Of a stretch of 64,000 bases of DNA, positions 1-64,000 are shown one piece after another (position 1 is the stretch's first letter; every line of letters starts with the position of its first letter). This DNA is from Sphingomonas sp. URHD0057 (GTDB taxonomy: Bacteria > Pseudomonadota > Alphaproteobacteria > Sphingomonadales > Sphingomonadaceae). A model generated the notes under the pieces. That model had not been told where the DNA came from. It did not search any database and saw only the letters and a list, made by a program, of their open reading frames with translations. The DNA lies in the NCBI RefSeq assembly GCF_000620665.1, contig NZ_KK211162.1:1-64000 (forward strand), written 5' to 3'. Both the position numbers and the translations under genes were made by a program.

Positions 1-1
1 C

Positions 2-1417
2 GACAGCGACAACAACTCGGTGGTGACGATCACGTTCAACGAGGCGGTGTCGAACTTCTCGAACGCCGACGTGACGGTCGCCGGCGGCACGCTGAGCGCA
101 CTCTCTTCGAGCAACGGAGGGATCACCTGGACGGGGACCTTTACGGCGACCGACGGGGTCGAGACCACCGGCTCGGTGACGGTCAACGCCGGCGGCTACA
201 ACGATGCGGCCGTCAATATCGGTGTGAGCGGAAGCGACACGGTTGCGATCGACACCAAGAACCCGACCGCGACGGTGAACATCGTCGATACGCTGCTCAA
301 CGATGGCGATCCGAATTCGGTGGTGACGATCACGTTCTCGGAGGCGGTGACGGGGTTCAGCAACGCCGATGTAACGGCCACCAACGGAACGCTTACCGCG
401 TTTACCTCCAGCGACGGGATCACATGGACGGCAACATACACTGCGAATGACGGCTTTGACGGCACCGGCAGCGTGACGCTCACGGGGCCGTACACCGACC
501 TCGTCGGGAATACGGGCGCAACTGGGGCGAATGACACCGTCACCATCGACCGGCAGGAGGCCGCTTTTACCGCCGACAACCTTCGCTTCCTCATCAATAC
601 CACGACAGAAAATGAAGGCGGTGGTGGATCGGGTGGTCAGAACATCGTCTCCGGCGCCGATCTAGGCACGTTCCAGGCCTTGGGTCTCCCCGGTACCTGG
701 ACATTCACTCTGGCGAGTCCGGTTGCGGGCTTCCAGATCACCGGCAATCATCTGATCACGACCGACACCTTGTCCAATCTGCCGGGCACAATTCTGACGA
801 TTCATGCCACCGATGGCACGACCAGCGTGGACATTCCGGTGACCGTGGCCGTCGGCACCAATGGTACCAACACGATCTCGCTCGGCACCGGCAATGACCT
901 CGGCTTCGGAATCGGCGGTAATGACACCATCACAGGTGGAAACGGAAACGACTCCCTGTCGGGCGGCTCCAACGACGACATCCTCGATGGTGGCGCGGGG
1001 AGCGACGTACTCTGGGGCGCGTCCTCCAACGACACACTGATCGGTGGCCTCGGGGCGGATGTCTTGACCGGCGGCACCGGCGACGACTTGTTCGAGTTCG
1101 TGAAGGTGGGCGCGGACAATGACCTTACTCACTACGGAGTCGATCAGATTACCGATTTCTCGAAGGTGGCGACCAACACCGACCATATCGGTCTTGATCA
1201 TAATCTCTTCGCAGGAATCGGCAGCAGCGGGACCTTGAACGCAAACTTCTTTAAGCTGACCACCGGAGCCCTCGATGCCGATGACCGGATCATTTACAAT
1301 CAGGCGACTGGCGCGCTCTTCTATGACGCGGACGGCAGCGGCTCAGGGGCGGCTATTCAGTTTGCCCAGCTAACCGCCGGAACTGTGCTCACGCCGTCCG
1401 ACTTCCTTATAATCTGA
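2..1417 (+). CDS. Secreted Ig-like/RTX repeat protein, C-terminal part
   Basis: The 5' end lies outside the window: the frame is open from base 2 without a start. Two bacterial Ig-like domains of the Big_12 kind follow each other with a period of about 100 residues (300 nt). Each begins with [11 protein letters not shown] and contains ITWT. A linker and a cadherin-like stretch follow, then RTX nonapeptides of the GGxGxD type ([18 protein letters not shown] and following, about 890-1090), which bind calcium. The end, with FDFxxxG-like acidic patches and a hydrophobic tail, is typical of substrates of type I secretion. This is probably a large adhesin or surface-layer-associated protein. The full length and any enzymatic domain cannot be seen. 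Confidence 0.85.
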
Positions 1418-1458
1418 CGAACGGAAGGCTCCCACGGCGGGCAACCTCCCACCGTTCG
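1418..1458 (+). terminator. Possible weak terminator after the RTX gene
   Basis: Directly after the stop codon, cgaacgg (1418-1424) can pair with ccgttcg (1452-1458) around a 27-base loop. There is no run of T after it, so an intrinsic terminator is uncertain. Confidence 0.3.
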
Positions 1459-1586
1459 CCGTTTCGTCGTTGCCGGGCGGCCGCTTGTCGCTTGGCAAAA
1501 CGCCCGCGACCGCTGGTCGATGGGTGCTACATATGTCGCATGCTAGATGCTTCACTCGGGGCTCCTCGAATCAGGGAGAGGTCCCC

Positions 1587-1865
1587 ATGCGTAGGTTCGT
1601 CATGTGTATCGCGTCGTTCACCCTCGTTGCGGCGGCTCCGGCGCCGGCGGCGCAAAGCCAGAGCTCGTCCGCGGCCTCGCGCTCGACTTGCGACGCCAAA
1701 TATTACGATTATCTGGTCGGCAAGAACCTCGACAGCGCGCGCGACATCAGCGGCACCAATTATCGCGTCCTCGCGCAAGGCGCCGCGGCGGGCGCCGCGC
1801 AGCCGAAGCGGATGACCGTCACCGTCGACAAGGGCAACCAGATCGTCGACGTCAGCTGCAACTGA
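1587..1865 (+). CDS. Secreted I78-family peptidase inhibitor
   Basis: This is a 92-residue exported protein. Residues 1-22 form a signal peptide (MRRFVMCIASFTLVAAAPAPA). The mature part has the layout of inhibitor family I78: an early Cys (CDAKYYDYLVGK), a central Arg (NYRVLA), then KRMTVTVDKGNQIVDVSCN with a terminal Cys that probably forms a disulfide with the first. Family members inhibit serine proteases in the periplasm or outside the cell. The start was chosen because ATG 1587 follows a purine-rich GGGAGAGG; longer in-frame starts lack a signal peptide. It is a single-gene unit between two terminators. Confidence 0.75.
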   Translation: MRRFVMCIASFTLVAAAPAPAAQSQSSSAASRSTCDAKYYDYLVGKNLDSARDISGTNYRVLAQGAAAGAAQPKRMTVTVDKGNQIVDVSCN

Positions 1866-1936
1866 CGCAAGTCGGCGCGAAGCGCGGAGCCGCTGAACCC
1901 CTCAGGCCCCGCGTTTCGCGCCGCGCCGCGCGGCGA

Positions 1937-1964
1937 AGCCTCCCGGGCGGTGGCTCGGGAGGCT
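1937..1964. terminator. Bidirectional hairpin between convergent genes
   Basis: A perfect 9-bp stem, agcctcccg (1937-1945) with cgggaggct (1956-1964), has a 10-base loop and is followed by a pyrimidine-rich tail. It lies between the convergent I78 inhibitor gene (plus) and the RcnB-like gene (minus), so it could serve both. Confidence 0.6.
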
Positions 1965-1975
1965 CCTTCTTGCCT

Positions 1976-2539
1976 TCAATAAAATACGCCGGTCACGACA
2001 TAGGCGATCCGGTGGGTGTGAATGTTCACCAGGAGCAGGTCGGGCCCGTAGCGAACCCAGCGGTAGCCGTGCGGCGGATAACCGACGTGGTGGTAATCGT
2101 CATAATAATAGGCCGACGAGAAAAGGAGCGCCGGGAGGATGTGGCCGACGGCCCACAGCCGGTAATGGTAGCCGCGCGGATAGCGGTAGTGCTTCGCGCG
2201 GATGCGCTTGAATTGATATTGATGCGGGCGATTGTAGCCGGGGCGAGCCGGCTTGGTCGGGCGGACCGGCTGGATCGATGGACGATCGGGCCGTGTCGGG
2301 CGAACCGGCTTGGTCGGACGGACCGGCTGGATCTGCGGGCGATCGGGCCGGGTCGGCCGATGCGCGCCGGGCCTGGACGGTTTCGTGGTGGGTCTTGTCG
2401 GCTTCGCCGGCCGCGCCGGCCGGACTTTGCCGGGGCGGGTCGGCTGCGTCTGCGGCTGAGCCGGTCGAGTCTGCGCCGCCGCGCCGGCGGGCGGAAGCAG
2501 CAGCGCCGCGATGGTCAGTCCAAGCATCGATCTCTTCAT
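1976..2539 (-). CDS. RcnB-family secreted protein with Pro/Arg-rich repeats
   Basis: This is a 187-residue protein with a signal peptide (residues 1-23, ending AGAAAQ). Residues 25-105 are a low-complexity region of RPTKP/RPTRPDRP repeats. The C-terminal 75 residues are aromatic and His-rich (HYRYPRGYHYRLWAVG, YYYDDYHHVGYPPHGYRWVRYGPDLLLV) and match the RcnB family. In enterobacteria RcnB is a periplasmic factor in Ni/Co homeostasis; most alphaproteobacterial members have no proven role. ATG 2539 is preferred over GTG 2545 because GAGGGG sits 6 bases before it. Confidence 0.75.
   Translation of the reverse strand: MKRSMLGLTIAALLLPPAGAAAQTRPAQPQTQPTRPGKVRPARPAKPTRPTTKPSRPGAHRPTRPDRPQIQPVRPTKPVRPTRPDRPSIQPVRPTKPARPGYNRPHQYQFKRIRAKHYRYPRGYHYRLWAVGHILPALLFSSAYYYDDYHHVGYPPHGYRWVRYGPDLLLVNIHTHRIAYVVTGVFY
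2251..2364. repeat. Tandem 57-nt repeat inside the RcnB-like gene
   Basis: Two adjacent, slightly diverged 57-nt units begin at 2251 and 2308 (gcttggtcgg, then a GGACCGGCTGGATC core). They encode a 19-residue unit of the RPTKPxRPTRPDRPxIQPV type. The period is a multiple of three, so unit number can change without a frameshift. Confidence 0.7.
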
Positions 2540-2620
2540 GTGCACCCCTCGATGCCCCTTAGTTTTAAGATCACGGAAGCTGCGCGAGGCGGACGCAGGT
2601 TCCGACCGAATCGAAATCGA

Positions 2621-3235
2621 CTAGCGCGCCAGGTATTTGCCCGCCGCGCCGATGAGGTCGCCAAGAATGCTGGCCGATGGGGCCGGTTCGGACCCGCCGC
2701 GCGCCGGAGCGGTTTGCCCGCCGAGAATGCTTCCGAGCATCCCGCTGAGACCGCCGTCCAGACTGCCGCCCGCGGCGCTCCCTTGGCCTTGCCCGGCCTG
2801 CTTCATCACATATCCGGCGGCGGCCATGGCGAGCAGCGGGAGCATCTTCTTGAGCAGCGACGGCTCGACCCCGGACTGCGACGCGGCCTGCGCGGCGACC
2901 GCGCGGCTCTCGTCCTTGGAGCCGAAAATCTGGCCGAGAATCTGATTGCCTTGGCCGACGTCGCTCGGCGCGTTCGCGGTGACGTTATCGAGCAGCCCGC
3001 CGCCGCCGAGCGCGGAGATCGTCCCGAGCAATGCGCCGAGCCCGCCGCCCGCGGCATCCGTTCCGCCACCGATCGCCGATTGCGGCTCGGCGGCCGCGGC
3101 CGGATTCTGGAACCCGGAGAGGATCGAGGGCAGAAGCGCGGCCGCGCCGGCCTCGGCGGTCGCCGGGTCGATCCCAAGCTCGCGCGAGATCGCGCCGACC
3201 GCGCCGGTCTGCTGCAGCATGTCGGTAACATTCAT
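2621..3235 (-). CDS. DUF937 family protein
   Basis: This is a 204-residue protein rich in Gly, Ala and Ser. The N-terminal pattern (MNVTDMLQQTGAVGAISRELGID, then AAALLPSILSGF) and the helical segment SGVEPSLLKKMLPLLAMAAAGYVMKQ are typical of DUF937 (YidB-like) proteins, whose biochemical function is unknown. It has no signal peptide and no clear membrane segment. It follows the dodecin gene on the same strand with a gap of 76 bases, so the two may share a transcript. Confidence 0.75.
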   Translation of the reverse strand: MNVTDMLQQTGAVGAISRELGIDPATAEAGAAALLPSILSGFQNPAAAAEPQSAIGGGTDAAGGGLGALLGTISALGGGGLLDNVTANAPSDVGQGNQILGQIFGSKDESRAVAAQAASQSGVEPSLLKKMLPLLAMAAAGYVMKQAGQGQGSAAGGSLDGGLSGMLGSILGGQTAPARGGSEPAPSASILGDLIGAAGKYLAR

Positions 3236-3311
3236 TGCTGTTCTCCTCGTTGGCGGAGGATTCCGGTGCGGATGCTCAGGTCAACGCAAACTGGCCGAAG
3301 CCGAAGAGCGG

Positions 3312-3512
3312 TCAGGATACGACGAAGGTGACGGCGAGCGTGACCCGCCACTCCGTAACCTTGTTGTCGCCCACGATGACCTTGGTGTCCTTGACCCACG
3401 CGCCCTCGATTCCCTTGACGGTTTCGGACGCCTTGGTGATCCCCTCGCGGATCGCGGCTTCGATCCCGCCGGGCGAGCTGGCGATGATTTCGATGGTCTT
3501 GGCAACCGACAT
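3312..3512 (-). CDS. Dodecin family flavin-binding protein
   Basis: At 66 residues it has the family's length. The pattern SVAKTIEIIASSPGGIEAAIREGITKASETVKGI, then GAWVKDTKVIVGDNKVTEWRVTLAVTFVV, is that of the beta-alpha-beta-beta dodecin fold, which assembles into hollow dodecamers that store or buffer riboflavin/FMN. Trp in GAW is at the position used for flavin stacking in some members. An AGGAG-type site lies just before ATG 3512. Confidence 0.85.
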   Translation of the reverse strand: MSVAKTIEIIASSPGGIEAAIREGITKASETVKGIEGAWVKDTKVIVGDNKVTEWRVTLAVTFVVS

Positions 3513-3545
3513 ATGCGGTCTCCTCCGGCGGGCTCTGGGCGCCCA

Positions 3546-4023
3546 TTTTTAACCCAAGTCAACTTGGCTCATCAATTGCGAGCAACATCGGCCGGCATTG
3601 CCGGAATTTGTGACGATTGAATGACGGGGTGGCGCGCTGGCTCCTGTTCGCGGGCGAGTGCGGTCCGTCGAAATGGCGCGAATGTTCGCGAATGTTCGCA
3701 GTGACGAGCGCTTTCGGGCGGTCTCGAAACGCAGCAAACGCAGCGAGCCTATGCGTGCGCGTGCGCGCGAGGGCAGTACGCGAAAAACGATTTCACGCAG
3801 GATTGGAGATGACCTGAGGTCAACGCTCGACGGCCTGAAGATCGGTCGTAACTCGGGTGGAGGACTCATCCGCCAGTCTATGACTCAAGGGGTGGGCTGT
3901 AGGACAGCACAAAATGCCGAGCGTAGGGGAGCGCTTTGTTCAAGCAAACGGGAGCCAGCGCGTAGAGCCTTCGAATGCCCGGACGGCGGGGCGAGAGGTC
4001 TCAGCCGAGCGAACTGTTCGACG
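3546..4023. other. Gene-poor stretch at the island edge
   Basis: These 478 bases hold no open frame with coding character; the short frames are Arg/Ser-rich noise. Visible items are a tandem gcgaatgttc repeat (about 3680-3700), an alternating gcgtgcgcgtgcgcgcg run (about 3750-3766) and a 22-base motif at 3723-3744 that recurs at 34831. No tRNA, integrase remnant or clear att site was seen. The stretch marks the junction between normal chromosome and the AT-richer island. Confidence 0.5.
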
Positions 4024-4842
4024 TCACCGATTCACTCCATGACGTTCCCGTATCCGGAACCCCGGATCACCACGCTGATCAGCTGGATAATGTTGGCATC
4101 GCCCTGACCAATTCGCGAGACGATGGCTCTCCGAGACAGTGCCGATATTTCCATCGTACTGAAGCAATGCCGTTTCCACAGGGGTCGGCTGCCAAGGATT
4201 CAGCATCTGTATGATGAGCCCAACGGCCGTCGAGGCAAGCACACCGTTCGGCCAGACGACCTGTGGATTGCCGCCCGCGGCACCATAATTCCGTGCTTCG
4301 GTCGCTACCGCGGTCTCCGTGACGATACCTAGACAGCGTAGGCACGGGCCGCCGACGAACGAGAGCGCAACTTGACCAGCGATCAGATGGCCTGACGGGA
4401 TTTCGTGCACATCCATGCCGATGTCGATGAATGGAATCAGGTACCGGCGACAGAACGCATCCAGTTCATCCTTCGCCCTCACTTGATCGAGACAGCCGAC
4501 GATGATGTCGCATGCCTTAAGAATGTCGAAGCAAGCCTGCCATTCACCCGAAAACGAGATCACTCGCGCGGTAGCGTTGACGCGTCTGATTTGCCGCTTG
4601 GCGATCGAAGTCTTCTTACGACGAAGCAGCACGTCGAGGCGAGTGCCGCCTATGAGCCGGTTGAGATTGGTGGAACTGATGCGGTCGGGATCCACGATAA
4701 CAACTTCGCCGATCCCGACATGGCCAAGTTGCTGACAAACGTGCGACCCGCCTCCGCCAAGACCAACAACTCCAACGCGTGCCGACCCAAGAAGCTCGGA
4801 GCTATTAGAACCAAGAAAGGACTGTCGCGAAAGCCAGTCCAT
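4024..4842 (-). CDS. ThiF/E1-like adenylyltransferase of a Ubl system
   Basis: This 272-residue protein has the E1/MoeB/ThiF Rossmann fold: the nucleotide loop VGLGGGGSH (26-34), the acidic end of strand 2 VIVDPD (48-53), the N59/R62 pair, basic RRKKT (74-78) and D119 in CLDQVRAK. CLRC (167-170) and C249 near the end may bind zinc as in MoeB/ThiF. It should adenylate the C terminus of the small Ubl encoded at 5671-5934 and pass it to the E2-like protein. It lacks the large extra domains of eukaryotic E1. It is the last gene of the operon, and its ATG overlaps the JAB stop by one base. Assignment to the fold is firm; the substrate is inferred from context. Confidence 0.85.
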   Translation of the reverse strand: MDWLSRQSFLGSNSSELLGSARVGVVGLGGGGSHVCQQLGHVGIGEVVIVDPDRISSTNLNRLIGGTRLDVLLRRKKTSIAKRQIRRVNATARVISFSGEWQACFDILKACDIIVGCLDQVRAKDELDAFCRRYLIPFIDIGMDVHEIPSGHLIAGQVALSFVGGPCLRCLGIVTETAVATEARNYGAAGGNPQVVWPNGVLASTAVGLIIQMLNPWQPTPVETALLQYDGNIGTVSESHRLANWSGRCQHYPADQRGDPGFRIRERHGVNR

Positions 4843-5348
4843 TATCGCACTCCGAACTTGAGCAACGGCGCACCGACAAAGGCAAACTCTGCAACTTCGG
4901 TGGACCCTAGTCCCCTGTTGAGCCAGAAACGGCCTGCAGCTCGGTCGCCGCTGAAAACGATCATGCCGTGCGGCATTGACGGAATTGCCTCGAAGAACCC
5001 TGGGACAAATTCGCTCCCGCTCCGTAGGTCAATCCCGCTGAAACCCGGAATGCCGGAACCACCATGCGAGTGAATGTGCACGAGGCCAGACCGAGTCCGG
5101 TAGGCACGCTCCAGCGCTTTTCGAAAAGCCGGACCTCCAATTCGGGCGCCGCAAGATGGGTCCATTTCGTAGTCTTCGTCAGCAACCGGAGAATAGTTGC
5201 GAGCGAGCAAGAGCAGTCGCTGATCGGGCAGCGAAGTAGCGCCTACCATCAGAAAGCCGACTCGCTCATGCGCGAACGTGTGCCGTCTGCTCAGGTCCGC
5301 ATGGATTTGCAGGACGAGCGATCTGGGCAGTTTAAGGTGCAGTTTCAT
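4842..5348 (-). CDS. JAB/JAMM-family metallo-isopeptidase of a Ubl system
   Basis: This 168-residue protein has the JAMM zinc site: Glu28 in AHERVGFL, H93-S-H95, and S104/D107 in FSGID. The spacing between the second His and the Ser is 8 residues, one more than in canonical HxHx7Sx2D. JAB proteins of this group deconjugate ubiquitin-like proteins or trim their precursors. The gene overlaps the E2-like gene upstream by 4 bases and the E1-like gene downstream by 1 base, so the four products are probably made in fixed ratio. No signal peptide is present, so it should act in the cytoplasm. Confidence 0.85.
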   Translation of the reverse strand: MKLHLKLPRSLVLQIHADLSRRHTFAHERVGFLMVGATSLPDQRLLLLARNYSPVADEDYEMDPSCGARIGGPAFRKALERAYRTRSGLVHIHSHGGSGIPGFSGIDLRSGSEFVPGFFEAIPSMPHGMIVFSGDRAAGRFWLNRGLGSTEVAEFAFVGAPLLKFGVR

Positions 5349-5674
5349 GCGAACGCCCGCAGATGTGCGAGAATCATGTCAAGCCACGGGAGGCTCGCGG
5401 CCACGCCCTTCCACGAGCACGCATGCCATTTCCGGCCGGCAATGGAATACACCTTCCAATTGGCGGCTTTAGGCGCTTGGACTGCGTCGGACAGGAAGAA
5501 GCGGCTTTCGTACCCGTCGCGCGCAGCCGGCCAAAGGAGCACGTCCCGAACAATGGTGCGACCCTGTGACCGTATCGGCACCTGAGGCACGTAGACGACC
5601 GGCTGCTGACCGTCCTGCCAAAGCTCAGCAGCCGAATACGCCTGTTTGATCTGACGAAACATCTCCGAGGTCAC
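5345..5674 (-). CDS. Minimal E2-like Ubl-conjugating protein
   Basis: This 109-residue protein has no strong family signature, but its order of elements resembles a shortened bacterial E2/UBC fold: an N-terminal helix, strands around VVYVPQVPIR and RDVLLWPA, then WKVYSIAGRKWHACSW and a final helix (LPWLDMILAHLRAF). Cys86 in WHACSW is the only Cys and sits where E2 enzymes keep the thioester Cys, before W and an SLP motif. It overlaps both neighbours by 4 bases. The E2 call rests mainly on position between a Ubl and a JAB gene and on this single Cys. An unrelated small accessory protein remains possible. Confidence 0.65.
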   Translation of the reverse strand: MTSEMFRQIKQAYSAAELWQDGQQPVVYVPQVPIRSQGRTIVRDVLLWPAARDGYESRFFLSDAVQAPKAANWKVYSIAGRKWHACSWKGVAASLPWLDMILAHLRAFA

Positions 5675-5934
5675 GACGATTGGCCAACCGGTGGATGGGA
5701 GGCAAATCTCATGTCGTCTCGAATGACGATCTTCCGCGTCGGATCAACGTCATCAAAGCCGCCGTCTTCGTTAACGACATCCAGAATGTAGCCAGCGGGC
5801 ACCGAAAAAATTGCCGCCAGCTCCGCGCCTTCATGCGCACCTGGCTTCAGGTCAAAGGCCGTTTCTCCGTAATAGACCCGGATCGTACGACCGTGCCGAT
5901 CGCCAGGCTCCTTCTCCTCATGCTGAGCTGCCAT
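5671..5934 (-). CDS. Ubiquitin-like modifier (single beta-grasp, multiubiquitin type)
   Basis: This 87-residue protein is the first gene of the operon. After a charged N terminus, residues 17-80 fit a beta-grasp: TIRVYYGETAFDL strands, helix HEGAELAAIF, then VPAGYILDVVNEDG and RKIVIRDDMRFASH. The stretch around residues 48-80 resembles prokaryotic multiubiquitin domains, but only one domain is present. The tail is SHPPVGQSS, so the only Gly near the end is G84, followed by three residues. A JAB trimming step could expose it. It is preceded by AAAGGA with a 6-base spacing and by a good sigma-70 promoter. The modifier role is inferred from fold pattern and operon partners. Confidence 0.75.
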   Translation of the reverse strand: MAAQHEEKEPGDRHGRTIRVYYGETAFDLKPGAHEGAELAAIFSVPAGYILDVVNEDGGFDDVDPTRKIVIRDDMRFASHPPVGQSS

Positions 5935-5990
5935 TTTTAGTCCTTTGCGTCTCTCGGAGGCCCACCTTGAGCCCGCCGTCCTCGTTATGA

Positions 5991-6017
5991 GGTGAAGTGA
6001 ATTTACTCATAGGTGAA
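5991..6017. promoter_or_regulatory. Candidate operator: paired GGTGAA sites
   Basis: GGTGAA occurs at 5991-5996 and 6012-6017, 21 bases (two helical turns) apart, on either side of the -10 element of the Ubl promoter. The same hexamer recurs at 7184-7189 upstream of the XRE gene. This is the layout expected of a repressor site, but it rests on three short matches only. Confidence 0.35.
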
Positions 6018-6028
6018 AAAAAAGTCAA
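6000..6028 (-). promoter_or_regulatory. Sigma-70 promoter of the Ubl operon
   Basis: On the minus strand TTGACT (6028-6023) and TAAATT (6005-6000) are separated by exactly 17 bases that include a T tract. Transcription would start near 5993, about 60 bases before the Ubl start codon. This means the Ubl operon can be transcribed separately from the XRE-ImmA genes upstream. Confidence 0.65.
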
Positions 6029-6202
6029 CTATGGCGAATTCACGACACTAACGAGTGCCGTGAGTTATTCAGCGCGGAGCTCTGGCGCGGCCGCCGCTGG
6101 TACGCTGGCGGATAGGTCGAAATCCAATGTAAGCAGGCGGCAGGAAACGTCCCGCGCAGGAATATCAGCGATTAAGGACGACCAAAAGTTGAAGGTCGGT
6201 GG

Positions 6203-6736
6203 TTAGAAGGGCAGGTCCAAGTTCAACACGCTCGCGCGGACCTCAGCCGCCCTCCTGCTCACCCTGAAGCGCGTCAGAATTTCCCGGACGCAGCTGCACC
6301 GGCGCACTTCACCCTCGGGCATGAGAAACGCGCTCGCGAAAGTGTCAGCTTGCCATTCGGCATTCACATAAGGCTTGACGCTATTGCCGCGGGCCATCTG
6401 CGCGCTGCTTCCTGTATGCATGAGCAGATGGCCTAATTCGTGCGCGAGGGTAAATGCATACCTGGCTTGGCCCTGACGGGCAGCCTCGTAGCAAGTTAGT
6501 CCCATCTTTATGGATCGCTCCGTCATTGAGGTAGTTGCCTCCGCTTCGCCCAGTTCGCGATCGGCAACTACCTCAAAGCTGTACTCGTCCAGAACTCTGG
6601 GAAGGACCAACTCAAGGAGCCGAAGCATATCAACTGCTGAACCGTCCGAAACACCGAGCGCCCTACGAACCGCTAAAGCATATTCTTCAATCTGCTTACG
6701 CGATCGAGGCGCCACGATGATCGGATTGTTAGCCAC
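6203..6736 (-). CDS. ImmA/IrrE-family metallopeptidase
   Basis: This 177-residue protein carries the zinc protease motif HELGH (residues 99-103) in YAFTLAHELGHLLMH. The downstream EWQADTFASAFLMP block is typical of ImmA/IrrE peptidases, which cleave a partner XRE repressor and so switch on its regulon. GTG 6736 is preferred because GGAGG lies 5 bases before it; ATG 6748 (181 aa, preceded by AAAGG) is the alternative. Either start overlaps the end of the XRE gene, so the two are translationally coupled. The Ubl operon begins 268 bases downstream in the same direction. Confidence 0.85.
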   Translation of the reverse strand: MANNPIIVAPRSRKQIEEYALAVRRALGVSDGSAVDMLRLLELVLPRVLDEYSFEVVADRELGEAEATTSMTERSIKMGLTCYEAARQGQARYAFTLAHELGHLLMHTGSSAQMARGNSVKPYVNAEWQADTFASAFLMPEGEVRRCSCVREILTRFRVSRRAAEVRASVLNLDLPF

Positions 6737-7091
6737 CCCTTCCTCCATTGATGACCTTTGCGATGCGTTCTTTTGCATCTGGCGAAAGTCGAGCGAACTC
6801 GGTTGCGAGCGCGTCTGCCAAAACCTTATCATTGGCGTTGGCGCGATCGCCTAGCTGTATTTTGAACTCACTGGTCGAGATAACAGCATGATGTCGGACG
6901 TCGACAAGTTCGACGTCAGTAAGGCGGAGGGCGGCACGTAGCTTATCAACGAAGCCGTCTGGAATCGGCTTCTTGCCAGTTTCGATTTGGCTCAAATAGC
7001 TGGGGCTAATCTTAAGCCGTTCGGCCATGTCACCAAGCAAGAGCTCGCGATCGATGCGGAGCTTTCGCAAGGCTTTTCCGAATGGCGTCAT
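6729..7091 (-). CDS. XRE-family DNA-binding regulator
   Basis: This 120-residue protein has an N-terminal helix-turn-helix (residues 5-60: GKALRKLRIDRELLLGDMAE, then ISPSYLSQIETGKKPIP). Its C-terminal half is Asp/Ala-rich with no recognised domain and could hold the cleavage site for the ImmA-like partner. The start codon is preceded by GAAAGGAAAT. By analogy with ImmR/ImmA and DdrO/IrrE pairs it should repress promoters nearby until cleaved; the Ubl operon is the obvious local target, but that is inference. Confidence 0.85.
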   Translation of the reverse strand: MTPFGKALRKLRIDRELLLGDMAERLKISPSYLSQIETGKKPIPDGFVDKLRAALRLTDVELVDVRHHAVISTSEFKIQLGDRANANDKVLADALATEFARLSPDAKERIAKVINGGRGG

Positions 7092-7168
7092 TACTCATTT
7101 CCTTTCGCTTTCGGGATGCCCCCGCAGCGAATGTCTGCGCCCATTTGTCGCATGATTGTCCCCCTGTT

Positions 7169-7190
7169 CTTACCCACACATTGGGTGAAG
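7169..7190. promoter_or_regulatory. Imperfect palindrome upstream of the XRE gene
   Basis: cttaccca and tgggtgaag form an imperfect inverted repeat, 8 pairs with one bulge, about 80-100 bases before the XRE start codon. It contains the GGTGAA hexamer seen twice at the Ubl promoter and could be an autoregulatory operator. The clear -10/-35 pair of the XRE-ImmA genes could not be fixed. Confidence 0.35.
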
Positions 7191-7251
7191 GTCTTTTACG
7201 CTCAAGTGAATTTTCCTACAAGTCCAGTGATTAATTTACACACTTCGATAG

Positions 7252-7285
7252 AAAAAGGCCCCGCATCGCTGCGGGGCCTTCGTGT
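7252..7285. terminator. Intrinsic terminator of pnp (bidirectional)
   Basis: An 8-bp GC stem, ggccccgc (7257-7264) with gcggggcc (7271-7278), and a 6-base loop are followed on the minus strand by five T residues and on the plus strand by a T-rich tail. It lies about 105 bases after the pnp stop and separates pnp from the island. Confidence 0.85.
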
Positions 7286-7328
7286 TTTTGTGATAAGGCA
7301 TTGCGCGGCTCACGCCGCTTACCCCTCC

Positions 7329-7372
7329 ACCACCTTTCAGGTGGTCCCCCTCCCCGAGCGAAGCTCAGGGAG
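7329..7372. repeat. Paired small palindromes after pnp
   Basis: Two hairpins stand side by side: accacct/aggtggt (7329-7335, 7339-7345) and ctccccgagc/gctcagggag (7350-7359, 7363-7372, one mismatch). The CCCCTCC-rich sequence resembles dispersed palindromic repeats common in intergenic DNA of sphingomonads. It may stabilise the 3' end of the pnp mRNA. Confidence 0.5.
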
Positions 7373-7383
7373 GAGTTGACGGT

Positions 7384-9771
7384 TCAGTCGTTGTCGCCGT
7401 CGCCGGTGAGGAACGCCGGAGCGAACTCGGGCGCGGGGCCTTTGTCTTCGCCGCCACCTTCGCGTTCACGCCGGGGGCCGCGGTCGCGGTCACCACCGCC
7501 GCGCGGTCCACGATCGCGGTCGCCGCCGCGACCTTCGCCGCCACGTCCACCGCCACCGCCGCCTTCACGCCGCGGGCCACGGTCACGGCCGCCGCCGCGA
7601 TGGCGATCACCACGATCGCCACGCGGGCCACGGTCGCCGCCTTCACGCGGTTCGCGCGGGGGGCGGGTGTCGGGGATTTCCTCGCCGGTTTCCTGGTCGA
7701 CCAGGCGCATCGACAGGCGGACCTTGCCGCGCTGGTCGACCTCGACCAGCTTGACCTTGACCTCCTGGCCTTCGCTGAGGACGTCGCGGACGTTCTCGAC
7801 CCGCTCGTTCTTGATCTCGCTGACGTGGACCAGCCCGTCCTTGCCCGGCATGAAGGTCACGAACGCGCCGAAATCGACGATGCTGGCGACCTTGCCGGTG
7901 TAGATGGTGCCGGGCTCGGGCTCGGCGACGATGCCGCGGATCCACTGGCGCGCGGCCTCGATCTGGCTCAAGTCGGACGAGCTGATCTTGATCACGCCCT
8001 CGTCGTCGATGTCCACTTTCGCGCCGGTCTCGGCGACGATCTCGCGGATGACCTTGCCGCCGGTGCCGATCACTTCGCGGATCTTGTCCTTGGGGATCTG
8101 CATCGTCTCGATCCGCGGCGCATGGGCGCTGAGCTCCTCACGGGTGTGATCGAGCGCCTTGGCCATTTCGCCGAGGATGTGGGCGCGGCCGTCCTTCGCC
8201 TGGGCGAGCGCGGTCTTCATGATCTCCTCGGTGATCCCGGCAACCTTGATGTCCATCTGCAGCGAGGTGATGCCGTTGGAGGTGCCGGCGACCTTGAAGT
8301 CCATGTCGCCGAGATGATCCTCGTCGCCGAGGATGTCGCTGATCACCGCGAAGTCCTTGCCTTCGAGGATCAGGCCCATGGCGATGCCGGCGACCGGACG
8401 CTTGAGCGGAACGCCGGCGTCCATGAGTGCAAGCGAGCCGCCGCACACCGTCGCCATCGACGAGGACCCGTTGCTCTCCGTAATGTCGGAGAGGACGCGG
8501 ATCGTGTACGGGAACTCCTCGTTGCTCGGCAGCATCGGGCGAAGCGCGCGCCAGGCGAGCTTGCCGTGGCCGGTTTCGCGCCGCGACGGAGCGCCGAAGC
8601 GCCCGACTTCACCGACCGAGTAAGGCGGGAAGTTATAGTGCAGCATGAAGCGCGAGTAGGAGAGGCCCTCCAGCCCGTCGATCATCTGCTCGGACTCCTT
8701 GGTCCCGAGCGTGGTCGAAACGATCGACTGGGTCTCCCCGCGGGTGAACAGCGCCGAGCCGTGCGTGCGCGGCAGGAAGCCGACGCTGATCTCGATCGGG
8801 CGCACGGTCTTGGTGTCGCGGCCGTCGATGCGGCGGCCGTCCTTGAGGATGGCGATGCGGACGACGTCGGCCTCGATCGACTTGACCAGCTTGGCCGCGA
8901 CCAGCTGCTCCTGCGGGTCGCTGTCGGCGAACGCCTCGGCGGCCTTGGCGCGGACAGCGGCGAGCGCGGTCTGGCGCTCCTGCTTGTTGGTCAGCTTGTA
9001 GGCGGCCTCGACATCGTTGCCGATGAGCGTCTTGAGCTTCTTCTTGATCGCGTCCTTCTCGGCGCTGACCGCGAGATCCCACGGCTCCTTGGCAGCCTGC
9101 TCGGCGAGCTTGATGATCGCCTCGATCACCGGCTGCAGCGAGCGGTGAGCGAACATGACCGCGCCGAGCATCTCGTCCTCGGACAGCTCCTTGGCTTCGG
9201 ATTCGACCATCATCACGGCGTTGCGCGTACCGGCGACGACGAGGTCGAGCTGGCCTTCCGCGATCTGCGTCTGGGTCGGGTTGAGGATATAGTCGCCGTC
9301 AGCAAAGCCGACGCGAGCGGCGCCGATCGGGCCCATGAACGGGACGCCGGACAGGGTCAGAGCGGCCGATGCGGCGATCATCGCCAGCACGTCCGGCTCG
9401 TTCTCGCCGTCGTAGGAGAGGACCTGCGCGATGCACAGGATCTCGTTGTAGAACCCTTCGGGGAACAGCGGGCGGATCGGGCGATCGATCAGGCGGCTGG
9501 TCAGCGTTTCCTTTTCGGTGGCGCCGCGCTCGCGCTTGAAGAAGCCGCCGGGGATGCGCCCCGCGGCCGAGAATTTCTCCTGATAGTGGACGGTCAGCGG
9601 GAAGAAGTCCTGGCCCGGCTTGACCGACTTGGCGGCGGTGACCGCGCAGAGGACGACGGTTTCGCCCAGGGTCGCGAGAACCGCGCCGTCGGCCTGGCGG
9701 GCAACGCGGCCCGTTTCGAGCTTGAGGGTCTTACCGCCCCACTCGATTTCGACTGTTTTGGTATTGAACAT
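7384..9771 (-). CDS. pnp: Polyribonucleotide nucleotidyltransferase (PNPase)
   Basis: This 795-residue enzyme carries out phosphorolytic 3'-5' RNA decay. It has two RNase PH domains (first about 1-220 with [12 protein letters not shown]; second about 320-540 with TRGETQ, the catalytic-core GRREIGHG-like [15 protein letters not shown], and [19 protein letters not shown]), a KH domain ([20 protein letters not shown], about 555-610) and an S1 domain ([20 protein letters not shown], about 620-690). The last 90 residues are an Arg/Gly/Asp-rich tail not found in the standard ~700-residue enzyme. It follows rpsO, the usual gene order. Confidence 0.98.
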
Positions 9772-9901
9772 TTGATTTCCTTCACCCCGCGGCCGGATGC
9801 CGGCGGGGACAGCTAGCGCGGGTAATCCGACCCGCTGCGGTCCGGGGCCTTGAAGCGCCCCTAAGGCCGAACCGCCGAATTGCGGATGGCCCCGATGTGC
9901 G

Positions 9902-9924
9902 AAAGGCGCCGGATGGGCGCCCTT
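9902..9924 (-). terminator. Hairpin between rpsO and pnp
   Basis: Immediately after the rpsO stop, aagggcgcc and ggcgccttt form a 9-bp stem (one G-T pair) around catcc. The T run is short, so it may attenuate or act as an RNase site rather than stop transcription fully, as known for rpsO-pnp in other bacteria. Confidence 0.5.
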
Positions 9925-9928
9925 GCGG

Positions 9929-10198
9929 TTATTTGCGAAGGCCGAGCTTGGCGATGAGACCGGTGTAACGGCTCTCGTCTTCGCGGCGCAGATAATCGAG
10001 CAGCGAACGGCGCTTGTTGACCATCATCAACAGCCCGCGCCGGCTATGGTTGTCCTTGGCGTGGCTCTTGAAATGCTCGGTCAGCGTCTGAATGCGGCTG
10101 GTGAGGATCGCGATCTGGACTTCGGGCGAACCCGTATCTTCCTTCGCGCGGGCATGTTCCTTGATCACTTCCTGCTTGCGCTCGGCGGTAATCGACAT
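9929..10198 (-). CDS. rpsO: 30S ribosomal protein S15
   Basis: At 89 residues it has the standard length. The family motifs [49 protein letters not shown] and [12 protein letters not shown] are all present. S15 binds 16S rRNA helices 20-22 early in 30S assembly. The gene follows truB by 17 bases with a clear AACAGGAGTG ribosome site. Confidence 0.98.
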
Positions 10199-10215
10199 CG
10201 TGTCACTCCTGTTTT

Positions 10216-11136
10216 CTAAAGGTTAAAGCCCCGGACGACCTTGAGGCCGTCGGCCGTGGCTTCGACCAAAGCGACCGGAATTGCTTCCAAAGTCGCCAGG
10301 CTCAGCCCCGGCGGTGCGGGGATGCCGACAAGCCTCTGCCCATGACGGAGCAACTCGGCTTGGCGGCTAGTGACGGGGAGGGCCGGGATGTCGTCCAGCG
10401 CCGCTTGCAGCGGCAATACCGCCCGCGTCAGTTGGCGCGCCTTAGCCAATTCCTCGAGAAAGTCCAGTGAAACGGCCTGTTCGAGGGAGAAGGGCCCGGC
10501 GCGGGTCCTTCTTAGATAGGAAACGTGGCCGACCGTTCCAAGCGCATGGGCGATGTCGCGGGCAAGGCTGCGGACATAGGTGCCCTTGGAAACGGTGGCG
10601 AGCAACGAAGCCTCGTTCGCGCAATCGGAGACGACGCGCAGCTCATGGATGGTCACGTCGCGCGGCTTGAGCTCAACCGTTTCGCCGGCGCGGGTGCGGG
10701 CGTAAGCGGGCTTGCCGTAGACCTTCAGTGCCGAATGAGCCGGCGGGATCTGGCTGATCTTGCCGGTGAAGCCGGGCAGGATCGCCTGGACTTGTCCGGC
10801 GGTCGGGATGACGGCGCTGGTGGCGACGACTTCGCCTTCGGCGTCGAGCGTATCGGTTTCCTCGCCGAAGCGGATGGTGAAGGCATATTGCTTGGTCGCG
10901 CCGAGCATTCGGCCGGCGACCTTGGTCGCTTCGCCGAGCGCGATCGGCAGGACCCCGCACGCCAGCGGATCGAGCGTGCCGCCGTGGCCGACCTTGGTCT
11001 TGGGCTCGCCCGCTTCGCGCAGCAGGCGCTTGATCGCACTGACCGCCTGGGTCGAGCCAAGGCCGGCGGGCTTGTCGAGAATGATCCAGCCGTGGAGCAT
11101 GGGCAGGCGATAAGCACCGATCCGCGGCTTGGCCAT
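10216..11136 (-). CDS. truB: tRNA pseudouridine(55) synthase
   Basis: This 306-residue enzyme makes pseudouridine 55 in tRNA. Motif I is [18 protein letters not shown]. The catalytic Asp lies in [35 protein letters not shown] and [17 protein letters not shown] are also present. ATG 11136 has no strong ribosome site; an internal ATG at 11100 (MLHGWI) would also keep the whole catalytic domain. It precedes rpsO and pnp, but rbfA, its usual neighbour, lies 5.4 kb away. Confidence 0.95.
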
Positions 11137-11217
11137 GCCGCGCTAATGACAAGCCCTCCGGTCAGCCCTACGGTGCGCATTGTCGTCAATCCGACGCTCC
11201 TTGGGGGAAGCAAGCGG

Positions 11218-13152
11218 ATGGACCGGAATTCGGGCCGTGGTGAACCGCCGTCACGCGGGGAGGACTATGTCTTCCTCAGCTACGCGCGCGCCGACGAGAA
11301 GGCGGCCAGAGCGATCATCAAGCTAATCGAGCGCGCGGGATTCCGCGTCTGGTGGGACGGGCTGATTCCGAGCGGCGAGCGGTTCAGCGCGAAGATCAGC
11401 GAAGCGCTCGAAGCCGCAGGTGCGGTGGTCGTGTTGTGGTCGGCAAATTCTGCCAAATCGAACTGGGTCCAGGACGAAGCCTCGTTCGCCCGCGACCATC
11501 AGCGGCTGGTTCCGATTCTGATAGACGGATCCGAGCCCCCGCTCGGCTTCCGCCAGCTGCAGTGTGTCGATGTTTCGCGGGGCGGGCTGCGCGCCAGCAA
11601 TCCTGCGATGTTCCGAGCGCTGCAGACGATCGCCGACATGATGGACCGACCATTGTCTGCGGCGGTCAATCAAAGACGAGGCGGGATTGACCGGCGTGGC
11701 GTGATCACGGCGGGCGCTGCGGCCGGCGTCGCCGCGGTCGGATTCGGCGGCTGGCAACTTCTGCGGCCTGGCCGCGCCGGTGCGAACACGATCGCGGTGC
11801 TGCCGTTCGACAACCTCAGCGGGGAGGCCGGAAAGGGATATCTTTCCGACGGCCTTGCGGCGGAACTGCGCTCGACGCTGTCCCGCAACCCGCTGCTGAG
11901 AGTGGTCGGCCAAGCCTCGTCCAACGAATTCCGCGACCGTAAGGACGGCAGCCGGAGCATCGCGCGCAAGCTGGGGGTCGCCAACTTGCTCGACGGCAAT
12001 GTCCTTTCCGAGGGCGGGATTGTGCGGATCGGGATCGAGTTGATCGACGGGGATAATGGCTTCAGCCGCTGGTCGAAGCGGTTCGAACTGCCGATGGGCA
12101 ATATCATCGAGGTGCAGGAGGAGATTGCGAGTTCCGTCGGTGCCGCGCTTGCGGTGCGCCTGAGCGACAACAGCGAGCAATCGCCGGAGCGATCGGGTGG
12201 GACCAGGAATGTCGCGGCGTTCGATGCCTATCTTCGCGGGAAGGATTTGTTCGATTCCCAGCGCGACGAAGACAGTGATCGCGGCGCCCTTGTGCAGTTT
12301 ACGGATGCGGTGCAACTCGATCCCAAATACGCCGCGGCCCGGGCGGCGCGATCGCGCACTCTTGCAGTAATCGCCAATGCTTATGCACAAGCAACCGAGC
12401 GGCGACCGCTTTACGACGAGGCGGTCGCGGAAGCGCGACACGCGGTCGCGACGGCCAATCAGTTTGCCGATGCTTATGCCGCGCTCGGCTATGCGCTGTT
12501 CTACGGCAAGCTCGACATCATTGCCGCCGACGAGCCTTACGAGAAAGCCAGCCAGCTCGGCGGGTGGAGCGCGGATGTGCTGGGCCTTTGCGCAATGTAT
12601 CGCGCACGGCGGCGGCAGTTCGATCGTGCGCTTCCCGCGATCGAACGCGCGGCTTCTCTCGACCCGCTGAACCCTACCGTGTTCAAGAACCGCGGACGGA
12701 TCAAGTTTGCAGCGGGCGATTACGCGGCCGCGATCGAGGCGGCGCGGCGTGCGATCGATCTCAATCTCAAGGTTGGCGGAGCGCACGGCGACATCGGAAA
12801 CGCGCTGCTGTTCCAGGGCCACACGCGAGATGCGGCGGCCGAATTCGCTCAGGAAAAGGTACAGCTGCTCGCTCTTCCAGGCCGCGCGTTCGTCGCCATT
12901 CGCGAGGGTAAGGCCGCCGAAGCGCAAGGCGCATATGACGAGCTCGTGAAGACGCAGGGTGACAATGGACTTTACCAGCAGGCGCAGGTGCTGGCGCAGT
13001 GGAACAAGGTTCCGCAGGCGCTCGACGTGCTCGACAAGGCCGTGAATGAGCAGGATTCAGGCCTGGTCTATCTGCTCAGCGATCCGTTCCTCCAGCCGCT
13101 GCAGAACCAGCCGCGCTTCAATTCGCTTCTGAAACGATTGCGCTTCGTCTAA
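11218..13152 (+). CDS. TIR domain - membrane segment - TolB-like - TPR protein
   Basis: This is a 644-residue protein. Residues 16-140 are a TIR domain (DYVFLSYARADEKAARAI, then AGAVVVLWSANSAKSNWVQDEASFARD); Glu87 in WVQDE is at the position of the catalytic Glu of NAD-cleaving TIRs. Residues 158-183 (RRGVITAGAAAGVAAVGFGGW) look like a membrane anchor. Residues 190-320 form the TolB/FlgO-like domain (NTIAVLPFDNLSGEAGKGYLSDGLAAELRSTLS) found with bacterial adenylate cyclases, and residues 330-640 are TPR-like helices. ATG 11218 follows TTGGGGGAAG. It is divergent from truB with an 81-base gap. Signalling or defence are both possible; the sequence does not decide. Confidence 0.8.
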   Translation: MDRNSGRGEPPSRGEDYVFLSYARADEKAARAIIKLIERAGFRVWWDGLIPSGERFSAKISEALEAAGAVVVLWSANSAKSNWVQDEASFARDHQRLVPILIDGSEPPLGFRQLQCVDVSRGGLRASNPAMFRALQTIADMMDRPLSAAVNQRRGGIDRRGVITAGAAAGVAAVGFGGWQLLRPGRAGANTIAVLPFDNLSGEAGKGYLSDGLAAELRSTLSRNPLLRVVGQASSNEFRDRKDGSRSIARKLGVANLLDGNVLSEGGIVRIGIELIDGDNGFSRWSKRFELPMGNIIEVQEEIASSVGAALAVRLSDNSEQSPERSGGTRNVAAFDAYLRGKDLFDSQRDEDSDRGALVQFTDAVQLDPKYAAARAARSRTLAVIANAYAQATERRPLYDEAVAEARHAVATANQFADAYAALGYALFYGKLDIIAADEPYEKASQLGGWSADVLGLCAMYRARRRQFDRALPAIERAASLDPLNPTVFKNRGRIKFAAGDYAAAIEAARRAIDLNLKVGGAHGDIGNALLFQGHTRDAAAEFAQEKVQLLALPGRAFVAIREGKAAEAQGAYDELVKTQGDNGLYQQAQVLAQWNKVPQALDVLDKAVNEQDSGLVYLLSDPFLQPLQNQPRFNSLLKRLRFV

Positions 13153-13189
13153 GCTGATCAATTCTGCCGAGGGAACGAAGGGGGATACA

Positions 13190-13441
13190 ATGCGCAGACT
13201 GATAACTGGACTCGCGATCGTAGGAGTGGCCTTGTCGCTTGAGGGATGTCCGAAGCCAGCCAACAACGAGTCCGCCAACGAGGTGGCAACCAATGAAGCC
13301 GTTCCAGTCGAGAACGCCGCAGAGATGAACGCGGCCGACATGAACGCGACAGACATGAACGCTGCCGGTGCCGCCAACACGGTCGAAGCCAACAACGCCG
13401 CCGACCAGGGCTCGACCGACCACGGTTCGACGGACCATTGA
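13190..13441 (+). CDS. Small Asn/Ala-rich lipoprotein
   Basis: This 83-residue protein has a lipoprotein signal peptide (LSLEGC, Cys20). The mature part has very low complexity, with a triple repeat MNAADMNATDMNAAG and a tail of DQGSTDHGSTDH. A GGGGGA ribosome site stands 5 bases before ATG 13190. It lies 37 bases after the TIR-TPR gene and is probably co-transcribed. It belongs to no recognised family. Confidence 0.7.
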   Translation: MRRLITGLAIVGVALSLEGCPKPANNESANEVATNEAVPVENAAEMNAADMNATDMNAAGAANTVEANNAADQGSTDHGSTDH

Positions 13442-13444
13442 TCC

Positions 13445-13485
13445 GAGACCCGGCGCGTTGCTTTAGCGGCCCCGCGCCGGGTCTC
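13445..13485. terminator. Strong bidirectional terminator overlapping a coding end
   Basis: A perfect 13-bp stem, gagacccggcgcg (13445-13457) with cgcgccgggtctc (13473-13485), lies between two convergent genes. The stop codon and last codons of the minus-strand protease gene (Asp-Pro-Ala-Arg-Gly-Arg-stop) lie inside the hairpin. Confidence 0.75.
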
Positions 13486-15238
13486 CGATCCTGATTACGG
13501 CGCCCGCACGGATTGCTTTGCGAGCGGCTTCGACCCAGCGCGAAAAATAGGCGGCGTCAGTGTAGATCGACGGTGTGGCCTTGTAACCGCAGCCCAGCGA
13601 CCAACTGGTAAGGCCGACCAGTTCTTCAGTGGTGGACCCGTAATTGCGAACCAGCGGCCCGCCGCTGTCGCCGCGGCAGCTGAATGTCGGCGCGCCGCCG
13701 CTCGCCGCGACCGCCTTGGGCGTTACCAGGCAGAGCATTCCGGGCCGCCACTTGCCCTGGACACGCTGGTTGCAGTCGGAAGCGGCAATCACTTCAAGAG
13801 GCGCCTGCTGTAGCGTTTGAGGATTGTGCTGAATCTCGTTCGACATGCTCATTAGAAGATTGGCGCCCGGCGCGACCGATTGGGTATAGCCCCAGCCGAG
13901 ACCTGTAAGCGTCGTGCCGCGTGCGGGAATAGCAATGCTGACCTTCAGGGGACGAGGGGCCAACTGGACCTGCTCGTCACTTTTCAGGAGCAGAAGTGCG
14001 ATATCGTCCGGAAGCCCACTGCTCTGGCCAGTGTAGCCTCCATGAATCACGGCGCCGACGATCGCACGCGTTTCTCCGCCGCGTCCCAGCCGCAATGAAC
14101 CGATGCGGACCCGCCGGTCGGTAAAGATCCTCGCCTCGTTGGGGCTGAGGAAGCGACCGGTCGCAACGCAATGCGCAGCGGTAAGCACGAGGTCTGGAGC
14201 AATCATCGTTCCGCCGCACGAATGCGCCCGTTCTTCGGGAGTCCGTTGGGCGAGATATTTCCGTTCTGCCGGAGGGAGCTTCTTGTCGGCTTCGATCTCC
14301 TCGGGTGAGTAGGGTAGCGTCGAATAGAGTTCGACCATCCAATCGGCATCTCCGCGCGCGGCAAACTGACCACCGCCCATCGCCGGGCCCGGCTCCCCAT
14401 CCTGATCGTCGTAGGTGAAGCTTATTGCCGAAAGTCCGGCGGTCGACGGCAGCGGCGGGACCTTTGCGACGCAGTCGGAATAAAGGCGCACGAAGCAGGT
14501 CGCCGTGGATCCATAGGGGCTCGGCTGCGTGAGCGCGGCCGGATCGAAGGGCCGGTCCGACACGAGCACGATTTCGTGGGATGCACCCTTCGAGCCCACG
14601 CCCGCCGAGGGTGCAATCACAAGCCGTTCGCCAGCGGGGAGCTTGACGATGCTTTCCCGGCCCCGCACGCCAATGGTGCTAATTCCCAGGCTGGACGAGG
14701 TCTCGAGAATGGCGATGAATTTCGCCTCGCCGGAACCATTGCGGACCGAGGTCGACAACATGGGGCCGACGGCACGAACGAGCGCATCCGGCAGGCAGGT
14801 GTCCGGGGACTGATCATTCACCTTGCATGCTTCGATGCCGTGGGGCTGAGGCCGGTCAACTAGCGCAAGGAGGGCCTTTTGACGCTGCTGCAGCGCCAAA
14901 ACTCGCGGCAGCACGGCTTGCGCGTCCCCCGAGGAGAACCGGCCAAGACGAACGAAATACAGACTGGAGTTTATTTGGTCCGTGGTCGGCCGCAATTCGG
15001 CGAAATCCGGGTCAGCACCAGTGGTGAGGAGCAAGTCGGCTGGCTCGGCGATCTCGGCGACGCCGCTCGCCGTGACGTCATTGCGCAATTGGGGTGATTC
15101 AAGCTCCGGCGCGATACGCAGCGCAAGCTTGGACGAGGCTACTTGTGGCGGAGCAGGTGGCAAGTGCGGCGCAGCGCCCGTCCGACAGGGTCCGAGCAAA
15201 AGGAATGTTGCAAAGAAGCGCCTAAACAGCACTAGCAT
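13463..15238 (-). CDS. Exported trypsin-like serine protease with long N-terminal region
   Basis: This 591-residue protein has a signal peptide (MLVLFRRFFATFLLLGPCRTGAAP). The C-terminal S1 domain (about 315-575) has the full triad: His356 in TAAHCVA, Asp411/412 in LPDDIALLLL and Ser525 in CRGDSGGPL, with paired Cys residues around them. The preceding 290 residues match no family I recognise. They start with PPQVASSKLALRIAPELE and contain several Cys, perhaps a pro- or sensing domain. The stop codon sits inside a terminator hairpin shared with the convergent lipoprotein gene. Confidence 0.85.
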   Translation of the reverse strand: MLVLFRRFFATFLLLGPCRTGAAPHLPPAPPQVASSKLALRIAPELESPQLRNDVTASGVAEIAEPADLLLTTGADPDFAELRPTTDQINSSLYFVRLGRFSSGDAQAVLPRVLALQQRQKALLALVDRPQPHGIEACKVNDQSPDTCLPDALVRAVGPMLSTSVRNGSGEAKFIAILETSSSLGISTIGVRGRESIVKLPAGERLVIAPSAGVGSKGASHEIVLVSDRPFDPAALTQPSPYGSTATCFVRLYSDCVAKVPPLPSTAGLSAISFTYDDQDGEPGPAMGGGQFAARGDADWMVELYSTLPYSPEEIEADKKLPPAERKYLAQRTPEERAHSCGGTMIAPDLVLTAAHCVATGRFLSPNEARIFTDRRVRIGSLRLGRGGETRAIVGAVIHGGYTGQSSGLPDDIALLLLKSDEQVQLAPRPLKVSIAIPARGTTLTGLGWGYTQSVAPGANLLMSMSNEIQHNPQTLQQAPLEVIAASDCNQRVQGKWRPGMLCLVTPKAVAASGGAPTFSCRGDSGGPLVRNYGSTTEELVGLTSWSLGCGYKATPSIYTDAAYFSRWVEAARKAIRAGAVIRIGDPARGR

Positions 15239-15325
15239 GTTTGATCGACCCCCAACTCCCTCGATATAGCCGAGACGGCGGCAGCCGTCATGGGACCAAG
15301 CGGCGAGAGAGGTTGGCCACCTAGG

Positions 15326-16003
15326 CTAAGGGCGGATTCCAAACAGCGCGAGCAGTCGCGTTGCGAGACCGTCGACCACCGGCGAGACGAGATGGCCGAC
15401 GATGTTGATGCCGAGCGCGGGCAGCACGAGCAGCAGGACGACCAGGACCAGCAGCGAATAGCGGCCGATCCGTCCGAATGCGGCAGCCGCGGCCGGCGGC
15501 AGCAGGCCCTGGACAACGTGGCCGCCGTCGAACGGCGGGATCGGCAGCAGGTTGAACACCGCGAGGAAGAGATTGATGAGGATGAAGTTGATCGCATTGC
15601 CGGCGATCAGCGTGGTGGCGAGGCCGTTCGGATCGGACGAGAAGGACAGCGTCGCCCCGAGGGCGGCCGCGCCGAGCACGGCCAGCAGCAGGTTCATCCC
15701 CGGCCCGGCGAGCGCGACCAGCACCATGTCGCGGCGCGGGTTCCTCAGGCGCCGATAATTGACCGGGACCGGCCTGGCCCAGCCGAACACCGGTGCATGG
15801 CTGAGCGCAAGAATCAGCGGCAGGATGACGGTCCCGAACGGGTCGATGTGGCGGATCGGGTTGAGGCTCAGCCGCCCGCGCTCCTCCGCGGTCGGGTCGC
15901 CGAGCCGCCGCGCGACCAGGCCGTGAGAGACTTCGTGAAAGACGATGGCGATGATCAGCGGGATCAGCCAGGTCGCGATCTGGAACAAGGTATTGGGGTT
16001 CAT
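15326..16003 (-). CDS. Site-2 protease family (M50B) membrane protein
   Basis: This 225-residue intramembrane metalloprotease-like protein has the zinc motif HEVSH (23-27) in the first membrane helix and NLLPIPPFDGGHV (151-163) with Asp159 as the third ligand. There are about five hydrophobic segments. Its short, PDZ-less layout is that of the widespread small site-2 proteases; substrates are unknown. ATG 16003 overlaps the stop of the GNAT gene (ATGA), which in turn overlaps rbfA, so all three appear co-translated. Confidence 0.88.
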   Translation of the reverse strand: MNPNTLFQIATWLIPLIIAIVFHEVSHGLVARRLGDPTAEERGRLSLNPIRHIDPFGTVILPLILALSHAPVFGWARPVPVNYRRLRNPRRDMVLVALAGPGMNLLLAVLGAAALGATLSFSSDPNGLATTLIAGNAINFILINLFLAVFNLLPIPPFDGGHVVQGLLPPAAAAAFGRIGRYSLLVLVVLLLVLPALGINIVGHLVSPVVDGLATRLLALFGIRP

Positions 16004-16539
16004 ACCGGCCACTCTTCCTTCAGAATCGCGAACAGCACCGTGTCGCGGACGTGGCCGGTCCAGGTGATGCGATCGGCGCGGAGCACGCCTTCGCGGACCG
16101 CGCCCAATTTCTTCATCGCAGCCTGGGAGCGCGTGTTGCGGCGGTCGACGCGGAACTCGATCCGGCGATAGCCACGGTCGAACGCGTGGCGCATCATCAT
16201 GTCCTTGCAGCGGCGGTTGTAACCGATGCCGCGGAAGGCAGGACGATAGTAGGTGCTGCCGATCTCGAGCGTCTGCCGGCCGTCGTCGATGTTGATGTAG
16301 CAGCTCATGCCGACGCACGCTTCGCCGTCGAACAAAGCGAACGGAACCCACGGCCGTTTCAAAAGCGCATCGAAGCTCGCGTCGAAATCGGCGGGCGCAT
16401 AGCTGATGTAATAGATCGCCCAGATCTCGGGATCTTCGGCGCAAGCCTCGCGCAACCGGTCGCGGTGCGTCTCGCCGAGCGGTTGGGCCCGGCAGCCGTC
16501 GCCGCTCATCGGCTCGGCGAGCCGTTGGAGATCAGTCAT
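16000..16539 (-). CDS. GNAT acetyltransferase (RimJ/RimL-like)
   Basis: This 179-residue acetyltransferase fold protein has [30 protein letters not shown] as the acetyl-CoA loop and [29 protein letters not shown], typical of the RimJ/RimL branch that acetylates protein N termini or small molecules. The substrate is unknown. It overlaps rbfA by 4 bases upstream and the site-2 protease gene by 4 bases downstream. Confidence 0.85.
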
Positions 16540-16928
16540 TCCTCGCCGAGGTCCTGCGCGACCTTCTCCGACCGCAACAGCCGGTCGATGTGACCGCCTT
16601 CGTCGAAGCTCTCGTCGGCGATGAACTTCAGTTTCGCGGCATATTTGGTGCGGACCCGGCTGGCGACTTCGCGCTGGAGGAAAGCGGTGTTCTGGCGCAG
16701 GGCCTTCAGCACCGCGTCCTCGTCCTGGCCTAGGAGCGGCTTCACGAACACTGTGGCGTGGCGAAGGTCGGGGGACATGCGGACTTCGGTGATGCTGACG
16801 AGATGCGATTGCAGCGTCTCGTCATGTACCTCGGCGCGCTGCAGAATCTCGCTCAGCACGTGGCGCACCTGCTCGCCGATGCGGAGCAGGCGGACCGAGC
16901 GGCCTTCGGGAGTTTCGACGCGGCGCAT
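16536..16928 (-). CDS. rbfA: 30S ribosome-binding factor A
   Basis: This 130-residue protein has the RbfA pattern: [45 protein letters not shown], then [35 protein letters not shown]. It is needed for 16S 5' end maturation and cold adaptation. The start codon directly follows the infB stop (TAAATG). Downstream it overlaps the GNAT gene rather than truB. Confidence 0.95.
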
Positions 16929-19433
16929 TTACAGCGTCCGCGCGCGCTCCTCGACCTCGAACACTTCGAGGCTGTCGCCCGGCTTGATGTCGTTGGTGTC
17001 GGCCAGCAGCACGCCGCATTCCAGGCCCGAGGTGACTTCCGCCACGTCGTCCTTGAACCGCCGCAGCGAGCTGATCGTCGTCTTCGACACGATCACATCC
17101 TCGCGCGTGAGGCGGGCGTTGAGGCCCTTGCGGATGACGCCTTCGAGGACGAGCAGACCGGCGGCCTTGTCCCGCTTGCCCGCCGGGAAAACCTCCTGGA
17201 CGCGGGCGCGGCCGACGACCGTCTCGATGATCTCGGGACCGAGCTCGCCGGCCATGGCGCCTTTGGCCCAATCGGTCAGGTGATAGATGACATCATAATA
17301 GCGAAGCTCCACCCTGGTCCGCGCCGCGACCTCGCGCGCCTTGGCGTTGGGGCGGACGTTGAAGCCGATGATCGGCGCGCTGCTCGCAGAGGCAAGCGTG
17401 ACGTCGCTCTCGGTGATCGCGCCGACGCCCGAATGGAGGACGCGGACCTTGATCTCGTCGGTCGACAGACGGTTCAAGGCATGGACGATCGCCTCGACCG
17501 AGCCCTGGACGTCGGCCTTGACGACGAGAGGGAACTCCATGGTGGTCGACGCATGGTTCGCGAACATGTTCTCAAGACTGACCGGCGCCGAGGTGGTGCG
17601 CTTGCGGTCGAGCACGCTTTGGCGATAGGCCGCGACCTCGCGCGCCCGCGCCTCATTCTCGACGACCGTGAATGGATCGCCCGCGGACGGCACGACGGAC
17701 AGGCCGAGCACTTCGACCGGCATTGACGGCCCGGCTTCCTTCACCTGGCGGCCATGGTCGTCGATCATCGCCCGGACCTTCCCCGACGATGCGCCCGCGA
17801 CGAACACATCGCCGACGCGCAAGGTGCCGCGCTGGACCAGCACGGTCGCGAGTGGACCGCGGCCCTTGTCGAGCTTGGCCTCGATCACCGTCGCTTCCGC
17901 GGGGCGATCGGGATTGGCCTTGATCTCGAGGATTTCGGCCTGGAGCTCGATCGCTTCCAGGAGCTTGTCGAGGTTGGTCTTCTTGGTCGCCGAGACTTCG
18001 ACGTCCTGGACGTCGCCGCCCATGTCCTCGACGATCACCTCGTGCTGCAGAAGCTCCTCGCGCACCTTTTGCGGCTTGGCGTCGGGCTTATCGATCTTGT
18101 TGATGGCGACGATCATCGGGGCGCCGGCCGCCTTGGTGTGATTGATTGCCTCGATCGTCTGCGGCCGGAGGCCGTCATCGGCCGCGACCACCAGGATGAC
18201 GATGTCGGTGACGTTGGCGCCGCGGGCGCGCATCTCCGAGAAAGCCTCGTGGCCGGGCGTATCGAGGAACGTGACCTTCGACTTGTCGGGCAGGCTGACC
18301 TGGTAGGCGCCGATGTGCTGGGTGATGCCGCCGGCCTCGCCGGAAACGACATTCGCGCCGCGGATCGCGTCGAGCAATGACGTCTTGCCATGGTCGACGT
18401 GGCCCATGATCGTAACCACCGGCGGGCGGGCTTGCAGCGTTTCGGCGGCGTCGACGTCTGCGGACGAGTCGATGTCGATATCGCTCTCGCTGACGCGCTT
18501 GATGTTGTGCCCGAACTCGGTGACCAGCAGCTCGGCGGTATCCTGATCGATGGTCTGGGTCAGCGTGACCGGCATGCCCATCTTGAACAACGCCTTGACC
18601 AAATCGGCGCCGCGCTCGGCCATGCGGTTGGCGAGCTCCTGCACCGTGATTGCTTCCGGAACCACGACGTCGCGGACCTGCTTGGTCGCGGGGCCGGTTT
18701 CCATATGGTGCCGCTTTTCCTTCTCGCGGGCGCGGCGGAGCGCGGCGAGCGAGCGGGCGCGGCTGTCGTCCTCGCCGGACAAAGCGCGGCTGACGGTCAG
18801 CTTGCCCGCATGGCGGCGATCTTCGCGGCCGCGGGTCGGTCGCGACGGCTCCGGCCGCTTGGGCGCCGGGGCATGGCCGGGGCGGCGAAAGGAACGCTCT
18901 TCCGTCGCGTCGGCCTGCGGCACAGCCGGCTGAGCTTCCTCGGGCGGCGGGGCGGTGACGGCGAGCGCCTCCTCCTGCGCGCGGCGGGCAGTTTCCTCGG
19001 CGGCAGCCTCTTCGGCCTTGCGATTTTCCTCGGCGCGGCGGCGCTCTTCCTCATTGGCGGAGGTCTTCGCCTGTTCCTCGCGGCGACGAGCGTCCTCAAG
19101 CGACGTCATGCGCGCATCTTCGGCCTCGCGCAGCAGCTTCTCCTGGAGCTCCCGGCGGCGCGTGATCTCGTCCGTCGCCGAGGGCTTGCGCGGCTGCGGA
19201 GCGGGAGCGGCAGGCTTGGCCGCCGGCTTGGGCGCTTCGGCGACGGGCTCGGGAGCCGGAGCCGGCGGTGCCTCGCCCGGGCGGCCGAGGATGCGGCGCT
19301 TCTTGACCTCGACCACGACCGTGTTCGAGCGCCCGTGGCTGAAGCTCTGCTTGACCTTGCCGGTCTCGACCGTGCGCTTGAGGCCCAGCGGCGGCCGGGT
19401 GCCAAGCTTCGGTTTTTCGGTCTGGTCTGCCAT
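16929..19433 (-). CDS. infB: Translation initiation factor IF-2
   Basis: This 834-residue protein has a disordered, Ala/Pro/Glu/Arg-rich N-terminal third with a charged helix ([21 protein letters not shown]) and an IF2_N domain ([23 protein letters not shown]). The GTPase domain follows, with G1 [16 protein letters not shown] near residue 340, [16 protein letters not shown] and NKIDKPDA. Domains II-IV are complete, including the fMet-tRNA-binding end. It is the fourth gene of the rimP-nusA-ylxR-infB-rbfA operon. Confidence 0.98.
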
Positions 19434-19434
19434 T

Positions 19435-20145
19435 CTATTCCTTCGTCAAAATATCGTCAGCCGAGCCGGGGCGCGGAGCGGGAGCGCCGCCCTCTAGCCC
19501 TTCGCCAGGGTCAGTGAAAGCTCGCCACCGGGCAAGCGCGTGTCGAACACGCGACGCGGCGGCGGGATCGGTCAGCGCGACATGTACCACATTCTCGCGC
19601 CCCAGTGCCATGGACAAGATAGTGCGGCTCTCTGGGAAAATCATCCCCTGAGCGTCGCCGCCGCCGACGCGCCAGCCCTGGTCCATTCGCCGGCGGCCGT
19701 CCACGCTCGCATCGAGCGCGTGGAGCAGGAGATGGACCTTGCCGGCGCGCGCGGCCGCTTCGACCTTGTCGGCGCCGTTGATCAAATTGCCGGCGCGCGC
19801 CTCCATCCCGAGGCGGTCGAGCGCAGTCTTACGAAGCGCATGCTCGGTCCGTTCGCCGAGGTCTGAGGGCACTTGCAGCTCGCTCGTCTTGAAGGCGCGC
19901 TGGAGCGCGGCCTTGAGCTTGCCCTTGGCGTTGGCTTCGTCGAGCGCGCTGCGCGCGACACCGATCCACGCGCCCCGGCCCGGCGCGCGGGCGCGAACGT
20001 CAGGCGCGACCTCGCCGTCGGGCGCGCGGGCGAGCCGGATCAGCTCGTCCTTGCTGCCCTTGCGGCGCGTGAGGATGCACGTCCGCTCCGCGACGTGCGG
20101 GTCCGGCTCGGCTAGCGCGAGGTGGTCATTCCGGGGATTCCGCAT
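19435..20145 (-). CDS. YlxR (DUF448) RNA-binding protein with C-terminal extension
   Basis: This 236-residue protein is much longer than the ~90-residue YlxR of Bacillus. Residues 20-95 are the DUF448 domain (ERTCILTRRKGSKDELIRLARAPDG, then APGRGAWI). The rest (ARAGNLINGADKVEAAARAGKVHLLLHALDAS and following) has the pattern of an L7Ae-like domain, as in other alphaproteobacteria. ATG 20145 follows GAGGAGG and overlaps the nusA end by 20 bases. The role is thought to be in RNA metabolism or transcription regulation. Confidence 0.85.
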   Translation of the reverse strand: MRNPRNDHLALAEPDPHVAERTCILTRRKGSKDELIRLARAPDGEVAPDVRARAPGRGAWIGVARSALDEANAKGKLKAALQRAFKTSELQVPSDLGERTEHALRKTALDRLGMEARAGNLINGADKVEAAARAGKVHLLLHALDASVDGRRRMDQGWRVGGGDAQGMIFPESRTILSMALGRENVVHVALTDPAAASRVRHALARWRAFTDPGEGLEGGAPAPRPGSADDILTKE

Positions 20146-21748
20146 CGGCGGCCTCCTCGGTTTTGGCGGGCGCTTCGTCCTCGAACCAGTGGGCGCGGGC
20201 GGCCATGATGATCTCATTGCCTTGCTCTTCGCTGAGGCTGTACTCGGCGAGGATTCCGCCCTTGTCCTCGGGCCGGGTGCTCGGCTCGCGGCGGCGGGGC
20301 TCAACGCGCTTCTTCTGGATGAGCTCGTCGGTGGCGAGGTCGGCAAGGTCGTCGAGCGTCCGGATGTTCGCCTTGCCGAGCGTCACCAACATCTGTTCGG
20401 TGAGGTGCGGAAGCTCGGCCAGCGCATCTTCGACGCCGAGCTTGCGGCGCTCCTCGCGGGACGCGGCTTCGCGCCGCTCGAGCGCTTCGCTGGCACGGCT
20501 CTGGAGCTCCGCCGCGATGTCGTCGTCGAGACCCTCGATCGAGGCAATTTCCTCGACCGGCACGTAAGCGACTTCCTCGAGGCTGGTGAAGCCTTCGGCG
20601 ACGAGCAGTTGCGACAGGGTCTCGTCGACGTCGAGCTCGGTCTGGAACAGCGAGGACCGTTCGACGAATTCGCGCTGGCGCTTTTCGCTCGCATCGGCCT
20701 CCGTGAGGATGTCGATCTGCGAGATGGTGAGCTGGCTGGCGAGGCGGACGTTCTGGCCGCGGCGGCCGATCGCGAGGCTGAGCTGGTCGTCGGGGACGAC
20801 GACTTCGATCCGGCTCTCCTCTTCGTCGATGACGACGCGGCTGACGGTCGCCGGCTGGAGCGCGTTGACGACGAAGGTCGCGGTGTCCTGGCTCCACGGG
20901 ATGATGTCGATCTTCTCGCCCTGAAGCTCCTGCACCACGGCCTGGACTCGGCTGCCCTTCATGCCGACGCAGGCGCCGACCGGATCGATCGAGCTGTCGT
21001 GGCTGATGACTCCGATTTTCGCGCGCGAACCCGGGTCACGAGCCGCCGCCTTGATTTCGATGATGCCGTCGTAAATCTCGGGCACTTCCTGGGCGAACAG
21101 CTTCTTCATGAAGTCGGGATGGGCGCGCGACAGGAAGATCTGCGGCCCGCGGGCTTCGCGGCGGACTGACATGATCAGCGAGCGGATGCGGTCGCCCACG
21201 CGGACCATCTCGCGCGGAATCTGCTGATCGCGGCGGATGACTCCCTCGGCGCGGCCGAGGTCGACGACGACGTGGCCGAACTCGACGCGCTTGACGACGC
21301 CGGTGATGACTTCGCCGCCGCGCTCCTTGAATTCTTCATATTGGCGCTCGCGCTCGGCGTCGCGGACCTTCTGGAAGATGACCTGCTTGGCGGCCTGGGC
21401 GGCGATGCGGCCGAACTCGATCGGGGGCAGCGGATCGACGATGAAATCGCCGATCGACGCACCCTTCTCCAGCTTCTGGGCGCCCTTGAGGTCGACCTGC
21501 TTGAAATGGTCTTCCGGTTCTTCGACCACTTCCAGCACGCGCCACAGGCGCAGGTCGCCGGTCTCGCCGTCGAGCTTGGCGCGGATGTCGTTCTCGGCGC
21601 CGTAGCGGGAGCGGGCGGCGCGCTGGATCGCGTCCTCCATCGCCTCGATGACGATGCCCTTGTCGATCAGCTTCTCGCGCGCGACGGCGTCGGCGATCGC
21701 AATCAGCTCGGCCTTGTTGGCGCTGACGGCTGCGGGTGCAGTGGCCAT
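20126..21748 (-). CDS. nusA: Transcription termination/antitermination factor NusA
   Basis: This 540-residue protein has the NusA order: an N-terminal RNAP-binding domain (1-130), S1 (GEVITGVVKRVEFGHVVVDLGRAEGVI), two KH domains (KIGVISHDSSIDPVGACVGMKGSRVQAV and LAIGRRGQNVRLASQLT) and acidic C-terminal repeats (ETLSQLLVAEGFTSLEEVAYVP, then EQMLVTLGKANIRTLDDLADLATDEL). The start overlaps the rimP stop by one base. Confidence 0.97.
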   Translation of the reverse strand: MATAPAAVSANKAELIAIADAVAREKLIDKGIVIEAMEDAIQRAARSRYGAENDIRAKLDGETGDLRLWRVLEVVEEPEDHFKQVDLKGAQKLEKGASIGDFIVDPLPPIEFGRIAAQAAKQVIFQKVRDAERERQYEEFKERGGEVITGVVKRVEFGHVVVDLGRAEGVIRRDQQIPREMVRVGDRIRSLIMSVRREARGPQIFLSRAHPDFMKKLFAQEVPEIYDGIIEIKAAARDPGSRAKIGVISHDSSIDPVGACVGMKGSRVQAVVQELQGEKIDIIPWSQDTATFVVNALQPATVSRVVIDEEESRIEVVVPDDQLSLAIGRRGQNVRLASQLTISQIDILTEADASEKRQREFVERSSLFQTELDVDETLSQLLVAEGFTSLEEVAYVPVEEIASIEGLDDDIAAELQSRASEALERREAASREERRKLGVEDALAELPHLTEQMLVTLGKANIRTLDDLADLATDELIQKKRVEPRRREPSTRPEDKGGILAEYSLSEEQGNEIIMAARAHWFEDEAPAKTEEAADAESPE

Positions 21749-22281
21749 TAGATTTCTTCCTCTACGGTCTGAATAGTGTCGGCGCCGTCGGTGCTGAGGG
21801 GCGCGGTGGCTTGGATGAGCTTGTCGGTCAAGACGAGCTTGGCCGACGCGATAGCGGACAAAGGCAAAGCGTGCGCAATGCCTTCCTTGTCGGTCAGCTT
21901 GACCTCGTCATGGTCGAGGCCCTGAAGCGTTCCGTTGAATTGCTTGCGCCCGTCACGCGGCGCGGCGAGCGTGATCCGCGCCTCGTGCCCGGCCCAGTCG
22001 GAATAATCGGCCGGGCGGGTCAGCGGCCGGTCGATCCCCGGGGAGGAGACTTCGAGGCGATAGCTGCCTTCGATCAGATCGTCGCGGTCGAGAAGATCGG
22101 ACAGGCCGCGCGACAGCTGCTCACAATCGCTAAGGTCGAGCTGGCGCGTGTCGGGCCGCTCGGCCATCACTTGCAGCGTCGGATCGGAAACGCCGCCGAT
22201 CATCATCACGCGCACGAGTTCGTAGCCGAGGCGCTTGACCTCGGGTTCGATCACTCCGGTGATGGCGGCAACGTCGACCAA
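21748..22281 (-). CDS. rimP: Ribosome maturation factor RimP
   Basis: The RimP core starts at about VIEPEVKRLGYELVRVMMIGG and includes YRLEVSSPGIDRPLTRPADYSDWAGHEARI. It helps mature the 30S subunit. I place the start at TTG 22281 (178 aa): AAGGA lies 9 bases upstream, and the longer frame from ATG 22416 would add 45 residues with no family match and would cover a good promoter. If ATG 22416 is used, it overlaps the upstream gene by 4 bases. First gene of the nusA-infB operon. Confidence 0.9.
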   Translation of the reverse strand: MVDVAAITGVIEPEVKRLGYELVRVMMIGGVSDPTLQVMAERPDTRQLDLSDCEQLSRGLSDLLDRDDLIEGSYRLEVSSPGIDRPLTRPADYSDWAGHEARITLAAPRDGRKQFNGTLQGLDHDEVKLTDKEGIAHALPLSAIASAKLVLTDKLIQATAPLSTDGADTIQTVEEEI

Positions 22282-22377
22282 TTGACGCAAATCCTTATCG
22301 GGTAAGCCCAAACAGTTCTCGGACCGGAGCCGTGGGGCCCCAGCCTCAGCATCTGGCGATGTCGAGGAGAGAGCCGC

Positions 22378-22406
22378 GATATAGGCCGCGGCCACCGCTC
22401 GCGCAA
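22378..22406 (-). promoter_or_regulatory. Candidate promoter of the rimP-nusA-infB operon
   Basis: On the minus strand TTGCGC (22406-22401) and TATATC (22383-22378) are 17 bases apart. A transcript starting near 22371 would have a GC-rich leader of about 90 bases containing a ggggcccc palindrome before the TTG start of rimP. Confidence 0.5.
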
Positions 22407-22412
22407 GGCGGT

Positions 22413-22889
22413 TCACCGCGGGCGGCAGCCGGCTCCCATCCGCGCCCGGATCGCCTGCTCGACCTCGGGCGACTGGCGGTTCACGCAGCGGCCGATTTCG
22501 TAGGTGCCGCGGTTCTGACCTTCGCCTTCGGCGAGGAGCAGGAAAACCGGCTTGCCGATCAAGGTTTTGAGCTCGAGCGGGTCAAGCGAGCAGTCGCTGA
22601 GCAACTGAATGCGGTAGGCGGCGTGGCGCGGCCCGCGGTATTCGTGCGTCGGGGTGAATCGCCACGCGTAAGCTCCGTCGGCTTTGAGAACGCCCTCGGC
22701 CGCCACCGGATAATATTCGGCGATACGGTCGATGTCGGCCTGAAACCTGGGGTTGCCGGGAATGAGGCTGACGCAGTCGCAGGCGAGCGCGGGACCCGGA
22801 ATCAACGCCAGGCCCAGCAACAATGCGAACCTAAGCGCGGCCGAGCGCGCGATCTTCCTCGCGGATGCGGATGGTGAGGACTGCGGCAT
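22413..22889 (-). CDS. Hypothetical exported Cys-containing protein
   Basis: This 158-residue protein has a signal peptide (ALRFALLLGLALIPGPALA) followed at once by CDCVSL. The mature part has four Cys and a TIMP/NTR-like look (ACDCVSL, FLLLAEGEG, GRCVNR), but no family is certain. Its start overlaps the end of the ICMT-like gene by 59 bases; a later non-ATG start is possible. It lies downstream of the type III PKS gene pair on the same strand. Confidence 0.6.
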   Translation of the reverse strand: MPQSSPSASARKIARSAALRFALLLGLALIPGPALACDCVSLIPGNPRFQADIDRIAEYYPVAAEGVLKADGAYAWRFTPTHEYRGPRHAAYRIQLLSDCSLDPLELKTLIGKPVFLLLAEGEGQNRGTYEIGRCVNRQSPEVEQAIRARMGAGCRPR

Positions 22890-23319
22890 TGAGCAGCGAG
22901 AATAGCACGGAGATCCACCACAGGCCGAAGACTAACGGCAGAACGGCGATTTCGGCGACGACGACCGCATAATTGGGGTGGGCGACGAAGCGATATGGGC
23001 CGTGGCGGACGAGGGGCGCATCGGGCAGGACGATGATCCGCGTCGTCCAGCGGTCTCTCAAGCTGGCGATGACCCAGAAGCGGGCGATCTGCAGTAGGAC
23101 ATAGAGAGCCAGCCAGAAGCCTTCGGCCGGCCGCCCCGGTGCGAGCCACCACAAAGTGGCTAGCCATAGAACGTGGACCGCTACGATCAGCGGGTATTGC
23201 TTCGCCCCAACCTCTTGCGCGCCGCGTGCGAGCAGGCGCCTCGTGTTCCGGTTGGACAGCCACAATTCGCCGAGGCGCTGGAGAGTCACCAGCGCCAGAA
23301 TGACGATGCCGAGAGTCAC
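22831..23319 (-). CDS. Isoprenylcysteine carboxyl methyltransferase (ICMT) family protein
   Basis: This 162-residue membrane protein has four to five hydrophobic segments and the family signature at the C-terminal side: LVRHGPYRFVAHPNYAVVVAEIAVLPL, then RIREEDRAL for SAM binding. ICMT-like genes next to type III polyketide synthases, such as srsB beside srsA in Streptomyces, methylate alkylresorcinol-type phenols. The same pairing, with a 4-base overlap, suggests that role here rather than protein methylation. Confidence 0.85.
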   Translation of the reverse strand: MTLGIVILALVTLQRLGELWLSNRNTRRLLARGAQEVGAKQYPLIVAVHVLWLATLWWLAPGRPAEGFWLALYVLLQIARFWVIASLRDRWTTRIIVLPDAPLVRHGPYRFVAHPNYAVVVAEIAVLPLVFGLWWISVLFSLLNAAVLTIRIREEDRALGRA

Positions 23320-24359
23320 GCGGCTTCGAGCAGCAGGCCGGAGCAGGTGAAGCCTGGGCCGAAGGCGGTCATCAGGACGCGCTCAGGCAAGCCTTGCTTG
23401 AGCAACCGTTCGAGCACGAACAGGGCGGTCGGCGCGCTCATGTTGCCGAAGTCCTTCAGTACCTCACGCTCGAGGTTGAGCTCGCCCTGGTTGAGCCGGA
23501 GCGCGGCCTCGATGGCGTCGATCACCTTGACCCCGCCCGGATGGCAGCAAAATCGGTCGATGTCGTCGCGGGCGATGCCGAGCTGCACGCACATGTCATC
23601 AACTGCATCGGCCAGCTCGGCTTCGATGAACGGCGGAATGGCGCGGTCGAACAGGACGCCGAGACCGGGGTCCTCAACCCGCCATCCCATGATCCCGAGC
23701 GTATCGGGCCAAAGCTTCTCCGCCGAGCCTTTGAGCGATGCCAGTCCACCCTCGCCGGAAGTAACGACGGCCGCCGCGGCACCATCGCCGAACAAAGCGG
23801 TGGCAACGATTGCCGCGGGGTCGTTGCTGTCGAGGCGGATCGAGATCGAGCAGGTCTCGACCGTGACCATCAGCCAATGCGTGCCGGGATCGGAGGCGGC
23901 AAGGCGCGCGGCAAGCGCGAGCCCGCTGACTCCGCCGGCACAGCCGAGACCGAAGACGGGAACGCGGCGCACGTCGGATCTCAGGCCAAGCCGCGGGCCG
24001 ACGCGCGCTTCGAGGCTCGGCGTGGCGATGCCCGTCGTCGAGACGGTGACGACACCGTCGATCTCGCCGGGCAACAGCCCCGCTTGCTCGATCGCGGCAC
24101 GCGCTGCATCCTCGAACATCCGCTCGGATGCGGCGAGATAGACCGCATTGCGTTCTGCCCAGCCATGCGGCTGCTCATACCATTCCGGAGGAGCGACGAG
24201 GTGGCGCTTGGCAATGGCGGCATTGTCGAACACGCTCGAAAGGCGGTCGAACAGCGCCTTGCGGCCGAACGCGCGGCGACCGATCTGCTTCGCTTGTTCT
24301 TGCTCGATCACATGCGGCGGCAGGGCCGTTGCAAGGGACACCAAACTGCAGCGCTGCAT
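23316..24359 (-). CDS. Type III polyketide synthase
   Basis: This 347-residue protein of the chalcone/stilbene synthase family has the triad Cys140 (VFGLGCAGG), His273 (CCHPGG) and Asn306 (FGNMSAP). TPSLEARVGPRLGL and GFGPG-like AFGPGFT near the C terminus complete the fold. These enzymes extend acyl-CoA starters with malonyl-CoA. With the ICMT gene overlapping downstream, an alkylresorcinol or alkylpyrone product is likely. The exact product cannot be read from sequence. Confidence 0.92.
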   Translation of the reverse strand: MQRCSLVSLATALPPHVIEQEQAKQIGRRAFGRKALFDRLSSVFDNAAIAKRHLVAPPEWYEQPHGWAERNAVYLAASERMFEDAARAAIEQAGLLPGEIDGVVTVSTTGIATPSLEARVGPRLGLRSDVRRVPVFGLGCAGGVSGLALAARLAASDPGTHWLMVTVETCSISIRLDSNDPAAIVATALFGDGAAAAVVTSGEGGLASLKGSAEKLWPDTLGIMGWRVEDPGLGVLFDRAIPPFIEAELADAVDDMCVQLGIARDDIDRFCCHPGGVKVIDAIEAALRLNQGELNLEREVLKDFGNMSAPTALFVLERLLKQGLPERVLMTAFGPGFTCSGLLLEAA

Positions 24360-24524
24360 TCATCACCGCCTTTTTCGAGATCATCCCCCAACGCGAGTGA
24401 CCGGCCCGAAGTTCAGGGCTGGATTGCGATGGGGCGTGCAACCCAGCCCTGAGTCGCCTGCCCGGTACAGGGGCTGATGCTGGCAGGCGGCACGTCGGTA
24501 AGTGGCCCGGAAGGGCCGCTCGGT

Positions 24525-25733
24525 TCACCGCCCCGCGCGGCTCGCGATGCTTCCGCACGAACAAACGCAATTGCCGACGGCGCGAATCAGCGTGGCGCAG
24601 GCGTCGATCGGCCCATCGCGATCGGTCACCAATGTCAGTGGGTTCGAGCGTTGCCGCTGACGCATCAGCGCGACGAGACCGCTGACATGCGCAGCGGCGA
24701 AGGAACTGCCGCTGACGAGGAACCAGCGGCCGCCGGGCTCGGTGGTCGGCACGTCGCGTCCAGGCGCGATGTAGGCGTGGCCACGCCGCGCGTCGGAAAC
24801 TGCGATCACACCCGGCGCATTGGCTGGGAACCCTCCGTCCGGCCTCCTCGCATCGAACGCCGTCACGACCGTCAGGTCGCGGTTTATGGCGACCTTGAGC
24901 AGCTCGCGGAGCAGGCGGTCGTCGGGTCCGCTCAAGCTCAGATTGATCACGTCCGCCCGGGTCGAGATGGCGAAATAGAGCGCCTTGGCGAGGCTGAAGC
25001 TGTCGCACATGGTCGAGGCGATGCCGGCTCCCTCCTGCCAACACGCCCTCAGCGCAAGAATCCGCGACCCGGGGGCAACTCCGGCGATGCCGATGCGATT
25101 GTTGGATTTGGCGGCGATGATTCCCGCGACGCTGGTGCCGTGCTGCTCGACGGCGTCGCGCCCACGAGGGACGAAGTTGAGCCGCAACGCCACCTGCCCG
25201 GCGAGATCCGGATGCCGATTGTCGACCCCGCTGTCGATCACCGCGACCTTGACTCCGCGTCCGGTCGCGATGTGGTGCAGGTCGGCCAGGTGCCACAGTT
25301 TGGCGGCGGGCTCGGCCGCGAAAAGGGGATCGTTCGGCGAAGCCGACGCGGCTTCGCCCGAATAGATCTGCACCGGCTCCGACCATGCGACGTCGCGGTC
25401 TTTCGACATTTCGTCGACGACGTCCGCGGTCGCTCGGCCGGCGGGCACCTCCATGACAAAGCAATCGTATCCGATCAGCGCCATCGGCCAGGCGTCGACG
25501 AGCGCAAGGCCGTGCCGGTCGGCAATCAGCTGGCCGAGGCGGTCGCGCTTGCTGCGGCCGAAGCCGTCGCCGTAGCCGCGCGAATCATCGTCCCGCGGTC
25601 CATCGGGCTGCTGAAGCATGACGAGGATTTCGCGATCGGGTGGGGGCGGCGTGTCCGATTCGCGGGTCTCGGCAGCCGCGGACAGGGTCAACGCCGCGAA
25701 CGCTAGCGCGAGCAGGCGCCAGGGTCCTATCAC
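24525..25733 (-). CDS. Exported S8 family serine peptidase (subtilase)
   Basis: This 402-residue protein has a signal peptide (1-21), then an I9-like prodomain region (EILVMLQQPDG to VAWSEPVQIYSGEA, about 35-127) and the subtilase domain: Asp167 (VAVIDSGVDNRHP), His198 (EQHGTSVAG), Ser344 (SGSSFAAAHVSG). At the usual oxyanion Asn position (GN motif) I read TAFDARRPDG, so Asn seems replaced by Asp294. That may weaken or alter activity. It overlaps the anti-sigma factor gene by 4 bases, so it belongs to the sigma/anti-sigma operon. Confidence 0.9.
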   Translation of the reverse strand: MIGPWRLLALAFAALTLSAAAETRESDTPPPPDREILVMLQQPDGPRDDDSRGYGDGFGRSKRDRLGQLIADRHGLALVDAWPMALIGYDCFVMEVPAGRATADVVDEMSKDRDVAWSEPVQIYSGEAASASPNDPLFAAEPAAKLWHLADLHHIATGRGVKVAVIDSGVDNRHPDLAGQVALRLNFVPRGRDAVEQHGTSVAGIIAAKSNNRIGIAGVAPGSRILALRACWQEGAGIASTMCDSFSLAKALYFAISTRADVINLSLSGPDDRLLRELLKVAINRDLTVVTAFDARRPDGGFPANAPGVIAVSDARRGHAYIAPGRDVPTTEPGGRWFLVSGSSFAAAHVSGLVALMRQRQRSNPLTLVTDRDGPIDACATLIRAVGNCVCSCGSIASRAGR

Positions 25734-26353
25734 TGCGCGGCCCCGTCGATCGGCTCCGCCAGTTGCACGTCTTCATCCGCCTGCAGCGTGGCCAACGCCG
25801 CGTCGCGGCGATCCGCCGGTACCCGCAGCAAATAGGCATCGGCGGCGGTAGGTCCTCCAACCAGCGAAGCGCCGCTCGCCCGGAGTATGCCGACGATGTC
25901 CCGCTGGGTGGCATCGGCATGAAAGACCACGATCACGTTCGCGGCCGCTGCTGCCGGCGCGGGGCTGCCGAGCGCCTGATATTGCGGGCGGTCGAGCGAG
26001 AGGAGGACGCCGCCGGCGACGACGACGAAGGCGAGCTGCGCGGCGACGAGCGTGGCCACCGCGGGGCGCTTGACAATGTCCCAGGCCCCGGGGCGCGATC
26101 GCCACCCCTTGCGCGGCTCGCTCTCCTTATCGAGCCGAGCGCGCAGCCGCGCCCAGCCGCTCTCGATTTGCGGATCGAGATGCTCGAATTCGCCGGTCAT
26201 CCGATGGTCGAAGCGCAGCTGGCGCTGGCATGGGAGGCAGGTCGCCAGATGCCGCTCGACAAGCGCACGCTCGTCGCCTTCGAGCTGGCCGGTGGCGTAC
26301 CAGGGAAGCAGCGCCTCAGCCTGGTCGTGCGGGTTGATCGCGGGATCGGGCAT
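25730..26353 (-). CDS. Zinc-finger anti-sigma factor with periplasmic I9-like domain
   Basis: This 207-residue protein has the anti-sigma zinc motif His35-x3-Cys39-x2-Cys42 (RHLATCLPCQRQ), a single membrane helix (about 98-118, ATLVAAQLAFVVVAGGVLLS) and a periplasmic part. Residues 139-205 there (NVIVVFHADATQRDIVGILRAS, then GGPTAADAYLLRVPADRRDA) look like a subtilisin prodomain/inhibitor I9 fold. It would hold the sigma factor encoded 8 bases upstream and is followed, with overlap, by the subtilase gene. Confidence 0.8.
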   Translation of the reverse strand: MPDPAINPHDQAEALLPWYATGQLEGDERALVERHLATCLPCQRQLRFDHRMTGEFEHLDPQIESGWARLRARLDKESEPRKGWRSRPGAWDIVKRPAVATLVAAQLAFVVVAGGVLLSLDRPQYQALGSPAPAAAAANVIVVFHADATQRDIVGILRASGASLVGGPTAADAYLLRVPADRRDAALATLQADEDVQLAEPIDGAAQ

Positions 26354-26361
26354 CGTCCGGC

Positions 26362-26961
26362 CTAGAGCCAATCGCCGAGCGCGCCCGAGAGCGTGTCCTT
26401 GAGGCGCCGGCGGGCGTGGAACATCCGGGTCTTCACGGTGTCGACCGGACAGCCCATGATTTCCGCGATCTCTCGATAGCCGAGGCCGTGGAAATAGGTG
26501 AGGTCGACGACCGCGCGATGATCGGGTGACAGCTTTGTCATGGCGGTAACCAGCGCCTCGTGCAGCTCGCGATGATGAAGCTCGGCGTCGGGCGCCGGCT
26601 CGTCGCTCACGCGACTGTCGACCGCCGGCTCCTCGACCGGCTCGGGCCAGCGCGCGCGCGCCTTCAGCGCCTTGCGATAGGCAATCGCAAACACCCAGGT
26701 CGAAGGCTTGCTTGCGCCCCGAAAGCTTGCCGCGGTTTGCCACACTGCCATCATCGTATCGTCAAGCACCTCTTCCACCAGCTGCGGTCGGCGCACGAGA
26801 TTGGCGAGGAACCGCGCCAGGCGTGGTTGGTAAAGCCGATACAGCTCCTCGAACGCGTGCACATCCTTCGCGCTAACGCGATCGAACAGCTCGCTTTCGG
26901 CAAGCCTGCTCGCTCGCGCAGCGTCGGTCCGGGACCGGTTGGCCGTCCCGACCAGCTTCAC
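26362..26961 (-). CDS. ECF-type RNA polymerase sigma factor
   Basis: This 199-residue protein has region 2 (AFEELYRLYQPRLARFLANLVRRPQLVEEVLDDTMMAVWQTAASFRG, with the family's core contacts) and region 4 (MTKLSPDHRAVVDLTYFHGLGYREIAEIMGCPVDTVKTRMFHARRRLK). GTG 26961 is preferred because GGGAGGG lies 7 bases before it; ATG 27042 would add 27 residues without family similarity. It is followed by its anti-sigma factor and a subtilase. Its target promoters are unknown. Confidence 0.88.
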   Translation of the reverse strand: MKLVGTANRSRTDAARASRLAESELFDRVSAKDVHAFEELYRLYQPRLARFLANLVRRPQLVEEVLDDTMMAVWQTAASFRGASKPSTWVFAIAYRKALKARARWPEPVEEPAVDSRVSDEPAPDAELHHRELHEALVTAMTKLSPDHRAVVDLTYFHGLGYREIAEIMGCPVDTVKTRMFHARRRLKDTLSGALGDWL

Positions 26962-27058
26962 TTGCGCACCCTCCCGCTGCTCAATGTGTGCCTCCGTTCG
27001 AAAGATTGGTTCATTGTACGCGGATGCGGGCCCGGATGACATGGGCTAGAGACAGGCG

Positions 27059-28204
27059 ATGCCCGTTTCCCGTTACGCAAGTGGAACAGTCCGGATGACG
27101 CTACGCTTAATGCAAGCCGCTTTGTTGCTCGCGGTCGGCGCGTGCGGCGCCTCGCCCTCCCGCTCGCAAGCGAGCGGCCAACGGCCGTTCACGACGACCG
27201 AAGTCGCGCGGTTCAACGCGCCGTGGGCGATGGATTTCCTGCCCGGCTCGGGCGTGCCCAAGACCAACATGGCGCTGGTGACCGAAAAGGCGGGCAAGCT
27301 GTGGCTTGTCGACGTTGGCTCTGGCCAGAAGCAGGAAGTCGTGGGGGTTCCGCGCGTCCACGTGCAGGGACAGGGCGGGTTCGCGGAGGTGGTCGCGCAT
27401 CCCGATTTCGCCGGCAACCAGCGGATCTATCTGAGCTTCCCCGAAGCGGGTCCGAACGGGACCAGCGGCGCGACCATCGGCTATGGCCGGCTGATCCTCG
27501 GCCAGGGGCAGCCGCGCCTGGAAGGATATAAGACGATCTGGCGCCAGCAGCCCAAGGTGACCGGCGGCGCTCACTATTCGGAGCGAATCGCCTTCGCGCC
27601 GGACGGCACGATGTTCATTACCAGCGGCGAGCGCTTCCAGTTCGCGCCGGCTCAGAACCCGAACGTGGACCTCGGCAAGATCATCCACATGACGGCCGAG
27701 GGTCAAAGGATCGGCGGCAATTATTATACGCTCGGGCACCGGAACCTGCTCGGGATCGCGTTCGCGCCGGACGGACGGTTGTGGGAGGCCGAGATGGGGC
27801 CGATGGGCGGCGACGAGCTGAACCTGATCGTGAAGGGCCGCAACTACGGCTGGCCCAAAGCGTCGAACGGCAGCAATTACGACGGCAGCGACATCCCCGA
27901 TCACAAGCCTGGTGACGGGTTCGAGCCGCCCAAGCTGTGGTGGAACCCGTCGATCAGCCCGAGCTCACTGCTGATCTACAGCGGCGACCTGTTTCCTCAG
28001 TGGAAGGGCGACGCGCTAATCGGCGCGCTGTCGGGTGAGGAGTTCATCCATGTCCGGATCCGCGGCGACCAGGCGACGAAGGCCGACCAATGGCCGATGA
28101 ATGCGCGCATCCGCGCGGTTGATCAGGGTCCGCGCGGTGAAGTCTATCTGCTCGAAGACGGCGACAGCGGCGGGCGGCTGTTAAGGCTGAAGCCTAAGCG
28201 GTAG
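27059..28204 (+). CDS. PQQ-dependent sugar dehydrogenase-like lipoprotein 1
   Basis: This protein of up to 381 residues is related to soluble glucose/aldose sugar dehydrogenase (GSDH; YliI-like). A lipobox (LLLAVGACG) marks a lipoprotein; ATG 27095 would give a shorter, more typical signal peptide. Family marks are VTEKAGKLWLVD, the catalytic-type His in GGAHYSERIAFAPDG, GHRNLLGIAFAPDGRLWEAEMGPMGGDELN and GRNYGWP. It should oxidise aldoses in the periplasm if PQQ is available. It is convergent with the aminotransferase gene, overlapping it by 11 bases. Confidence 0.88.
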   Translation: MPVSRYASGTVRMTLRLMQAALLLAVGACGASPSRSQASGQRPFTTTEVARFNAPWAMDFLPGSGVPKTNMALVTEKAGKLWLVDVGSGQKQEVVGVPRVHVQGQGGFAEVVAHPDFAGNQRIYLSFPEAGPNGTSGATIGYGRLILGQGQPRLEGYKTIWRQQPKVTGGAHYSERIAFAPDGTMFITSGERFQFAPAQNPNVDLGKIIHMTAEGQRIGGNYYTLGHRNLLGIAFAPDGRLWEAEMGPMGGDELNLIVKGRNYGWPKASNGSNYDGSDIPDHKPGDGFEPPKLWWNPSISPSSLLIYSGDLFPQWKGDALIGALSGEEFIHVRIRGDQATKADQWPMNARIRAVDQGPRGEVYLLEDGDSGGRLLRLKPKR

Positions 28205-29429
28205 CGATTTCCCGGATCGCGGCGGCGAGCGCATCGACATCGCTCATCCGCGTCGCGAGCGCCGGTGTGACCCGCACGCACGAGCCCGAGGCGAGCCCGT
28301 CGCGGTGGACGGTGAAAATGCGGTGCTTGTCGAGCAGCGCCTTCGCCAGAGCGACATTGTCATCGTGCGAGGTCCGCCCGCGCAGTCGGAACGAAGTGAT
28401 TGCGCCGTAGAGCTTGGGATCGCCGGGCGTCAGCACCTCGACCTGGGGCAGGTCGCGGAGCGCGTGCACCCAGCGGTCGCGCAAGGCCCTCAAGCGCGCT
28501 TCGCGCCGCGCGCCGCCGATTGCCGCTTGAAATGCGAGCGCCGTGGGAACGGTCAGCTGCGCCGAATAGTCCGGCGTGCCGGTATGGACGCGCGCGACGA
28601 TGTCGCCGCTGGTCGGTTTTTCCGCCGGATCGGGGTCGATCGCGCTGATCCGTTCGCGGCGAATGTACACCGCACCGACGCCGAGCGGCGCGCCGATCCA
28701 CTTGTGCAGGTTGATCCCGATGAAGTCGGCCTTGAGGTCGGGCAAGCGGAAGTCGAGCTGGCCGACGGCGTGGGCGGAATCGACCAGGACGTCGATGCCG
28801 CGCTCTCGCGCCATGGTCGCGATCTCGGCGATGGGCAGGACCAGTCCCGTGCGGTGGCTGAGGTGTGTCAGCAGCGCCATCTTGATCGCCGGATTGGCGT
28901 CGAACTCGATCCGGTAGGCGTCCACCAGGGACTGCCGCGTGGCCGGCTCGGGAAGTGCAATTTTGATCACTTTGGCGCCGCGCCGAGCGCCGAGCGACTC
29001 CATGCTCGTCTGCATGCTGTCGTAATCGAGATCGGCGTACAGCACCGCGTCGCCGGGCTTCAGCCGGTTGTACTGCAGGATCAGCGCCTTCATCGCTTCG
29101 GTCGCGTTGCGGGTAAAAGTGATCTCGTCGAGACCGACCCCCATCGCGCTGGCCAGCGCTGCGCGCGCCGCCTCGAGGTCGCCGACCATTGTCCGCCGCG
29201 CATAGTAGCTGGTGTCGCGGTTCACCCGTTCGACCATCGCGCGGTAGGCCACGAGCACCGGCCGCGCCATCATTCCCCAATTGCCGTGCTCGAGCTGGAT
29301 GACTTCGCGGGTAACGTCATATTCGCCCGCGATCCGTTCCCAATCGTCTGTCGCTGCGGACGCCGCGATCGATCCCGCCGCGAATGGCACGGCGGCCGCG
29401 CCGAACAAGGTCCTGCGATCGATGTCCAT
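28194..29429 (-). CDS. Tat-exported class V aminotransferase-like protein
   Basis: This 411-residue PLP enzyme has the class V fold: TRNATEAMKALI, VLVDSAHAVGQ (Asp217, His220) and the Schiff-base Lys243 in LHKWIGAPLG. The N terminus DRRTLFGAAAVPFAAGSIAASA is a twin-arginine signal, so it should be folded with PLP and exported. Relatives are annotated as isopenicillin N epimerase-like; the reaction is unknown. Confidence 0.88.
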   Translation of the reverse strand: MDIDRRTLFGAAAVPFAAGSIAASAATDDWERIAGEYDVTREVIQLEHGNWGMMARPVLVAYRAMVERVNRDTSYYARRTMVGDLEAARAALASAMGVGLDEITFTRNATEAMKALILQYNRLKPGDAVLYADLDYDSMQTSMESLGARRGAKVIKIALPEPATRQSLVDAYRIEFDANPAIKMALLTHLSHRTGLVLPIAEIATMARERGIDVLVDSAHAVGQLDFRLPDLKADFIGINLHKWIGAPLGVGAVYIRRERISAIDPDPAEKPTSGDIVARVHTGTPDYSAQLTVPTALAFQAAIGGARREARLRALRDRWVHALRDLPQVEVLTPGDPKLYGAITSFRLRGRTSHDDNVALAKALLDKHRIFTVHRDGLASGSCVRVTPALATRMSDVDALAAAIREIATA

Positions 29430-29444
29430 GATCCGGTCTGTGGG

Positions 29445-30143
29445 TCAGACCCGCCGGTAGCGCAAATAATAAGGCCGGCGGCCTTCGCGGCGCGACTTGG
29501 CACCGTAGCGGGTTTCGATCCAGCCGCCGGGCGGTTCAAGGAAATCCTGCGGCCGCTCGGCGGTCCATTCGAATTGATGCGCGTGGCGCTGCATGATCAT
29601 CAAAGACCAGGTGAGATAGGTCGGATCGTCGGTGGCGAGCCGGAACTCGCCGCCGGGCTTCAGCTTGGACGCGAACAGGTCGATCGGGCGGTCGTTGACC
29701 ATCCGCCGCTTGGCATGACGCGCCTTGGGCCACGGATCGGGATGGAGCAGATAGAGAAAGCTCAGGGTCCCATCCGGAACGCGCTGGAGAACGTCGAGTG
29801 CGTCGCCGCGCCACAGGCGGATGTTGGCGAGATGCTGGTCGCGGATGTGGCCGAGCGCGGTGGCGACTCCGTTCAGGAACGGCTCCGCGCCGATGAAGCC
29901 GTGGTCCGGCAGCATGTCGGCGCGCTCGGCCAGATGCTCGCCGGAGCCGAAGCCGATCTCGAAGTGAAGCGGGCGGTCGTCGCCGAACAGTCCGCGCGCG
30001 GTGACTTCGCCGTCCGCCGCCACCTCGATCTTCGGGAGCAGCGTTTCGACCAGCTCCTGCTGGCTCTTGCGCAGCTTGTGCCCACTCGACCGGCCGTAAA
30101 GGCGGTTGAGGGTCAGCGGGTCGCCCGATTTGAACGCGGTCAT
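29445..30143 (-). CDS. trmB: tRNA (guanine(46)-N7)-methyltransferase
   Basis: This 232-residue SAM-dependent methyltransferase has FEIGFGSGEHLAERA (SAM site), FIGAEPFLNGV, and the TrmB signature LLHPDPWPKARHAKRRMVND. ATG 30143 (MTAFKSGDPLTLNRLYGR) fits the family start; a GTG 11 codons earlier is an alternative. It is downstream of no gene on its strand and divergent from the DUF2231 gene. Confidence 0.95.
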   Translation of the reverse strand: MTAFKSGDPLTLNRLYGRSSGHKLRKSQQELVETLLPKIEVAADGEVTARGLFGDDRPLHFEIGFGSGEHLAERADMLPDHGFIGAEPFLNGVATALGHIRDQHLANIRLWRGDALDVLQRVPDGTLSFLYLLHPDPWPKARHAKRRMVNDRPIDLFASKLKPGGEFRLATDDPTYLTWSLMIMQRHAHQFEWTAERPQDFLEPPGGWIETRYGAKSRREGRRPYYLRYRRV

Positions 30144-30245
30144 GCGGCGCCAGTGCCTACGGCCCCACCCGGGCACTCACAACTCTTCATGGAACATCTC
30201 GACCGCTTCCGCGTCCGATGCGCGCGGGGAAAGAGAGGAGAGGCC

Positions 30246-30674
30246 ATGGCCGACCTTGTGGCGCGCCGCCCGGCACGTCCGATGGCGATCGCACGGCGCC
30301 CGATCTCCACGATGTTCCTGCCGGTGGCGATCGTCTGCTTCGTCGGGGCGCTGATCACCGACATCGCTTATGCCCAAAGCGGCGGGACCTTGATTTGGGT
30401 GAATTTCTCGAGCTGGCTGATCGCCGCCGGACTGGTGTTCGGGGCCATTGGCGCGATCGTCCTGTTGATCGATGGCGTTCGCGGCGCAGTGACCTGGGCC
30501 CCGTTCGGACTGCTCGTCCTGACCTGGATCGTCGAATTCATCAACTCGCTGATCCATGCCCGCGACGGCTGGACCGCCGTCGTTCCGCTCGGCCTGATCC
30601 TGTCGATCGTCGCTTCGTTGCTGATCCTGATTGCGGGCTGGTTGAACCGGCCTGTCGTCGAGGTCGTACGATGA
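30246..30674 (+). CDS. DUF2231 family membrane protein
   Basis: This 142-residue protein has four predicted membrane segments (STMFLPVAIVCFVGALITDIAY, WLIAAGLVFGAIGAIVLLIDGV, WAPFGLLVLTWIVEFINSLI, GLILSIVASLLILIAGWL) in the DUF2231 arrangement. ATG 30246 follows GAGGAGAGG. The stop overlaps the next start (ATGA), so it is coupled to a PQQ-dehydrogenase-like protein, a common pairing in sphingomonads; a role as membrane partner is possible. Confidence 0.85.
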   Translation: MADLVARRPARPMAIARRPISTMFLPVAIVCFVGALITDIAYAQSGGTLIWVNFSSWLIAAGLVFGAIGAIVLLIDGVRGAVTWAPFGLLVLTWIVEFINSLIHARDGWTAVVPLGLILSIVASLLILIAGWLNRPVVEVVR

Positions 30675-32020
30675 CCCGCGCCCCAGTGATTTGCGTCGCC
30701 CTGGCCGCGCTGGCCGGTTGCGGCAAGGTGCAGGATATCGATCCATCGCAGCAGGTTGGGCCAAACCCGGTGCTGCCCAAACCGGCGGAAGAGCTGGTCG
30801 CCGCGGTCGGCGTGCCCAAGGTCGTCGGCTGGCAACCGGGCCAGGCGCCGTCGGTTCCGGCCGGCTTCCACGTCGAAGCAATGGCGACGGGGCTGTCGAA
30901 CCCGCGCAACGTCTATCCCCTGCCCAACGGAGATATCCTCGTCGTCGAATCGCAGCGGGTCGGTTCGGAGCCGCTCGAGCGGCCGAAAGATCCGATCCGC
31001 GACTTCATTATGTCGCTCGCCCACGGCGGCGGCGGCGCCACGGAGACGGCGGGGGCGAGCGGCGGCCCGCCCGAGCGCATCACTTTGCTGCGCGACGCAA
31101 ACGGCGACGGCAAACCGGAGCTCAAAACGGTGCTGCTCGACCATTTGAACGCGCCCTTCGGCGTCGCAGTGGTCGGAAGCGATCTCTACGTCGCCAACAC
31201 CGATGCGATCATCCGCTACCCGTTCGCGGCGGGGCAGACGCGCATCACGGCGCGGGGCCAAAAGGTCATCGACCTTCCCGGCGGGCTGATCGACCACCAT
31301 TGGACCAAGAGCCTCACCACCAGTCCTGACGGCACCAAGCTCTACGCCGGCGTCGGATCGAACAGCAATATCCAGGAACGGGGGCCGGAGGCCGAAACCA
31401 ACCGCGCCGCGGTGTGGGAAGTGGACCCGAAGACGGGCGCCTATCGGGTTTTCGCCAGCGGGCTCCGCAACCCCAACGGGCTGACCTTCTACCCTGGCAG
31501 CAACACGCTGTGGACAGTGGTGAACGAGCGCGACGAGCTCGGGCCGAACCTCGTCCCCGATTACATGACTTCGGTGAAGGACGGTGCTTTCTATGGCTGG
31601 CCGTACAGTTATTACGGCCAGCACGTGGATCCGCGGGTCCGGCCGCAGCGCCCCGACCTCGTCGCCAGGGCGATCCCGCCCGATTATGCGCTGAGCTCGC
31701 ATGTCGCGGCACTGGGACTTGCCTTCTACACCGCGAACAGCTTTCCGGCGATGTTCCACGGTGGTGCGTTCGTCGGCGAGCATGGCAGCTGGAATCGCAC
31801 CCAGCTCAACGGCTATCGCGTGGTGTTCATCCGCTTTGCCAGCGGTCGCCCGGTCGGCAGGCCGTTCAACTTCGTCACCGGGTTTCTTGGGGCCAACGGG
31901 GAAGCCCGCGGCCGGCCAGTAGGCGTCGCCGTCGACCGCACCGGGGCGCTGCTCATCGCCGACGATGTCGGCAATACGGTGTGGAGAGTAACCTACACCG
32001 GTGGCAAGGCCGTGGCCTAG
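30671..32020 (+). CDS. PQQ-dependent sugar/sorbosone dehydrogenase-like lipoprotein 2
   Basis: This 449-residue protein has lipobox ALAGC and the beta-propeller of the L-sorbosone dehydrogenase-like group: [51 protein letters not shown] repeats, then [20 protein letters not shown] and [10 protein letters not shown]. It is co-translated with the DUF2231 gene and ends 4 bases inside the convergent metK gene. It is closely related to the protein at 35007-36308. Confidence 0.88.
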
Positions 32021-33252
32021 GCCTCGACCGGAAGCGCTTCGGTTCCGACGGCGGCCTTGAGGTCTTCGACCAGGTCGAGCCGCTCCCACGGGAAGAAGTC
32101 GCCCTCGGGATGGCGGCCGAAGTGGCCGTAAGCGGCGGTTATCTCGTAGATTGGGCGATTGAGGCCGAGCAGGGTGCGGATGCCGCGCGGGGTCAGGCCA
32201 CCGAGCTTTTCGAGCCGCCCGATTGCGTCCTCGAGCTTCGAATCGTCGACCGTCCCGGTGCCATGGGTGTCGACATAGAGCGACAGGGGCTTCGACACGC
32301 CGATCGCATAAGCGAGCTGGATGGTGCAGCGCCGCGCCAGGCCCGCGCCGACGATGTTCTTGGCGAGATAGCGCGCGGCATAAGCGGCCGAGCGGTCGAC
32401 CTTGGTCGGGTCCTTGCCCGAGAACGCGCCGCCGCCGTGCGGCGCGGCGCCGCCATAAGTGTCGACGATGATCTTCCGGCCGGTCAGCCCGGCATCGCCG
32501 TCAGGACCGCCGATCTCGAAGCTGCCGGTCGGGTTGATGTGATAGACGGTCTCGTTGCCGAGCAGCCGCGCCGGCATGACGCGGGCAATGACGTCCTTCA
32601 CATAAGCATGAAGCTCGGCCTGCCGCGTGCCCTTGTCGTAGCCCGGCTTGTGCTGGGTCGAGACCACGATCGCGGTCGCCTTGGCGGGCTTGCCATTCTC
32701 GAAGCGCAGGGTGACCTGGCTCTTGGCGTCGGGCTCGAGGAACGGCGCCTTGCCGGAATGGCGGTCGTTCGCGAGCTCCATCAGGATCTTGTGGCTGTAA
32801 TCGAGGTTGGCCGGCATTAGGTCGGGGGTCTCGTCGCAAGCGAAGCCGAACATGATTCCCTGGTCGCCGGCACCTTCGTCCTTGTCGCCCGACGCATCGA
32901 CGCCCTGGGCGATATGCGCGGACTGGGGGTGAAGGTTATTCTCAAACCGGAACGTCTTCCAGTGAAAGCCCTCCTGCTCATAACCGATGCGCTTGACGGT
33001 TTCGCGCGCCGCGCTCTCGATCTCCTCCTGAACGCCGGGCGCCCAATTGCCGTCCTTGTCCATAATCCCTTCGCCGCGGATCTCCCCGGCGAGGACGACC
33101 GTGTTGGTCGTCGTCATAGTTTCGCAGGCGACCCGGGCTTCAGGGTCTTTCGACAGGAACAGGTCGACGATGGCGTCGCTGATCTGGTCGGCGACCTTGT
33201 CCGGATGGCCTTCGGATACGGATTCGGACGTGAACAAGTAAGAGCTGCGCAT
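32017..33252 (-). CDS. metK: S-adenosylmethionine synthase
   Basis: This 411-residue enzyme makes SAM from methionine and ATP. Signatures are [42 protein letters not shown] and [26 protein letters not shown] 33252 has only a weak ribosome site. In the 54 bases upstream, ATATAA and TTATAT (33280-33285, 33294-33299) form a small inverted repeat; no known SAM riboswitch could be fitted there. Confidence 0.97.
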
Positions 33253-33306
33253 GTCTGGGAGCGGGACCTCGGAATCGGGATATAAGGAAGTCTTTATATG
33301 GCGCCT

Positions 33307-34884
33307 CTAGCGGCGCCGGTTGCCCAATACAATGCCGACGAAAATGAGCGCGAAGCCGAGCAAAAGCGGGATGGCGTTGCCGAACCGGGCGAACACCGTC
33401 GGCGAGTTCGCGGCCGGCGGCAGGACAACATCGATGGCCCCGGCCTTGCGCCACCCGATCTGGTTCACGACGTTGCCGCGAGCGTCGATCACCGCGCTGA
33501 TCCCGGTGGGGGTCGAGCGAAGCACGGGGATTCCTTCTTCGGCTGCGCGAAGCCGCGCCTGAGCGAGATGCTGCGGCGGTCCCCAGCTGCCGAACCAGGC
33601 GTCATTGGATGGATTGAAGATGAAGCTCGGCCGGTTCTGCCAATCGACCACGTGGCCGGAGAAGATGATCTCGTAGCACAATTGCAGGCCAACCTTGCCC
33701 CACGGGTTGCCGAGCCAGATGCTGCGCGGTCCCGGGCCCGGCGTGAAATCCTCGTCGCCAGGCGCGAGGCGGGACAGGCCGATCGCCGACATCAGCGGGC
33801 GCATCGGAAGATATTCGCCGTAGGGCACGAGATGGGCTTTGTCGTAGCGCCCAACGATGCGCCCGCCGGGGCCGAGCGCGTAAATGCTGTTGGCGGCACG
33901 GTCGGCGTGGACGCCGTCAGAAGATTGTACCGCGATCCCGCCGGTGAGCAGGCGATCCTGGGGGCCCAGCAAGCTGGCCGCGCGGCTGCGTTGGAATTGC
34001 GCCAGGGCCTGGGTCTCGGGGGTGCGCGCGTCCTCGAGCGGCGTGGTGATGGCGGCCTCGGGCCACAGCACTAGCCGCGGTTCGCCTTTCGGAGGACCCG
34101 TCAGCTGGGCCAGCCGGCGCGCGGCTTCCTGGTCGAAACCGGGAGTCCATTTATCCTGCTGGCCGATGTTCGGCTGGACGATGCGCGCGTTGAGCACGGT
34201 CAGCGGATCGTCGGGCACCTTGGAGGAGGGAAGAAGCCACAGGAGCGTGGTGATCCCGAGGATGACGACCAGCGGCAGCCAGCGTTTGTAGATTTCCAGC
34301 CAGACCGCCCCACCGAGCAGCACGACCAGGCCGGAAAGCGCATAAGTGCCGATCAAGGCGGCGGTCGTGATCAGCGGCGTCGGCGCCAGCGCGGCCGCGG
34401 CGGGGTTCCACGGGAAGCCCGTGAAGAAGCTGCCGCGCATCCATTCGGTGATCGCCCACGCGCCCGCCAGGATCAGCAGCAAAGCGAGGCGGTTCTTGCG
34501 CCCGAAGCGCCAGGCGATGCCGGTCGCGATCGCCGGATAGACGGCAAGGTAGACGGAAAGCAGGACGACCGCGATCCAGCCCAGCCACGGCGGCATCTTC
34601 GCCTGGAAGGTGAAGGCGGTCGCGATCCAGTTGAGGCCAATGACGAACTGGCCGAAACCGAATGCCCAGCCGATCAGCAATGCCTGCCGCCGGGTCTTCG
34701 CGCGCGAGATGAGCTCGCACAACGCGGTGAAGGCGACGATCAGCAGCGGCCACAAGCCGACCGGCTCGAACGCCAGGGCCGAGGCCGCTCCGATGACCAA
34801 GGCGACCAGGACCGGGAACCGCATCAGAGGCTCGAAACGCAGCGAACGCAGCATCGCTACACGCGACCGCGCGCATGTGCGCAC
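33307..34884 (-). CDS. lnt: Apolipoprotein N-acyltransferase
   Basis: This protein of up to 525 residues has about seven N-terminal membrane helices and a periplasmic nitrilase domain with the triad Glu (VLWPEAAITTP), Lys (YDKAHLVPYGEYLP) and Cys (GLQLCYEIIFSG), then FNPSNDAWFG. It adds the third acyl chain to lipoproteins, of which this window encodes many. The start is uncertain: ATG 34884, 34854 and 34824 (MRFPVLVAL) are all in frame and lack a good ribosome site. Confidence 0.95.
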   Translation of the reverse strand: MRTCARSRVAMLRSLRFEPLMRFPVLVALVIGAASALAFEPVGLWPLLIVAFTALCELISRAKTRRQALLIGWAFGFGQFVIGLNWIATAFTFQAKMPPWLGWIAVVLLSVYLAVYPAIATGIAWRFGRKNRLALLLILAGAWAITEWMRGSFFTGFPWNPAAAALAPTPLITTAALIGTYALSGLVVLLGGAVWLEIYKRWLPLVVILGITTLLWLLPSSKVPDDPLTVLNARIVQPNIGQQDKWTPGFDQEAARRLAQLTGPPKGEPRLVLWPEAAITTPLEDARTPETQALAQFQRSRAASLLGPQDRLLTGGIAVQSSDGVHADRAANSIYALGPGGRIVGRYDKAHLVPYGEYLPMRPLMSAIGLSRLAPGDEDFTPGPGPRSIWLGNPWGKVGLQLCYEIIFSGHVVDWQNRPSFIFNPSNDAWFGSWGPPQHLAQARLRAAEEGIPVLRSTPTGISAVIDARGNVVNQIGWRKAGAIDVVLPPAANSPTVFARFGNAIPLLLGFALIFVGIVLGNRRR

Positions 34885-35006
34885 GTAAGACGAACCTGCA
34901 TCCGGGGCCCCCGCGTCGCTTCAACCAACCGCATTGGCGGCGGTCATGCCTCAAGAGACCGGCAATAGGACAGAAGATTCTGCTGCAGCCAGGCCAGAGC
35001 AGCCAG

Positions 35007-36308
35007 TCAGGCTGCCGCGCTTACTCGCCAGACCGTGTTGCCGACATCGTCGGCGACAAGGAGCGAGCCGTCGCGGCCGAGCTGCACGCCGACGGGCCGG
35101 CCGAACGCCTTGCCGCCGCTGATGAAGCCCGAGATCACGTCGATCGGCATGCCGGTCGGTTGGGCTCCGGCAAAGGGAACGAACACCACTTTGTAGCCGC
35201 TCGGCGGCTTGCGGTTCCACGAGCCGTGCTCGCCGACGAAAGCGCCGCGCGTGAAGGCCGGACCGAGCCGCTGTCCGGTGCTGAAGGTCAGGCCCAATGC
35301 GGCGACGTGCGGGCCCAGCGCATAGTCGGGGGGAATCGCCCGCGCGACGAGGTCCGGCCGCGGCGGCTTCACGCGGACGTCCACGTGCTGGCCGTAATAG
35401 CTGTAGGGCCAGCCGTAGAAGGCGCCGTCGCGGACCGAAGTGATGTAATCGGGGACGAGGTCGCTGCCGATCTCGTCGCGTTCGTTGACCGCGGCCCAGA
35501 GCGCGCCGCTCCACGGGTTGATCGCGAGGCCGACCGGGTTGCGCAGGCCGCCGGCGACGATTCGCTTGGCGCCGGTTCGCGGATCGATCTGCCAGACCGA
35601 GGCGCGGCCTTGTTCCATCGCCATGCCATTCTCGCCGACGTTGCTGTTGGAGCCGATCCCGACGTACAGCCAGCGGCCGTCGGGCGAGGCGACGAGCGAC
35701 TTGGTCCAGTGGTGATTGCGGCCAGACGGCAGCGTGGCGACCGTTCGCGGCCGAGCGGTGGCCGTGGTCATGCCCGGGGTGAACGGCACCGCGACGAGCG
35801 AGTCCGCGTTGGCGACAAACAGCTCGTTACCGATGACCGCCATCCCGAACGGGGAGCGGAGACCGCTCAGCAGCGTCGACCGGAATTCCGCCATCCCGTC
35901 GCCATCGGCATCGCGCAACAGCGTGATCCGGTTCGCGCTGGGGACGTCGCTGCCCGCCTTCTTCTTGAATTGCTTGAAGAAATATCCCTTGATGCCGGGC
36001 GGTCCAGGATCGGTTCCCGGGCCATTGGTTTCGGCGACGAGCACGTCTCCGTTGGCAAGGACGTAGAGCCAGCGCGGATGATCGAGACCGCCGGCAAAGG
36101 CGTTGACCTTCAATCCCGGCGCGGGCGTTGGCGACAGCCCGGCGGGCCAGCCCTTCGCCTTCGCGACCTCGATCGCCGGAATCAGCGCCTGCTCCGGCGG
36201 AGGGAGCCGCGGCGCCGGTCCAATGCCGGCTTCGAGTGGCAGGCGCGCCGGGCCACCGCACGCAGCGAGCGCGAACACGGCGAGCGATGGGAGGAAGGTG
36301 CGGTTCAT
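35007..36308 (-). CDS. PQQ-dependent sugar/sorbosone dehydrogenase-like lipoprotein 3
   Basis: This 433-residue protein has lipobox FALAACG and the same propeller as the product of 30671-32020, with [43 protein letters not shown] and [12 protein letters not shown] shared nearly word for word. ATG 36308 follows AAGAGG. It is a paralogue kept nearby but on the opposite strand, with lnt downstream and a VOC gene divergent. Confidence 0.88.
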
Positions 36309-36402
36309 GGCCGGCCTCTTGGACGTTGGAACGAACCCCCGGCCCGCCTCTTGGTTGCCGCAGCCTCTGGACAGGTTCAACGCGGACGGCCAGTTGAGCC
36401 GT

Positions 36403-36825
36403 ATGAGCGTTCCGCCGTTCCACCTTGCCTTTCCGGTCGACGATCTCGCCGCCGCGCGCGCTTTCTATGGCGGGCTGATTGGCTGTCCCGAAGGGCGCAG
36501 CGCCGATCACTGGGTCGACTTCGATCTCCATGGCCACCAGATCGTGGCGCACCTCGCGCCTGATGCGGTGCCCAACCGCGCGAGCAATCCGGTTGACGGG
36601 GAAGAGGTGCCGGTGCCGCACTTTGGATTGGTGCTGGCGATGGATGAGTGGACGGCATTGGCCGACCGCTTGCAGACGGCCGGTGTCGAGTTCGTGATCC
36701 CGCCGACCGTGCGCTTCGCCGGCGAACCTGGCGAGCAGGCGACGATGTTCCTGCTCGACCCCGCCGGCAATGCCCTCGAGTTCAAGGCGATGGCCGACCC
36801 GGCGAACCTGTTCGCGACTAGTTAG
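36403..36825 (+). CDS. VOC (glyoxalase-like) family protein
   Basis: This 140-residue protein has two beta-alpha-beta-beta-beta modules: [26 protein letters not shown] and [29 protein letters not shown], ending in [17 protein letters not shown] with the Glu metal ligand. It is close to the CatB/glyoxalase-bleomycin group; the substrate is unknown. Confidence 0.85.
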
Positions 36826-36826
36826 C

Positions 36827-36898
36827 CGTCATTGCGAGGAGCCAAAGGCGACGCGGCAATCCAGCAGGCTAGATTGCTTCGCTACGCTCGCAATGACG
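36827..36898. repeat. Palindromic repeat of the CGTCATTGCGAG family, copy 1
   Basis: cgtcattgcgag (36827-36838) and ctcgcaatgacg (36887-36898) are perfect inverted arms around a core with gcaatccag and gattgcttcg. It fills the gap between the convergent VOC and CBS-domain genes and could double as terminator. A second copy lies at 59483-59564. Confidence 0.85.
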
Positions 36899-36899
36899 C

Positions 36900-37781
36900 T
36901 TATTTGGCTTCTGCCTCACCCTCCGGCGCATGGAGGCGGACGCGCTTGATGCGCTTGCTGTCGGCGTCCGCGCTTTCGAGACGCCAGCCGGAGGGATGAA
37001 GCACCGACTCGCCGGGCTGGAGGATGCGGCCGGCGAGGAGGAACGTCAGGCCGCCGACGGTGTCCACTTCGTCATCTTCGGCAGCGAGGCGCGGGTCCAC
37101 CGCGGCGCACAGCTCGTCGAGCTCGAGCCGGGCGTCGGCTTCCCACAAGCCGTCGTCGAGCAAGGTCAGCAATCCAGCTTCGGCCTCGTCATGCTCGTCC
37201 TCGATGTCACCGACGATCTCCTCGACGACGTCCTCGATCGTCACCAGCCCGTCGGTGCCGCCAAACTCATCGACGACGATCGCGAGGTGAACGTGTTCGG
37301 CGCGCATCTGGGCGAGGAGGTCGATGACCCCCATCGATTCCGGCACGAACAGGGGGGCGCGGAGCAGCTTTTCGATCGACCGGTCGCGCGTCGAATCGAC
37401 GCTGGCCATGAACACGTCCTTGATGTGGATCATGCCGATCACTTCATCGAGGCTGTTGCGGTAGACCGGCAGGCGGCTGTGCCCGGCGTCGGCGAAGGCC
37501 TCGACCAGACCTTCGAAGCTGATCGTCGAGGGCACCGCAATGATGTCGCCGCGCGTGACGCACACGTCACCCGCAGTCTGGTCGCCGAAGTGCAGCAGGT
37601 TCCTCAGCATCTGCCGCTCGGATGAGCTCAAGTCGCCGGCGACCGGCCGTGCGTCTTCGGCTTCCTCGATCGCTTCCTCGATCTGGTCGCGCAGCGTCGG
37701 CTCGGCGTCGTCGCCGAAGATCAGATGCTGGATGCCGCGCCACAGGCGCGAGCCGCCGTCGTCGTCCTGCCGTGTGGCCAT
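36900..37781 (-). CDS. CBS-domain CorC/HlyC-type protein
   Basis: This 293-residue protein has tandem CBS domains (VMVTRGDIIAVPS-like start about 80-200, with PVYRNSLDEVIGMIHIKDVF and HLAIVVDEFGGTDGLVTIEDVVEEIVGDIEDEHD) and a C-terminal CorC_HlyC domain (WEADARLELDELCAAVDPRL). It has no membrane part, so it is the YbeX-like soluble form linked to ribosome or Mg/Co homeostasis. It follows ybeY by one base and phoH, the usual phoH-ybeY-ybeX order. Confidence 0.9.
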   Translation of the reverse strand: MATRQDDDGGSRLWRGIQHLIFGDDAEPTLRDQIEEAIEEAEDARPVAGDLSSSERQMLRNLLHFGDQTAGDVCVTRGDIIAVPSTISFEGLVEAFADAGHSRLPVYRNSLDEVIGMIHIKDVFMASVDSTRDRSIEKLLRAPLFVPESMGVIDLLAQMRAEHVHLAIVVDEFGGTDGLVTIEDVVEEIVGDIEDEHDEAEAGLLTLLDDGLWEADARLELDELCAAVDPRLAAEDDEVDTVGGLTFLLAGRILQPGESVLHPSGWRLESADADSKRIKRVRLHAPEGEAEAK

Positions 37782-38284
37782 CAGACGCGCTCGTAGGGAT
37801 TGCGGATGCCAAGGCGAGCGAGCGCGCGCACCTCACGAAATTCCATTTCGGCAGCATCGGCGTCGTCGAGATGATCGTAGCCGAGAAGGTGAAGCGTGCC
37901 GTGGACCAAGAGGTGCGTCGCATGCTCCTCGAATGGCACGCCTTTTTCTCCGGCTTCGGCTTCGCAGACGCCGTGAGCCAAGATAATATCGCCTAGCAAC
38001 AATTCTTTCTGTGCAACATTCTCATCCTGCAATTCGTACGATTCCGCCATCGGAAAGGACAGAACGTTGGTCGGCCTGTCCTTCCCGCGCCACTTGGCGT
38101 TGAGTGCGCGGACGTGATCATCACTCGTCAGGCACACCGAAATCTCGACCGGGCGGCCGGACATGGCGAGATCGGGAAAAGCGCTTTCGGCGATCGCCGC
38201 CTCGGCGGCCTTGCGGACCAGCGGCGCCCACGGGCGGCTACTGTCCCATTCCTCATCCGTATCGAGGGCGATCTCGAGCATCAT
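37781..38284 (-). CDS. ybeY: Endoribonuclease YbeY
   Basis: This 167-residue metalloprotein for 16S rRNA 3' maturation and ribosome quality control has the three-His motif HLLVHGTLHLLGYDH and the LNAKWRGKDRPTNVLSFPM segment. ATG 38284 overlaps the phoH stop by 4 bases. Confidence 0.95.
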   Translation of the reverse strand: MMLEIALDTDEEWDSSRPWAPLVRKAAEAAIAESAFPDLAMSGRPVEISVCLTSDDHVRALNAKWRGKDRPTNVLSFPMAESYELQDENVAQKELLLGDIILAHGVCEAEAGEKGVPFEEHATHLLVHGTLHLLGYDHLDDADAAEMEFREVRALARLGIRNPYERV

Positions 38285-39273
38285 GCGTTGGGGCCCTCAT
38301 AGGCCTCTACGATGCGTCCGACGAGGGGGTGGCGAACGACGTCGGCCGAGGTGAAGCGGACGACCGAGATGCTCTTGATGCGCTCGAGCCGGGCGACGGC
38401 GTCGGCGAGGCCGGACTTGCCGGGGTCGGGCAAGTCGACTTGGTGGGGGTCGCCGCAGATCACCATCCGGCTGCGCATGCCGAAACGGGTCAGGAACATC
38501 TTCATCTGCAGCGGCGTCGTGTTCTGCGCCTCGTCGAGGATGATGAATGCGTCGTTGAGCGTGCGCCCGCGCATGAATGCGATCGGCGCGATCTCGATTT
38601 CGCCCGACGCGATCCGCCGCTCGACCTGCTCGGTCGGAAGCATGTCGTAGAGCGCATCGTAGAGCGGCCGGAGATAGGGATCGACCTTCTCCTTCATGTC
38701 GCCGGGGAGGAAGCCCAAGCGCTCGCCCGCTTCGACCGCGGGGCGCGACAGGATCAGACGGTCGACGCTGCCGCTGATCAGCTGCGACACCGCCTGGGCG
38801 ACGGCGAGATAGGTCTTGCCGGTGCCGGCGGGGCCGAGGCCGAAGATCATGTCGTCGCGCGCCAGCGCCTCCATGTACGGCGTCTGCATCGCCGAGCGCG
38901 GGACGATCGTCTTCTTGCGGGTACGGATCATGACGCTGGGCGCCGAAGTGACCTCGTCGTGGATGATGCCGTCGAGGCTCGGCTGGGCGGCCATGCCGAG
39001 CACCGCCTCGACCGCCTCCGCGTCGACGTCATGACCGCTGTCGAGCCGGTTGTAGAGGCCGATCAGCACGTCGCGAGCGCGGCCGGCGGCATCGGCCTCG
39101 CCCTCGATCTGGACCTTGTTCCCGCGCGCGGCGATGTGGACGCCGAGGCGGTTCTCGATGGTGATCAGGTGGCGGTCGTAATCGCCGAACAAGGGGCCGA
39201 GCAGATAGGGCTGCTCGAACTCGAGCTCGAGGCGGGCGCGGTCCGCCACCGCGGCGAGGTCTCGGCGGGCCAT
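38281..39273 (-). CDS. PhoH family ATPase
   Basis: This 330-residue protein has a Walker A box (FGLGPAGTGKTYLAVAQ) and a Walker B box (FIILDEAQNTTPLQMKMFLTRFG), then CGDPHQVDLPD. An N-terminal KH-like segment (LITIENRLGVHIAARGNKVQIEG) suggests RNA binding. ATG 39273 overlaps the miaB stop (ATGA), and its own stop overlaps ybeY. Role: RNA-linked ATPase/helicase in the ybeY operon. Confidence 0.93.
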   Translation of the reverse strand: MARRDLAAVADRARLELEFEQPYLLGPLFGDYDRHLITIENRLGVHIAARGNKVQIEGEADAAGRARDVLIGLYNRLDSGHDVDAEAVEAVLGMAAQPSLDGIIHDEVTSAPSVMIRTRKKTIVPRSAMQTPYMEALARDDMIFGLGPAGTGKTYLAVAQAVSQLISGSVDRLILSRPAVEAGERLGFLPGDMKEKVDPYLRPLYDALYDMLPTEQVERRIASGEIEIAPIAFMRGRTLNDAFIILDEAQNTTPLQMKMFLTRFGMRSRMVICGDPHQVDLPDPGKSGLADAVARLERIKSISVVRFTSADVVRHPLVGRIVEAYEGPNA

Positions 39274-40580
39274 CAGGCGGCGACTTTTTGCAGGATGGCG
39301 CCAGTCATGCTGCGCGGGCCAGCGGCGACCAGGGTCGCATCGATAATGTCGCCGGGCCCGGCATCGGTGGCGACATGGACCGATTGCAGCCAAGGCGAGC
39401 GGCCGATCATCTGCCCGGCGTGCCGACCCATGCGCTCGATCAGGATTTGCGTGTTTTGACCCACTTTCCCGGCATTGAACGCAAGCTGGTGCGCCTCGAT
39501 CCGTTCGTGCAGCCGAGCCAGACGGTCTTCCATGATTTCGGTGGGAATCTGTTTCTCCATGGTTGCGGCGGGCGTGCCCGGCCGCGCGCTATATTTGAAC
39601 GAATAGGCCGCCGCGTAGCCGACTTCATCGACGATATTCAGAGTAGCCTGGAAGTCCGCCTCGGTTTCACCCGGGAAGCCGACGATGAAGTCGCCGGACA
39701 AAGCGATGTCGGGGCGGGCGGCGCGCATCTTATCCATAATCCGCAGGTATGTTTCAGTGCTGTGGCTGCGGTTCATCGCCTTGAGGATGTGATCGCTGCC
39801 CGACTGCACCGGCAGGTGGAGGTAAGGCATCAGCTTGTCGACCTCGCCATGCACGGCGATGAGGTCGTCGCTCATGTCGGCGGGGTGGCTGGTGGTGTAG
39901 CGGATGCGCTCCAGGCCATCGATCCCGGCGAGGGCTCGGATGAGATCGGCCAGGCCATGCTTCCCGTCGCTCCACGCGTTCACATTCTGGCCGAGCAGGA
40001 CGATCTCGCACGCCCCGGCGTCGACCAAGGACCGCGCCTCGGCCACGATGGCGTCCCATGGCCGCGAGACCTCGGCGCCGCGCGTGTAGGGCACCACGCA
40101 ATAGGTGCAGAATTTGTCGCAGCCTTCCTGAATGGTCAGGAACGCGCTGGGGTTGGCCTTGCGGCGCGCCGGAAACGCCTCGAACTTGCTGATCGTCGGC
40201 ATATCGGTGTCGACCGGCCGGTTGCCGCCGACCGCGGCGTCGACCATCTCGGGAAGCCGGTGATAGGCTTGCGGGCCGACAACGATGTCGATCATTGGCG
40301 AACGCCGCTGCGCCTCCGCGCCCTCGGCCTGGGCGACGCAGCCGGCGAGCGCGATCAGCGGTTTCGATCCGTCTTCGCGCCTGAGCCTGCCGACGTCCGA
40401 ATACGCCTTCTCGGCGGCTTTCTCGCGGATGTGGCAGGTGTTGAGCACGACGAGATCGGCGTCGTCCGCTTCGGCGGTCGCGGACATGCCCCGCGCGGCC
40501 AGCAACTCGCTCATCCGTTCGCCGTCGTAGACGTTCATCTGACAGCCGAAGTTTTTGATTTTGAAAGTCTTGGGAGTCAT
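39273..40580 (-). CDS. miaB: tRNA-2-methylthio-N6-dimethylallyladenosine synthase
   Basis: This 435-residue radical SAM methylthiotransferase has an N-terminal UPF0004 domain with Cys ligands (NFGCQMNVYDGER, LNTCHIREKAAEKAYS, LAGCVAQAEG), the radical SAM CxxxCxxC motif in QEGCDKFCTYCVVPYTRG, and a C-terminal TRAM-like region. ATG 40580 is preceded by GGGGAGA. It overlaps both plsC (upstream) and phoH (downstream) by ATGA/TGA joints. Confidence 0.96.
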   Translation of the reverse strand: MTPKTFKIKNFGCQMNVYDGERMSELLAARGMSATAEADDADLVVLNTCHIREKAAEKAYSDVGRLRREDGSKPLIALAGCVAQAEGAEAQRRSPMIDIVVGPQAYHRLPEMVDAAVGGNRPVDTDMPTISKFEAFPARRKANPSAFLTIQEGCDKFCTYCVVPYTRGAEVSRPWDAIVAEARSLVDAGACEIVLLGQNVNAWSDGKHGLADLIRALAGIDGLERIRYTTSHPADMSDDLIAVHGEVDKLMPYLHLPVQSGSDHILKAMNRSHSTETYLRIMDKMRAARPDIALSGDFIVGFPGETEADFQATLNIVDEVGYAAAYSFKYSARPGTPAATMEKQIPTEIMEDRLARLHERIEAHQLAFNAGKVGQNTQILIERMGRHAGQMIGRSPWLQSVHVATDAGPGDIIDATLVAAGPRSMTGAILQKVAA

Positions 40581-41431
40581 TTCTCCCCGCTTATAGGCGA
40601 GTGGCTTCGTAACGTTAAGCCGAGCGCCTCGCCGATCGCATTGCGGGCAGCCGCGGCCAGCTGCTTGCGGTCGCCGGAGCGGTTGAGCGGGGCCAGCAGC
40701 TTCACCGTAACGGGCAGAATGCCGCGGCGGCCGAGGATGCGGAGCACATTGGCCTTGCCCGGTTCCTCCCACCACCCGACTTCCGCGGCGGCATCGCCGT
40801 AATCGATTGCCACGGGCCGGATTTCAACGTCCTTGCCGGCATAGTTCGCGGCTTCGAGAAGGGTCGAACGGAATGGCAGCAGATGCGTGCCCGGCCCCGT
40901 CGTACCTTCGGGAAAGAGAGCGACCGGTTTGTCGCCGTCGAGCGCCCGGGCGATGGCGACCGCCTGGTCCTTCGCGCCCTTCACGTGGCCGCGCTTGACG
41001 TAAACGGTCGCGTTCTGGTCGGCCAGCCAGTGGATGAAGCCGTGCCCGAGCTCATCCTTGGACACGAACGCGCAGCCGGTCGCTCCGGAAAGAACGAGGA
41101 TGTCGAGCCAGCTGGTGTGATTGCCGACCAGCAAGGTATGCGGCCGAGCGTCGGCGCCCTCGCGGCGGATGCGAGCCCCGACCAGCCAGGCGACGGCGCC
41201 CAAGAAGCGCGGCGGCCAAGGCGAACGGCGGAACAGTCGCGTGCTGGCGATATGCAGGGGGGCGAGCACCAGGAACAGGCCCGCAACGGCTGCCAGGCGC
41301 AGCGCGACAAGCAGGCGCGAGGGCTTAGCGATCGCGATCGAGGGTGACGCCGTAAAGCTCCATGCGATGGTCGACGAGGCGGAAACCGAGGCGTTCGGCG
41401 ATGCGCTTCTGAAGCGCTTCCAGCTCGTCAT
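40577..41431 (-). CDS. plsC: 1-acyl-sn-glycerol-3-phosphate acyltransferase
   Basis: This protein of up to 284 residues has a membrane segment (LLVALRLAAVAGLFLVLAPLH) and PlsC motifs: block I NHTSWLDILVLSG, block III FPEGTTGPGTHLLPFRSTLL. It acylates lysophosphatidic acid in phospholipid synthesis. The only in-frame ATG is 41431, which overlaps fur by 107 bases and gives a Ser-rich start without family match. A rare CTG start just after the fur stop is the alternative. Confidence 0.9.
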   Translation of the reverse strand: MTSWKRFRSASPNASVSASSTIAWSFTASPSIAIAKPSRLLVALRLAAVAGLFLVLAPLHIASTRLFRRSPWPPRFLGAVAWLVGARIRREGADARPHTLLVGNHTSWLDILVLSGATGCAFVSKDELGHGFIHWLADQNATVYVKRGHVKGAKDQAVAIARALDGDKPVALFPEGTTGPGTHLLPFRSTLLEAANYAGKDVEIRPVAIDYGDAAAEVGWWEEPGKANVLRILGRRGILPVTVKLLAPLNRSGDRKQLAAAARNAIGEALGLTLRSHSPISGEK

Positions 41432-41747
41432 CGACGAACTCGATCACCTTGCCCGTCTCGACATCGATCAAATGGTCGTGGTGGCTTTCGGACGCCGCCT
41501 CATAGCGCGAGCGGCCGTCGCCGAATTCATGGCGCTCGAGGATGCCGGCTTCCTCGAACAGGCGCACGGTGCGGTAGACCGTGGCGATCGAGATATTGGA
41601 GTCCACCGAGGCGGCACGGGCGTGCAAGGTCTCAACGTCGGGATGATCTTCGCTCTCGCCGAGGACGCGCGCGATAATCTTGCGCTGCTCGGTGATCCGC
41701 AGGCCCTTGTCGGCGCACAGCGCCTCGATGTCGATGGTGCGGGTCAT
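41325..41747 (-). CDS. fur: Fur family ferric uptake regulator
   Basis: This 140-residue metalloregulator has a winged helix (LRITEQRKIIARVLGESEDHPDVETLHARAASVDSNISIATVYRTVRLFEEAGIL) and a metal-binding region (SRYEAASESHHDHLIDVETGKVIEFVDDEL). It lacks the C-terminal CxxC of some Fur proteins, which fits alphaproteobacterial Fur or Mur. Iron versus manganese specificity cannot be read. Confidence 0.92.
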   Translation of the reverse strand: MTRTIDIEALCADKGLRITEQRKIIARVLGESEDHPDVETLHARAASVDSNISIATVYRTVRLFEEAGILERHEFGDGRSRYEAASESHHDHLIDVETGKVIEFVDDELEALQKRIAERLGFRLVDHRMELYGVTLDRDR

Positions 41748-41784
41748 GGCGTCTAGGTAAGCATCGCGAAGGGCCGGGTCAAAG

Positions 41785-41823
41785 GGCGAAGCAAGCCAAT
41801 TCTCTCACCGGGCCTGCTTCGCC
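41785..41823 (-). terminator. Possible terminator after mucR
   Basis: tgcttcgcc and ggcgaagca form a perfect 9-bp stem with a 21-base loop in the gap between mucR and fur; on the minus strand only a short ccTTTg follows. Confidence 0.35.
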
Positions 41824-41833
41824 GATCGGAGAT

Positions 41834-42253
41834 TTACTTGCGCGTCCGCTTACGCTTGGTGCCCAGCCCGATCGCCTTGGCCAGCGTGCGGCGCTGCTCG
41901 GCGTAATTGGGCGCGACCATCGGATAGTCGGGCGAAAGTCCCCACTTCTGCCGATATTGGTCGGGCGTCAGATTATAATGAGTCATCAGGTGCCTCTTGA
42001 GCATCTTGAGGCGCTTACCGTCTTCGAGGCAGACGATATAGTCGGGCTTGACCGACGAGCGGATCGAAACCTTGGGCTCGGGCCGCGGTTCGGGCGCCGC
42101 GGAGGCCCCGGAAATCCCGGTTAGTGCAGAGTGCACGTTCTGGATCAGAGTCGGCAGATCATTGACGGCGACGCTATTGTTGCTGACGTGGGCCGCGACA
42201 ATGTCGGCGGTAAGTGTCAGCAACGTGTCTTGGGTATCGTTCATTTCGGCCAT
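41834..42253 (-). CDS. MucR/Ros family transcriptional regulator
   Basis: This 139-residue protein has the prokaryotic zinc finger of MucR/Ros: DYIVCLEDGKRLKMLKRHLMTHYNLTPDQYRQKWGLSPDYPMVAPNYAEQRRTLAKAIGLG. In place of a full Cys2His2 site it has one clear Cys, as many MucR members do. Regulators of this family bind AT-rich DNA and control exopolysaccharide and cell-cycle genes. Confidence 0.93.
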   Translation of the reverse strand: MAEMNDTQDTLLTLTADIVAAHVSNNSVAVNDLPTLIQNVHSALTGISGASAAPEPRPEPKVSIRSSVKPDYIVCLEDGKRLKMLKRHLMTHYNLTPDQYRQKWGLSPDYPMVAPNYAEQRRTLAKAIGLGTKRKRTRK

Positions 42254-42376
42254 GGACGAATTCCTGAAAAAGAGCAGAGACCCATGCAGTCTTTAAGGCC
42301 GCATGTGCACTCGCCTTACGCTCCGTAAATCAGGGGTGCAACCACACCTAAAGTTAAGGCCTAGAAAAACCCAAGA

Positions 42377-42865
42377 TCAAAGCTCTAACGCGTAGGTCAG
42401 CGCGTCGAAGCGCAAGCCATCGGCGCCGTGGTAATAGTTGCGCCGGCGTCCGACCTGGGTGAATCCGGCCGAGCGATACATGCTGATCGCCGGGTTGCCA
42501 TCGCGAACTTCGAGGTGGACGCGAGCAATGCCGTCGTTCTGTGCCTGGCCGATGAAATCATCAAGGAGACGCATGCCGACGCCCTCGCGATGGCGTGAGG
42601 GAAGGACGGCAAGGAGCAAAAGCTCCGACTCCCCGGCGATGCTGCGGAAGAGCGAAAAGCCGATGATCGCACCGCTATGGGCGTCGCGCGCGAGCCTCAG
42701 CGACACACCGGACATGGGCAGGATCCCGGCGCATTGCGACTGGGTCCAGGCCTCTCCGTAGCGGTTGCCAAAGGCGTCGGTCATGACCTTCATGACCCCA
42801 TCGAGGTCGGCGGATTTGCCGGTCTCGAGGCGCACAATTCGATCGAGCGCGGGGGTTGCCATCAT
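42377..42865 (-). CDS. rimI: GNAT acetyltransferase, RimI-like
   Basis: This 162-residue protein has acetyl-CoA motif LLLLAVLPSRHREGVGMRLLDDFIGQAQ and the RimI-like segment VHLEVRDGNPAISMYRSAGFTQVGRRRNYYHG. It should acetylate the N terminus of a ribosomal protein. The first two codons are ATGATG; the start overlaps the tsaB stop, matching the frequent tsaB-rimI pair. Confidence 0.88.
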   Translation of the reverse strand: MMATPALDRIVRLETGKSADLDGVMKVMTDAFGNRYGEAWTQSQCAGILPMSGVSLRLARDAHSGAIIGFSLFRSIAGESELLLLAVLPSRHREGVGMRLLDDFIGQAQNDGIARVHLEVRDGNPAISMYRSAGFTQVGRRRNYYHGADGLRFDALTYALEL

Positions 42866-43473
42866 GCGGCCTCCAGCGCGCGCGCATCGGGTGCGCGGGC
42901 ATAGACGGGCTTGGCGGACAGGGTTCGCAACGCCGCGGGCAGAAGAAAAGCGTCGGCGGCGGAAGGGAAGCCGTCGCGGGCCTCGCCCCAGCCGCGGGCG
43001 TCGACCACCCGAGCGGCGCCCGAACCGACGACGAGGTCGGCACGGATCGCTTCGGCCGCTTCGGCGGGAGGCAGGTTCCTCAGCTCCGATCGGGGCTCGA
43101 GGCTGTCGCCGTCGAATTCCTGGACGAACAATTCGCCATGGCCCCCGCTCATCGCCGCGGCGACTTGCCCCTGTCCCCTTGCGCTCGCCGCGAGAAGCGC
43201 CAGCGAGGACAGGCCCCGAAGTTCGGCGTTCCAGCCAATGGCCAGGCCATAAGCGGCAGCGATGCCGACGCGAATGCCGGTGAAGCTGCCCGGGCCGACC
43301 CCGACGATGATTTGCGCGGCTCGACGGCCGTCGAGCATTTCGGCAAGCATCGGGACCAGCCGCTCGGCGTGGCCGCGTCCGATGATCTCGTCCCTGCGCG
43401 TTAGGCAGGTCTCCGCTCCGTCGAACAAAGCGGCGGTGCAGGCGGCGGTCGACGTGTCGAGCGCGAGGATCAT
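42862..43473 (-). CDS. tsaB: tRNA threonylcarbamoyladenosine protein TsaB
   Basis: This 203-residue ASKHA-fold protein starts MILALDTSTAACTAALFDGAE and has IIVGVGPGSFTGIRVGIAAAYGLAIG. It is the partner of TsaD in making t6A37 on tRNA. It is followed, with a 4-base overlap, by rimI. Confidence 0.93.
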   Translation of the reverse strand: MILALDTSTAACTAALFDGAETCLTRRDEIIGRGHAERLVPMLAEMLDGRRAAQIIVGVGPGSFTGIRVGIAAAYGLAIGWNAELRGLSSLALLAASARGQGQVAAAMSGGHGELFVQEFDGDSLEPRSELRNLPPAEAAEAIRADLVVGSGAARVVDARGWGEARDGFPSAADAFLLPAALRTLSAKPVYARAPDARALEAA

Positions 43474-43519
43474 AAACGGATGATGGTCACAAGCGGCGTA
43501 AGCCGCAACCCCTCGGCGG

Positions 43520-44095
43520 TCAGACGGCCTCGACCGTCTCGACCTCCGGGACGTAGTGGCGGATCAGGCTCTCGATCCCCCGCTTCAAGGTGACGGTGGA
43601 CGAGGGGCAGCCCGAACAGGCGCCGTGCAGTGACAGGTAAAGGTGCCCGTCGCGATAGCCTTTGTAAACAATGTCGCCGCCATCCTGCGCGACCGCGGGG
43701 CGCACTCGGGTCTCGATCAGGTCCTTGATCTGGTCGATGATGTCGGCGTCCGCCGGATCTTCTTTGATCGACGGCGGTTCGTCGGCGATGTGGATGCCGG
43801 CGGCGGTGCCCGGCGCGAACAGCGGCGCGCCGCTGACGAAATGGTCGAGCAAGGTTTCGATGACGACCGGCTCGAGATCGGTCCACGAGACGCCTGGCGC
43901 TGCGGTCACCGAGACGAAGTCGCGGCCATAGAACACGCCCTCGACAAGGCCGCTGGCGAACAAGGCGGCGGCAAGCGGCGAAGCCTCAGCGCTGTCCGCG
44001 TCGGCGAAGTCGCGGGTGCCCGCCTCCATCACGGTCTGGCTGGGCAGGAATTTGCGCGTCGCCGGATTGGGCGTTTGCTCGGTGTGGATCAGCAT
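43520..44095 (-). CDS. NifU family Fe-S scaffold protein
   Basis: This 191-residue protein of the NfuA type has an N-terminal Nfu_N domain (MLIHTEQTPNPATRKFLPSQTVM) and a C-terminal NifU domain (VRPAVAQDGGDIVYKGYRDGHLYLSLHGACSGCPSSTVTLKRGIESLIRHYVPEV) with the CxxC that holds a 4Fe-4S cluster. It delivers clusters to apo-proteins. ATG 44095 fits the family start; the longer open frame is not supported. Confidence 0.93.
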   Translation of the reverse strand: MLIHTEQTPNPATRKFLPSQTVMEAGTRDFADADSAEASPLAAALFASGLVEGVFYGRDFVSVTAAPGVSWTDLEPVVIETLLDHFVSGAPLFAPGTAAGIHIADEPPSIKEDPADADIIDQIKDLIETRVRPAVAQDGGDIVYKGYRDGHLYLSLHGACSGCPSSTVTLKRGIESLIRHYVPEVETVEAV

Positions 44096-44126
44096 GGCCC
44101 CGATGTGGTCCCGCGATGGGTTTCGA

Positions 44127-44771
44127 TCAAGAACCAAAGGGCGGCGCGCCGGCCACGACCCATCGGGCGATCGCGAAGGCGGCAATGAGGCAGAGCAGGG
44201 CGGTCCACCACTTCCCCGGGCGCATCGGAGCAACGCCCTCAGTGAGCACCGCCTTGCCTGTGAGCATCGGCAGCGTCAGCTTCCGCCCGCGCAGACGGTA
44301 GACGGCAATTGCCGCGACGTGGAGGATGATGAGGCCGAGCACGACGTTGAACCACAGCTCATGAATGTCGCGCGCCTGATCGGAGGTGTCGGAGCTGACC
44401 AACCGGGCGAGCGGACCCATGTAGAGTCCGTCCTTATCCTGGGAGACGAGGCCAAGCCCGACCTGCACGGCCACGGCGGCGAGCAGGGCAATGACGCTCA
44501 ATGCGCCCAGGGGCGAATGGCCGATGCCGGTCCAGCGTCCGCTCAGATCGTCGCGGACCGCCGCGGGACCGCGGACAAAACCGGCGAAGCGCGCGGTGGA
44601 GCTGCCGAAAACACCCCACAGGAGGCGGAAAATCAGCGCGGTGAGGATCGCGACACCGGACCAGATATGCCAGTCCGTATGATCATTCTTGACGGACCAC
44701 CAACTGAACAGGATCAGGGCGGCGAGCAGCCAATGAAAAATCCGCGTCGGCAGGTCCCACACCCGCTGCAT
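44127..44771 (-). CDS. Cytochrome b561-family membrane protein
   Basis: This 214-residue protein has the family start VWDLPTRIFHWLLAALILFSWWS with heme-ligand His, further His in HIWSGVAILTALIFRLLWGVFG and HELWFNVVLGLIILHVAAIAVYRL, and four to five membrane helices. It should pass electrons between the quinone pool and a periplasmic cytochrome. The cytochrome c' gene lies 17 bases upstream. Confidence 0.9.
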   Translation of the reverse strand: MQRVWDLPTRIFHWLLAALILFSWWSVKNDHTDWHIWSGVAILTALIFRLLWGVFGSSTARFAGFVRGPAAVRDDLSGRWTGIGHSPLGALSVIALLAAVAVQVGLGLVSQDKDGLYMGPLARLVSSDTSDQARDIHELWFNVVLGLIILHVAAIAVYRLRGRKLTLPMLTGKAVLTEGVAPMRPGKWWTALLCLIAAFAIARWVVAGAPPFGS

Positions 44772-44788
44772 TTGATCCGGCCCGCCGC

Positions 44789-45265
44789 TCAGTGGTGCAT
44801 CTCCGTTCGGTATTTGTCGTGACAGGCCTTGCAGGCTTGCCCCAGGTCCCCGGATTGAGCGCGGATCAGGGCGAGATCGCTGCTCCGCGCGGCCGCGTTG
44901 AAGGCACGTGCCTCAGCCTGGAAGTCGCGCATCTTCACGACGAAGTCCTGCGGGTTTTGCCAGATTTCGGGCTTCGCGCCAGTCTTTCCGAGCTCGGGAC
45001 CGGTGCCCTGCGGGAACCAATGCGACGCCTTCGCCGACAGCGTCTGGATGGTCCTCGCGGAGGATCGGATCGTGTTGAGGTTGGGCGACGACGCATCGAG
45101 CTCGCGATGAAGCGCTTTGAAGTTCTTGCCAATCGTTTCCATGCCCTCGTGGCGCTCATGCATGATGGCGAGCGCCTTCGATTTGGGAAGCGCTGCGGCG
45201 GCGAGAGCCATTCCCGCGGTGGTTAGGGTAAGGACCGCAACGGCGGCGAATAGTCGAGTGCGCAT
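44789..45265 (-). CDS. Cytochrome c' family protein
   Basis: This 158-residue exported protein has a signal peptide ending ALAAAA, a four-helix pattern and the C-terminal heme site CKACHDKYR (CxxCH). Cytochromes c' bind NO or serve in electron transfer. It is paired with a b561-type cytochrome, which suggests a small membrane/periplasm redox unit. The start lies 3 bases after the HIBADH gene stop, with a GGAGGAG site inside that gene. Confidence 0.9.
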   Translation of the reverse strand: MRTRLFAAVAVLTLTTAGMALAAAALPKSKALAIMHERHEGMETIGKNFKALHRELDASSPNLNTIRSSARTIQTLSAKASHWFPQGTGPELGKTGAKPEIWQNPQDFVVKMRDFQAEARAFNAAARSSDLALIRAQSGDLGQACKACHDKYRTEMHH

Positions 45266-45268
45266 AGG

Positions 45269-46174
45269 TTACTTCTGCTCCTCCGGAACCTTCCAGCTGT
45301 CGTCGATCATCTTGATGATGCCGGAGAAATCTTTCGCCCCACCGCCGCGGTCGACGAAGCGCTGGAACAGCTCCTCGGCCTCACCGCCCATCGGCGCGTA
45401 GCCGCCGACGCTGCGCACCGCCTCGGCCGCGAGCTTGAGGTCCTTGAGCATCAGCGCCGCCGCGAACCCGCCTTCGTAATCGTGGTCCGCCGGCGTGTCC
45501 GGCCCCACGCCTGGCACGGGCGCGTAGCTGGTCATCGACCAGCTCTGGCCCGACGCCTTGGACGAAATGTCGAAGAACACCTGCGGGTCGAGGCCGAGCT
45601 TTCGCGCGAGTACGAACCCCTCGCAGGTGACGATCATGGTCGCGCCGAGGATCATGTTGTTGCAGATCTTCGCGCCCTGGCCAGCGCCGAGATCGCCCGC
45701 GTGGATGACCGCCTTGGCCATGGGCTCGAGAATCGGACGCGCCTTTTTGAAAGCCTCGTCGGTGCCGCCGACCATGAAGGTGAGGGTGCCGCCAGCGGCC
45801 GCGGCGATCCCGCCCGAGACCGGCGCATCGACAAACTCGAAGCCGCGCGCCTTCATCGCATCGCCCACTTCGCGGGCGGAGGCGACGTCGATCGTCGAGC
45901 AATCGATCAGCAGGGCGCCGGGCTTGGCGTTGGGCGCGACGTCGTTCTCATAGACGGCGCGGACGTGCTGCGCGGCGGGAAGCATGGTGATCACGACGTC
46001 GGCGTCCTTGACCGCCTCGGCAGCCGAGGGTGCGACACTGCAGCCGCCCTCCGACGCCTTGGCGACCGCTTCCGCAACCAGGTCGAACGCGTGGACCTCA
46101 TGCCCCGCCTTGGCGAGGTTCGGCGCCATCCCGCCACCCATGTGGCCGAGGCCGATGAATGCGATCCGCGCCAT
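45269..46174 (-). CDS. mmsB: 3-Hydroxyisobutyrate dehydrogenase
   Basis: This 301-residue enzyme oxidises 3-hydroxyisobutyrate to methylmalonate semialdehyde. Marks are the NAD site IAFIGLGHMGGGMAPNLAKAGH, substrate motif DAPVSGGIAAAAGGTLTFMVGG and catalytic Lys in GAGQGAKICNNMILG. ATG 46174 is preferred over the TTG 6 codons earlier. It is the last valine-degradation gene of the cluster, 2 bases after the enoyl-CoA hydratase stop. Confidence 0.94.
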   Translation of the reverse strand: MARIAFIGLGHMGGGMAPNLAKAGHEVHAFDLVAEAVAKASEGGCSVAPSAAEAVKDADVVITMLPAAQHVRAVYENDVAPNAKPGALLIDCSTIDVASAREVGDAMKARGFEFVDAPVSGGIAAAAGGTLTFMVGGTDEAFKKARPILEPMAKAVIHAGDLGAGQGAKICNNMILGATMIVTCEGFVLARKLGLDPQVFFDISSKASGQSWSMTSYAPVPGVGPDTPADHDYEGGFAAALMLKDLKLAAEAVRSVGGYAPMGGEAEELFQRFVDRGGGAKDFSGIIKMIDDSWKVPEEQK

Positions 46175-46176
46175 GA

Positions 46177-46953
46177 CTATCGACCCTTCCAATTCCCCGG
46201 CCGCTTCTCGACGAAGGCGGCCATGCCTTCCTTCTGATCCTCGGTGCCGAACAGGCCGTGGAACAGGCGGCGCTCGAAGCGGATGCCCTGGGCCAGGGGA
46301 AGCTCAAGGGCGGCGTTGACCATTTCTTTGGTCGCCATTGCGGCCAGTGGCGGCATGGCGGCGATCGCCTCGGCGGTCTTCATCGTCTCGGTCATGAGCT
46401 CGTTGGCGGGGACGACTTTCGCCACGAGGCCGGCACGCTCAGCCTCGGCGGCGTCCATCATCCGGCCGGTCAGGCACATCTCCATCGCCTTGGCCTTGCC
46501 CACCGCCTGGGTGAGGCGCTGCGAGCCGCCCATGCCGGGGGTCACGCCGAGCTTGATCTCCGGCTGGCCGAACTTCGCGCTGTCGGCGGCGATGATGAGG
46601 TCCGCCATCATCGCGACCTCGCAGCCGCCGCCGAGCGCATAGCCGGCGACCGCGGCGATCCACGGCTTGCGCGTCGCGGTGACATGCTCCCAGCCGGCGA
46701 AGAAGTTCGCCGAATACATGTCGGCGAAGCCCTGGCCCTGCATCTCCTTGATGTCGGCGCCGGCGGCGAACGCCTTTTCGGAGCCGGTCAGCACCAGGCA
46801 GTGCTGGGCCGGGTCGGCGTCATAGGCAGCGAACACCTCGGTCAATTCCCTAAGCACGGTGGAATTGAGTGCGTTCAGCGCCTGCGGACGGTTCAACGTG
46901 ACGAGGGTCACCGCGCCGCGCTGCTCGACCAGGATGGTTTCGTAATCGCTCAT
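46177..46953 (-). CDS. Enoyl-CoA hydratase
   Basis: This 258-residue crotonase has oxyanion and catalytic segments [13 protein letters not shown] and [19 protein letters not shown], with Glu residues at GGGCE and [13 protein letters not shown]. In this cluster it should hydrate methacrylyl-CoA. ATG 46953 follows ACGGAGCC. It lies 10 bases after the HIBCH-like gene. Confidence 0.94.
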
Positions 46954-46963
46954 TTTGGCTCCG

Positions 46964-48040
46964 TCAGAAATCGAACGGCCGCCACTGCTCTTCCGGCGGC
47001 AGCGGCTCGAAGAATTTGTCGACGTCGGCATCGCCAATCACCGCGGGATTGGTCGGATGCCAGTTGGGCTTGTTGTCCTTGTCGATGAGGCGCGCGCGGA
47101 CCCCCTCCTTGAAGTCGGGATGGCGGATCAGCCGGACCATGATGCCGTATTCCATCCGCATCTCGTCGACGAAGTGCAGCTGATACGGGCTTTCGACCAG
47201 CATCTTGAGGCTGACCTTGCAGGCCATCGGCGACTTGCCGCGGATGATCTCGGCTTCGCGCGCCGCCCAGCCGTCGCCTTCCGCGGCCGCCGCGTCGAGA
47301 GCATCCAGAATCTCCTCGAGCCGGTCGGAGGCGAACAATCGGTCGATCTGCTTGAGACGGCCGAGGATCGGAGCGTCGGGCACGTCTTCGGCGCCGAGCT
47401 CGTCGAGGATCGCTTCGGTCCGGAACGGCTGGGCGATAATCCGCTCCTTGGCCTCCTCGAGCCGGTCGGAGGGGAGATAATGGGTCGCGAGCCTGAGGCC
47501 GAGGCATTCGGCGCCGTTCAACCGGTCGCCGGTCAGCGCGAGATATTGCGCGAGGCGGCCGCGCAGGCGCGACAGATAGCGGCCGCCGCCGACGTCCGGG
47601 AAAATGCCGATGGTCGTCTCCGGCATGGCGAGGACGGTGTGCTCCGTCGCGACCCGGAAGCGGCACGGGCAGGCGATCCCGACGCCGCCGCCCATGGTGA
47701 TCCCGTCCATGAAGGCGACGCCCGGCTTGGGGTAGGTATATTCGAGGTGGTTGAGGCGATATTCGTCGAAGAAGAAGGCACGCGCCGCCGCTTCATGGCC
47801 GTCGACGTTGAGCGCGATGTCGACGACATCGCCGCCGGCGCAGAAGCCGCGGCCTTCGGTGTGATCGATGAGAATGATGCGGACGTCGGGGTCGTCACGC
47901 CATTCGAGCAGCGCCGACGCCATGTCGCGGACCATCTGCCGGTTGAGGCTGTGCAGCGCGTTGGGCCGGTTGAGGCGCAGGCGGCCGGCCATGCCCTCCT
48001 TCTCGGTGATGACGTCCCGGGTCGCGGTCATCGCGTCCAT
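46964..48040 (-). CDS. 3-Hydroxyisobutyryl-CoA hydrolase-like enzyme
   Basis: This 358-residue crotonase-fold protein of HIBCH length has [62 protein letters not shown], and the C-terminal part typical of HIBCH. It releases CoA from 3-hydroxyisobutyryl-CoA. The start overlaps the phaC stop by one base; a second ATG three codons on is possible. Confidence 0.92.
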
Positions 48041-49665
48041 CACGGCATCATCGCGTAACGGCCGGGGGCCGGCTCGATCGGATCCTGCGGCGGGCACGGC
48101 GCGACCTGCTTGCCGCTGCCATGATCGCCCAGCCACTTGGTCCACCACGGCCACCAGCTACCCTCGTGCTGGGTCGCGGTGTCGAGCCACTTCGTCGCGC
48201 TCTCCGGCTGCTCGGCGTTGGTCCAATAGCCGTGCTTGTTGGCGCTCGGCGGATTGACGATGCCGGCGTTGTGGCCCGAGCCGCCGAGGATGAAATCGGC
48301 GCCGAGGTGCCGCGCGCCGCCGTAAACGGCTTCCCACGCCGAGACGTGATCGTCTTTCAGCGCAATGACGAGAACCGGCGTGGTGATCGCCGCCAGGTCG
48401 ATGGCGACGTCGCCGACCATGAAACCCGCCGGTTCCTTGAGCCGGTTCTCGAGCAGCAGCTCGCGGTTGTAGCTCTTGAGGAAGGCCGCGGGGATGCGGG
48501 CGCCGTCCTCGAACCAATAGAGCAGGTCAGACGGCGGGGCAGGGCGGTCGAGCAAATAATGGTTCACGACGGAAGACCAGATGAGGTCGTTGGCGCGCAT
48601 CGCCGCGAACAACCGCTGCAGCTCGAGGCTGTCGGCGAAGCCCTGTGCTTCGAGGTGCTCTTCGATCGCTCCAAGATGCGCCTCGTGGACGAACGCCGAC
48701 CAGTCGCGCATGTCCGAAAAGTCGACCAGCGCACCGATGAGGGTCGCGGAATTGACCTCGTCGGCGCGGCCCTTGGCGGCGAGCCAGGCGAGGGCGATCG
48801 CGGTCAGCGTTCCGCCAAGGCAGAAAGAGAACAGGTCGGGCGCGGCGCCGGTCGCCTTGCGGACCTGTTCAACGGCCGCAACGATGCCCGACAGGACATA
48901 GTCGCCGACGTTCTTGTTCTTGAGCTCGGGGCCGGGGTTGACCCAGCTGATCACGAACACGGTGCGGCCCTCGTCGACCAGCCATTTGACCAGGCTTTGG
49001 CGCGGCACGAGGTCGATCATGTAATAGCGGTTCACCAGCGGCGGAACGTAGAGCAGCGGTTCGGCCGCGACCTTGTCGGTGGTGGGCGTGTACTGAATGA
49101 GCTGGAACAGCTCGTTCTCGAAGACGACCGCGCCGGGGGTGGCGGCGATGGTCTTGCCCTTCTCGAATGCATTGGGGTCGGTCCGGCGCTGGACAATGCC
49201 CTTGCCGCTGCCGACGTCCTCGAGGAGGTTGAGAAACCCCTGGACGAGGTTGGCGCCGCCGGTCTCCTTGACCCGCTTGACGACCTCCGGGTTGGTGGTC
49301 GCGAAGTTGGTCGGCGCAACCGCGTTCAGATATTGGTCGAGAAGAAAGCGCGCCATGGCGCCGTTGGAGCTGTCACCGGCGCTGCGTTCAACCGCGTCGC
49401 GCAGCTGGCGCGAGGCGAGCAGGTAGGAATCGCGGATCGCGCGATAATAGGGGTCGTCCTGCCATTCGACGGACGAGAAACGGCGATCGCGCGGCTTGTC
49501 CGACGGTTTCCCAGCCAGCGCATCCGACCAGAAGTCGCTCCACTGCTTCGCCGCTTCGAGCTGGACGTTGAGCAGCTCGGCGGGACGAGCGGCAAGGCCG
49601 ATCGCCGCTTCGCCGGCAGCCTGGGCAAGCGCGAACGGATCAAACGGGAGCGGGGCCTTCTTCAT
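48040..49665 (-). CDS. phaC: Class I poly(3-hydroxyalkanoate) synthase
   Basis: This 541-residue polymerase has the lipase-like box with catalytic Cys near residue 282 (FSFCLGGTLTAIAL), Asp in LKDDHVSAWEAVYG and His in LGGSGHNAGIVNPPSANKHGYW. The N-terminal region (QWSDFWSDALAGKP, RDRRFSSVEWQDDPYYRAIRDSYLL) is standard for class I. It is unusual for phaC to sit between an acyl-CoA dehydrogenase and HIBCH. No phaR or phasin gene is visible nearby. Confidence 0.93.
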   Translation of the reverse strand: MKKAPLPFDPFALAQAAGEAAIGLAARPAELLNVQLEAAKQWSDFWSDALAGKPSDKPRDRRFSSVEWQDDPYYRAIRDSYLLASRQLRDAVERSAGDSSNGAMARFLLDQYLNAVAPTNFATTNPEVVKRVKETGGANLVQGFLNLLEDVGSGKGIVQRRTDPNAFEKGKTIAATPGAVVFENELFQLIQYTPTTDKVAAEPLLYVPPLVNRYYMIDLVPRQSLVKWLVDEGRTVFVISWVNPGPELKNKNVGDYVLSGIVAAVEQVRKATGAAPDLFSFCLGGTLTAIALAWLAAKGRADEVNSATLIGALVDFSDMRDWSAFVHEAHLGAIEEHLEAQGFADSLELQRLFAAMRANDLIWSSVVNHYLLDRPAPPSDLLYWFEDGARIPAAFLKSYNRELLLENRLKEPAGFMVGDVAIDLAAITTPVLVIALKDDHVSAWEAVYGGARHLGADFILGGSGHNAGIVNPPSANKHGYWTNAEQPESATKWLDTATQHEGSWWPWWTKWLGDHGSGKQVAPCPPQDPIEPAPGRYAMMP

Positions 49666-49669
49666 CACC

Positions 49670-50812
49670 CTACTGCCGCAGCAAATCGCGGCTGACGATC
49701 ACGCGCATGATCTGGTTGGTGCCCTCGAGGATCGAATGAACGCGAAGGTCGCGCCAGAAGCGTTCGATCGGATAATCCATCAGATAGCCATAGCCGCCGT
49801 GCAGCTGAAGCGCGCGGTCGACCACCGACGAGCCGGTGTCGGTCGCCAGGCGCTTGGCCATCGCAGCGAAGCGCGTCTTGTCGGGTGCGTTGGCGGTGAC
49901 TTTCGCTGCGGCGACATAGAGCAGACAGCGGGCGGCCTGCAGCTCGGTTTCCATGTCGGCAAGCGTGAACTGGGTCGCCTGGAAATCGGCGATCGGGTTG
50001 CCGAACTGCTTGCGGTCCTTGGTATATTTGATCGATTCGTCGAGGCAGCGCTGCGCCCCTCCAAGCGAGCAGGCGCCGATGTTGAGGCGGCCGCCGTCGA
50101 GCCCCATCATGGCGATGCGGAAGCCTTCGCCCTCGGCACCGACGCGATTGGCGACGGGGACGCGGACCTCGTCGAAATTGACTTGCGCGGTCGGTTGCGA
50201 GTGCCAGCCGAGCTTCTTTTCCTGAGCGCCGAAGCTGACTCCCTTCATGTCCTTCTCGACCACCAGCGCGGTGATGCCCTTGGGACCTTCCTCGCCGGTG
50301 CGCGCCATGGTCACATAGATCTCGTTCTCGCCGCCGCCCGAGATGAATGCCTTGGAGCCGGAGACGACATAATGGTCGCCATCGAGCACCGCTTTGGTCT
50401 TGAGCGCGGCAGCGTCGGAGCCCGAGGACGGCTCGGTCAGACAATAGCTCCCCATCCGCTCCATCGGGATCATCGACGGCAGGTATTTCTGCTTGACCTC
50501 GGCGGAGCCGAAGCGGTCGATCATCCACGCGGCCATGTTGTGGATCGAGATGAACGCGCTGGTCGACGGGCAGCCGTAGGCCATCGCCTCCATGATGAGC
50601 GCGGCTTCGAGCCGGCCGAGACCGATCCCGCCCGCTTCCTCGCTGACGTAGATCGCGCCGAAGCCCAGCTCCGCGGCCTCGCGGATCGTGTCGCGTGGAA
50701 AAATGTGCTTCTCGTCCCACTCGGCGGCGTGTGGGGAAATGGCGTCGGCGGTGAACTTACGCGCCATCTCCTGAATCTGGAGCTGGTCGTCGGTGAGGTC
50801 GAATTGCGTCAT
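49670..50812 (-). CDS. Acyl-CoA dehydrogenase, probably isobutyryl-CoA specific
   Basis: This 380-residue flavoenzyme has CLTEPSSGSDAAALKT, SGSKAFISGGGENEIYVTMARTG, GFRIAMMGLDGGRLNIGACSLGGAQRCLDESI, and the catalytic Glu region YPIERFWRDLRVHSILEGTNQIMR. The context (phaC, HIBCH, ECH, HIBADH) points to valine breakdown. The phaC start lies 2 bases after its stop. Confidence 0.93.
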   Translation of the reverse strand: MTQFDLTDDQLQIQEMARKFTADAISPHAAEWDEKHIFPRDTIREAAELGFGAIYVSEEAGGIGLGRLEAALIMEAMAYGCPSTSAFISIHNMAAWMIDRFGSAEVKQKYLPSMIPMERMGSYCLTEPSSGSDAAALKTKAVLDGDHYVVSGSKAFISGGGENEIYVTMARTGEEGPKGITALVVEKDMKGVSFGAQEKKLGWHSQPTAQVNFDEVRVPVANRVGAEGEGFRIAMMGLDGGRLNIGACSLGGAQRCLDESIKYTKDRKQFGNPIADFQATQFTLADMETELQAARCLLYVAAAKVTANAPDKTRFAAMAKRLATDTGSSVVDRALQLHGGYGYLMDYPIERFWRDLRVHSILEGTNQIMRVIVSRDLLRQ

Positions 50813-50864
50813 CGCGCCGGCGCTCTAGCCCGCGGGTTCCTTTCGAAGCAATCCTTTGCCGGGG

Positions 50865-51095
50865 TCAGTAGCCGTTGCCGGTCGCGTTCACGTCACTGTC
50901 GGTGTCGAAGCCGTTGGCGAGCTCGTTCGATGGGGTCTCACTGCTTTCATCGGCCGGCAGCGTTTCGATATCGTTGGGCGAGACATTATTGATATCGATG
51001 GCGACGTTCTGGTCGGATTGCGGCGCCTGCTTGTGGCAGCCGGCCAACGCCGCGAGAGCGAGGAACGCCGGCAGGACCTTAAGTGCATTTCGCAT
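50865..51095 (-). CDS. Small Asp/Asn-rich lipoprotein
   Basis: This 76-residue protein has a lipobox (ALAALAGC) and an acidic mature part (SDQNVAIDINNVSPNDIETLPADESSETPSNELANGFDTDSDVN). No family is known. The start ATG 51095 overlaps the end of the previous gene by 17 bases, so it may be translationally coupled. Confidence 0.65.
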   Translation of the reverse strand: MRNALKVLPAFLALAALAGCHKQAPQSDQNVAIDINNVSPNDIETLPADESSETPSNELANGFDTDSDVNATGNGY

Positions 51096-51573
51096 AGGTG
51101 AAGCTCGCGGTTGGATTGGTTTCCGTTCGGACAAGATCGCGTCCCTGAAGCTTGATCGATTCAAACTTGGACCACGTTTGCCCCTCTCCGGTAAAGTCGA
51201 AATTACCGCTGATCGAATCCTCGTCCGCCTGAATGTCCCGCGCCGGCACGGCGCGCGACTCATAGAAGCGCAGCTCGGTGGCGTTGACGATCAACAGGCC
51301 CTTGGCGTCGCCGATGGTCGAGGTGCAGTCGCCGGGCGTCAGTCCCCAGCGGCCCTGAAGCGCGGCGGGAATCGCGGCCGATGGAGCAGATGTGCCGCCG
51401 GCTGGAGTCGTCGCGTTTTGGGGCGGCGCCCCATCGGGGCTGGGCGAATCGACATTGCCCGGGGGAAGTCCGGCGGTGTTATTGGCTTCTGCCGCGACCG
51501 GGTCGCGGCCGCTGCAAGCGACGATCCCGGCCATCAGGGAGCAAGCGAGAATCGGGCCGGCGACGCGAAACAT
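51079..51573 (-). CDS. Hypothetical lipoprotein
   Basis: This 164-residue protein has lipobox GIVACSG (Cys20), a Pro/Ala/Ser/Asn-rich linker (22-70), then a globular part starting ALQGRWGLTPGDCTSTIGDAKGLLIV and ending SFTYAKCT, with two Cys likely bonded. The C-terminal part resembles small secreted domains of sphingomonads without known role. Confidence 0.75.
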   Translation of the reverse strand: MFRVAGPILACSLMAGIVACSGRDPVAAEANNTAGLPPGNVDSPSPDGAPPQNATTPAGGTSAPSAAIPAALQGRWGLTPGDCTSTIGDAKGLLIVNATELRFYESRAVPARDIQADEDSISGNFDFTGEGQTWSKFESIKLQGRDLVRTETNPTASFTYAKCT

Positions 51574-51612
51574 GCGGCCTCAACACTCCGCACGGCAAAG
51601 TTGTTTCGCGGC

Positions 51613-52050
51613 CTAGTTGCTGATTGCGGCGAGGCAATCGACGCCTTCGTCCGCGCGGTCCGTGAAATTGGCATGGCTGAAGAACCAGCGGTCGCCTTTG
51701 AACCCGTGGAAGGAGCCGCTGGTCAGACGAAGCGCGAACGCCGTCTGGTCGGACACGATGTAAGTGATGCCTCCGCCGTCGGCCGTTTGGGTCAAAGCGG
51801 TCTCGCCATAGTGCATGACCACGGTCCCGGGCTCCGGCCGGGCGCCGGTGTGGATGTTCACTTCCCGGCCGCCGATGACCAGCCGCGTCGCCTGCGGCGC
51901 CTGGCCCTGGGGCAGCACGAGCGCGCGATCGCCCGAAGCCAGGGAAATGGCGTACCCGCCGCCGCAGAAATTGCCCGGGCCGCGATATTCGATCGTGCGC
52001 GGACCGGTCCATTGGGCCTGAGCGGCCAGTGCAAGCGCTAACAGGATCAT
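51613..52050 (-). CDS. Hypothetical exported protein
   Basis: This 145-residue protein has a very short signal peptide (MILLALALAAQAQ) and a mature beta-rich part (RTIEYRGPGNFCGGGYAISLASGDRALV, VNIHTGARPEPGTVVMHYGE, FHGFKGDRWFFSHANFTDRADEG, VDCLAAISN) with two Cys. No family recognised. Its first 7 codons and the ggggtgaacc before ATG match those of the next gene upstream. Confidence 0.7.
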   Translation of the reverse strand: MILLALALAAQAQWTGPRTIEYRGPGNFCGGGYAISLASGDRALVLPQGQAPQATRLVIGGREVNIHTGARPEPGTVVMHYGETALTQTADGGGITYIVSDQTAFALRLTSGSFHGFKGDRWFFSHANFTDRADEGVDCLAAISN

Positions 52051-52119
52051 GGTTCACCCCCCCGATCGCCGAGGCGATCGGCTGGCGCTTACGCCGAAAG
52101 CCGATGTGGAGCCAGCAAT

Positions 52120-52989
52120 CTAGCTCGAGCAACGGCCGCCGCGAACACCGAGGCGATAGATCTTCGAGCCGTCGGGATCGAAGCGCACGAAATAGATCGA
52201 ACGGCCGTTTGGCGCCCACGCAGCATAAGCGTCCTTCGCTTGGCCGGTGGTCAGCCGCCGCCGAACGCTGCCATCGCTTCGCATGATGTAAAGATTGGGC
52301 TGCGCGCCTGGACTTGGCACCGCGCTGAACGCCAGCCAACGCCCGTCGGGCGATAGAGCGGGGTAGGCTTCTTCGGCGGGGGTGGCACCGATCAGCTTCT
52401 CGTGGCCTGTGGGCAAGTCACGAATGACGACATCGTAATTGTCGCCGTCCGTCTGACGGTGGAAGAGCAGCTTGCGACCGCGATCGAACAAATGGCCATG
52501 CGCCTCGTAGCGAGGATCGCTCGTCAGCTGCTTCAGATGTCCGTCGGCGCGGGCGGCCAGATAGAGATCGGATGTCCCGCTCCGCGTCGAGTTGAACAGG
52601 ATCGAGCGGCCGTCCGCCGAATAGGAGGCCAGCCATTCTCCGGACGGACCCGACGCGAACGTGCGACTCTTGCCCGTGCGGCGATCGAGCTCGACGACCT
52701 CGGTCCGAAGAGAACGGTCGGCGGCATAATTGGCGGAGACAAGGAAACGCCCGTCGGGAGAAAAGGACGCTGCGTTATTGAGGGCGGCAAGGTCGGTACG
52801 CTTACCGGACTGGAGATTGAGGAGGTAGGCGCGGCGCTCTACGTTGGGGGCATTGCCGCGGTCCCAGCCGACCGCCAGCGTCTTACCATCCGGCGATATG
52901 CCGTCGAACATGATGTGGTTTTCGTGCGGTGCTCCAGCGATCAGGGTCGTTGCGCACATCGCCGATGCCGCGAGGGCGAGCAGGATCAT
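52120..52989 (-). CDS. Exported TolB-like beta-propeller protein
   Basis: This 289-residue protein has a short signal peptide (MILLALAASAMCATTLIAGA) and WD40-like PD40 repeats: GISPDGKTLAVGWD, ASFSPDGRFLVSAN, ASYSADGRSILFNSTRSGTSDLYLA, PALSPDGRWLAFS, AAWAPNGRSIYFVRF. Such propellers bind partners in the periplasm; function unknown. Confidence 0.85.
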   Translation of the reverse strand: MILLALAASAMCATTLIAGAPHENHIMFDGISPDGKTLAVGWDRGNAPNVERRAYLLNLQSGKRTDLAALNNAASFSPDGRFLVSANYAADRSLRTEVVELDRRTGKSRTFASGPSGEWLASYSADGRSILFNSTRSGTSDLYLAARADGHLKQLTSDPRYEAHGHLFDRGRKLLFHRQTDGDNYDVVIRDLPTGHEKLIGATPAEEAYPALSPDGRWLAFSAVPSPGAQPNLYIMRSDGSVRRRLTTGQAKDAYAAWAPNGRSIYFVRFDPDGSKIYRLGVRGGRCSS

Positions 52990-53057
52990 GGTTCACCCCC
53001 GGTTGCCGGAACGGTTGGCAGCGTTATCGCGAAAACGAGAGTGCGCCAAATCGAGCT

Positions 53058-53996
53058 TCAATGCGCTGGCGGTTGCGGGGCTTCGTGCAGCACTCGCTCA
53101 GCAAACAGGCGATTGGCGAGCGTCATATCGTTGCGCTCGTACCAGCGCGGCTTGGGGACGCCCTTTTCCCAGGCGGCGAGCTCGAGCAGGGTGCCGTTGG
53201 CCGATGGCACGTCGGGCGCCAGCTTCGCGATGGGATCGGCATAGGCTTCGTCGGCCGTGATGATTGCCCATCCATCCGCGCGAAAGGCGCGAACGAGATC
53301 GACGATGAACAGTGCGGCAATGTCGGTTTCGTGGAGGACAATCACCTGCGCCGGCTGGCGCCCCCAGGTCTTGCGCGAGAGCTGATCGGCGAAATCGGCC
53401 GCGCCGACCATCGTGCTGACATAAAGGTCGCGAAGGCCGGCCATGTCGACCTTCTTGCCCGCTTTCACCGCGTCCGCGGTCAGTGACTCGATGTTCCAGT
53501 CGGAGCCGTCGACCGTCGCATAGCCGTTGTGGAGTCCGCGCGCCTGGAGGCCGGCGCGGACCGCGTCCCGCTTGGCTTTGTCCTCCTGGCCCTCGTCCAG
53601 GAACGGGTAGCGGAACCACGGGCGCCGGCCTTCGCGGCCTTTCAACCAGGCTTCGGCCTTGTCGACGTCGGCGAGGTAATCGGCGGCCGTCATCCCGCTC
53701 AAGTGCGGGTGGGTGAAGCTGTGGTCGGCGATGACATGGCCGGCGGCGACATAGGCCTTGATCCGTTCCTCTCCGCCAGCGCCGTCGTCGTGGCCGATTT
53801 GTCCGGGCACAATATAGAAAGCGGCTTGCCTGACGCCCGCCTCATGGAGGCCGGCGATCAGCCGGATCGTGCGTTCGTCGGGCGTGAAGAAAGCGCCACG
53901 GTCGCGCGGCACGTCATCGAACGTCAGCGCGATGCGCTTCTCCGCGGTTGCCGGCGCCGCCAACAGCAGCAGCAGCGCCGCGATCAGCCAGCGCAC
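53058..53996 (-). CDS. Exported polysaccharide deacetylase family protein
   Basis: This 312-residue protein has a signal peptide (1-18) and a NodB-type domain: ALTFDDVP (Asp27/28), HSFTHPHLSG with two metal His, RPWFRYPFLDEG and VIVLHETDIAALFIVDLV. The start is 4 bases after the mmsA stop. It may act on cell-envelope sugars; substrate unknown. Confidence 0.88.
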   Translation of the reverse strand: MRWLIAALLLLLAAPATAEKRIALTFDDVPRDRGAFFTPDERTIRLIAGLHEAGVRQAAFYIVPGQIGHDDGAGGEERIKAYVAAGHVIADHSFTHPHLSGMTAADYLADVDKAEAWLKGREGRRPWFRYPFLDEGQEDKAKRDAVRAGLQARGLHNGYATVDGSDWNIESLTADAVKAGKKVDMAGLRDLYVSTMVGAADFADQLSRKTWGRQPAQVIVLHETDIAALFIVDLVRAFRADGWAIITADEAYADPIAKLAPDVPSANGTLLELAAWEKGVPKPRWYERNDMTLANRLFAERVLHEAPQPPAH

Positions 53997-54000
53997 GTCT

Positions 54001-55500
54001 TTAGCCGAAGGTCGGGATGTTGAATGCGTTCTCGCCGTGCGGGCCGCCGTCCGGCCAGCGCTGGGTCACGACCTTGTTCTTGGTCCAGAAGCGCAGGCCC
54101 TCCTGGCCGTATTGGCCGATGTCGCCGAAGCCCGAGCGCTTCCACCCGCCGAAGCTGTGATAGCTGACGGGCACCGGGATCGGCACGTTGATCCCGACCA
54201 TCCCGACGTTGACGCGCGCCGTGAATTCTCGCGCGGCGTGGCCGTTGCGGGTGAAGATCGCGACGCCGTTGCCATATTCATGCTCCGACGGGAGCTTCAC
54301 CGCTTCATCGAAATCGGCGGCGCGGACCATCTGGAGGACCGGTCCGAAGATCTCGTCCTTGTACGTCTTCATGCCGGGCTTCACGTGGTCGAACAGGGTC
54401 GGGCCGATGAAGAAGCCCTCCTCATGGCCCTGAAGCGTGAAGCCGCGGCCGTCGACGACCAGCTCGGCGCCCTCGTCGATGCCCATCTGGATGTAAGTCT
54501 CGATCCGCTGCTTGTGGGCCTTGCTGACGACCGGGCCGTAATGCGCCTCGGGATCGGTCGAGACGCCGACGCGCAGCCCCTCGATCGCCGGGATCAGCTT
54601 TTTGCGCAGCGCGTCGGCGGTGTCGTCGCCGACCGGCACGACCACCGGAAGAGCCATGCACCGCTCGCCGGCCGAGCCGAAGGCGGCGCCGGCGAGATCG
54701 TTGACGACCTGGTCGAGGTCGGCGTCGGGCATGACGATGCCGTGGTTCTTGGCGCCGCCGAAGGCTTGGACCCGCTTCCCGTTCGCGGTGCCGCGCGAGT
54801 AGATATATTGCGCGATGTCCGAGGATCCAACGAAGCTGATCGCAGCGATGTCGGGATGGTCGAGGATCGCGTCGACCATTTCCTTGTCCCCATGAACGAC
54901 GTTTAGGATGCCGTCGGGCAGGCCCGCTTCAGTCATCAGCTCGGCAAGGCGGATGGGGACGCTGGGGTCGCGCTCGGACGGCTTGACGATGAACGCGTTG
55001 CCGCAGGCGATCGCCATGCCGAACATCCACATCGGGATCATCGCGGGGAAGTTGAACGGGGTGATGCCGGCACCGATGCCGAGCGGCTGGCGCATCGAAT
55101 AGACATCGATGCCCGGCCCCGCGCCGACGGTATATTCGCCTTTCAGCGCCTGCGGGATGCCGCAGCAATATTCGATCACCTCGAGCCCGCGCTGAACGTC
55201 GCCGCGGGCATCGGCGACGACCTTGCCGTGCTCGCTGCTCAGCAGGTGCGCGAGCTCGTCCATGTTCCGTTCGACCAGCTCCTTGAACTTGAACATGACG
55301 CGGGCGCGGCGCTGCGGGTTGGTCGCGGCCCATTCGGGCTGGGCAGCCTTGGCTGCGTCGACGGCCTTCTGGAGGTCGGAAGCGGTGCCGAAGCGGACCC
55401 GGGCCTGGACCTGGCCCTGGTTGGGGTCGAACACGTCGCCCTGGCGTTCGCCGCTAGCGAAGGTGGAACCGCCGATGAAATGGTCGATGCTGCGGAGCAT
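54001..55500 (-). CDS. mmsA: Methylmalonate-semialdehyde dehydrogenase (CoA-acylating)
   Basis: This 499-residue ALDH-fold enzyme makes propionyl-CoA from methylmalonate semialdehyde. Marks are ITPFNFPAMIPMWMFGMAIACGNAFIVKPSERDP, FVGSSDIAQYIYSRGTANGKRVQAFGGAKNH, catalytic Cys in GSAGERCMALPVV, and the C-terminal GVAIFTRNGHAAREFTARVNVGMVGINVPIPVPVSYHSFGGWK. It completes the valine pathway of the genes at 45269-50812, though five small-protein and deacetylase genes lie between. Confidence 0.96.
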   Translation of the reverse strand: MLRSIDHFIGGSTFASGERQGDVFDPNQGQVQARVRFGTASDLQKAVDAAKAAQPEWAATNPQRRARVMFKFKELVERNMDELAHLLSSEHGKVVADARGDVQRGLEVIEYCCGIPQALKGEYTVGAGPGIDVYSMRQPLGIGAGITPFNFPAMIPMWMFGMAIACGNAFIVKPSERDPSVPIRLAELMTEAGLPDGILNVVHGDKEMVDAILDHPDIAAISFVGSSDIAQYIYSRGTANGKRVQAFGGAKNHGIVMPDADLDQVVNDLAGAAFGSAGERCMALPVVVPVGDDTADALRKKLIPAIEGLRVGVSTDPEAHYGPVVSKAHKQRIETYIQMGIDEGAELVVDGRGFTLQGHEEGFFIGPTLFDHVKPGMKTYKDEIFGPVLQMVRAADFDEAVKLPSEHEYGNGVAIFTRNGHAAREFTARVNVGMVGINVPIPVPVSYHSFGGWKRSGFGDIGQYGQEGLRFWTKNKVVTQRWPDGGPHGENAFNIPTFG

Positions 55501-55583
55501 GGATGCGCGTCCTGAACTGCGATGGTCTGGAATTGCTGGTCCACTAGCGGAGCAAGGGAGCCATTGCCAGTCGTTGGCAGTGC

Positions 55584-56948
55584 TTATGGAGCAGCTGCGC
55601 CGACCTCCGCCGCGTCATACGCACGCGGGTCGAGCTTGCGCAGAACGCCGTCGATCCCGTCGCGATTGAAGCCCTTGTAGCCGTCGTTCCGCTCAATATT
55701 CTCAAGGTGCGCTACGATCGCTCCGTTGAGGCGGATCTGCTCGGCTTCGTCGGCGGGCAGGTGCCCGTCGGCTTCGAGCTGATCCACCCGCCGGGGATCG
55801 ACGGCTGCCCAATCGCCATGGGTGAGCTCCTGGTAGAGATGATCGAAGTCGGAGAAGGGGCTCATCATCTCGATCCCTTCCGCGCGCAGATGACCCTGCA
55901 ACACCCGGCGATCGTACAGGCCGGCGACGTGATTGAGTCCTGCTTCGAGAATCGACTCCCCGTGGAGGAATGACAGGACGCCCGCGCGCCTGGGCTGGGG
56001 CAGCTCGGGCAGCTCCTCATGCGCGAAGTCGATCGCCAGCTCCTCGGGGGCGAGGTCAACGTCGGCGAAGATGGTGCTTTTGAGGGTCGGCTGTTCGAGC
56101 ACCTGGCTGCCCCAGCCCGCAAGCTCGCCGGCATAAAGCATTTCGCGCAGCTGATAGCCGAGCGTTTCGAGGATGCGGATCGTGTGCCGATAGTGGCGCC
56201 GGGAGCTGTCATAGGTGTGGTGGTCGATGTTCGCCCAGCCGATGCCAAGGGCGTCCTGCCGTTCCTTCTGCCGCCGTCCGGCGCGGCAGCGCGACATCCA
56301 GAAATTGCGCTCGGCGCGAAGCCACAGGTCGCATGCCCAATCCGCCCCTAGATCGGCGACGGCAGCTTCGGCCAGTGTCTCGGTGTGGGCGAGCCCTTGC
56401 TCAACGGTGTCGAATTGCCGTCGCCGCGCGGTGAAGGATTGGAGATGGATGCGCGCGGCGCGAATGCGACCCGGCTCGATCGCCGGGATGTCATAGCCCG
56501 AATGGCCGGCCCGCTCGAGCGCGCCGAATGCAATCTGGTCGCAAGTGAATGCGACGAGGCGGCGCGCGGGGCCGTATCGGACGCCTTCGATCGGGGCGTC
56601 AGGACCGTGCCGGGCGGCAAACAGATCGGCATTCTCGACCCGGAACCAGCTGGTCAGCGGGCCGGATCGGCGGACGAACGCGGGGAAATAACCGCCGGGA
56701 TGCTCCCAGACCCCATCCGCGCCGACCCAGCCGGCGCGCTCGATGCGCTCCACGGTCAGGTCGTCATCGAAGGTCATGTGGTCGAGGATGTCGCGCAGGC
56801 GGACGCCGGTGCCGGCGAGGAGGGCAGTGCCGAATTGCCGCGCTGGCGGACATCGCCCCAATCGTTCATCGAGCAATTGTCGAAGAAGCGTCTCCGCGGC
56901 GGGTTGCGTCGACCAATTGCGATTCTTGTATGAACTATGCGGCGACAT
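55584..56948 (-). CDS. Conserved hypothetical protein, 454 aa
   Basis: I do not recognise the family. The protein is hydrophilic, without signal peptide or membrane helices, rich in Arg, Asp, Glu and His, with long helices (QGLAHTETLAEAAVADLGADWACDLWLRAERNFWMSRC) and HTYDSSRRHYRHTIRILETLGYQLREMLYAGE. FTCDQIAFGALERAGHSGYDIP and NHVAGLYDRRVLQGHLRAEGIEMMSPFSDFDHLY are other marked stretches. ATG 56948 follows GGGGGACGG. It is divergent from the DMT transporter gene with a 167-base gap. Confidence 0.7.
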   Translation of the reverse strand: MSPHSSYKNRNWSTQPAAETLLRQLLDERLGRCPPARQFGTALLAGTGVRLRDILDHMTFDDDLTVERIERAGWVGADGVWEHPGGYFPAFVRRSGPLTSWFRVENADLFAARHGPDAPIEGVRYGPARRLVAFTCDQIAFGALERAGHSGYDIPAIEPGRIRAARIHLQSFTARRRQFDTVEQGLAHTETLAEAAVADLGADWACDLWLRAERNFWMSRCRAGRRQKERQDALGIGWANIDHHTYDSSRRHYRHTIRILETLGYQLREMLYAGELAGWGSQVLEQPTLKSTIFADVDLAPEELAIDFAHEELPELPQPRRAGVLSFLHGESILEAGLNHVAGLYDRRVLQGHLRAEGIEMMSPFSDFDHLYQELTHGDWAAVDPRRVDQLEADGHLPADEAEQIRLNGAIVAHLENIERNDGYKGFNRDGIDGVLRKLDPRAYDAAEVGAAAP

Positions 56949-57115
56949 GGCACCGTCCCCCTTGCTCGCGGGGTCGCTCGCCGAGCCTAGGTTGCAAGTC
57001 AATTTGGTGGCTTACGAGATGGCCTTTTCAGTCCCCTGGCGCCTTAGAAAGTGAAGCAAATTCGGTCCCTTACCAGCACAGTTCGCCGTCCGATGGCCGG
57101 GCAGCTTTAGAGGTG

Positions 57116-58048
57116 GTGCGAGCCAAGCCCGCCGGGCGTGCAGCGGAGCCTCGGGTTGCGCTCGGGATGGGATTGCGGCTGATCAGCGCGCTGGCGCTGG
57201 CGCTGATGTTCGCCGGCGTGAAGTGGGTCGGCGAGCGCGGCGCTGGGGTCGCCGAGACCTTGTTCTACCGGCAGATCGGGTCGGTTGTCTGTGCAGCGAC
57301 CTTCGTCGCACTCGGCCCGGGCTTCGGATCGCTGCGGACCAAGCGGTTTGGCGCGCATGCGCTGCGGATGGCGATCGGCGTCATCGCGATGCTGCTCAAT
57401 TTCCTGATGGTTACGCTGCTGCCGCTGGCCGAAGCGACGGCCATCGGCTTCTCGGTGCCGATCTTCGCGACTCTGCTGGCGGCGGTGGTACTGCGCGAGC
57501 CGACCGGCAAATGGCGCTGGGGCGCGGTAACCGTCGGATTCCTAGGCGTGCTGGTGATCGTCCAGCCCGGCAGCGGTCATATCAGCGGTTACGGCGGGCT
57601 GGTCGCGCTCGGGGCGGTGGTCAGCACCGCCGGCGCAACCATCGCCATCCGCCATTTGGGCGCCACCGAGGCGGTCGCGACGACGGTGTTCTGGTTCGGC
57701 CTGACCTCGCTGGTTCCGCTCGGTCTCGCCATGCCGTTCGTCGCGCATGCGCATGACGCGGGGACCTTCGCGGCGATCGCCGGATTGAGCCTTGCCGGAG
57801 GGATCGCGCAGCTCGCGCTGACCGGCGCGCTGCGGCTGGCGCCGGTCGCCCTCGTGATGCCGATGGATTATTCGGCCTTGTTGTGGGCGAGCCTGCTGGG
57901 ACTGTTGCTGTTCGGCCAGGCACCGTCGCACTGGACCTGGGTCGGCGCCCCGATCGTCATGGCTGCCGGGCTGGTCATCCTGTGGCGCGAGCATCGGCTT
58001 CGAATCGCTGGAAGTGCGCTCGCTGCGGTGCCAGAAGTGCAGGAATGA
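57116..58048 (+). CDS. DMT-superfamily (EamA) transporter
   Basis: This protein of about 310 residues has ten hydrophobic segments in two EamA repeats, e.g. GLRLISALALALMFAGVKWV, MAIGVIAMLLNFLMVTLLPLAEATAIGFSVPIFATLLAAVVLRE, and in the second half GYGGLVALGAVVSTAGATIAIRHL. It is an exporter of small metabolites; the substrate is unknown. GTG 57116 lies after AGAGG; ATG 57167 is the alternative. Its stop overlaps the M28 peptidase start (ATGA). Confidence 0.88.
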   Translation: MRAKPAGRAAEPRVALGMGLRLISALALALMFAGVKWVGERGAGVAETLFYRQIGSVVCAATFVALGPGFGSLRTKRFGAHALRMAIGVIAMLLNFLMVTLLPLAEATAIGFSVPIFATLLAAVVLREPTGKWRWGAVTVGFLGVLVIVQPGSGHISGYGGLVALGAVVSTAGATIAIRHLGATEAVATTVFWFGLTSLVPLGLAMPFVAHAHDAGTFAAIAGLSLAGGIAQLALTGALRLAPVALVMPMDYSALLWASLLGLLLFGQAPSHWTWVGAPIVMAAGLVILWREHRLRIAGSALAAVPEVQE

Positions 58049-59481
58049 AACGCACCATTTTCGCCCTTTCGTCGGTTATGCTGATCGGCGCCGCTCCGCC
58101 GCCGTCGCCCGATGCGAGGCTGCGCGCGATCATCGCTCCGGCCAGCCCGGTGCGGCTACGGCAGACGATCGAAACGCTCGTCAGCTTCGGGACACGGCAT
58201 ACGCTGTCGTCCCAGACCGACCCCAAGCGCGGCATCGGGGCGGCGTTCAACTGGGCGGAGGCGGAGTTCAATCGAACCTCTGCGGCGTGCGGCAATTGCC
58301 TCGCCGTGGCGCGGACGAGCGACACATTCACCGGCGACCGCTTGCCCGCGCCGACCAGGATCACCGATGTGTTCGCGATCCAGCGCGGCACCGAGCGGCC
58401 CAACGACGTGGTCATCATCCAGGGCCATATCGACAGCCGTGTGACCGATCCGATGAATGCGACGTCCGATGCTCCCGGCGCGAACGACGACGGATCGGGC
58501 GTTGCTGCCGTGCTAGAGGCGGCGCGCGTGCTCTCGAAGCACAAGTTCTCGGGCACTATCGTTTACGCGACCCTGATGGGCGAGGAGCAGGGGCTGTACG
58601 GCGGCAAGGTGCTGGCGGCCTATGCGAAGGCGCAGGGCTGGAACGTCGTCGCCGTCCTCAACAACGACATCATCGGTAACAGCTGCTCCTCGGATGGCGT
58701 GTGCGATTCGACGCATGCGCGGGTGTTGTCGGAAGGCCCGCGGTCACAGGGGCAGGACGATCTTGCGGCGGCGACGCACAGCCTCGGCGGTGAGAACGAC
58801 AGCCCGTCGCGCAACATCTCGCGCTACCTCGACAGCCTCGCGGACCGGCTGAGGATCGGGCTCGACGTGCGGCAGATCTGGCGGACCGACCGCTTCGGCC
58901 GCGGCGGTGACCATATCCCGTTCCTCGAGCTCGGCTTTCCCGCGGCGCGGATCAGCGTCGCGGTCGAGAATTACGATTGGCAGCACCAGGACCTGCGCAC
59001 CGAGAACGGCAAGCGCTACGGCGACACCATCGACCATGTCGATTTCGCTTACCTCGCCAAGATGACCAAGCTGAACATCGCCGCGCTCGCCGCCATCGCC
59101 AGCGCCCCGCCGCCGCCCGAGCCGAAGGTCGAGGGCGCGGTCAGCACGGATACGACGGTGACTTGGGCCGACGTCGGCGGCGCTACAAACTACCGGATGT
59201 ACATGAGGCGGACCGACGCTGCGAATTGGGAGCGAGCTAGCTACAATGGCCATTTCTTCGCGACCCCTCTTTGCATGTTTGATACGAACGAGAGGAGGAA
59301 AAAGCCCGGCGACGGTACGTGTTTGCCTTTCAAGGCCACACTGGATCACATCCGCGTCGACGATTGGGTGTTCGGCGTCTCGTCGGTGAGCAAGGACGGG
59401 TTCGAGAGCCCGGTCGCCTCGGCGGTTCCGGGCGGGGCGTTCAAGCCTTATGTCGCGCCGCCGAAGGACGAGAAGAAGTAG
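58045..59481 (+). CDS. Exported M28 family metallopeptidase
   Basis: This 478-residue protein has a signal peptide (1-17) and an M28 domain: His128 (VIIQGHIDSR), Asp148 (GANDDGSGVAAVLEAAR), Glu180/181 (LMGEEQGLYGG), Asp208 (VLNNDIIG), and a late His ligand at 290 (GGDHIPF) or 331 (TIDHVDFAYL). A C-terminal fibronectin-like domain (about 365-465) follows. It should be an aminopeptidase outside the cytoplasm. It is co-translated with the DMT transporter gene. Confidence 0.9.
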   Translation: MKRTIFALSSVMLIGAAPPPSPDARLRAIIAPASPVRLRQTIETLVSFGTRHTLSSQTDPKRGIGAAFNWAEAEFNRTSAACGNCLAVARTSDTFTGDRLPAPTRITDVFAIQRGTERPNDVVIIQGHIDSRVTDPMNATSDAPGANDDGSGVAAVLEAARVLSKHKFSGTIVYATLMGEEQGLYGGKVLAAYAKAQGWNVVAVLNNDIIGNSCSSDGVCDSTHARVLSEGPRSQGQDDLAAATHSLGGENDSPSRNISRYLDSLADRLRIGLDVRQIWRTDRFGRGGDHIPFLELGFPAARISVAVENYDWQHQDLRTENGKRYGDTIDHVDFAYLAKMTKLNIAALAAIASAPPPPEPKVEGAVSTDTTVTWADVGGATNYRMYMRRTDAANWERASYNGHFFATPLCMFDTNERRKKPGDGTCLPFKATLDHIRVDDWVFGVSSVSKDGFESPVASAVPGGAFKPYVAPPKDEKK

Positions 59482-59482
59482 C

Positions 59483-59564
59483 CGTCATTGCGAGCGGAGC
59501 GAAGCAATCCAGATAGACGTTGGTGCCGCTGGATTGCTTCGTCGCTTCGCTCCTCGCAATGACG
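59483..59564. repeat. Palindromic repeat of the CGTCATTGCGAG family, copy 2
   Basis: An inverted repeat with arms cgtcattgcgag and ctcgcaatgacg (59483, 59564) and inner arms gaagcaatccag/ctggattgcttc. It shares its ends and core with the copy at 36827-36898. It ends 3 bases before the AAGGAGG site of the zinc-finger gene, so a folded transcript could affect that gene's translation. Confidence 0.88.
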
Positions 59565-59579
59565 AAAAGGAGGCATCTC

Positions 59580-59843
59580 ATGGCCGGCGGATGGACGCGC
59601 GACGGCGCGGTTGAGCAGCAGATCGAGGATACGGTGAAGGATGCCGTGCTTCGAGCTCGCGCTTTGACGCCGCACGGCCACAGCGCCGAGGAATGCGACG
59701 ATTGCGGCGAGCCGATCCCGAAGAAGCGGCGCGATGCGCTGCCCGGAGTGCGCACGTGCGTCGCCTGCCAGACGACGCGCGATAAGGCGGTCACGCATTC
59801 GACCATCAATCGCCGCGGAAGCAAGGATAGCCAGCTGCGGTAG
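59580..59843 (+). CDS. DksA/TraR-type C4 zinc finger protein
   Basis: This 87-residue protein has a zinc finger CDDCGEPIPKKRRDALPGVRTCVACQ (C-x2-C-x17-C-x2-C) of the DksA/TraR family but lacks the long coiled coil with the acidic tip of true DksA. It resembles short TraR/YbiI-like regulators. A strong AAGGAGG ribosome site lies 7 bases before ATG 59580. Confidence 0.88.
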   Translation: MAGGWTRDGAVEQQIEDTVKDAVLRARALTPHGHSAEECDDCGEPIPKKRRDALPGVRTCVACQTTRDKAVTHSTINRRGSKDSQLR

Positions 59844-59861
59844 GCGCGTTTAGGGCGAGAC

Positions 59862-62303
59862 ATGGCCCGACCGCCCCGAACACCGAGACCTCCCCGGCCG
59901 CCTCGCTTGTCCCGACCTCCCCGCAATCAGTCCGGCAAGCGCTCGACGGGCCTGCCCACCCGCAAGCAGATCCTCGACTTCATCGCCTCGTCCGACCAGC
60001 CCGCGGGCAAGCGCGAGATCGCGCGGGCGTTCGGGCTGTCGGGGCAAGACAAGATCGACCTCAAGCGCCTGCTCAAGGACATGGCCGACGAGGGCTTGAT
60101 CGACGCATCGCCCGGCCGCGCCTTTCACCAGTCCGGCGGTGTGCCCAAGGTCACGGTGCTGCGCGTAACCGAGGTCGACGACAGCGGGACCGCCTGGGCC
60201 GTGCCGGAGCAATGGCATGCGGAGACCCCGCCGCCGAAGCTGAGAATCGTCGAGCGGGGCCGCAAAGGTGCGCTCGGCATCGGCGACCGTGTGCTGTCTC
60301 GAACCGAGCAGCAGGGCGAGCGCTTCATCGCCCATCCGATGAAGAAGCTGGCGCGCTCGGCGGAGCTTGCGTTGGGCGTGGTCCGGCGCGAGGGCGACCG
60401 CTTCTGGCTGTCGCCGGTCGACAAGAAAGAGCGGCGCGAGCTGTTCATCAGCGACTTGAAGGACGCAGAGGTCGGGGACCTCGTGCTGTGCGAAGTCAGC
60501 GGCCGGCCGCCGCGGGTTTCCGCTCGCGTGGATGCCGTGCTCGGCGACCCGTTCGCGCCGCGCAGCTTCTCACTGATCGCGATCCACAAGCATGGCCTGC
60601 GCCACGAATTCGCGCAGGAAGCGATCGACGAGGCGCATCGCGTTTCGAGGCAGCCACTGGGCGAGCGCGAGGACCTGACGCACTTGCCGATCGTCGCCAT
60701 CGATCCCGAGGATGCGCGCGACCACGACGACGCGATCTGGGCGGAAGCGGACGACGAGGGCGGCTGGAACGCAATCGTCGCAATTGCCGACGTCAGTTTC
60801 TACGTCCGGCCGGGAAGCGAGCTCGATCGCGAGGCGCGGGCGCGCGGCAACAGCGTCTATTTTCCTGACCGAGTGGTGCCGATGTTGCCCGAGGAGCTGT
60901 CGGCGGACATCTGCTCGCTGAAGGCCGGCCAGGACCGGGCGGCGATGGCCTGTCACCTCAGGATTTCGAAGGACGGGGAGCTGAGGAGCTGGCGCTTCAC
61001 CCGAGCCACGATCCGGGTCGCGGCGAACATTGCCTATGAGGACGCGCAGGCGGCGATGGATGCCGCGACACGCTCCCTCCCCCTTGATGGGGGAGGGCAG
61101 GGTGGGGGTGACGGTGGAGACAGCCGCGACTCTTCCGGCGACATCACCCCACCCCAACCCCTCCCCATCAAGGGGAGGGGCTTGGATGACGAGGAGCAGG
61201 TCGAAGTCGCCTCTTCCCCTTGCTCGATGCCACCAATCGAAGGGCGCGTGCCGCAAGAGCTGGTCGAAACGGCGCTGAAGCCGCTGTGGGGTTGCTGGCG
61301 AGCGCTGTTCGCGGCGCGGAAGAAACGCGACCCGCTCGAGCTCGATTTGCCCGAGCGTCGGGTGGTGCTCGACGAGAAGGGCCGGATCATGTCGATCGCG
61401 CCGCGCGACCGGCTCGACGCGCACCGGCTGGTCGAGGACTATATGATTGCCGCCAACGTCGCGGCGGCGCGGGCGCTGGAGGCGAAGAAAGCGCCGGCGA
61501 TGTACCGGGTGCACGAGCCGCCGAGCCGCGAGAAGCTGGTCGCGCTCAAAGATTATCTGAAGACGTTCGGACTCGACTTTGCGCTCGGCCAGGTGGTCAA
61601 GCCGGGCACCTTCAACCGCATCATCGAGCGGGTCGGCGACGGCGACGGGCGCCAGGAGATCATGGAGCAGCTGCTGCGCACGCAGATGCAGGCGCGCTAC
61701 GGGCCCGAGCGGCTCGGCCATTTCGGGCTGGCGCTGGCGACCTACGCGCATTTCACCTCGCCGATCCGGCGCTACGCCGACCTCCTCGTCCACCGCGGGC
61801 TGGTGAAAGCCTACGGGCTCGGCGAGGGCGGGCTGCCGCCCGGCGACGAGGAACGCTTCGAGCAGATCGGCGAGCAGATCTCGATGCTCGAGCGACGGGC
61901 GATGGAGGCCGAACGCGAGACCGTCGACCGCTATGTCGCCGCCTATCTCGCCGACCAGGTCGGGCAGCTGGTCGAGTGCAGGATCACCGGCGTCCAGCCG
62001 TTCGGTTTCTTCGCCACGGTCGAGGATCTGGGCGGCGACGGGCTGGTGCTGGCGAAGGATTTGGGCCGCGAATATTTCCGCTACGATGAGGGCGCCAAGC
62101 AGCTCGTGGGCGACGAAACGGGCGAGGCGTATCGCATCGGGCAGAGGCTGACCTTGCGCCTCGCCGAGGCCAATCCGGTTTCGGGCTCGCTGCGGTTCGA
62201 ATTGCCGGAAGGCAGCTATGGCACGGCACCACCGCCCCGTCGCAACGACCGGGTACGCCGCGGCCGGCCGCCAAACATCCGCCACCAGTCGCGGCGGCGC
62301 TAA
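59862..62303 (+). CDS. rnr: Ribonuclease R with in-frame palindromic repeat insertion
   Basis: This 813-residue 3'-5' exoribonuclease has a Pro/Arg-rich N terminus, winged helix (TRKQILDFIASSDQPAGKREIARAFGL), cold-shock domains, RNB domain with catalytic Asp cluster (AIDPEDARDHDDAIWAE, about 275-290), MYRVHEPPSREKL, FTSPIRRYADLLVHRGL, and a C-terminal S1 domain. Between about residues 404 and 452 a Gly/Pro/Asp-rich insert (LPLDGGGQGGG and PPQPLPIKGRG) replaces the usual short turn; its DNA is a palindromic repeat. The frame is intact, so the enzyme is probably functional. Confidence 0.95.
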   Translation: MARPPRTPRPPRPPRLSRPPRNQSGKRSTGLPTRKQILDFIASSDQPAGKREIARAFGLSGQDKIDLKRLLKDMADEGLIDASPGRAFHQSGGVPKVTVLRVTEVDDSGTAWAVPEQWHAETPPPKLRIVERGRKGALGIGDRVLSRTEQQGERFIAHPMKKLARSAELALGVVRREGDRFWLSPVDKKERRELFISDLKDAEVGDLVLCEVSGRPPRVSARVDAVLGDPFAPRSFSLIAIHKHGLRHEFAQEAIDEAHRVSRQPLGEREDLTHLPIVAIDPEDARDHDDAIWAEADDEGGWNAIVAIADVSFYVRPGSELDREARARGNSVYFPDRVVPMLPEELSADICSLKAGQDRAAMACHLRISKDGELRSWRFTRATIRVAANIAYEDAQAAMDAATRSLPLDGGGQGGGDGGDSRDSSGDITPPQPLPIKGRGLDDEEQVEVASSPCSMPPIEGRVPQELVETALKPLWGCWRALFAARKKRDPLELDLPERRVVLDEKGRIMSIAPRDRLDAHRLVEDYMIAANVAAARALEAKKAPAMYRVHEPPSREKLVALKDYLKTFGLDFALGQVVKPGTFNRIIERVGDGDGRQEIMEQLLRTQMQARYGPERLGHFGLALATYAHFTSPIRRYADLLVHRGLVKAYGLGEGGLPPGDEERFEQIGEQISMLERRAMEAERETVDRYVAAYLADQVGQLVECRITGVQPFGFFATVEDLGGDGLVLAKDLGREYFRYDEGAKQLVGDETGEAYRIGQRLTLRLAEANPVSGSLRFELPEGSYGTAPPPRRNDRVRRGRPPNIRHQSRRR
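61072..61182. repeat. Palindromic repeat inserted inside rnr
   Basis: Two perfect 9-bp hairpins, ccctccccc/gggggaggg (61075-61083, 61089-61097) and cccctcccc/ggggagggg (61158-61166, 61172-61180), are themselves near-identical inverted copies of a ~37-base element with the ttgat/atcaa loop. They are separated by a ~33-base spacer. The whole unit of about 111 bases keeps the reading frame. Confidence 0.9.
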
Positions 62304-62322
62304 CGCAGGAAAGATTGATCCC

Positions 62323-62631
62323 ATGGCCACAGCCGCTGCTGCCATTCTCGCCAGAGCACGACGCGAGGTCGATCAGCTCTTCTTCGACAACGACGCCTTC
62401 AGCCGCGACCGCGCCGTCGAGTTCGAGCCGCGCCTCCCGGTGCAGAAGCGTTACCTCGAGCAATTGATCGCACAGGGCGTGGTGCAAGAGAGCGAACCCG
62501 GCCGCTATTGGCTCGATCTCGGCGTTTACCGCGAGCGCCGCCGCGAGCGCTCGGTCTGGACGTTTTGGATCATGGTCTTGTTCGCGATCATCCTGGCGGT
62601 CGTCTGGGGTGTCAAAACGTTCATCCGCTGA
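62323..62631 (+). CDS. Small membrane-anchored protein
   Basis: This 102-residue protein has charged helices (ILARARREVDQLFFDNDAFSRD, VQKRYLEQLIAQGVV) and one C-terminal membrane segment (VWTFWIMVLFAIILAVVWGVKTFI), i.e. a tail-anchored layout. No family recognised. It follows rnr by 19 bases and may share its transcript; GCAGGAAAG lies upstream of the ATG. Confidence 0.75.
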   Translation: MATAAAAILARARREVDQLFFDNDAFSRDRAVEFEPRLPVQKRYLEQLIAQGVVQESEPGRYWLDLGVYRERRRERSVWTFWIMVLFAIILAVVWGVKTFIR

Positions 62632-62698
62632 TCGGGTCGAGTTCGACCGTCGCAACTTTTCGGGTGAAGGCGTATTGGGGCGGCAAAGGAGTGCTGCC

Positions 62699-63304
62699 AT
62701 GGCCCACAAGATCGCGATCATCGTCGGCAGCCTTCGCGAAGGCAGCATCAACCGCAAGGTTGCGCGATCGATCTGCGGCCTCAGGAACGATAACCTCGAT
62801 TGCTCGATGATCGAGATCGGCGACCTGCCGCTCTACAACCAGGACCTCGACGTCGACCCCCCCGAGCAATGGACGCGGTTCCGACAACAGGTCGGCGCCG
62901 CCGACGGCGTGCTGTTCGTCAGCCCCGAATATAATCGCGGGATTCCCGGCGTGCTCAAGAATGCGATCGACGTCGGCTCGCGGCCCTATGGCCAGAGCGT
63001 GTTCGACAAGAAGCCGGGAGCGATCGTGACCGCGTCCCCCGGCAGCATCGGCGGGTTCGGATCGAACCATCAGATTCGCCAGGCGGCGGTGTTCCTCAAC
63101 ATGCCGATCATGCAGCAGCCCGAGGCCTATCTTGGTCACGTGACCGACGACAGTTTCGACGACAGCGGCTGCCTGACGGAAGGGCCGCTTAAACAGCTGA
63201 TCACCAACCTCGCGCACGCCTTTCACGATTGGGTCGAGATGATCCATCGCTCGCGCCAGCTGATGGCCGAGGATGCGGCGCATCGCGCCAAGGAACATGC
63301 ATGA
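62699..63304 (+). CDS. NADPH-dependent FMN reductase
   Basis: This 201-residue flavodoxin-fold protein has FMN-phosphate loop IVGSLREGSINRKVAR and FVSPEYNRGIPGVLKNAIDVGSR, as in azoreductase/chromate reductase YieF-like enzymes. It reduces FMN, quinones or azo compounds with NADPH. AAAGGAG lies 8 bases before ATG 62699. Confidence 0.92.
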   Translation: MAHKIAIIVGSLREGSINRKVARSICGLRNDNLDCSMIEIGDLPLYNQDLDVDPPEQWTRFRQQVGAADGVLFVSPEYNRGIPGVLKNAIDVGSRPYGQSVFDKKPGAIVTASPGSIGGFGSNHQIRQAAVFLNMPIMQQPEAYLGHVTDDSFDDSGCLTEGPLKQLITNLAHAFHDWVEMIHRSRQLMAEDAAHRAKEHA

Positions 63305-63370
63305 TCCTTCTGGCGGAGCGGGCGCCAAGCCGGTAAGCGAGCGTAACGATTTTCAGGGAAGAGGGTCGCC

Positions 63371-63775
63371 ATGGATTTTCGTCATCTCGAAAGATACCAG
63401 CCGCAGTTGCGTGCGCTGCTGCGGATTGTGACCGCCCTGCTGTTCATGGAGCATGGGCTCGCCAAGCTGTTTCATTTTCCGGTGCCGCAGCCGGGTGTGC
63501 CCGATCCGCTGCCGGCGATCCTTCTGGCTGCCGCCTGGATTGAGGTCATCGGTGGCGCTCTGATCGCCCTCGGGCTGTTCACGCGGCTCGCCGCATTCAT
63601 CTGCGCCGGCGAGATGGCGGTCGGTTATTTCATGTTCCACGCGCCTCAAGGTTTCTGGCCGATCGTCAACATGGGCGAAGCGGCGATCCTCTATTGCTTC
63701 GTGTTCCTGTATCTCGCCGCGGCGGGCCCGGGCGCATGGAGTCTCGACGGGATGCGCCGAAAGCCGGTTAGGTAA
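63371..63775 (+). CDS. DoxX family membrane protein
   Basis: This 134-residue protein has four membrane segments and the family pattern LRIVTALLFMEHGLAKLFHFP, then ILLAAAWIEVIGGALIALGLFTRLAAFICAGEMAVGYFMFH. DoxX-like proteins are linked to redox and thiol stress; the role here is unknown. AGGGAAGAGG precedes the ATG. Convergent with the kynureninase gene, overlapping by 8 bases. Confidence 0.9.
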   Translation: MDFRHLERYQPQLRALLRIVTALLFMEHGLAKLFHFPVPQPGVPDPLPAILLAAAWIEVIGGALIALGLFTRLAAFICAGEMAVGYFMFHAPQGFWPIVNMGEAAILYCFVFLYLAAAGPGAWSLDGMRRKPVR

Positions 63776-64000
63776 CCTTCGCCCGCGCCTTGAAGCGCGG
63801 GTCGTCCCACTCGCGGGAGGCGACAATCTCGCCGAGAATCTCGGCCGCGCGCACGATATCGACGAATCGATTGTAGAGCGGCGCGAAACCGAACCGCATC
63901 AAATCGGGCGCGCGGAAGTCGCCGATCACGCCGCGCGCGATCAACGCCTGCATGACCGCATAGCCCTCGGGATGGGCGAAGCAGACGTGGCTGGCGCGCC
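63768..64000 (-). CDS. kynU: Kynureninase, C-terminal part
   Basis: The gene continues beyond the window on its 5' side. The visible 77 residues (RASHVCFAHPEGYAVMQALIARGVIGDFR, then APDLMRFGFAPLYNRFVDIVRAAEILGEIV) match the C-terminal end of kynureninase, a PLP enzyme that cleaves kynurenine to anthranilate and alanine. No other tryptophan-degradation gene is visible. Confidence 0.88.
   Translation of the reverse strand, partial: RASHVCFAHPEGYAVMQALIARGVIGDFRAPDLMRFGFAPLYNRFVDIVRAAEILGEIVASREWDDPRFKARAKVT

Follow-up and report, generated by a model that had tools for sequence, protein, structure and literature searches.

Genes for a ubiquitin-like protein (Ubl), an E2, a JAB protease and an E1 make up the bacterial BilABCD set, in which both the E2 and the E1 bear catalytic cysteines. 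Bub conjugation chemistry works without Cys thioesters, and the sequences of the family analyzed here are consistent with such chemistry. The Citrobacter Bub structures (PDB 9ea4, 9ea5, 9ea8, 9eae and 9eav, by entry names and alignments) comprise a Ubl (BubA), an E2-fold protein (BubB) and BubCD, a single chain carrying JAB and E1. In the available text of Iyer, Burroughs and Aravind 2006 (PMC1779556), type 6e operons encode a Ubl with one to three repeats, an E2/RWD-like domain without a catalytic Cys, a JAB and an E1. The E2-like domain, described there as catalytically inactive, is sometimes encoded on its own, by a gene that separates those for the Ubl and the JAB/E1. The same text presents these operons as patchy and mobile, already records a solo Ubl in one species (Amac), and gives a Zn-finger partner (C-x3-C-x35-38-H-x2-C) as "also seen", that is, as an accessory (PMC1779556).

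The window considered here, the whole stretch of 64,000 nucleotides analyzed from Sphingomonas sp. URHD0057, contains a 1.9-kb operon (Table 1) that appears to encode a small ubiquitin-like system for tagging proteins, of the kind described in 2006. It shares with type 6e, as set out in the available text, a predicted beta-grasp Ubl, a predicted E2 fold from a family without a conserved Cys, a JAB adjacent to the E1 and a rhodanese-free E1. The absence of a family-wide E2 Cys, as in type 6e, holds although URHD0057 and six clade mates carry Cys86. It differs in lacking the usual JAB-E1 fusion (the two genes are separate, with a 1-base overlap), in having one Ubl, and in that a Zn-finger partner gene was not found: no ORF of at least 50 codons in 1-12000 contains the pattern with its spacing widened to 33-40. 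The raw pattern occurs in seven of 80 related loci (the best 80 of 148), and the partner is taken as non-defining because the available text of PMC1779556 sets no such requirement. The family was thus already described in 2006 as type 6e, as far as that text goes, and URHD0057 adds a member.

All three Citrobacter Bub proteins have counterparts in URHD0057, but BubC and BubD are separate proteins there; a related locus (L095) has two ORFs, one for Ubl plus E2 and one for JAB plus E1, in contrast to the four separate proteins of URHD0057. The gene set is also that of BilABCD, but the URHD0057 family has neither a family-wide E2 Cys nor an E1 Cys at the MoeB-type position. The original prediction saw a minimal relative of Bil; sequences and predicted folds instead place the operon in the 6e/Bub lineage, where short E2-like proteins and plain E1s recur. 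The best explanation as a whole, in which we have reasonable confidence, is a 6e/Bub-class conjugation operon, supported by its gene set, its foreign base composition, conservation, phylogeny and predicted folds; Ubl transfer in it would probably be cysteine-independent, and its role would be defensive.

Table 1. Positions in the window of the operon genes, their probable regulators and the surrounding island
Feature	Positions	Strand	Remarks
E1/ThiF-type adenylyltransferase (BubD-like)	4024-4842	-	272 aa; Pfam ThiF 1.5e-30
JAB/JAMM metalloprotease (BubC-like)	4842-5348	-	168 aa; ORF and E28/H93/H95/S104/D107
E2-like protein (BubB-like, predicted UBC/UEV fold)	5345-5674	-	109 aa; GTG start
Ubl (BubA-like, Multi_ubiq family)	5671-5934	-	87 aa; one predicted beta-grasp domain
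ImmA/IrrE (M78) metallopeptidase, CapP-like, probable regulator	6203-6832	-	Pfam Peptidase_M78 9.2e-15
XRE/HTH repressor, CapH-like, probable regulator	6729-7091	-	Pfam HTH_31 1.2e-10
Probable horizontally acquired island	4024-7091		Downstream of pnp; G+C, GC3, patchy JAB

Gene organization and distribution

The four-gene minus-strand arrangement that had been proposed was reproduced exactly, both in its coordinates and in its overlaps (4, 4 and 1 bases from Ubl to E1 in the ORF listing). The Ubl gene starts with ATG and has a Shine-Dalgarno-like AAAGGA box ahead of it. Searching with the JAB returned nine plasmid records from alphaproteobacterial genera at 43-54% identity. Eight plasmid stretches were inspected: in all seven annotated ones the order is the same, beginning with a protein of ~235 aa labelled as multiubiquitin domain-containing or hypothetical, followed by a hypothetical protein of 109-110 aa and then ThiF, with a gene annotated across the JAB in five, and four ORFs are visible in the unannotated one (L009). 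Plasmid neighbors, by annotation, include toxin-antitoxin genes, integrases/transposases and nuclease-helicase pairs.

A scan of genome contigs by E1 gave 220 pattern matches, with 148 relatives among them, and the best 80 of these 148 were kept as loci; they span Proteobacteria, Acidobacteria, Verrucomicrobia, Bacteroidetes, Melainabacteria, Planctomycetes, Nitrospira and others. When these best 80 were searched with a profile for each protein, 72 had the full set, and a further profile, built on the final Ubl repeat, added L065, L078, L079, L087 and L092, bringing the count to 77. Of the three incomplete loci, L049 has a partial JAB and E1, the E1 of L080 lies at the end of its contig, and in L081 a Ubl was not found. 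Because the loci were chosen on E1 alone, the presence of Ubl, E2-like and JAB genes in 77 of the best 80 of 148 indicates an operon that is more than chance; both the predicted gene set of a ubiquitin-like conjugation operon and the expected co-occurrence of its homologues are thereby borne out. All three junctions overlap or abut in 63 of 81 four-protein loci (URHD0057 excluded, starts chosen by script), and JAB and E1 form one ORF in five of the best 80 of 148 (L069, L078, L079, L090 and L091).

The distribution of the operon is patchy. Across a family sample of 297 genomes, the E2-like protein has one clear match besides URHD0057 and one weak match (5.1e-4); its profile gives one weak match in a class sample of 288 genomes, and the JAB has no clear match in 60 other genomes of the genus (one weak, 8.2e-4). 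Viral contigs scanned with E2-like and E1 patterns contained no relative, phage records contained no match to the JAB, and PHROGs matches were obtained for E1 alone, to families of unknown function. A sulfur-carrier or metabolic pathway of the ThiS/ThiF kind, with no protein conjugation, is highly improbable given this patchiness and the near-constant partnership with JAB and E2-fold genes; in the seven plasmid stretches with annotation, genes for thiamine, molybdopterin or cysteine synthesis are not listed next to the operon.

The JAB protease

The predicted JAMM residues are all present and strongly conserved, with Glu28 kept in 74, His93, His95 and Asp107 in 75, and Ser104 in 73 of 75 distinct sequences. 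This set consisted of distinct proteins of 150-220 aa, URHD0057 included; fused JAB-E1 proteins and the short JAB of L022 were dropped, and a fragment of the broken JAB of L011 was retained. In this and all other conservation counts, columns gapped in the URHD0057 sequence were left out. The Pfam Prok-JAB model matches the URHD0057 protein at E 0.041, under the cut-off, and two of nine family members at E <= 0.01. The JAB gene is split across two frames in Rhizobium leguminosarum RCAM1365 (plasmid p_4; L011, 4866-5506) and in Bradyrhizobium sp. Leo170 (L022, 5413-6011), where the Ubl gene is split too.

The E2-like protein

A UBC/UEV-type fold is predicted for the E2-like protein (pLDDT 94.3), with Citrobacter BubB as its best fold match (6% identity in the fold alignment) and TSG101 UEV domains as second-best matches. 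A Pfam search with the 109-aa protein alone gave no model match, so that its UBC-like character is supported by structure prediction and not by sequence. Tyr55, Arg58, Trp73, Trp83, Ser87 and His104 are invariant among 78 distinct E2-like sequences (100-125 aa, URHD0057 included), and Asn72 is kept in 75.

A single Cys had been predicted in an E2-like position. Cys86 is indeed present, as the only Cys of the URHD0057 protein and adjoining invariant Ser87, but its E2-like placing is weak: position 86 is Cys in nine of the 78 sequences, and 14 have no Cys at all. These counts speak against Cys86 as the E2 active site of the family and make a Bil-like E2 with a catalytic cysteine unlikely. Since seven of the nine fall among the 29 members of URHD0057's clade (URHD0057, L016, L023, L024, L025, L037 and L043; the others are L044 and L089), Cys86 may have a lineage-specific role. 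The tempting active-site reading of Cys86 is corrected, and Ser87, His104 and E1 Tyr186 become the residues of interest.

Ser87 lies, in the predicted model, directly after strand 81-86 and ahead of the last helix (97-106). Ser87 would occupy the catalytic Cys position of canonical E2 enzymes, and Asn72 that of their HPN Asn. When six Prok-E2_E type sequences were aligned, Ser87 was matched in all six and His104 in two. One locus bridges Prok-E2_E and the E2-like family of URHD0057: L132 (1492-1911, 1866-2600 and 152-1996, minus strand) has a separate Ubl ORF, a separate E2 matching PF14462 at 7.9e-12 and a fused JAB-E1.

It is possible, though on balance doubtful, that the E2-like protein serves only as a structural adaptor of the UEV/RWD kind, the proposal made in 2006, with E1 alone moving the Ubl from its adenylate to the target. 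The TSG101 matches fit an adaptor, as do the description of the domain as catalytically inactive in the available text of Iyer et al. (PMC1779556) and the sparse alignment of the His of the proposed Ser-His pair in Prok-E2_E type sequences. However, a Ser kept in every family member just past the strand that precedes the last helix, together with a His in all and an Asn in 75 of 78, exceeds what a scaffold would seem to need, and the Ser is also aligned in every Prok-E2_E type sequence.

The E1 enzyme

The prediction of a ThiF/E1-like enzyme with a GxGGGG loop and CxxC was confirmed, as GLGGGG and CxxC were both found and ThiF is the sole Pfam match above its cut-off; no rhodanese domain is recognized. 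Among 25 matches to solved proteins, Citrobacter BubCD ranks first (E 1.9e-19), closely followed by tRNA threonylcarbamoyladenosine dehydratase (2.7e-18). Cys167, Cys170, Tyr186, Cys249 and His251 are invariant in 83 distinct E1s (255-330 aa, URHD0057 included). Cys111 is kept in 77 of 83, and elsewhere no position of the URHD0057 protein is Cys in more than 50. Positions within the selection patterns (VG[LV]GGG[GN]SH and PQV[VI]W[PS]NG) are conserved by construction; Tyr186, the zinc ligands and every E2-like, JAB and Ubl position lie outside them. Cys167, Cys170, Cys249 and His251 are probable zinc ligands, judging by their conservation. The second metal pair, CxHY, was considered as a sign of decay and rejected, since relatives show CxHY, CxHH, CxHR and CxHC, with Cys249 and His251 invariant.

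Tyr186 aligns with a Cys of a MoeB-type protein encoded elsewhere in the URHD0057 genome (recognized by eye and through its E1 match), in a column that we take to be the ThiF/MoeB catalytic Cys position. Tyr is also found there in the BubD-like L095, which has it in common with Citrobacter BubCD; in the BubD-like L094, a Tyr occurs two residues earlier. A canonical Bil-type route, in which the Ubl would go from an E1 thioester to Cys86 of the E2-like protein and then tag a phage structural protein, is very unlikely when Tyr186 occupies this column in 83 of 83 E1s, the nearest solved relatives are Bub proteins and Cys86 is as sparse as counted above, even though the gene set is similar and the one Cys sits beside invariant Ser87, recurring in seven of 29 clade members.

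The Ubl and its repeat number

The Ubl is predicted to be a beta-grasp (pLDDT 79.6), with fold matches among solved structures that include 8u38, a multi-ubiquitin protein labelled Ubl-BilA, and 9d59 and 9d5b, multi-ubiquitin entries titled as filaments. As with the E2-like protein, structure prediction and not sequence upholds the original assignment: a Pfam search with the URHD0057 Ubl alone had no model match. Among 49 segments taken from the family, however, 25 match the Multi_ubiq profile at E <= 0.1. The URHD0057 protein ends in G84-Q-S-S, and G-x-[SA]-[SA] terminates 80 of 82 Ubl proteins (strict G-x-S-S, 75). In the solved multi-ubiquitin chain 9d59, the aligned sequence terminates in NNG, and by analogy the JAB would cut the Ubl after Gly84.

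The E1 tree (83 rows) places URHD0057 inside a set of 29 with support of 95/90, under a bootstrap that is incompletely settled. The other 28 rows of this clade are labelled three-repeat by protein length (198-374 aa, including the split L022 gene of 198 aa, assigned by hand), and URHD0057, with 87 aa, is the only one-repeat row and the shortest Ubl. Repeat numbers rest on length because the last-repeat profile detects N-terminal repeats weakly. Nine other single-Ubl systems occur in the tree set, all outside this clade; of the eight rows in which the first pass gave no Ubl, some seem short too. As every other clade row is three-repeat by length, the best reading of the URHD0057 Ubl is that repeats were lost in its own lineage.

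Such a loss might have inactivated the system, leaving a decaying copy. Besides the shortest Ubl, URHD0057 has the shortest E1 of its clade (272 aa versus 276-319 aa, two of the 28 loci, including L022, being perhaps cut or split). Decay is nevertheless improbable: the start codon, the Shine-Dalgarno-like box and the overlapping genes are intact, invariant residues are retained, and the nine single-Ubl systems show that URHD0057 does not stand alone. No remnant of lost repeats was found when the N-terminal parts of nine relatives were compared with 5935-7100 (best tblastn E 0.32, none <= 0.01).

Compactness had been offered as the novelty of the locus. Relatives repeatedly combine an equally plain E1 with a short E2-like protein, so these traits do not set it apart; what is special, and had gone unnoticed, is one Ubl where the nearest relatives have about three. 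At 1.9 kb and with a single Ubl, the compact system offers biochemists a convenient minimal construct of natural origin, and it raises the question of whether the multi-Ubl assemblies of solved relatives are required for function. With its one repeat, this copy should build no assembly that depends on N-terminal repeats.

Proposed conjugation cycle

In the proposed cycle, the JAB would trim the Ubl after invariant Gly84, removing the Gln-Ser-Ser tail, and the E1, as its ThiF family match and conserved residues suggest, would bind ATP and the Ubl and adenylate the new C-terminus. The Ubl would then probably bypass the usual E1 and E2 thioesters, since no canonical catalytic Cys is kept family-wide in the E1 or the E2-like protein; a pathway without family-wide catalytic cysteines is indicated. 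It could be passed to invariant Ser87 as an oxyester, with His104 as a possible helper, or go straight to a target hydroxyl or amine, in which case the E2-like protein would present one of the two partners, Ubl or target. The same JAB could take the tag off again. A more specific proposal, tentative and rather unlikely as it stands, is that unfused four-gene 6e operons form a cysteine-free branch in which Ser87, with His104 and Asn72, would be the oxyester carrier, and that URHD0057 is a natural single-Ubl reduction in a three-Ubl clade. If true, tandem Ubl repeats and any filament would be dispensable for the core conjugation/deconjugation cycle.

Regulators and genomic setting

XRE and ImmA genes lie upstream of the operon and in the same direction; in relatives they are usually divergent from it. 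Their linkage, put forward as new, is in fact recurrent: within 4 kb of the operon, 35 of 90 loci (URHD0057 and near-copies included) have both, nine have ImmA alone, nine XRE alone and 37 neither, loci cut by contig ends being counted among the last. The pair resembles CapH/CapP of CBASS, an HTH repressor and an M78 peptidase beside a defense-like operon, and PADLOC models are matched (capP at 1.1e-16 for ImmA, capH at 1.5e-8 for XRE), but RmrA models (2.1e-14 for ImmA) and another HTH model (HTH_VI, 5.4e-11 for XRE) score similarly. CapP cleaves CapH upon DNA damage. By analogy, the XRE/ImmA pair would repress the operon and release it on a stress signal. Antiphage or anti-plasmid defense is the likely role, in keeping with the probable defensive function originally predicted.

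The flanks of related loci support, without proving, a defense-island setting: 74 flank ORFs match 214 PADLOC families at E <= 1e-10, compared with 22 for 74 control ORFs that follow pnp in genomes of the genus, in a comparison where families overlap one another, the control set is unmatched and Pfam finds ordinary genes in the flanks as well. Models matched include IetA in four of the 74 ORFs, RT-SbcB in three, MkoA in three, IetS in two and PD-T4-6 in two. Downstream of E1, L012 (6574-9941) and L013 (6549-9928) have genes annotated as an ATP-binding protein and an S8 peptidase; the IetA/IetS matches counted above come from other loci.

Low G+C and low GC3 make horizontal acquisition of 4024-7091 probable. 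Its G+C is 57.1%, against 65.4% across the window, and only two of 305 windows of equal size are lower; GC3 is 0.56-0.71 in the six island genes, against 0.80-0.89 in truB, pnp and a DUF937-like gene. Where the region following pnp was compared in 16 stretches from the genus, little beyond pnp can be aligned to the window, and the dodecin-like, DUF937-like and RcnB-like neighbors (labels by eye) have no tblastn match <= 1e-4. One stretch, L114 (genome G592, 421-723), has pnp and a match to the pnp-terminator region (7252-7281), followed ~180 bases on by a 95-base match to 3894-3988, which is no more than suggestive of an empty site lacking the island. On the far side of the island, a 66-aa dodecin-like ORF (3312-3512, minus strand) is among the neighbors unmatched in the 16 stretches, so the region around it seems variable. 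Elsewhere in the window, by eye, 20-1417 (plus strand) encodes the C-terminal portion of a protein with Ig-like/RTX-type repetitive sequence, which seemingly enters from before the window, and a long ORF at 10525-13152 (plus strand), whose true start is probably internal, has a TIR-like stretch and then a TPR-like region.
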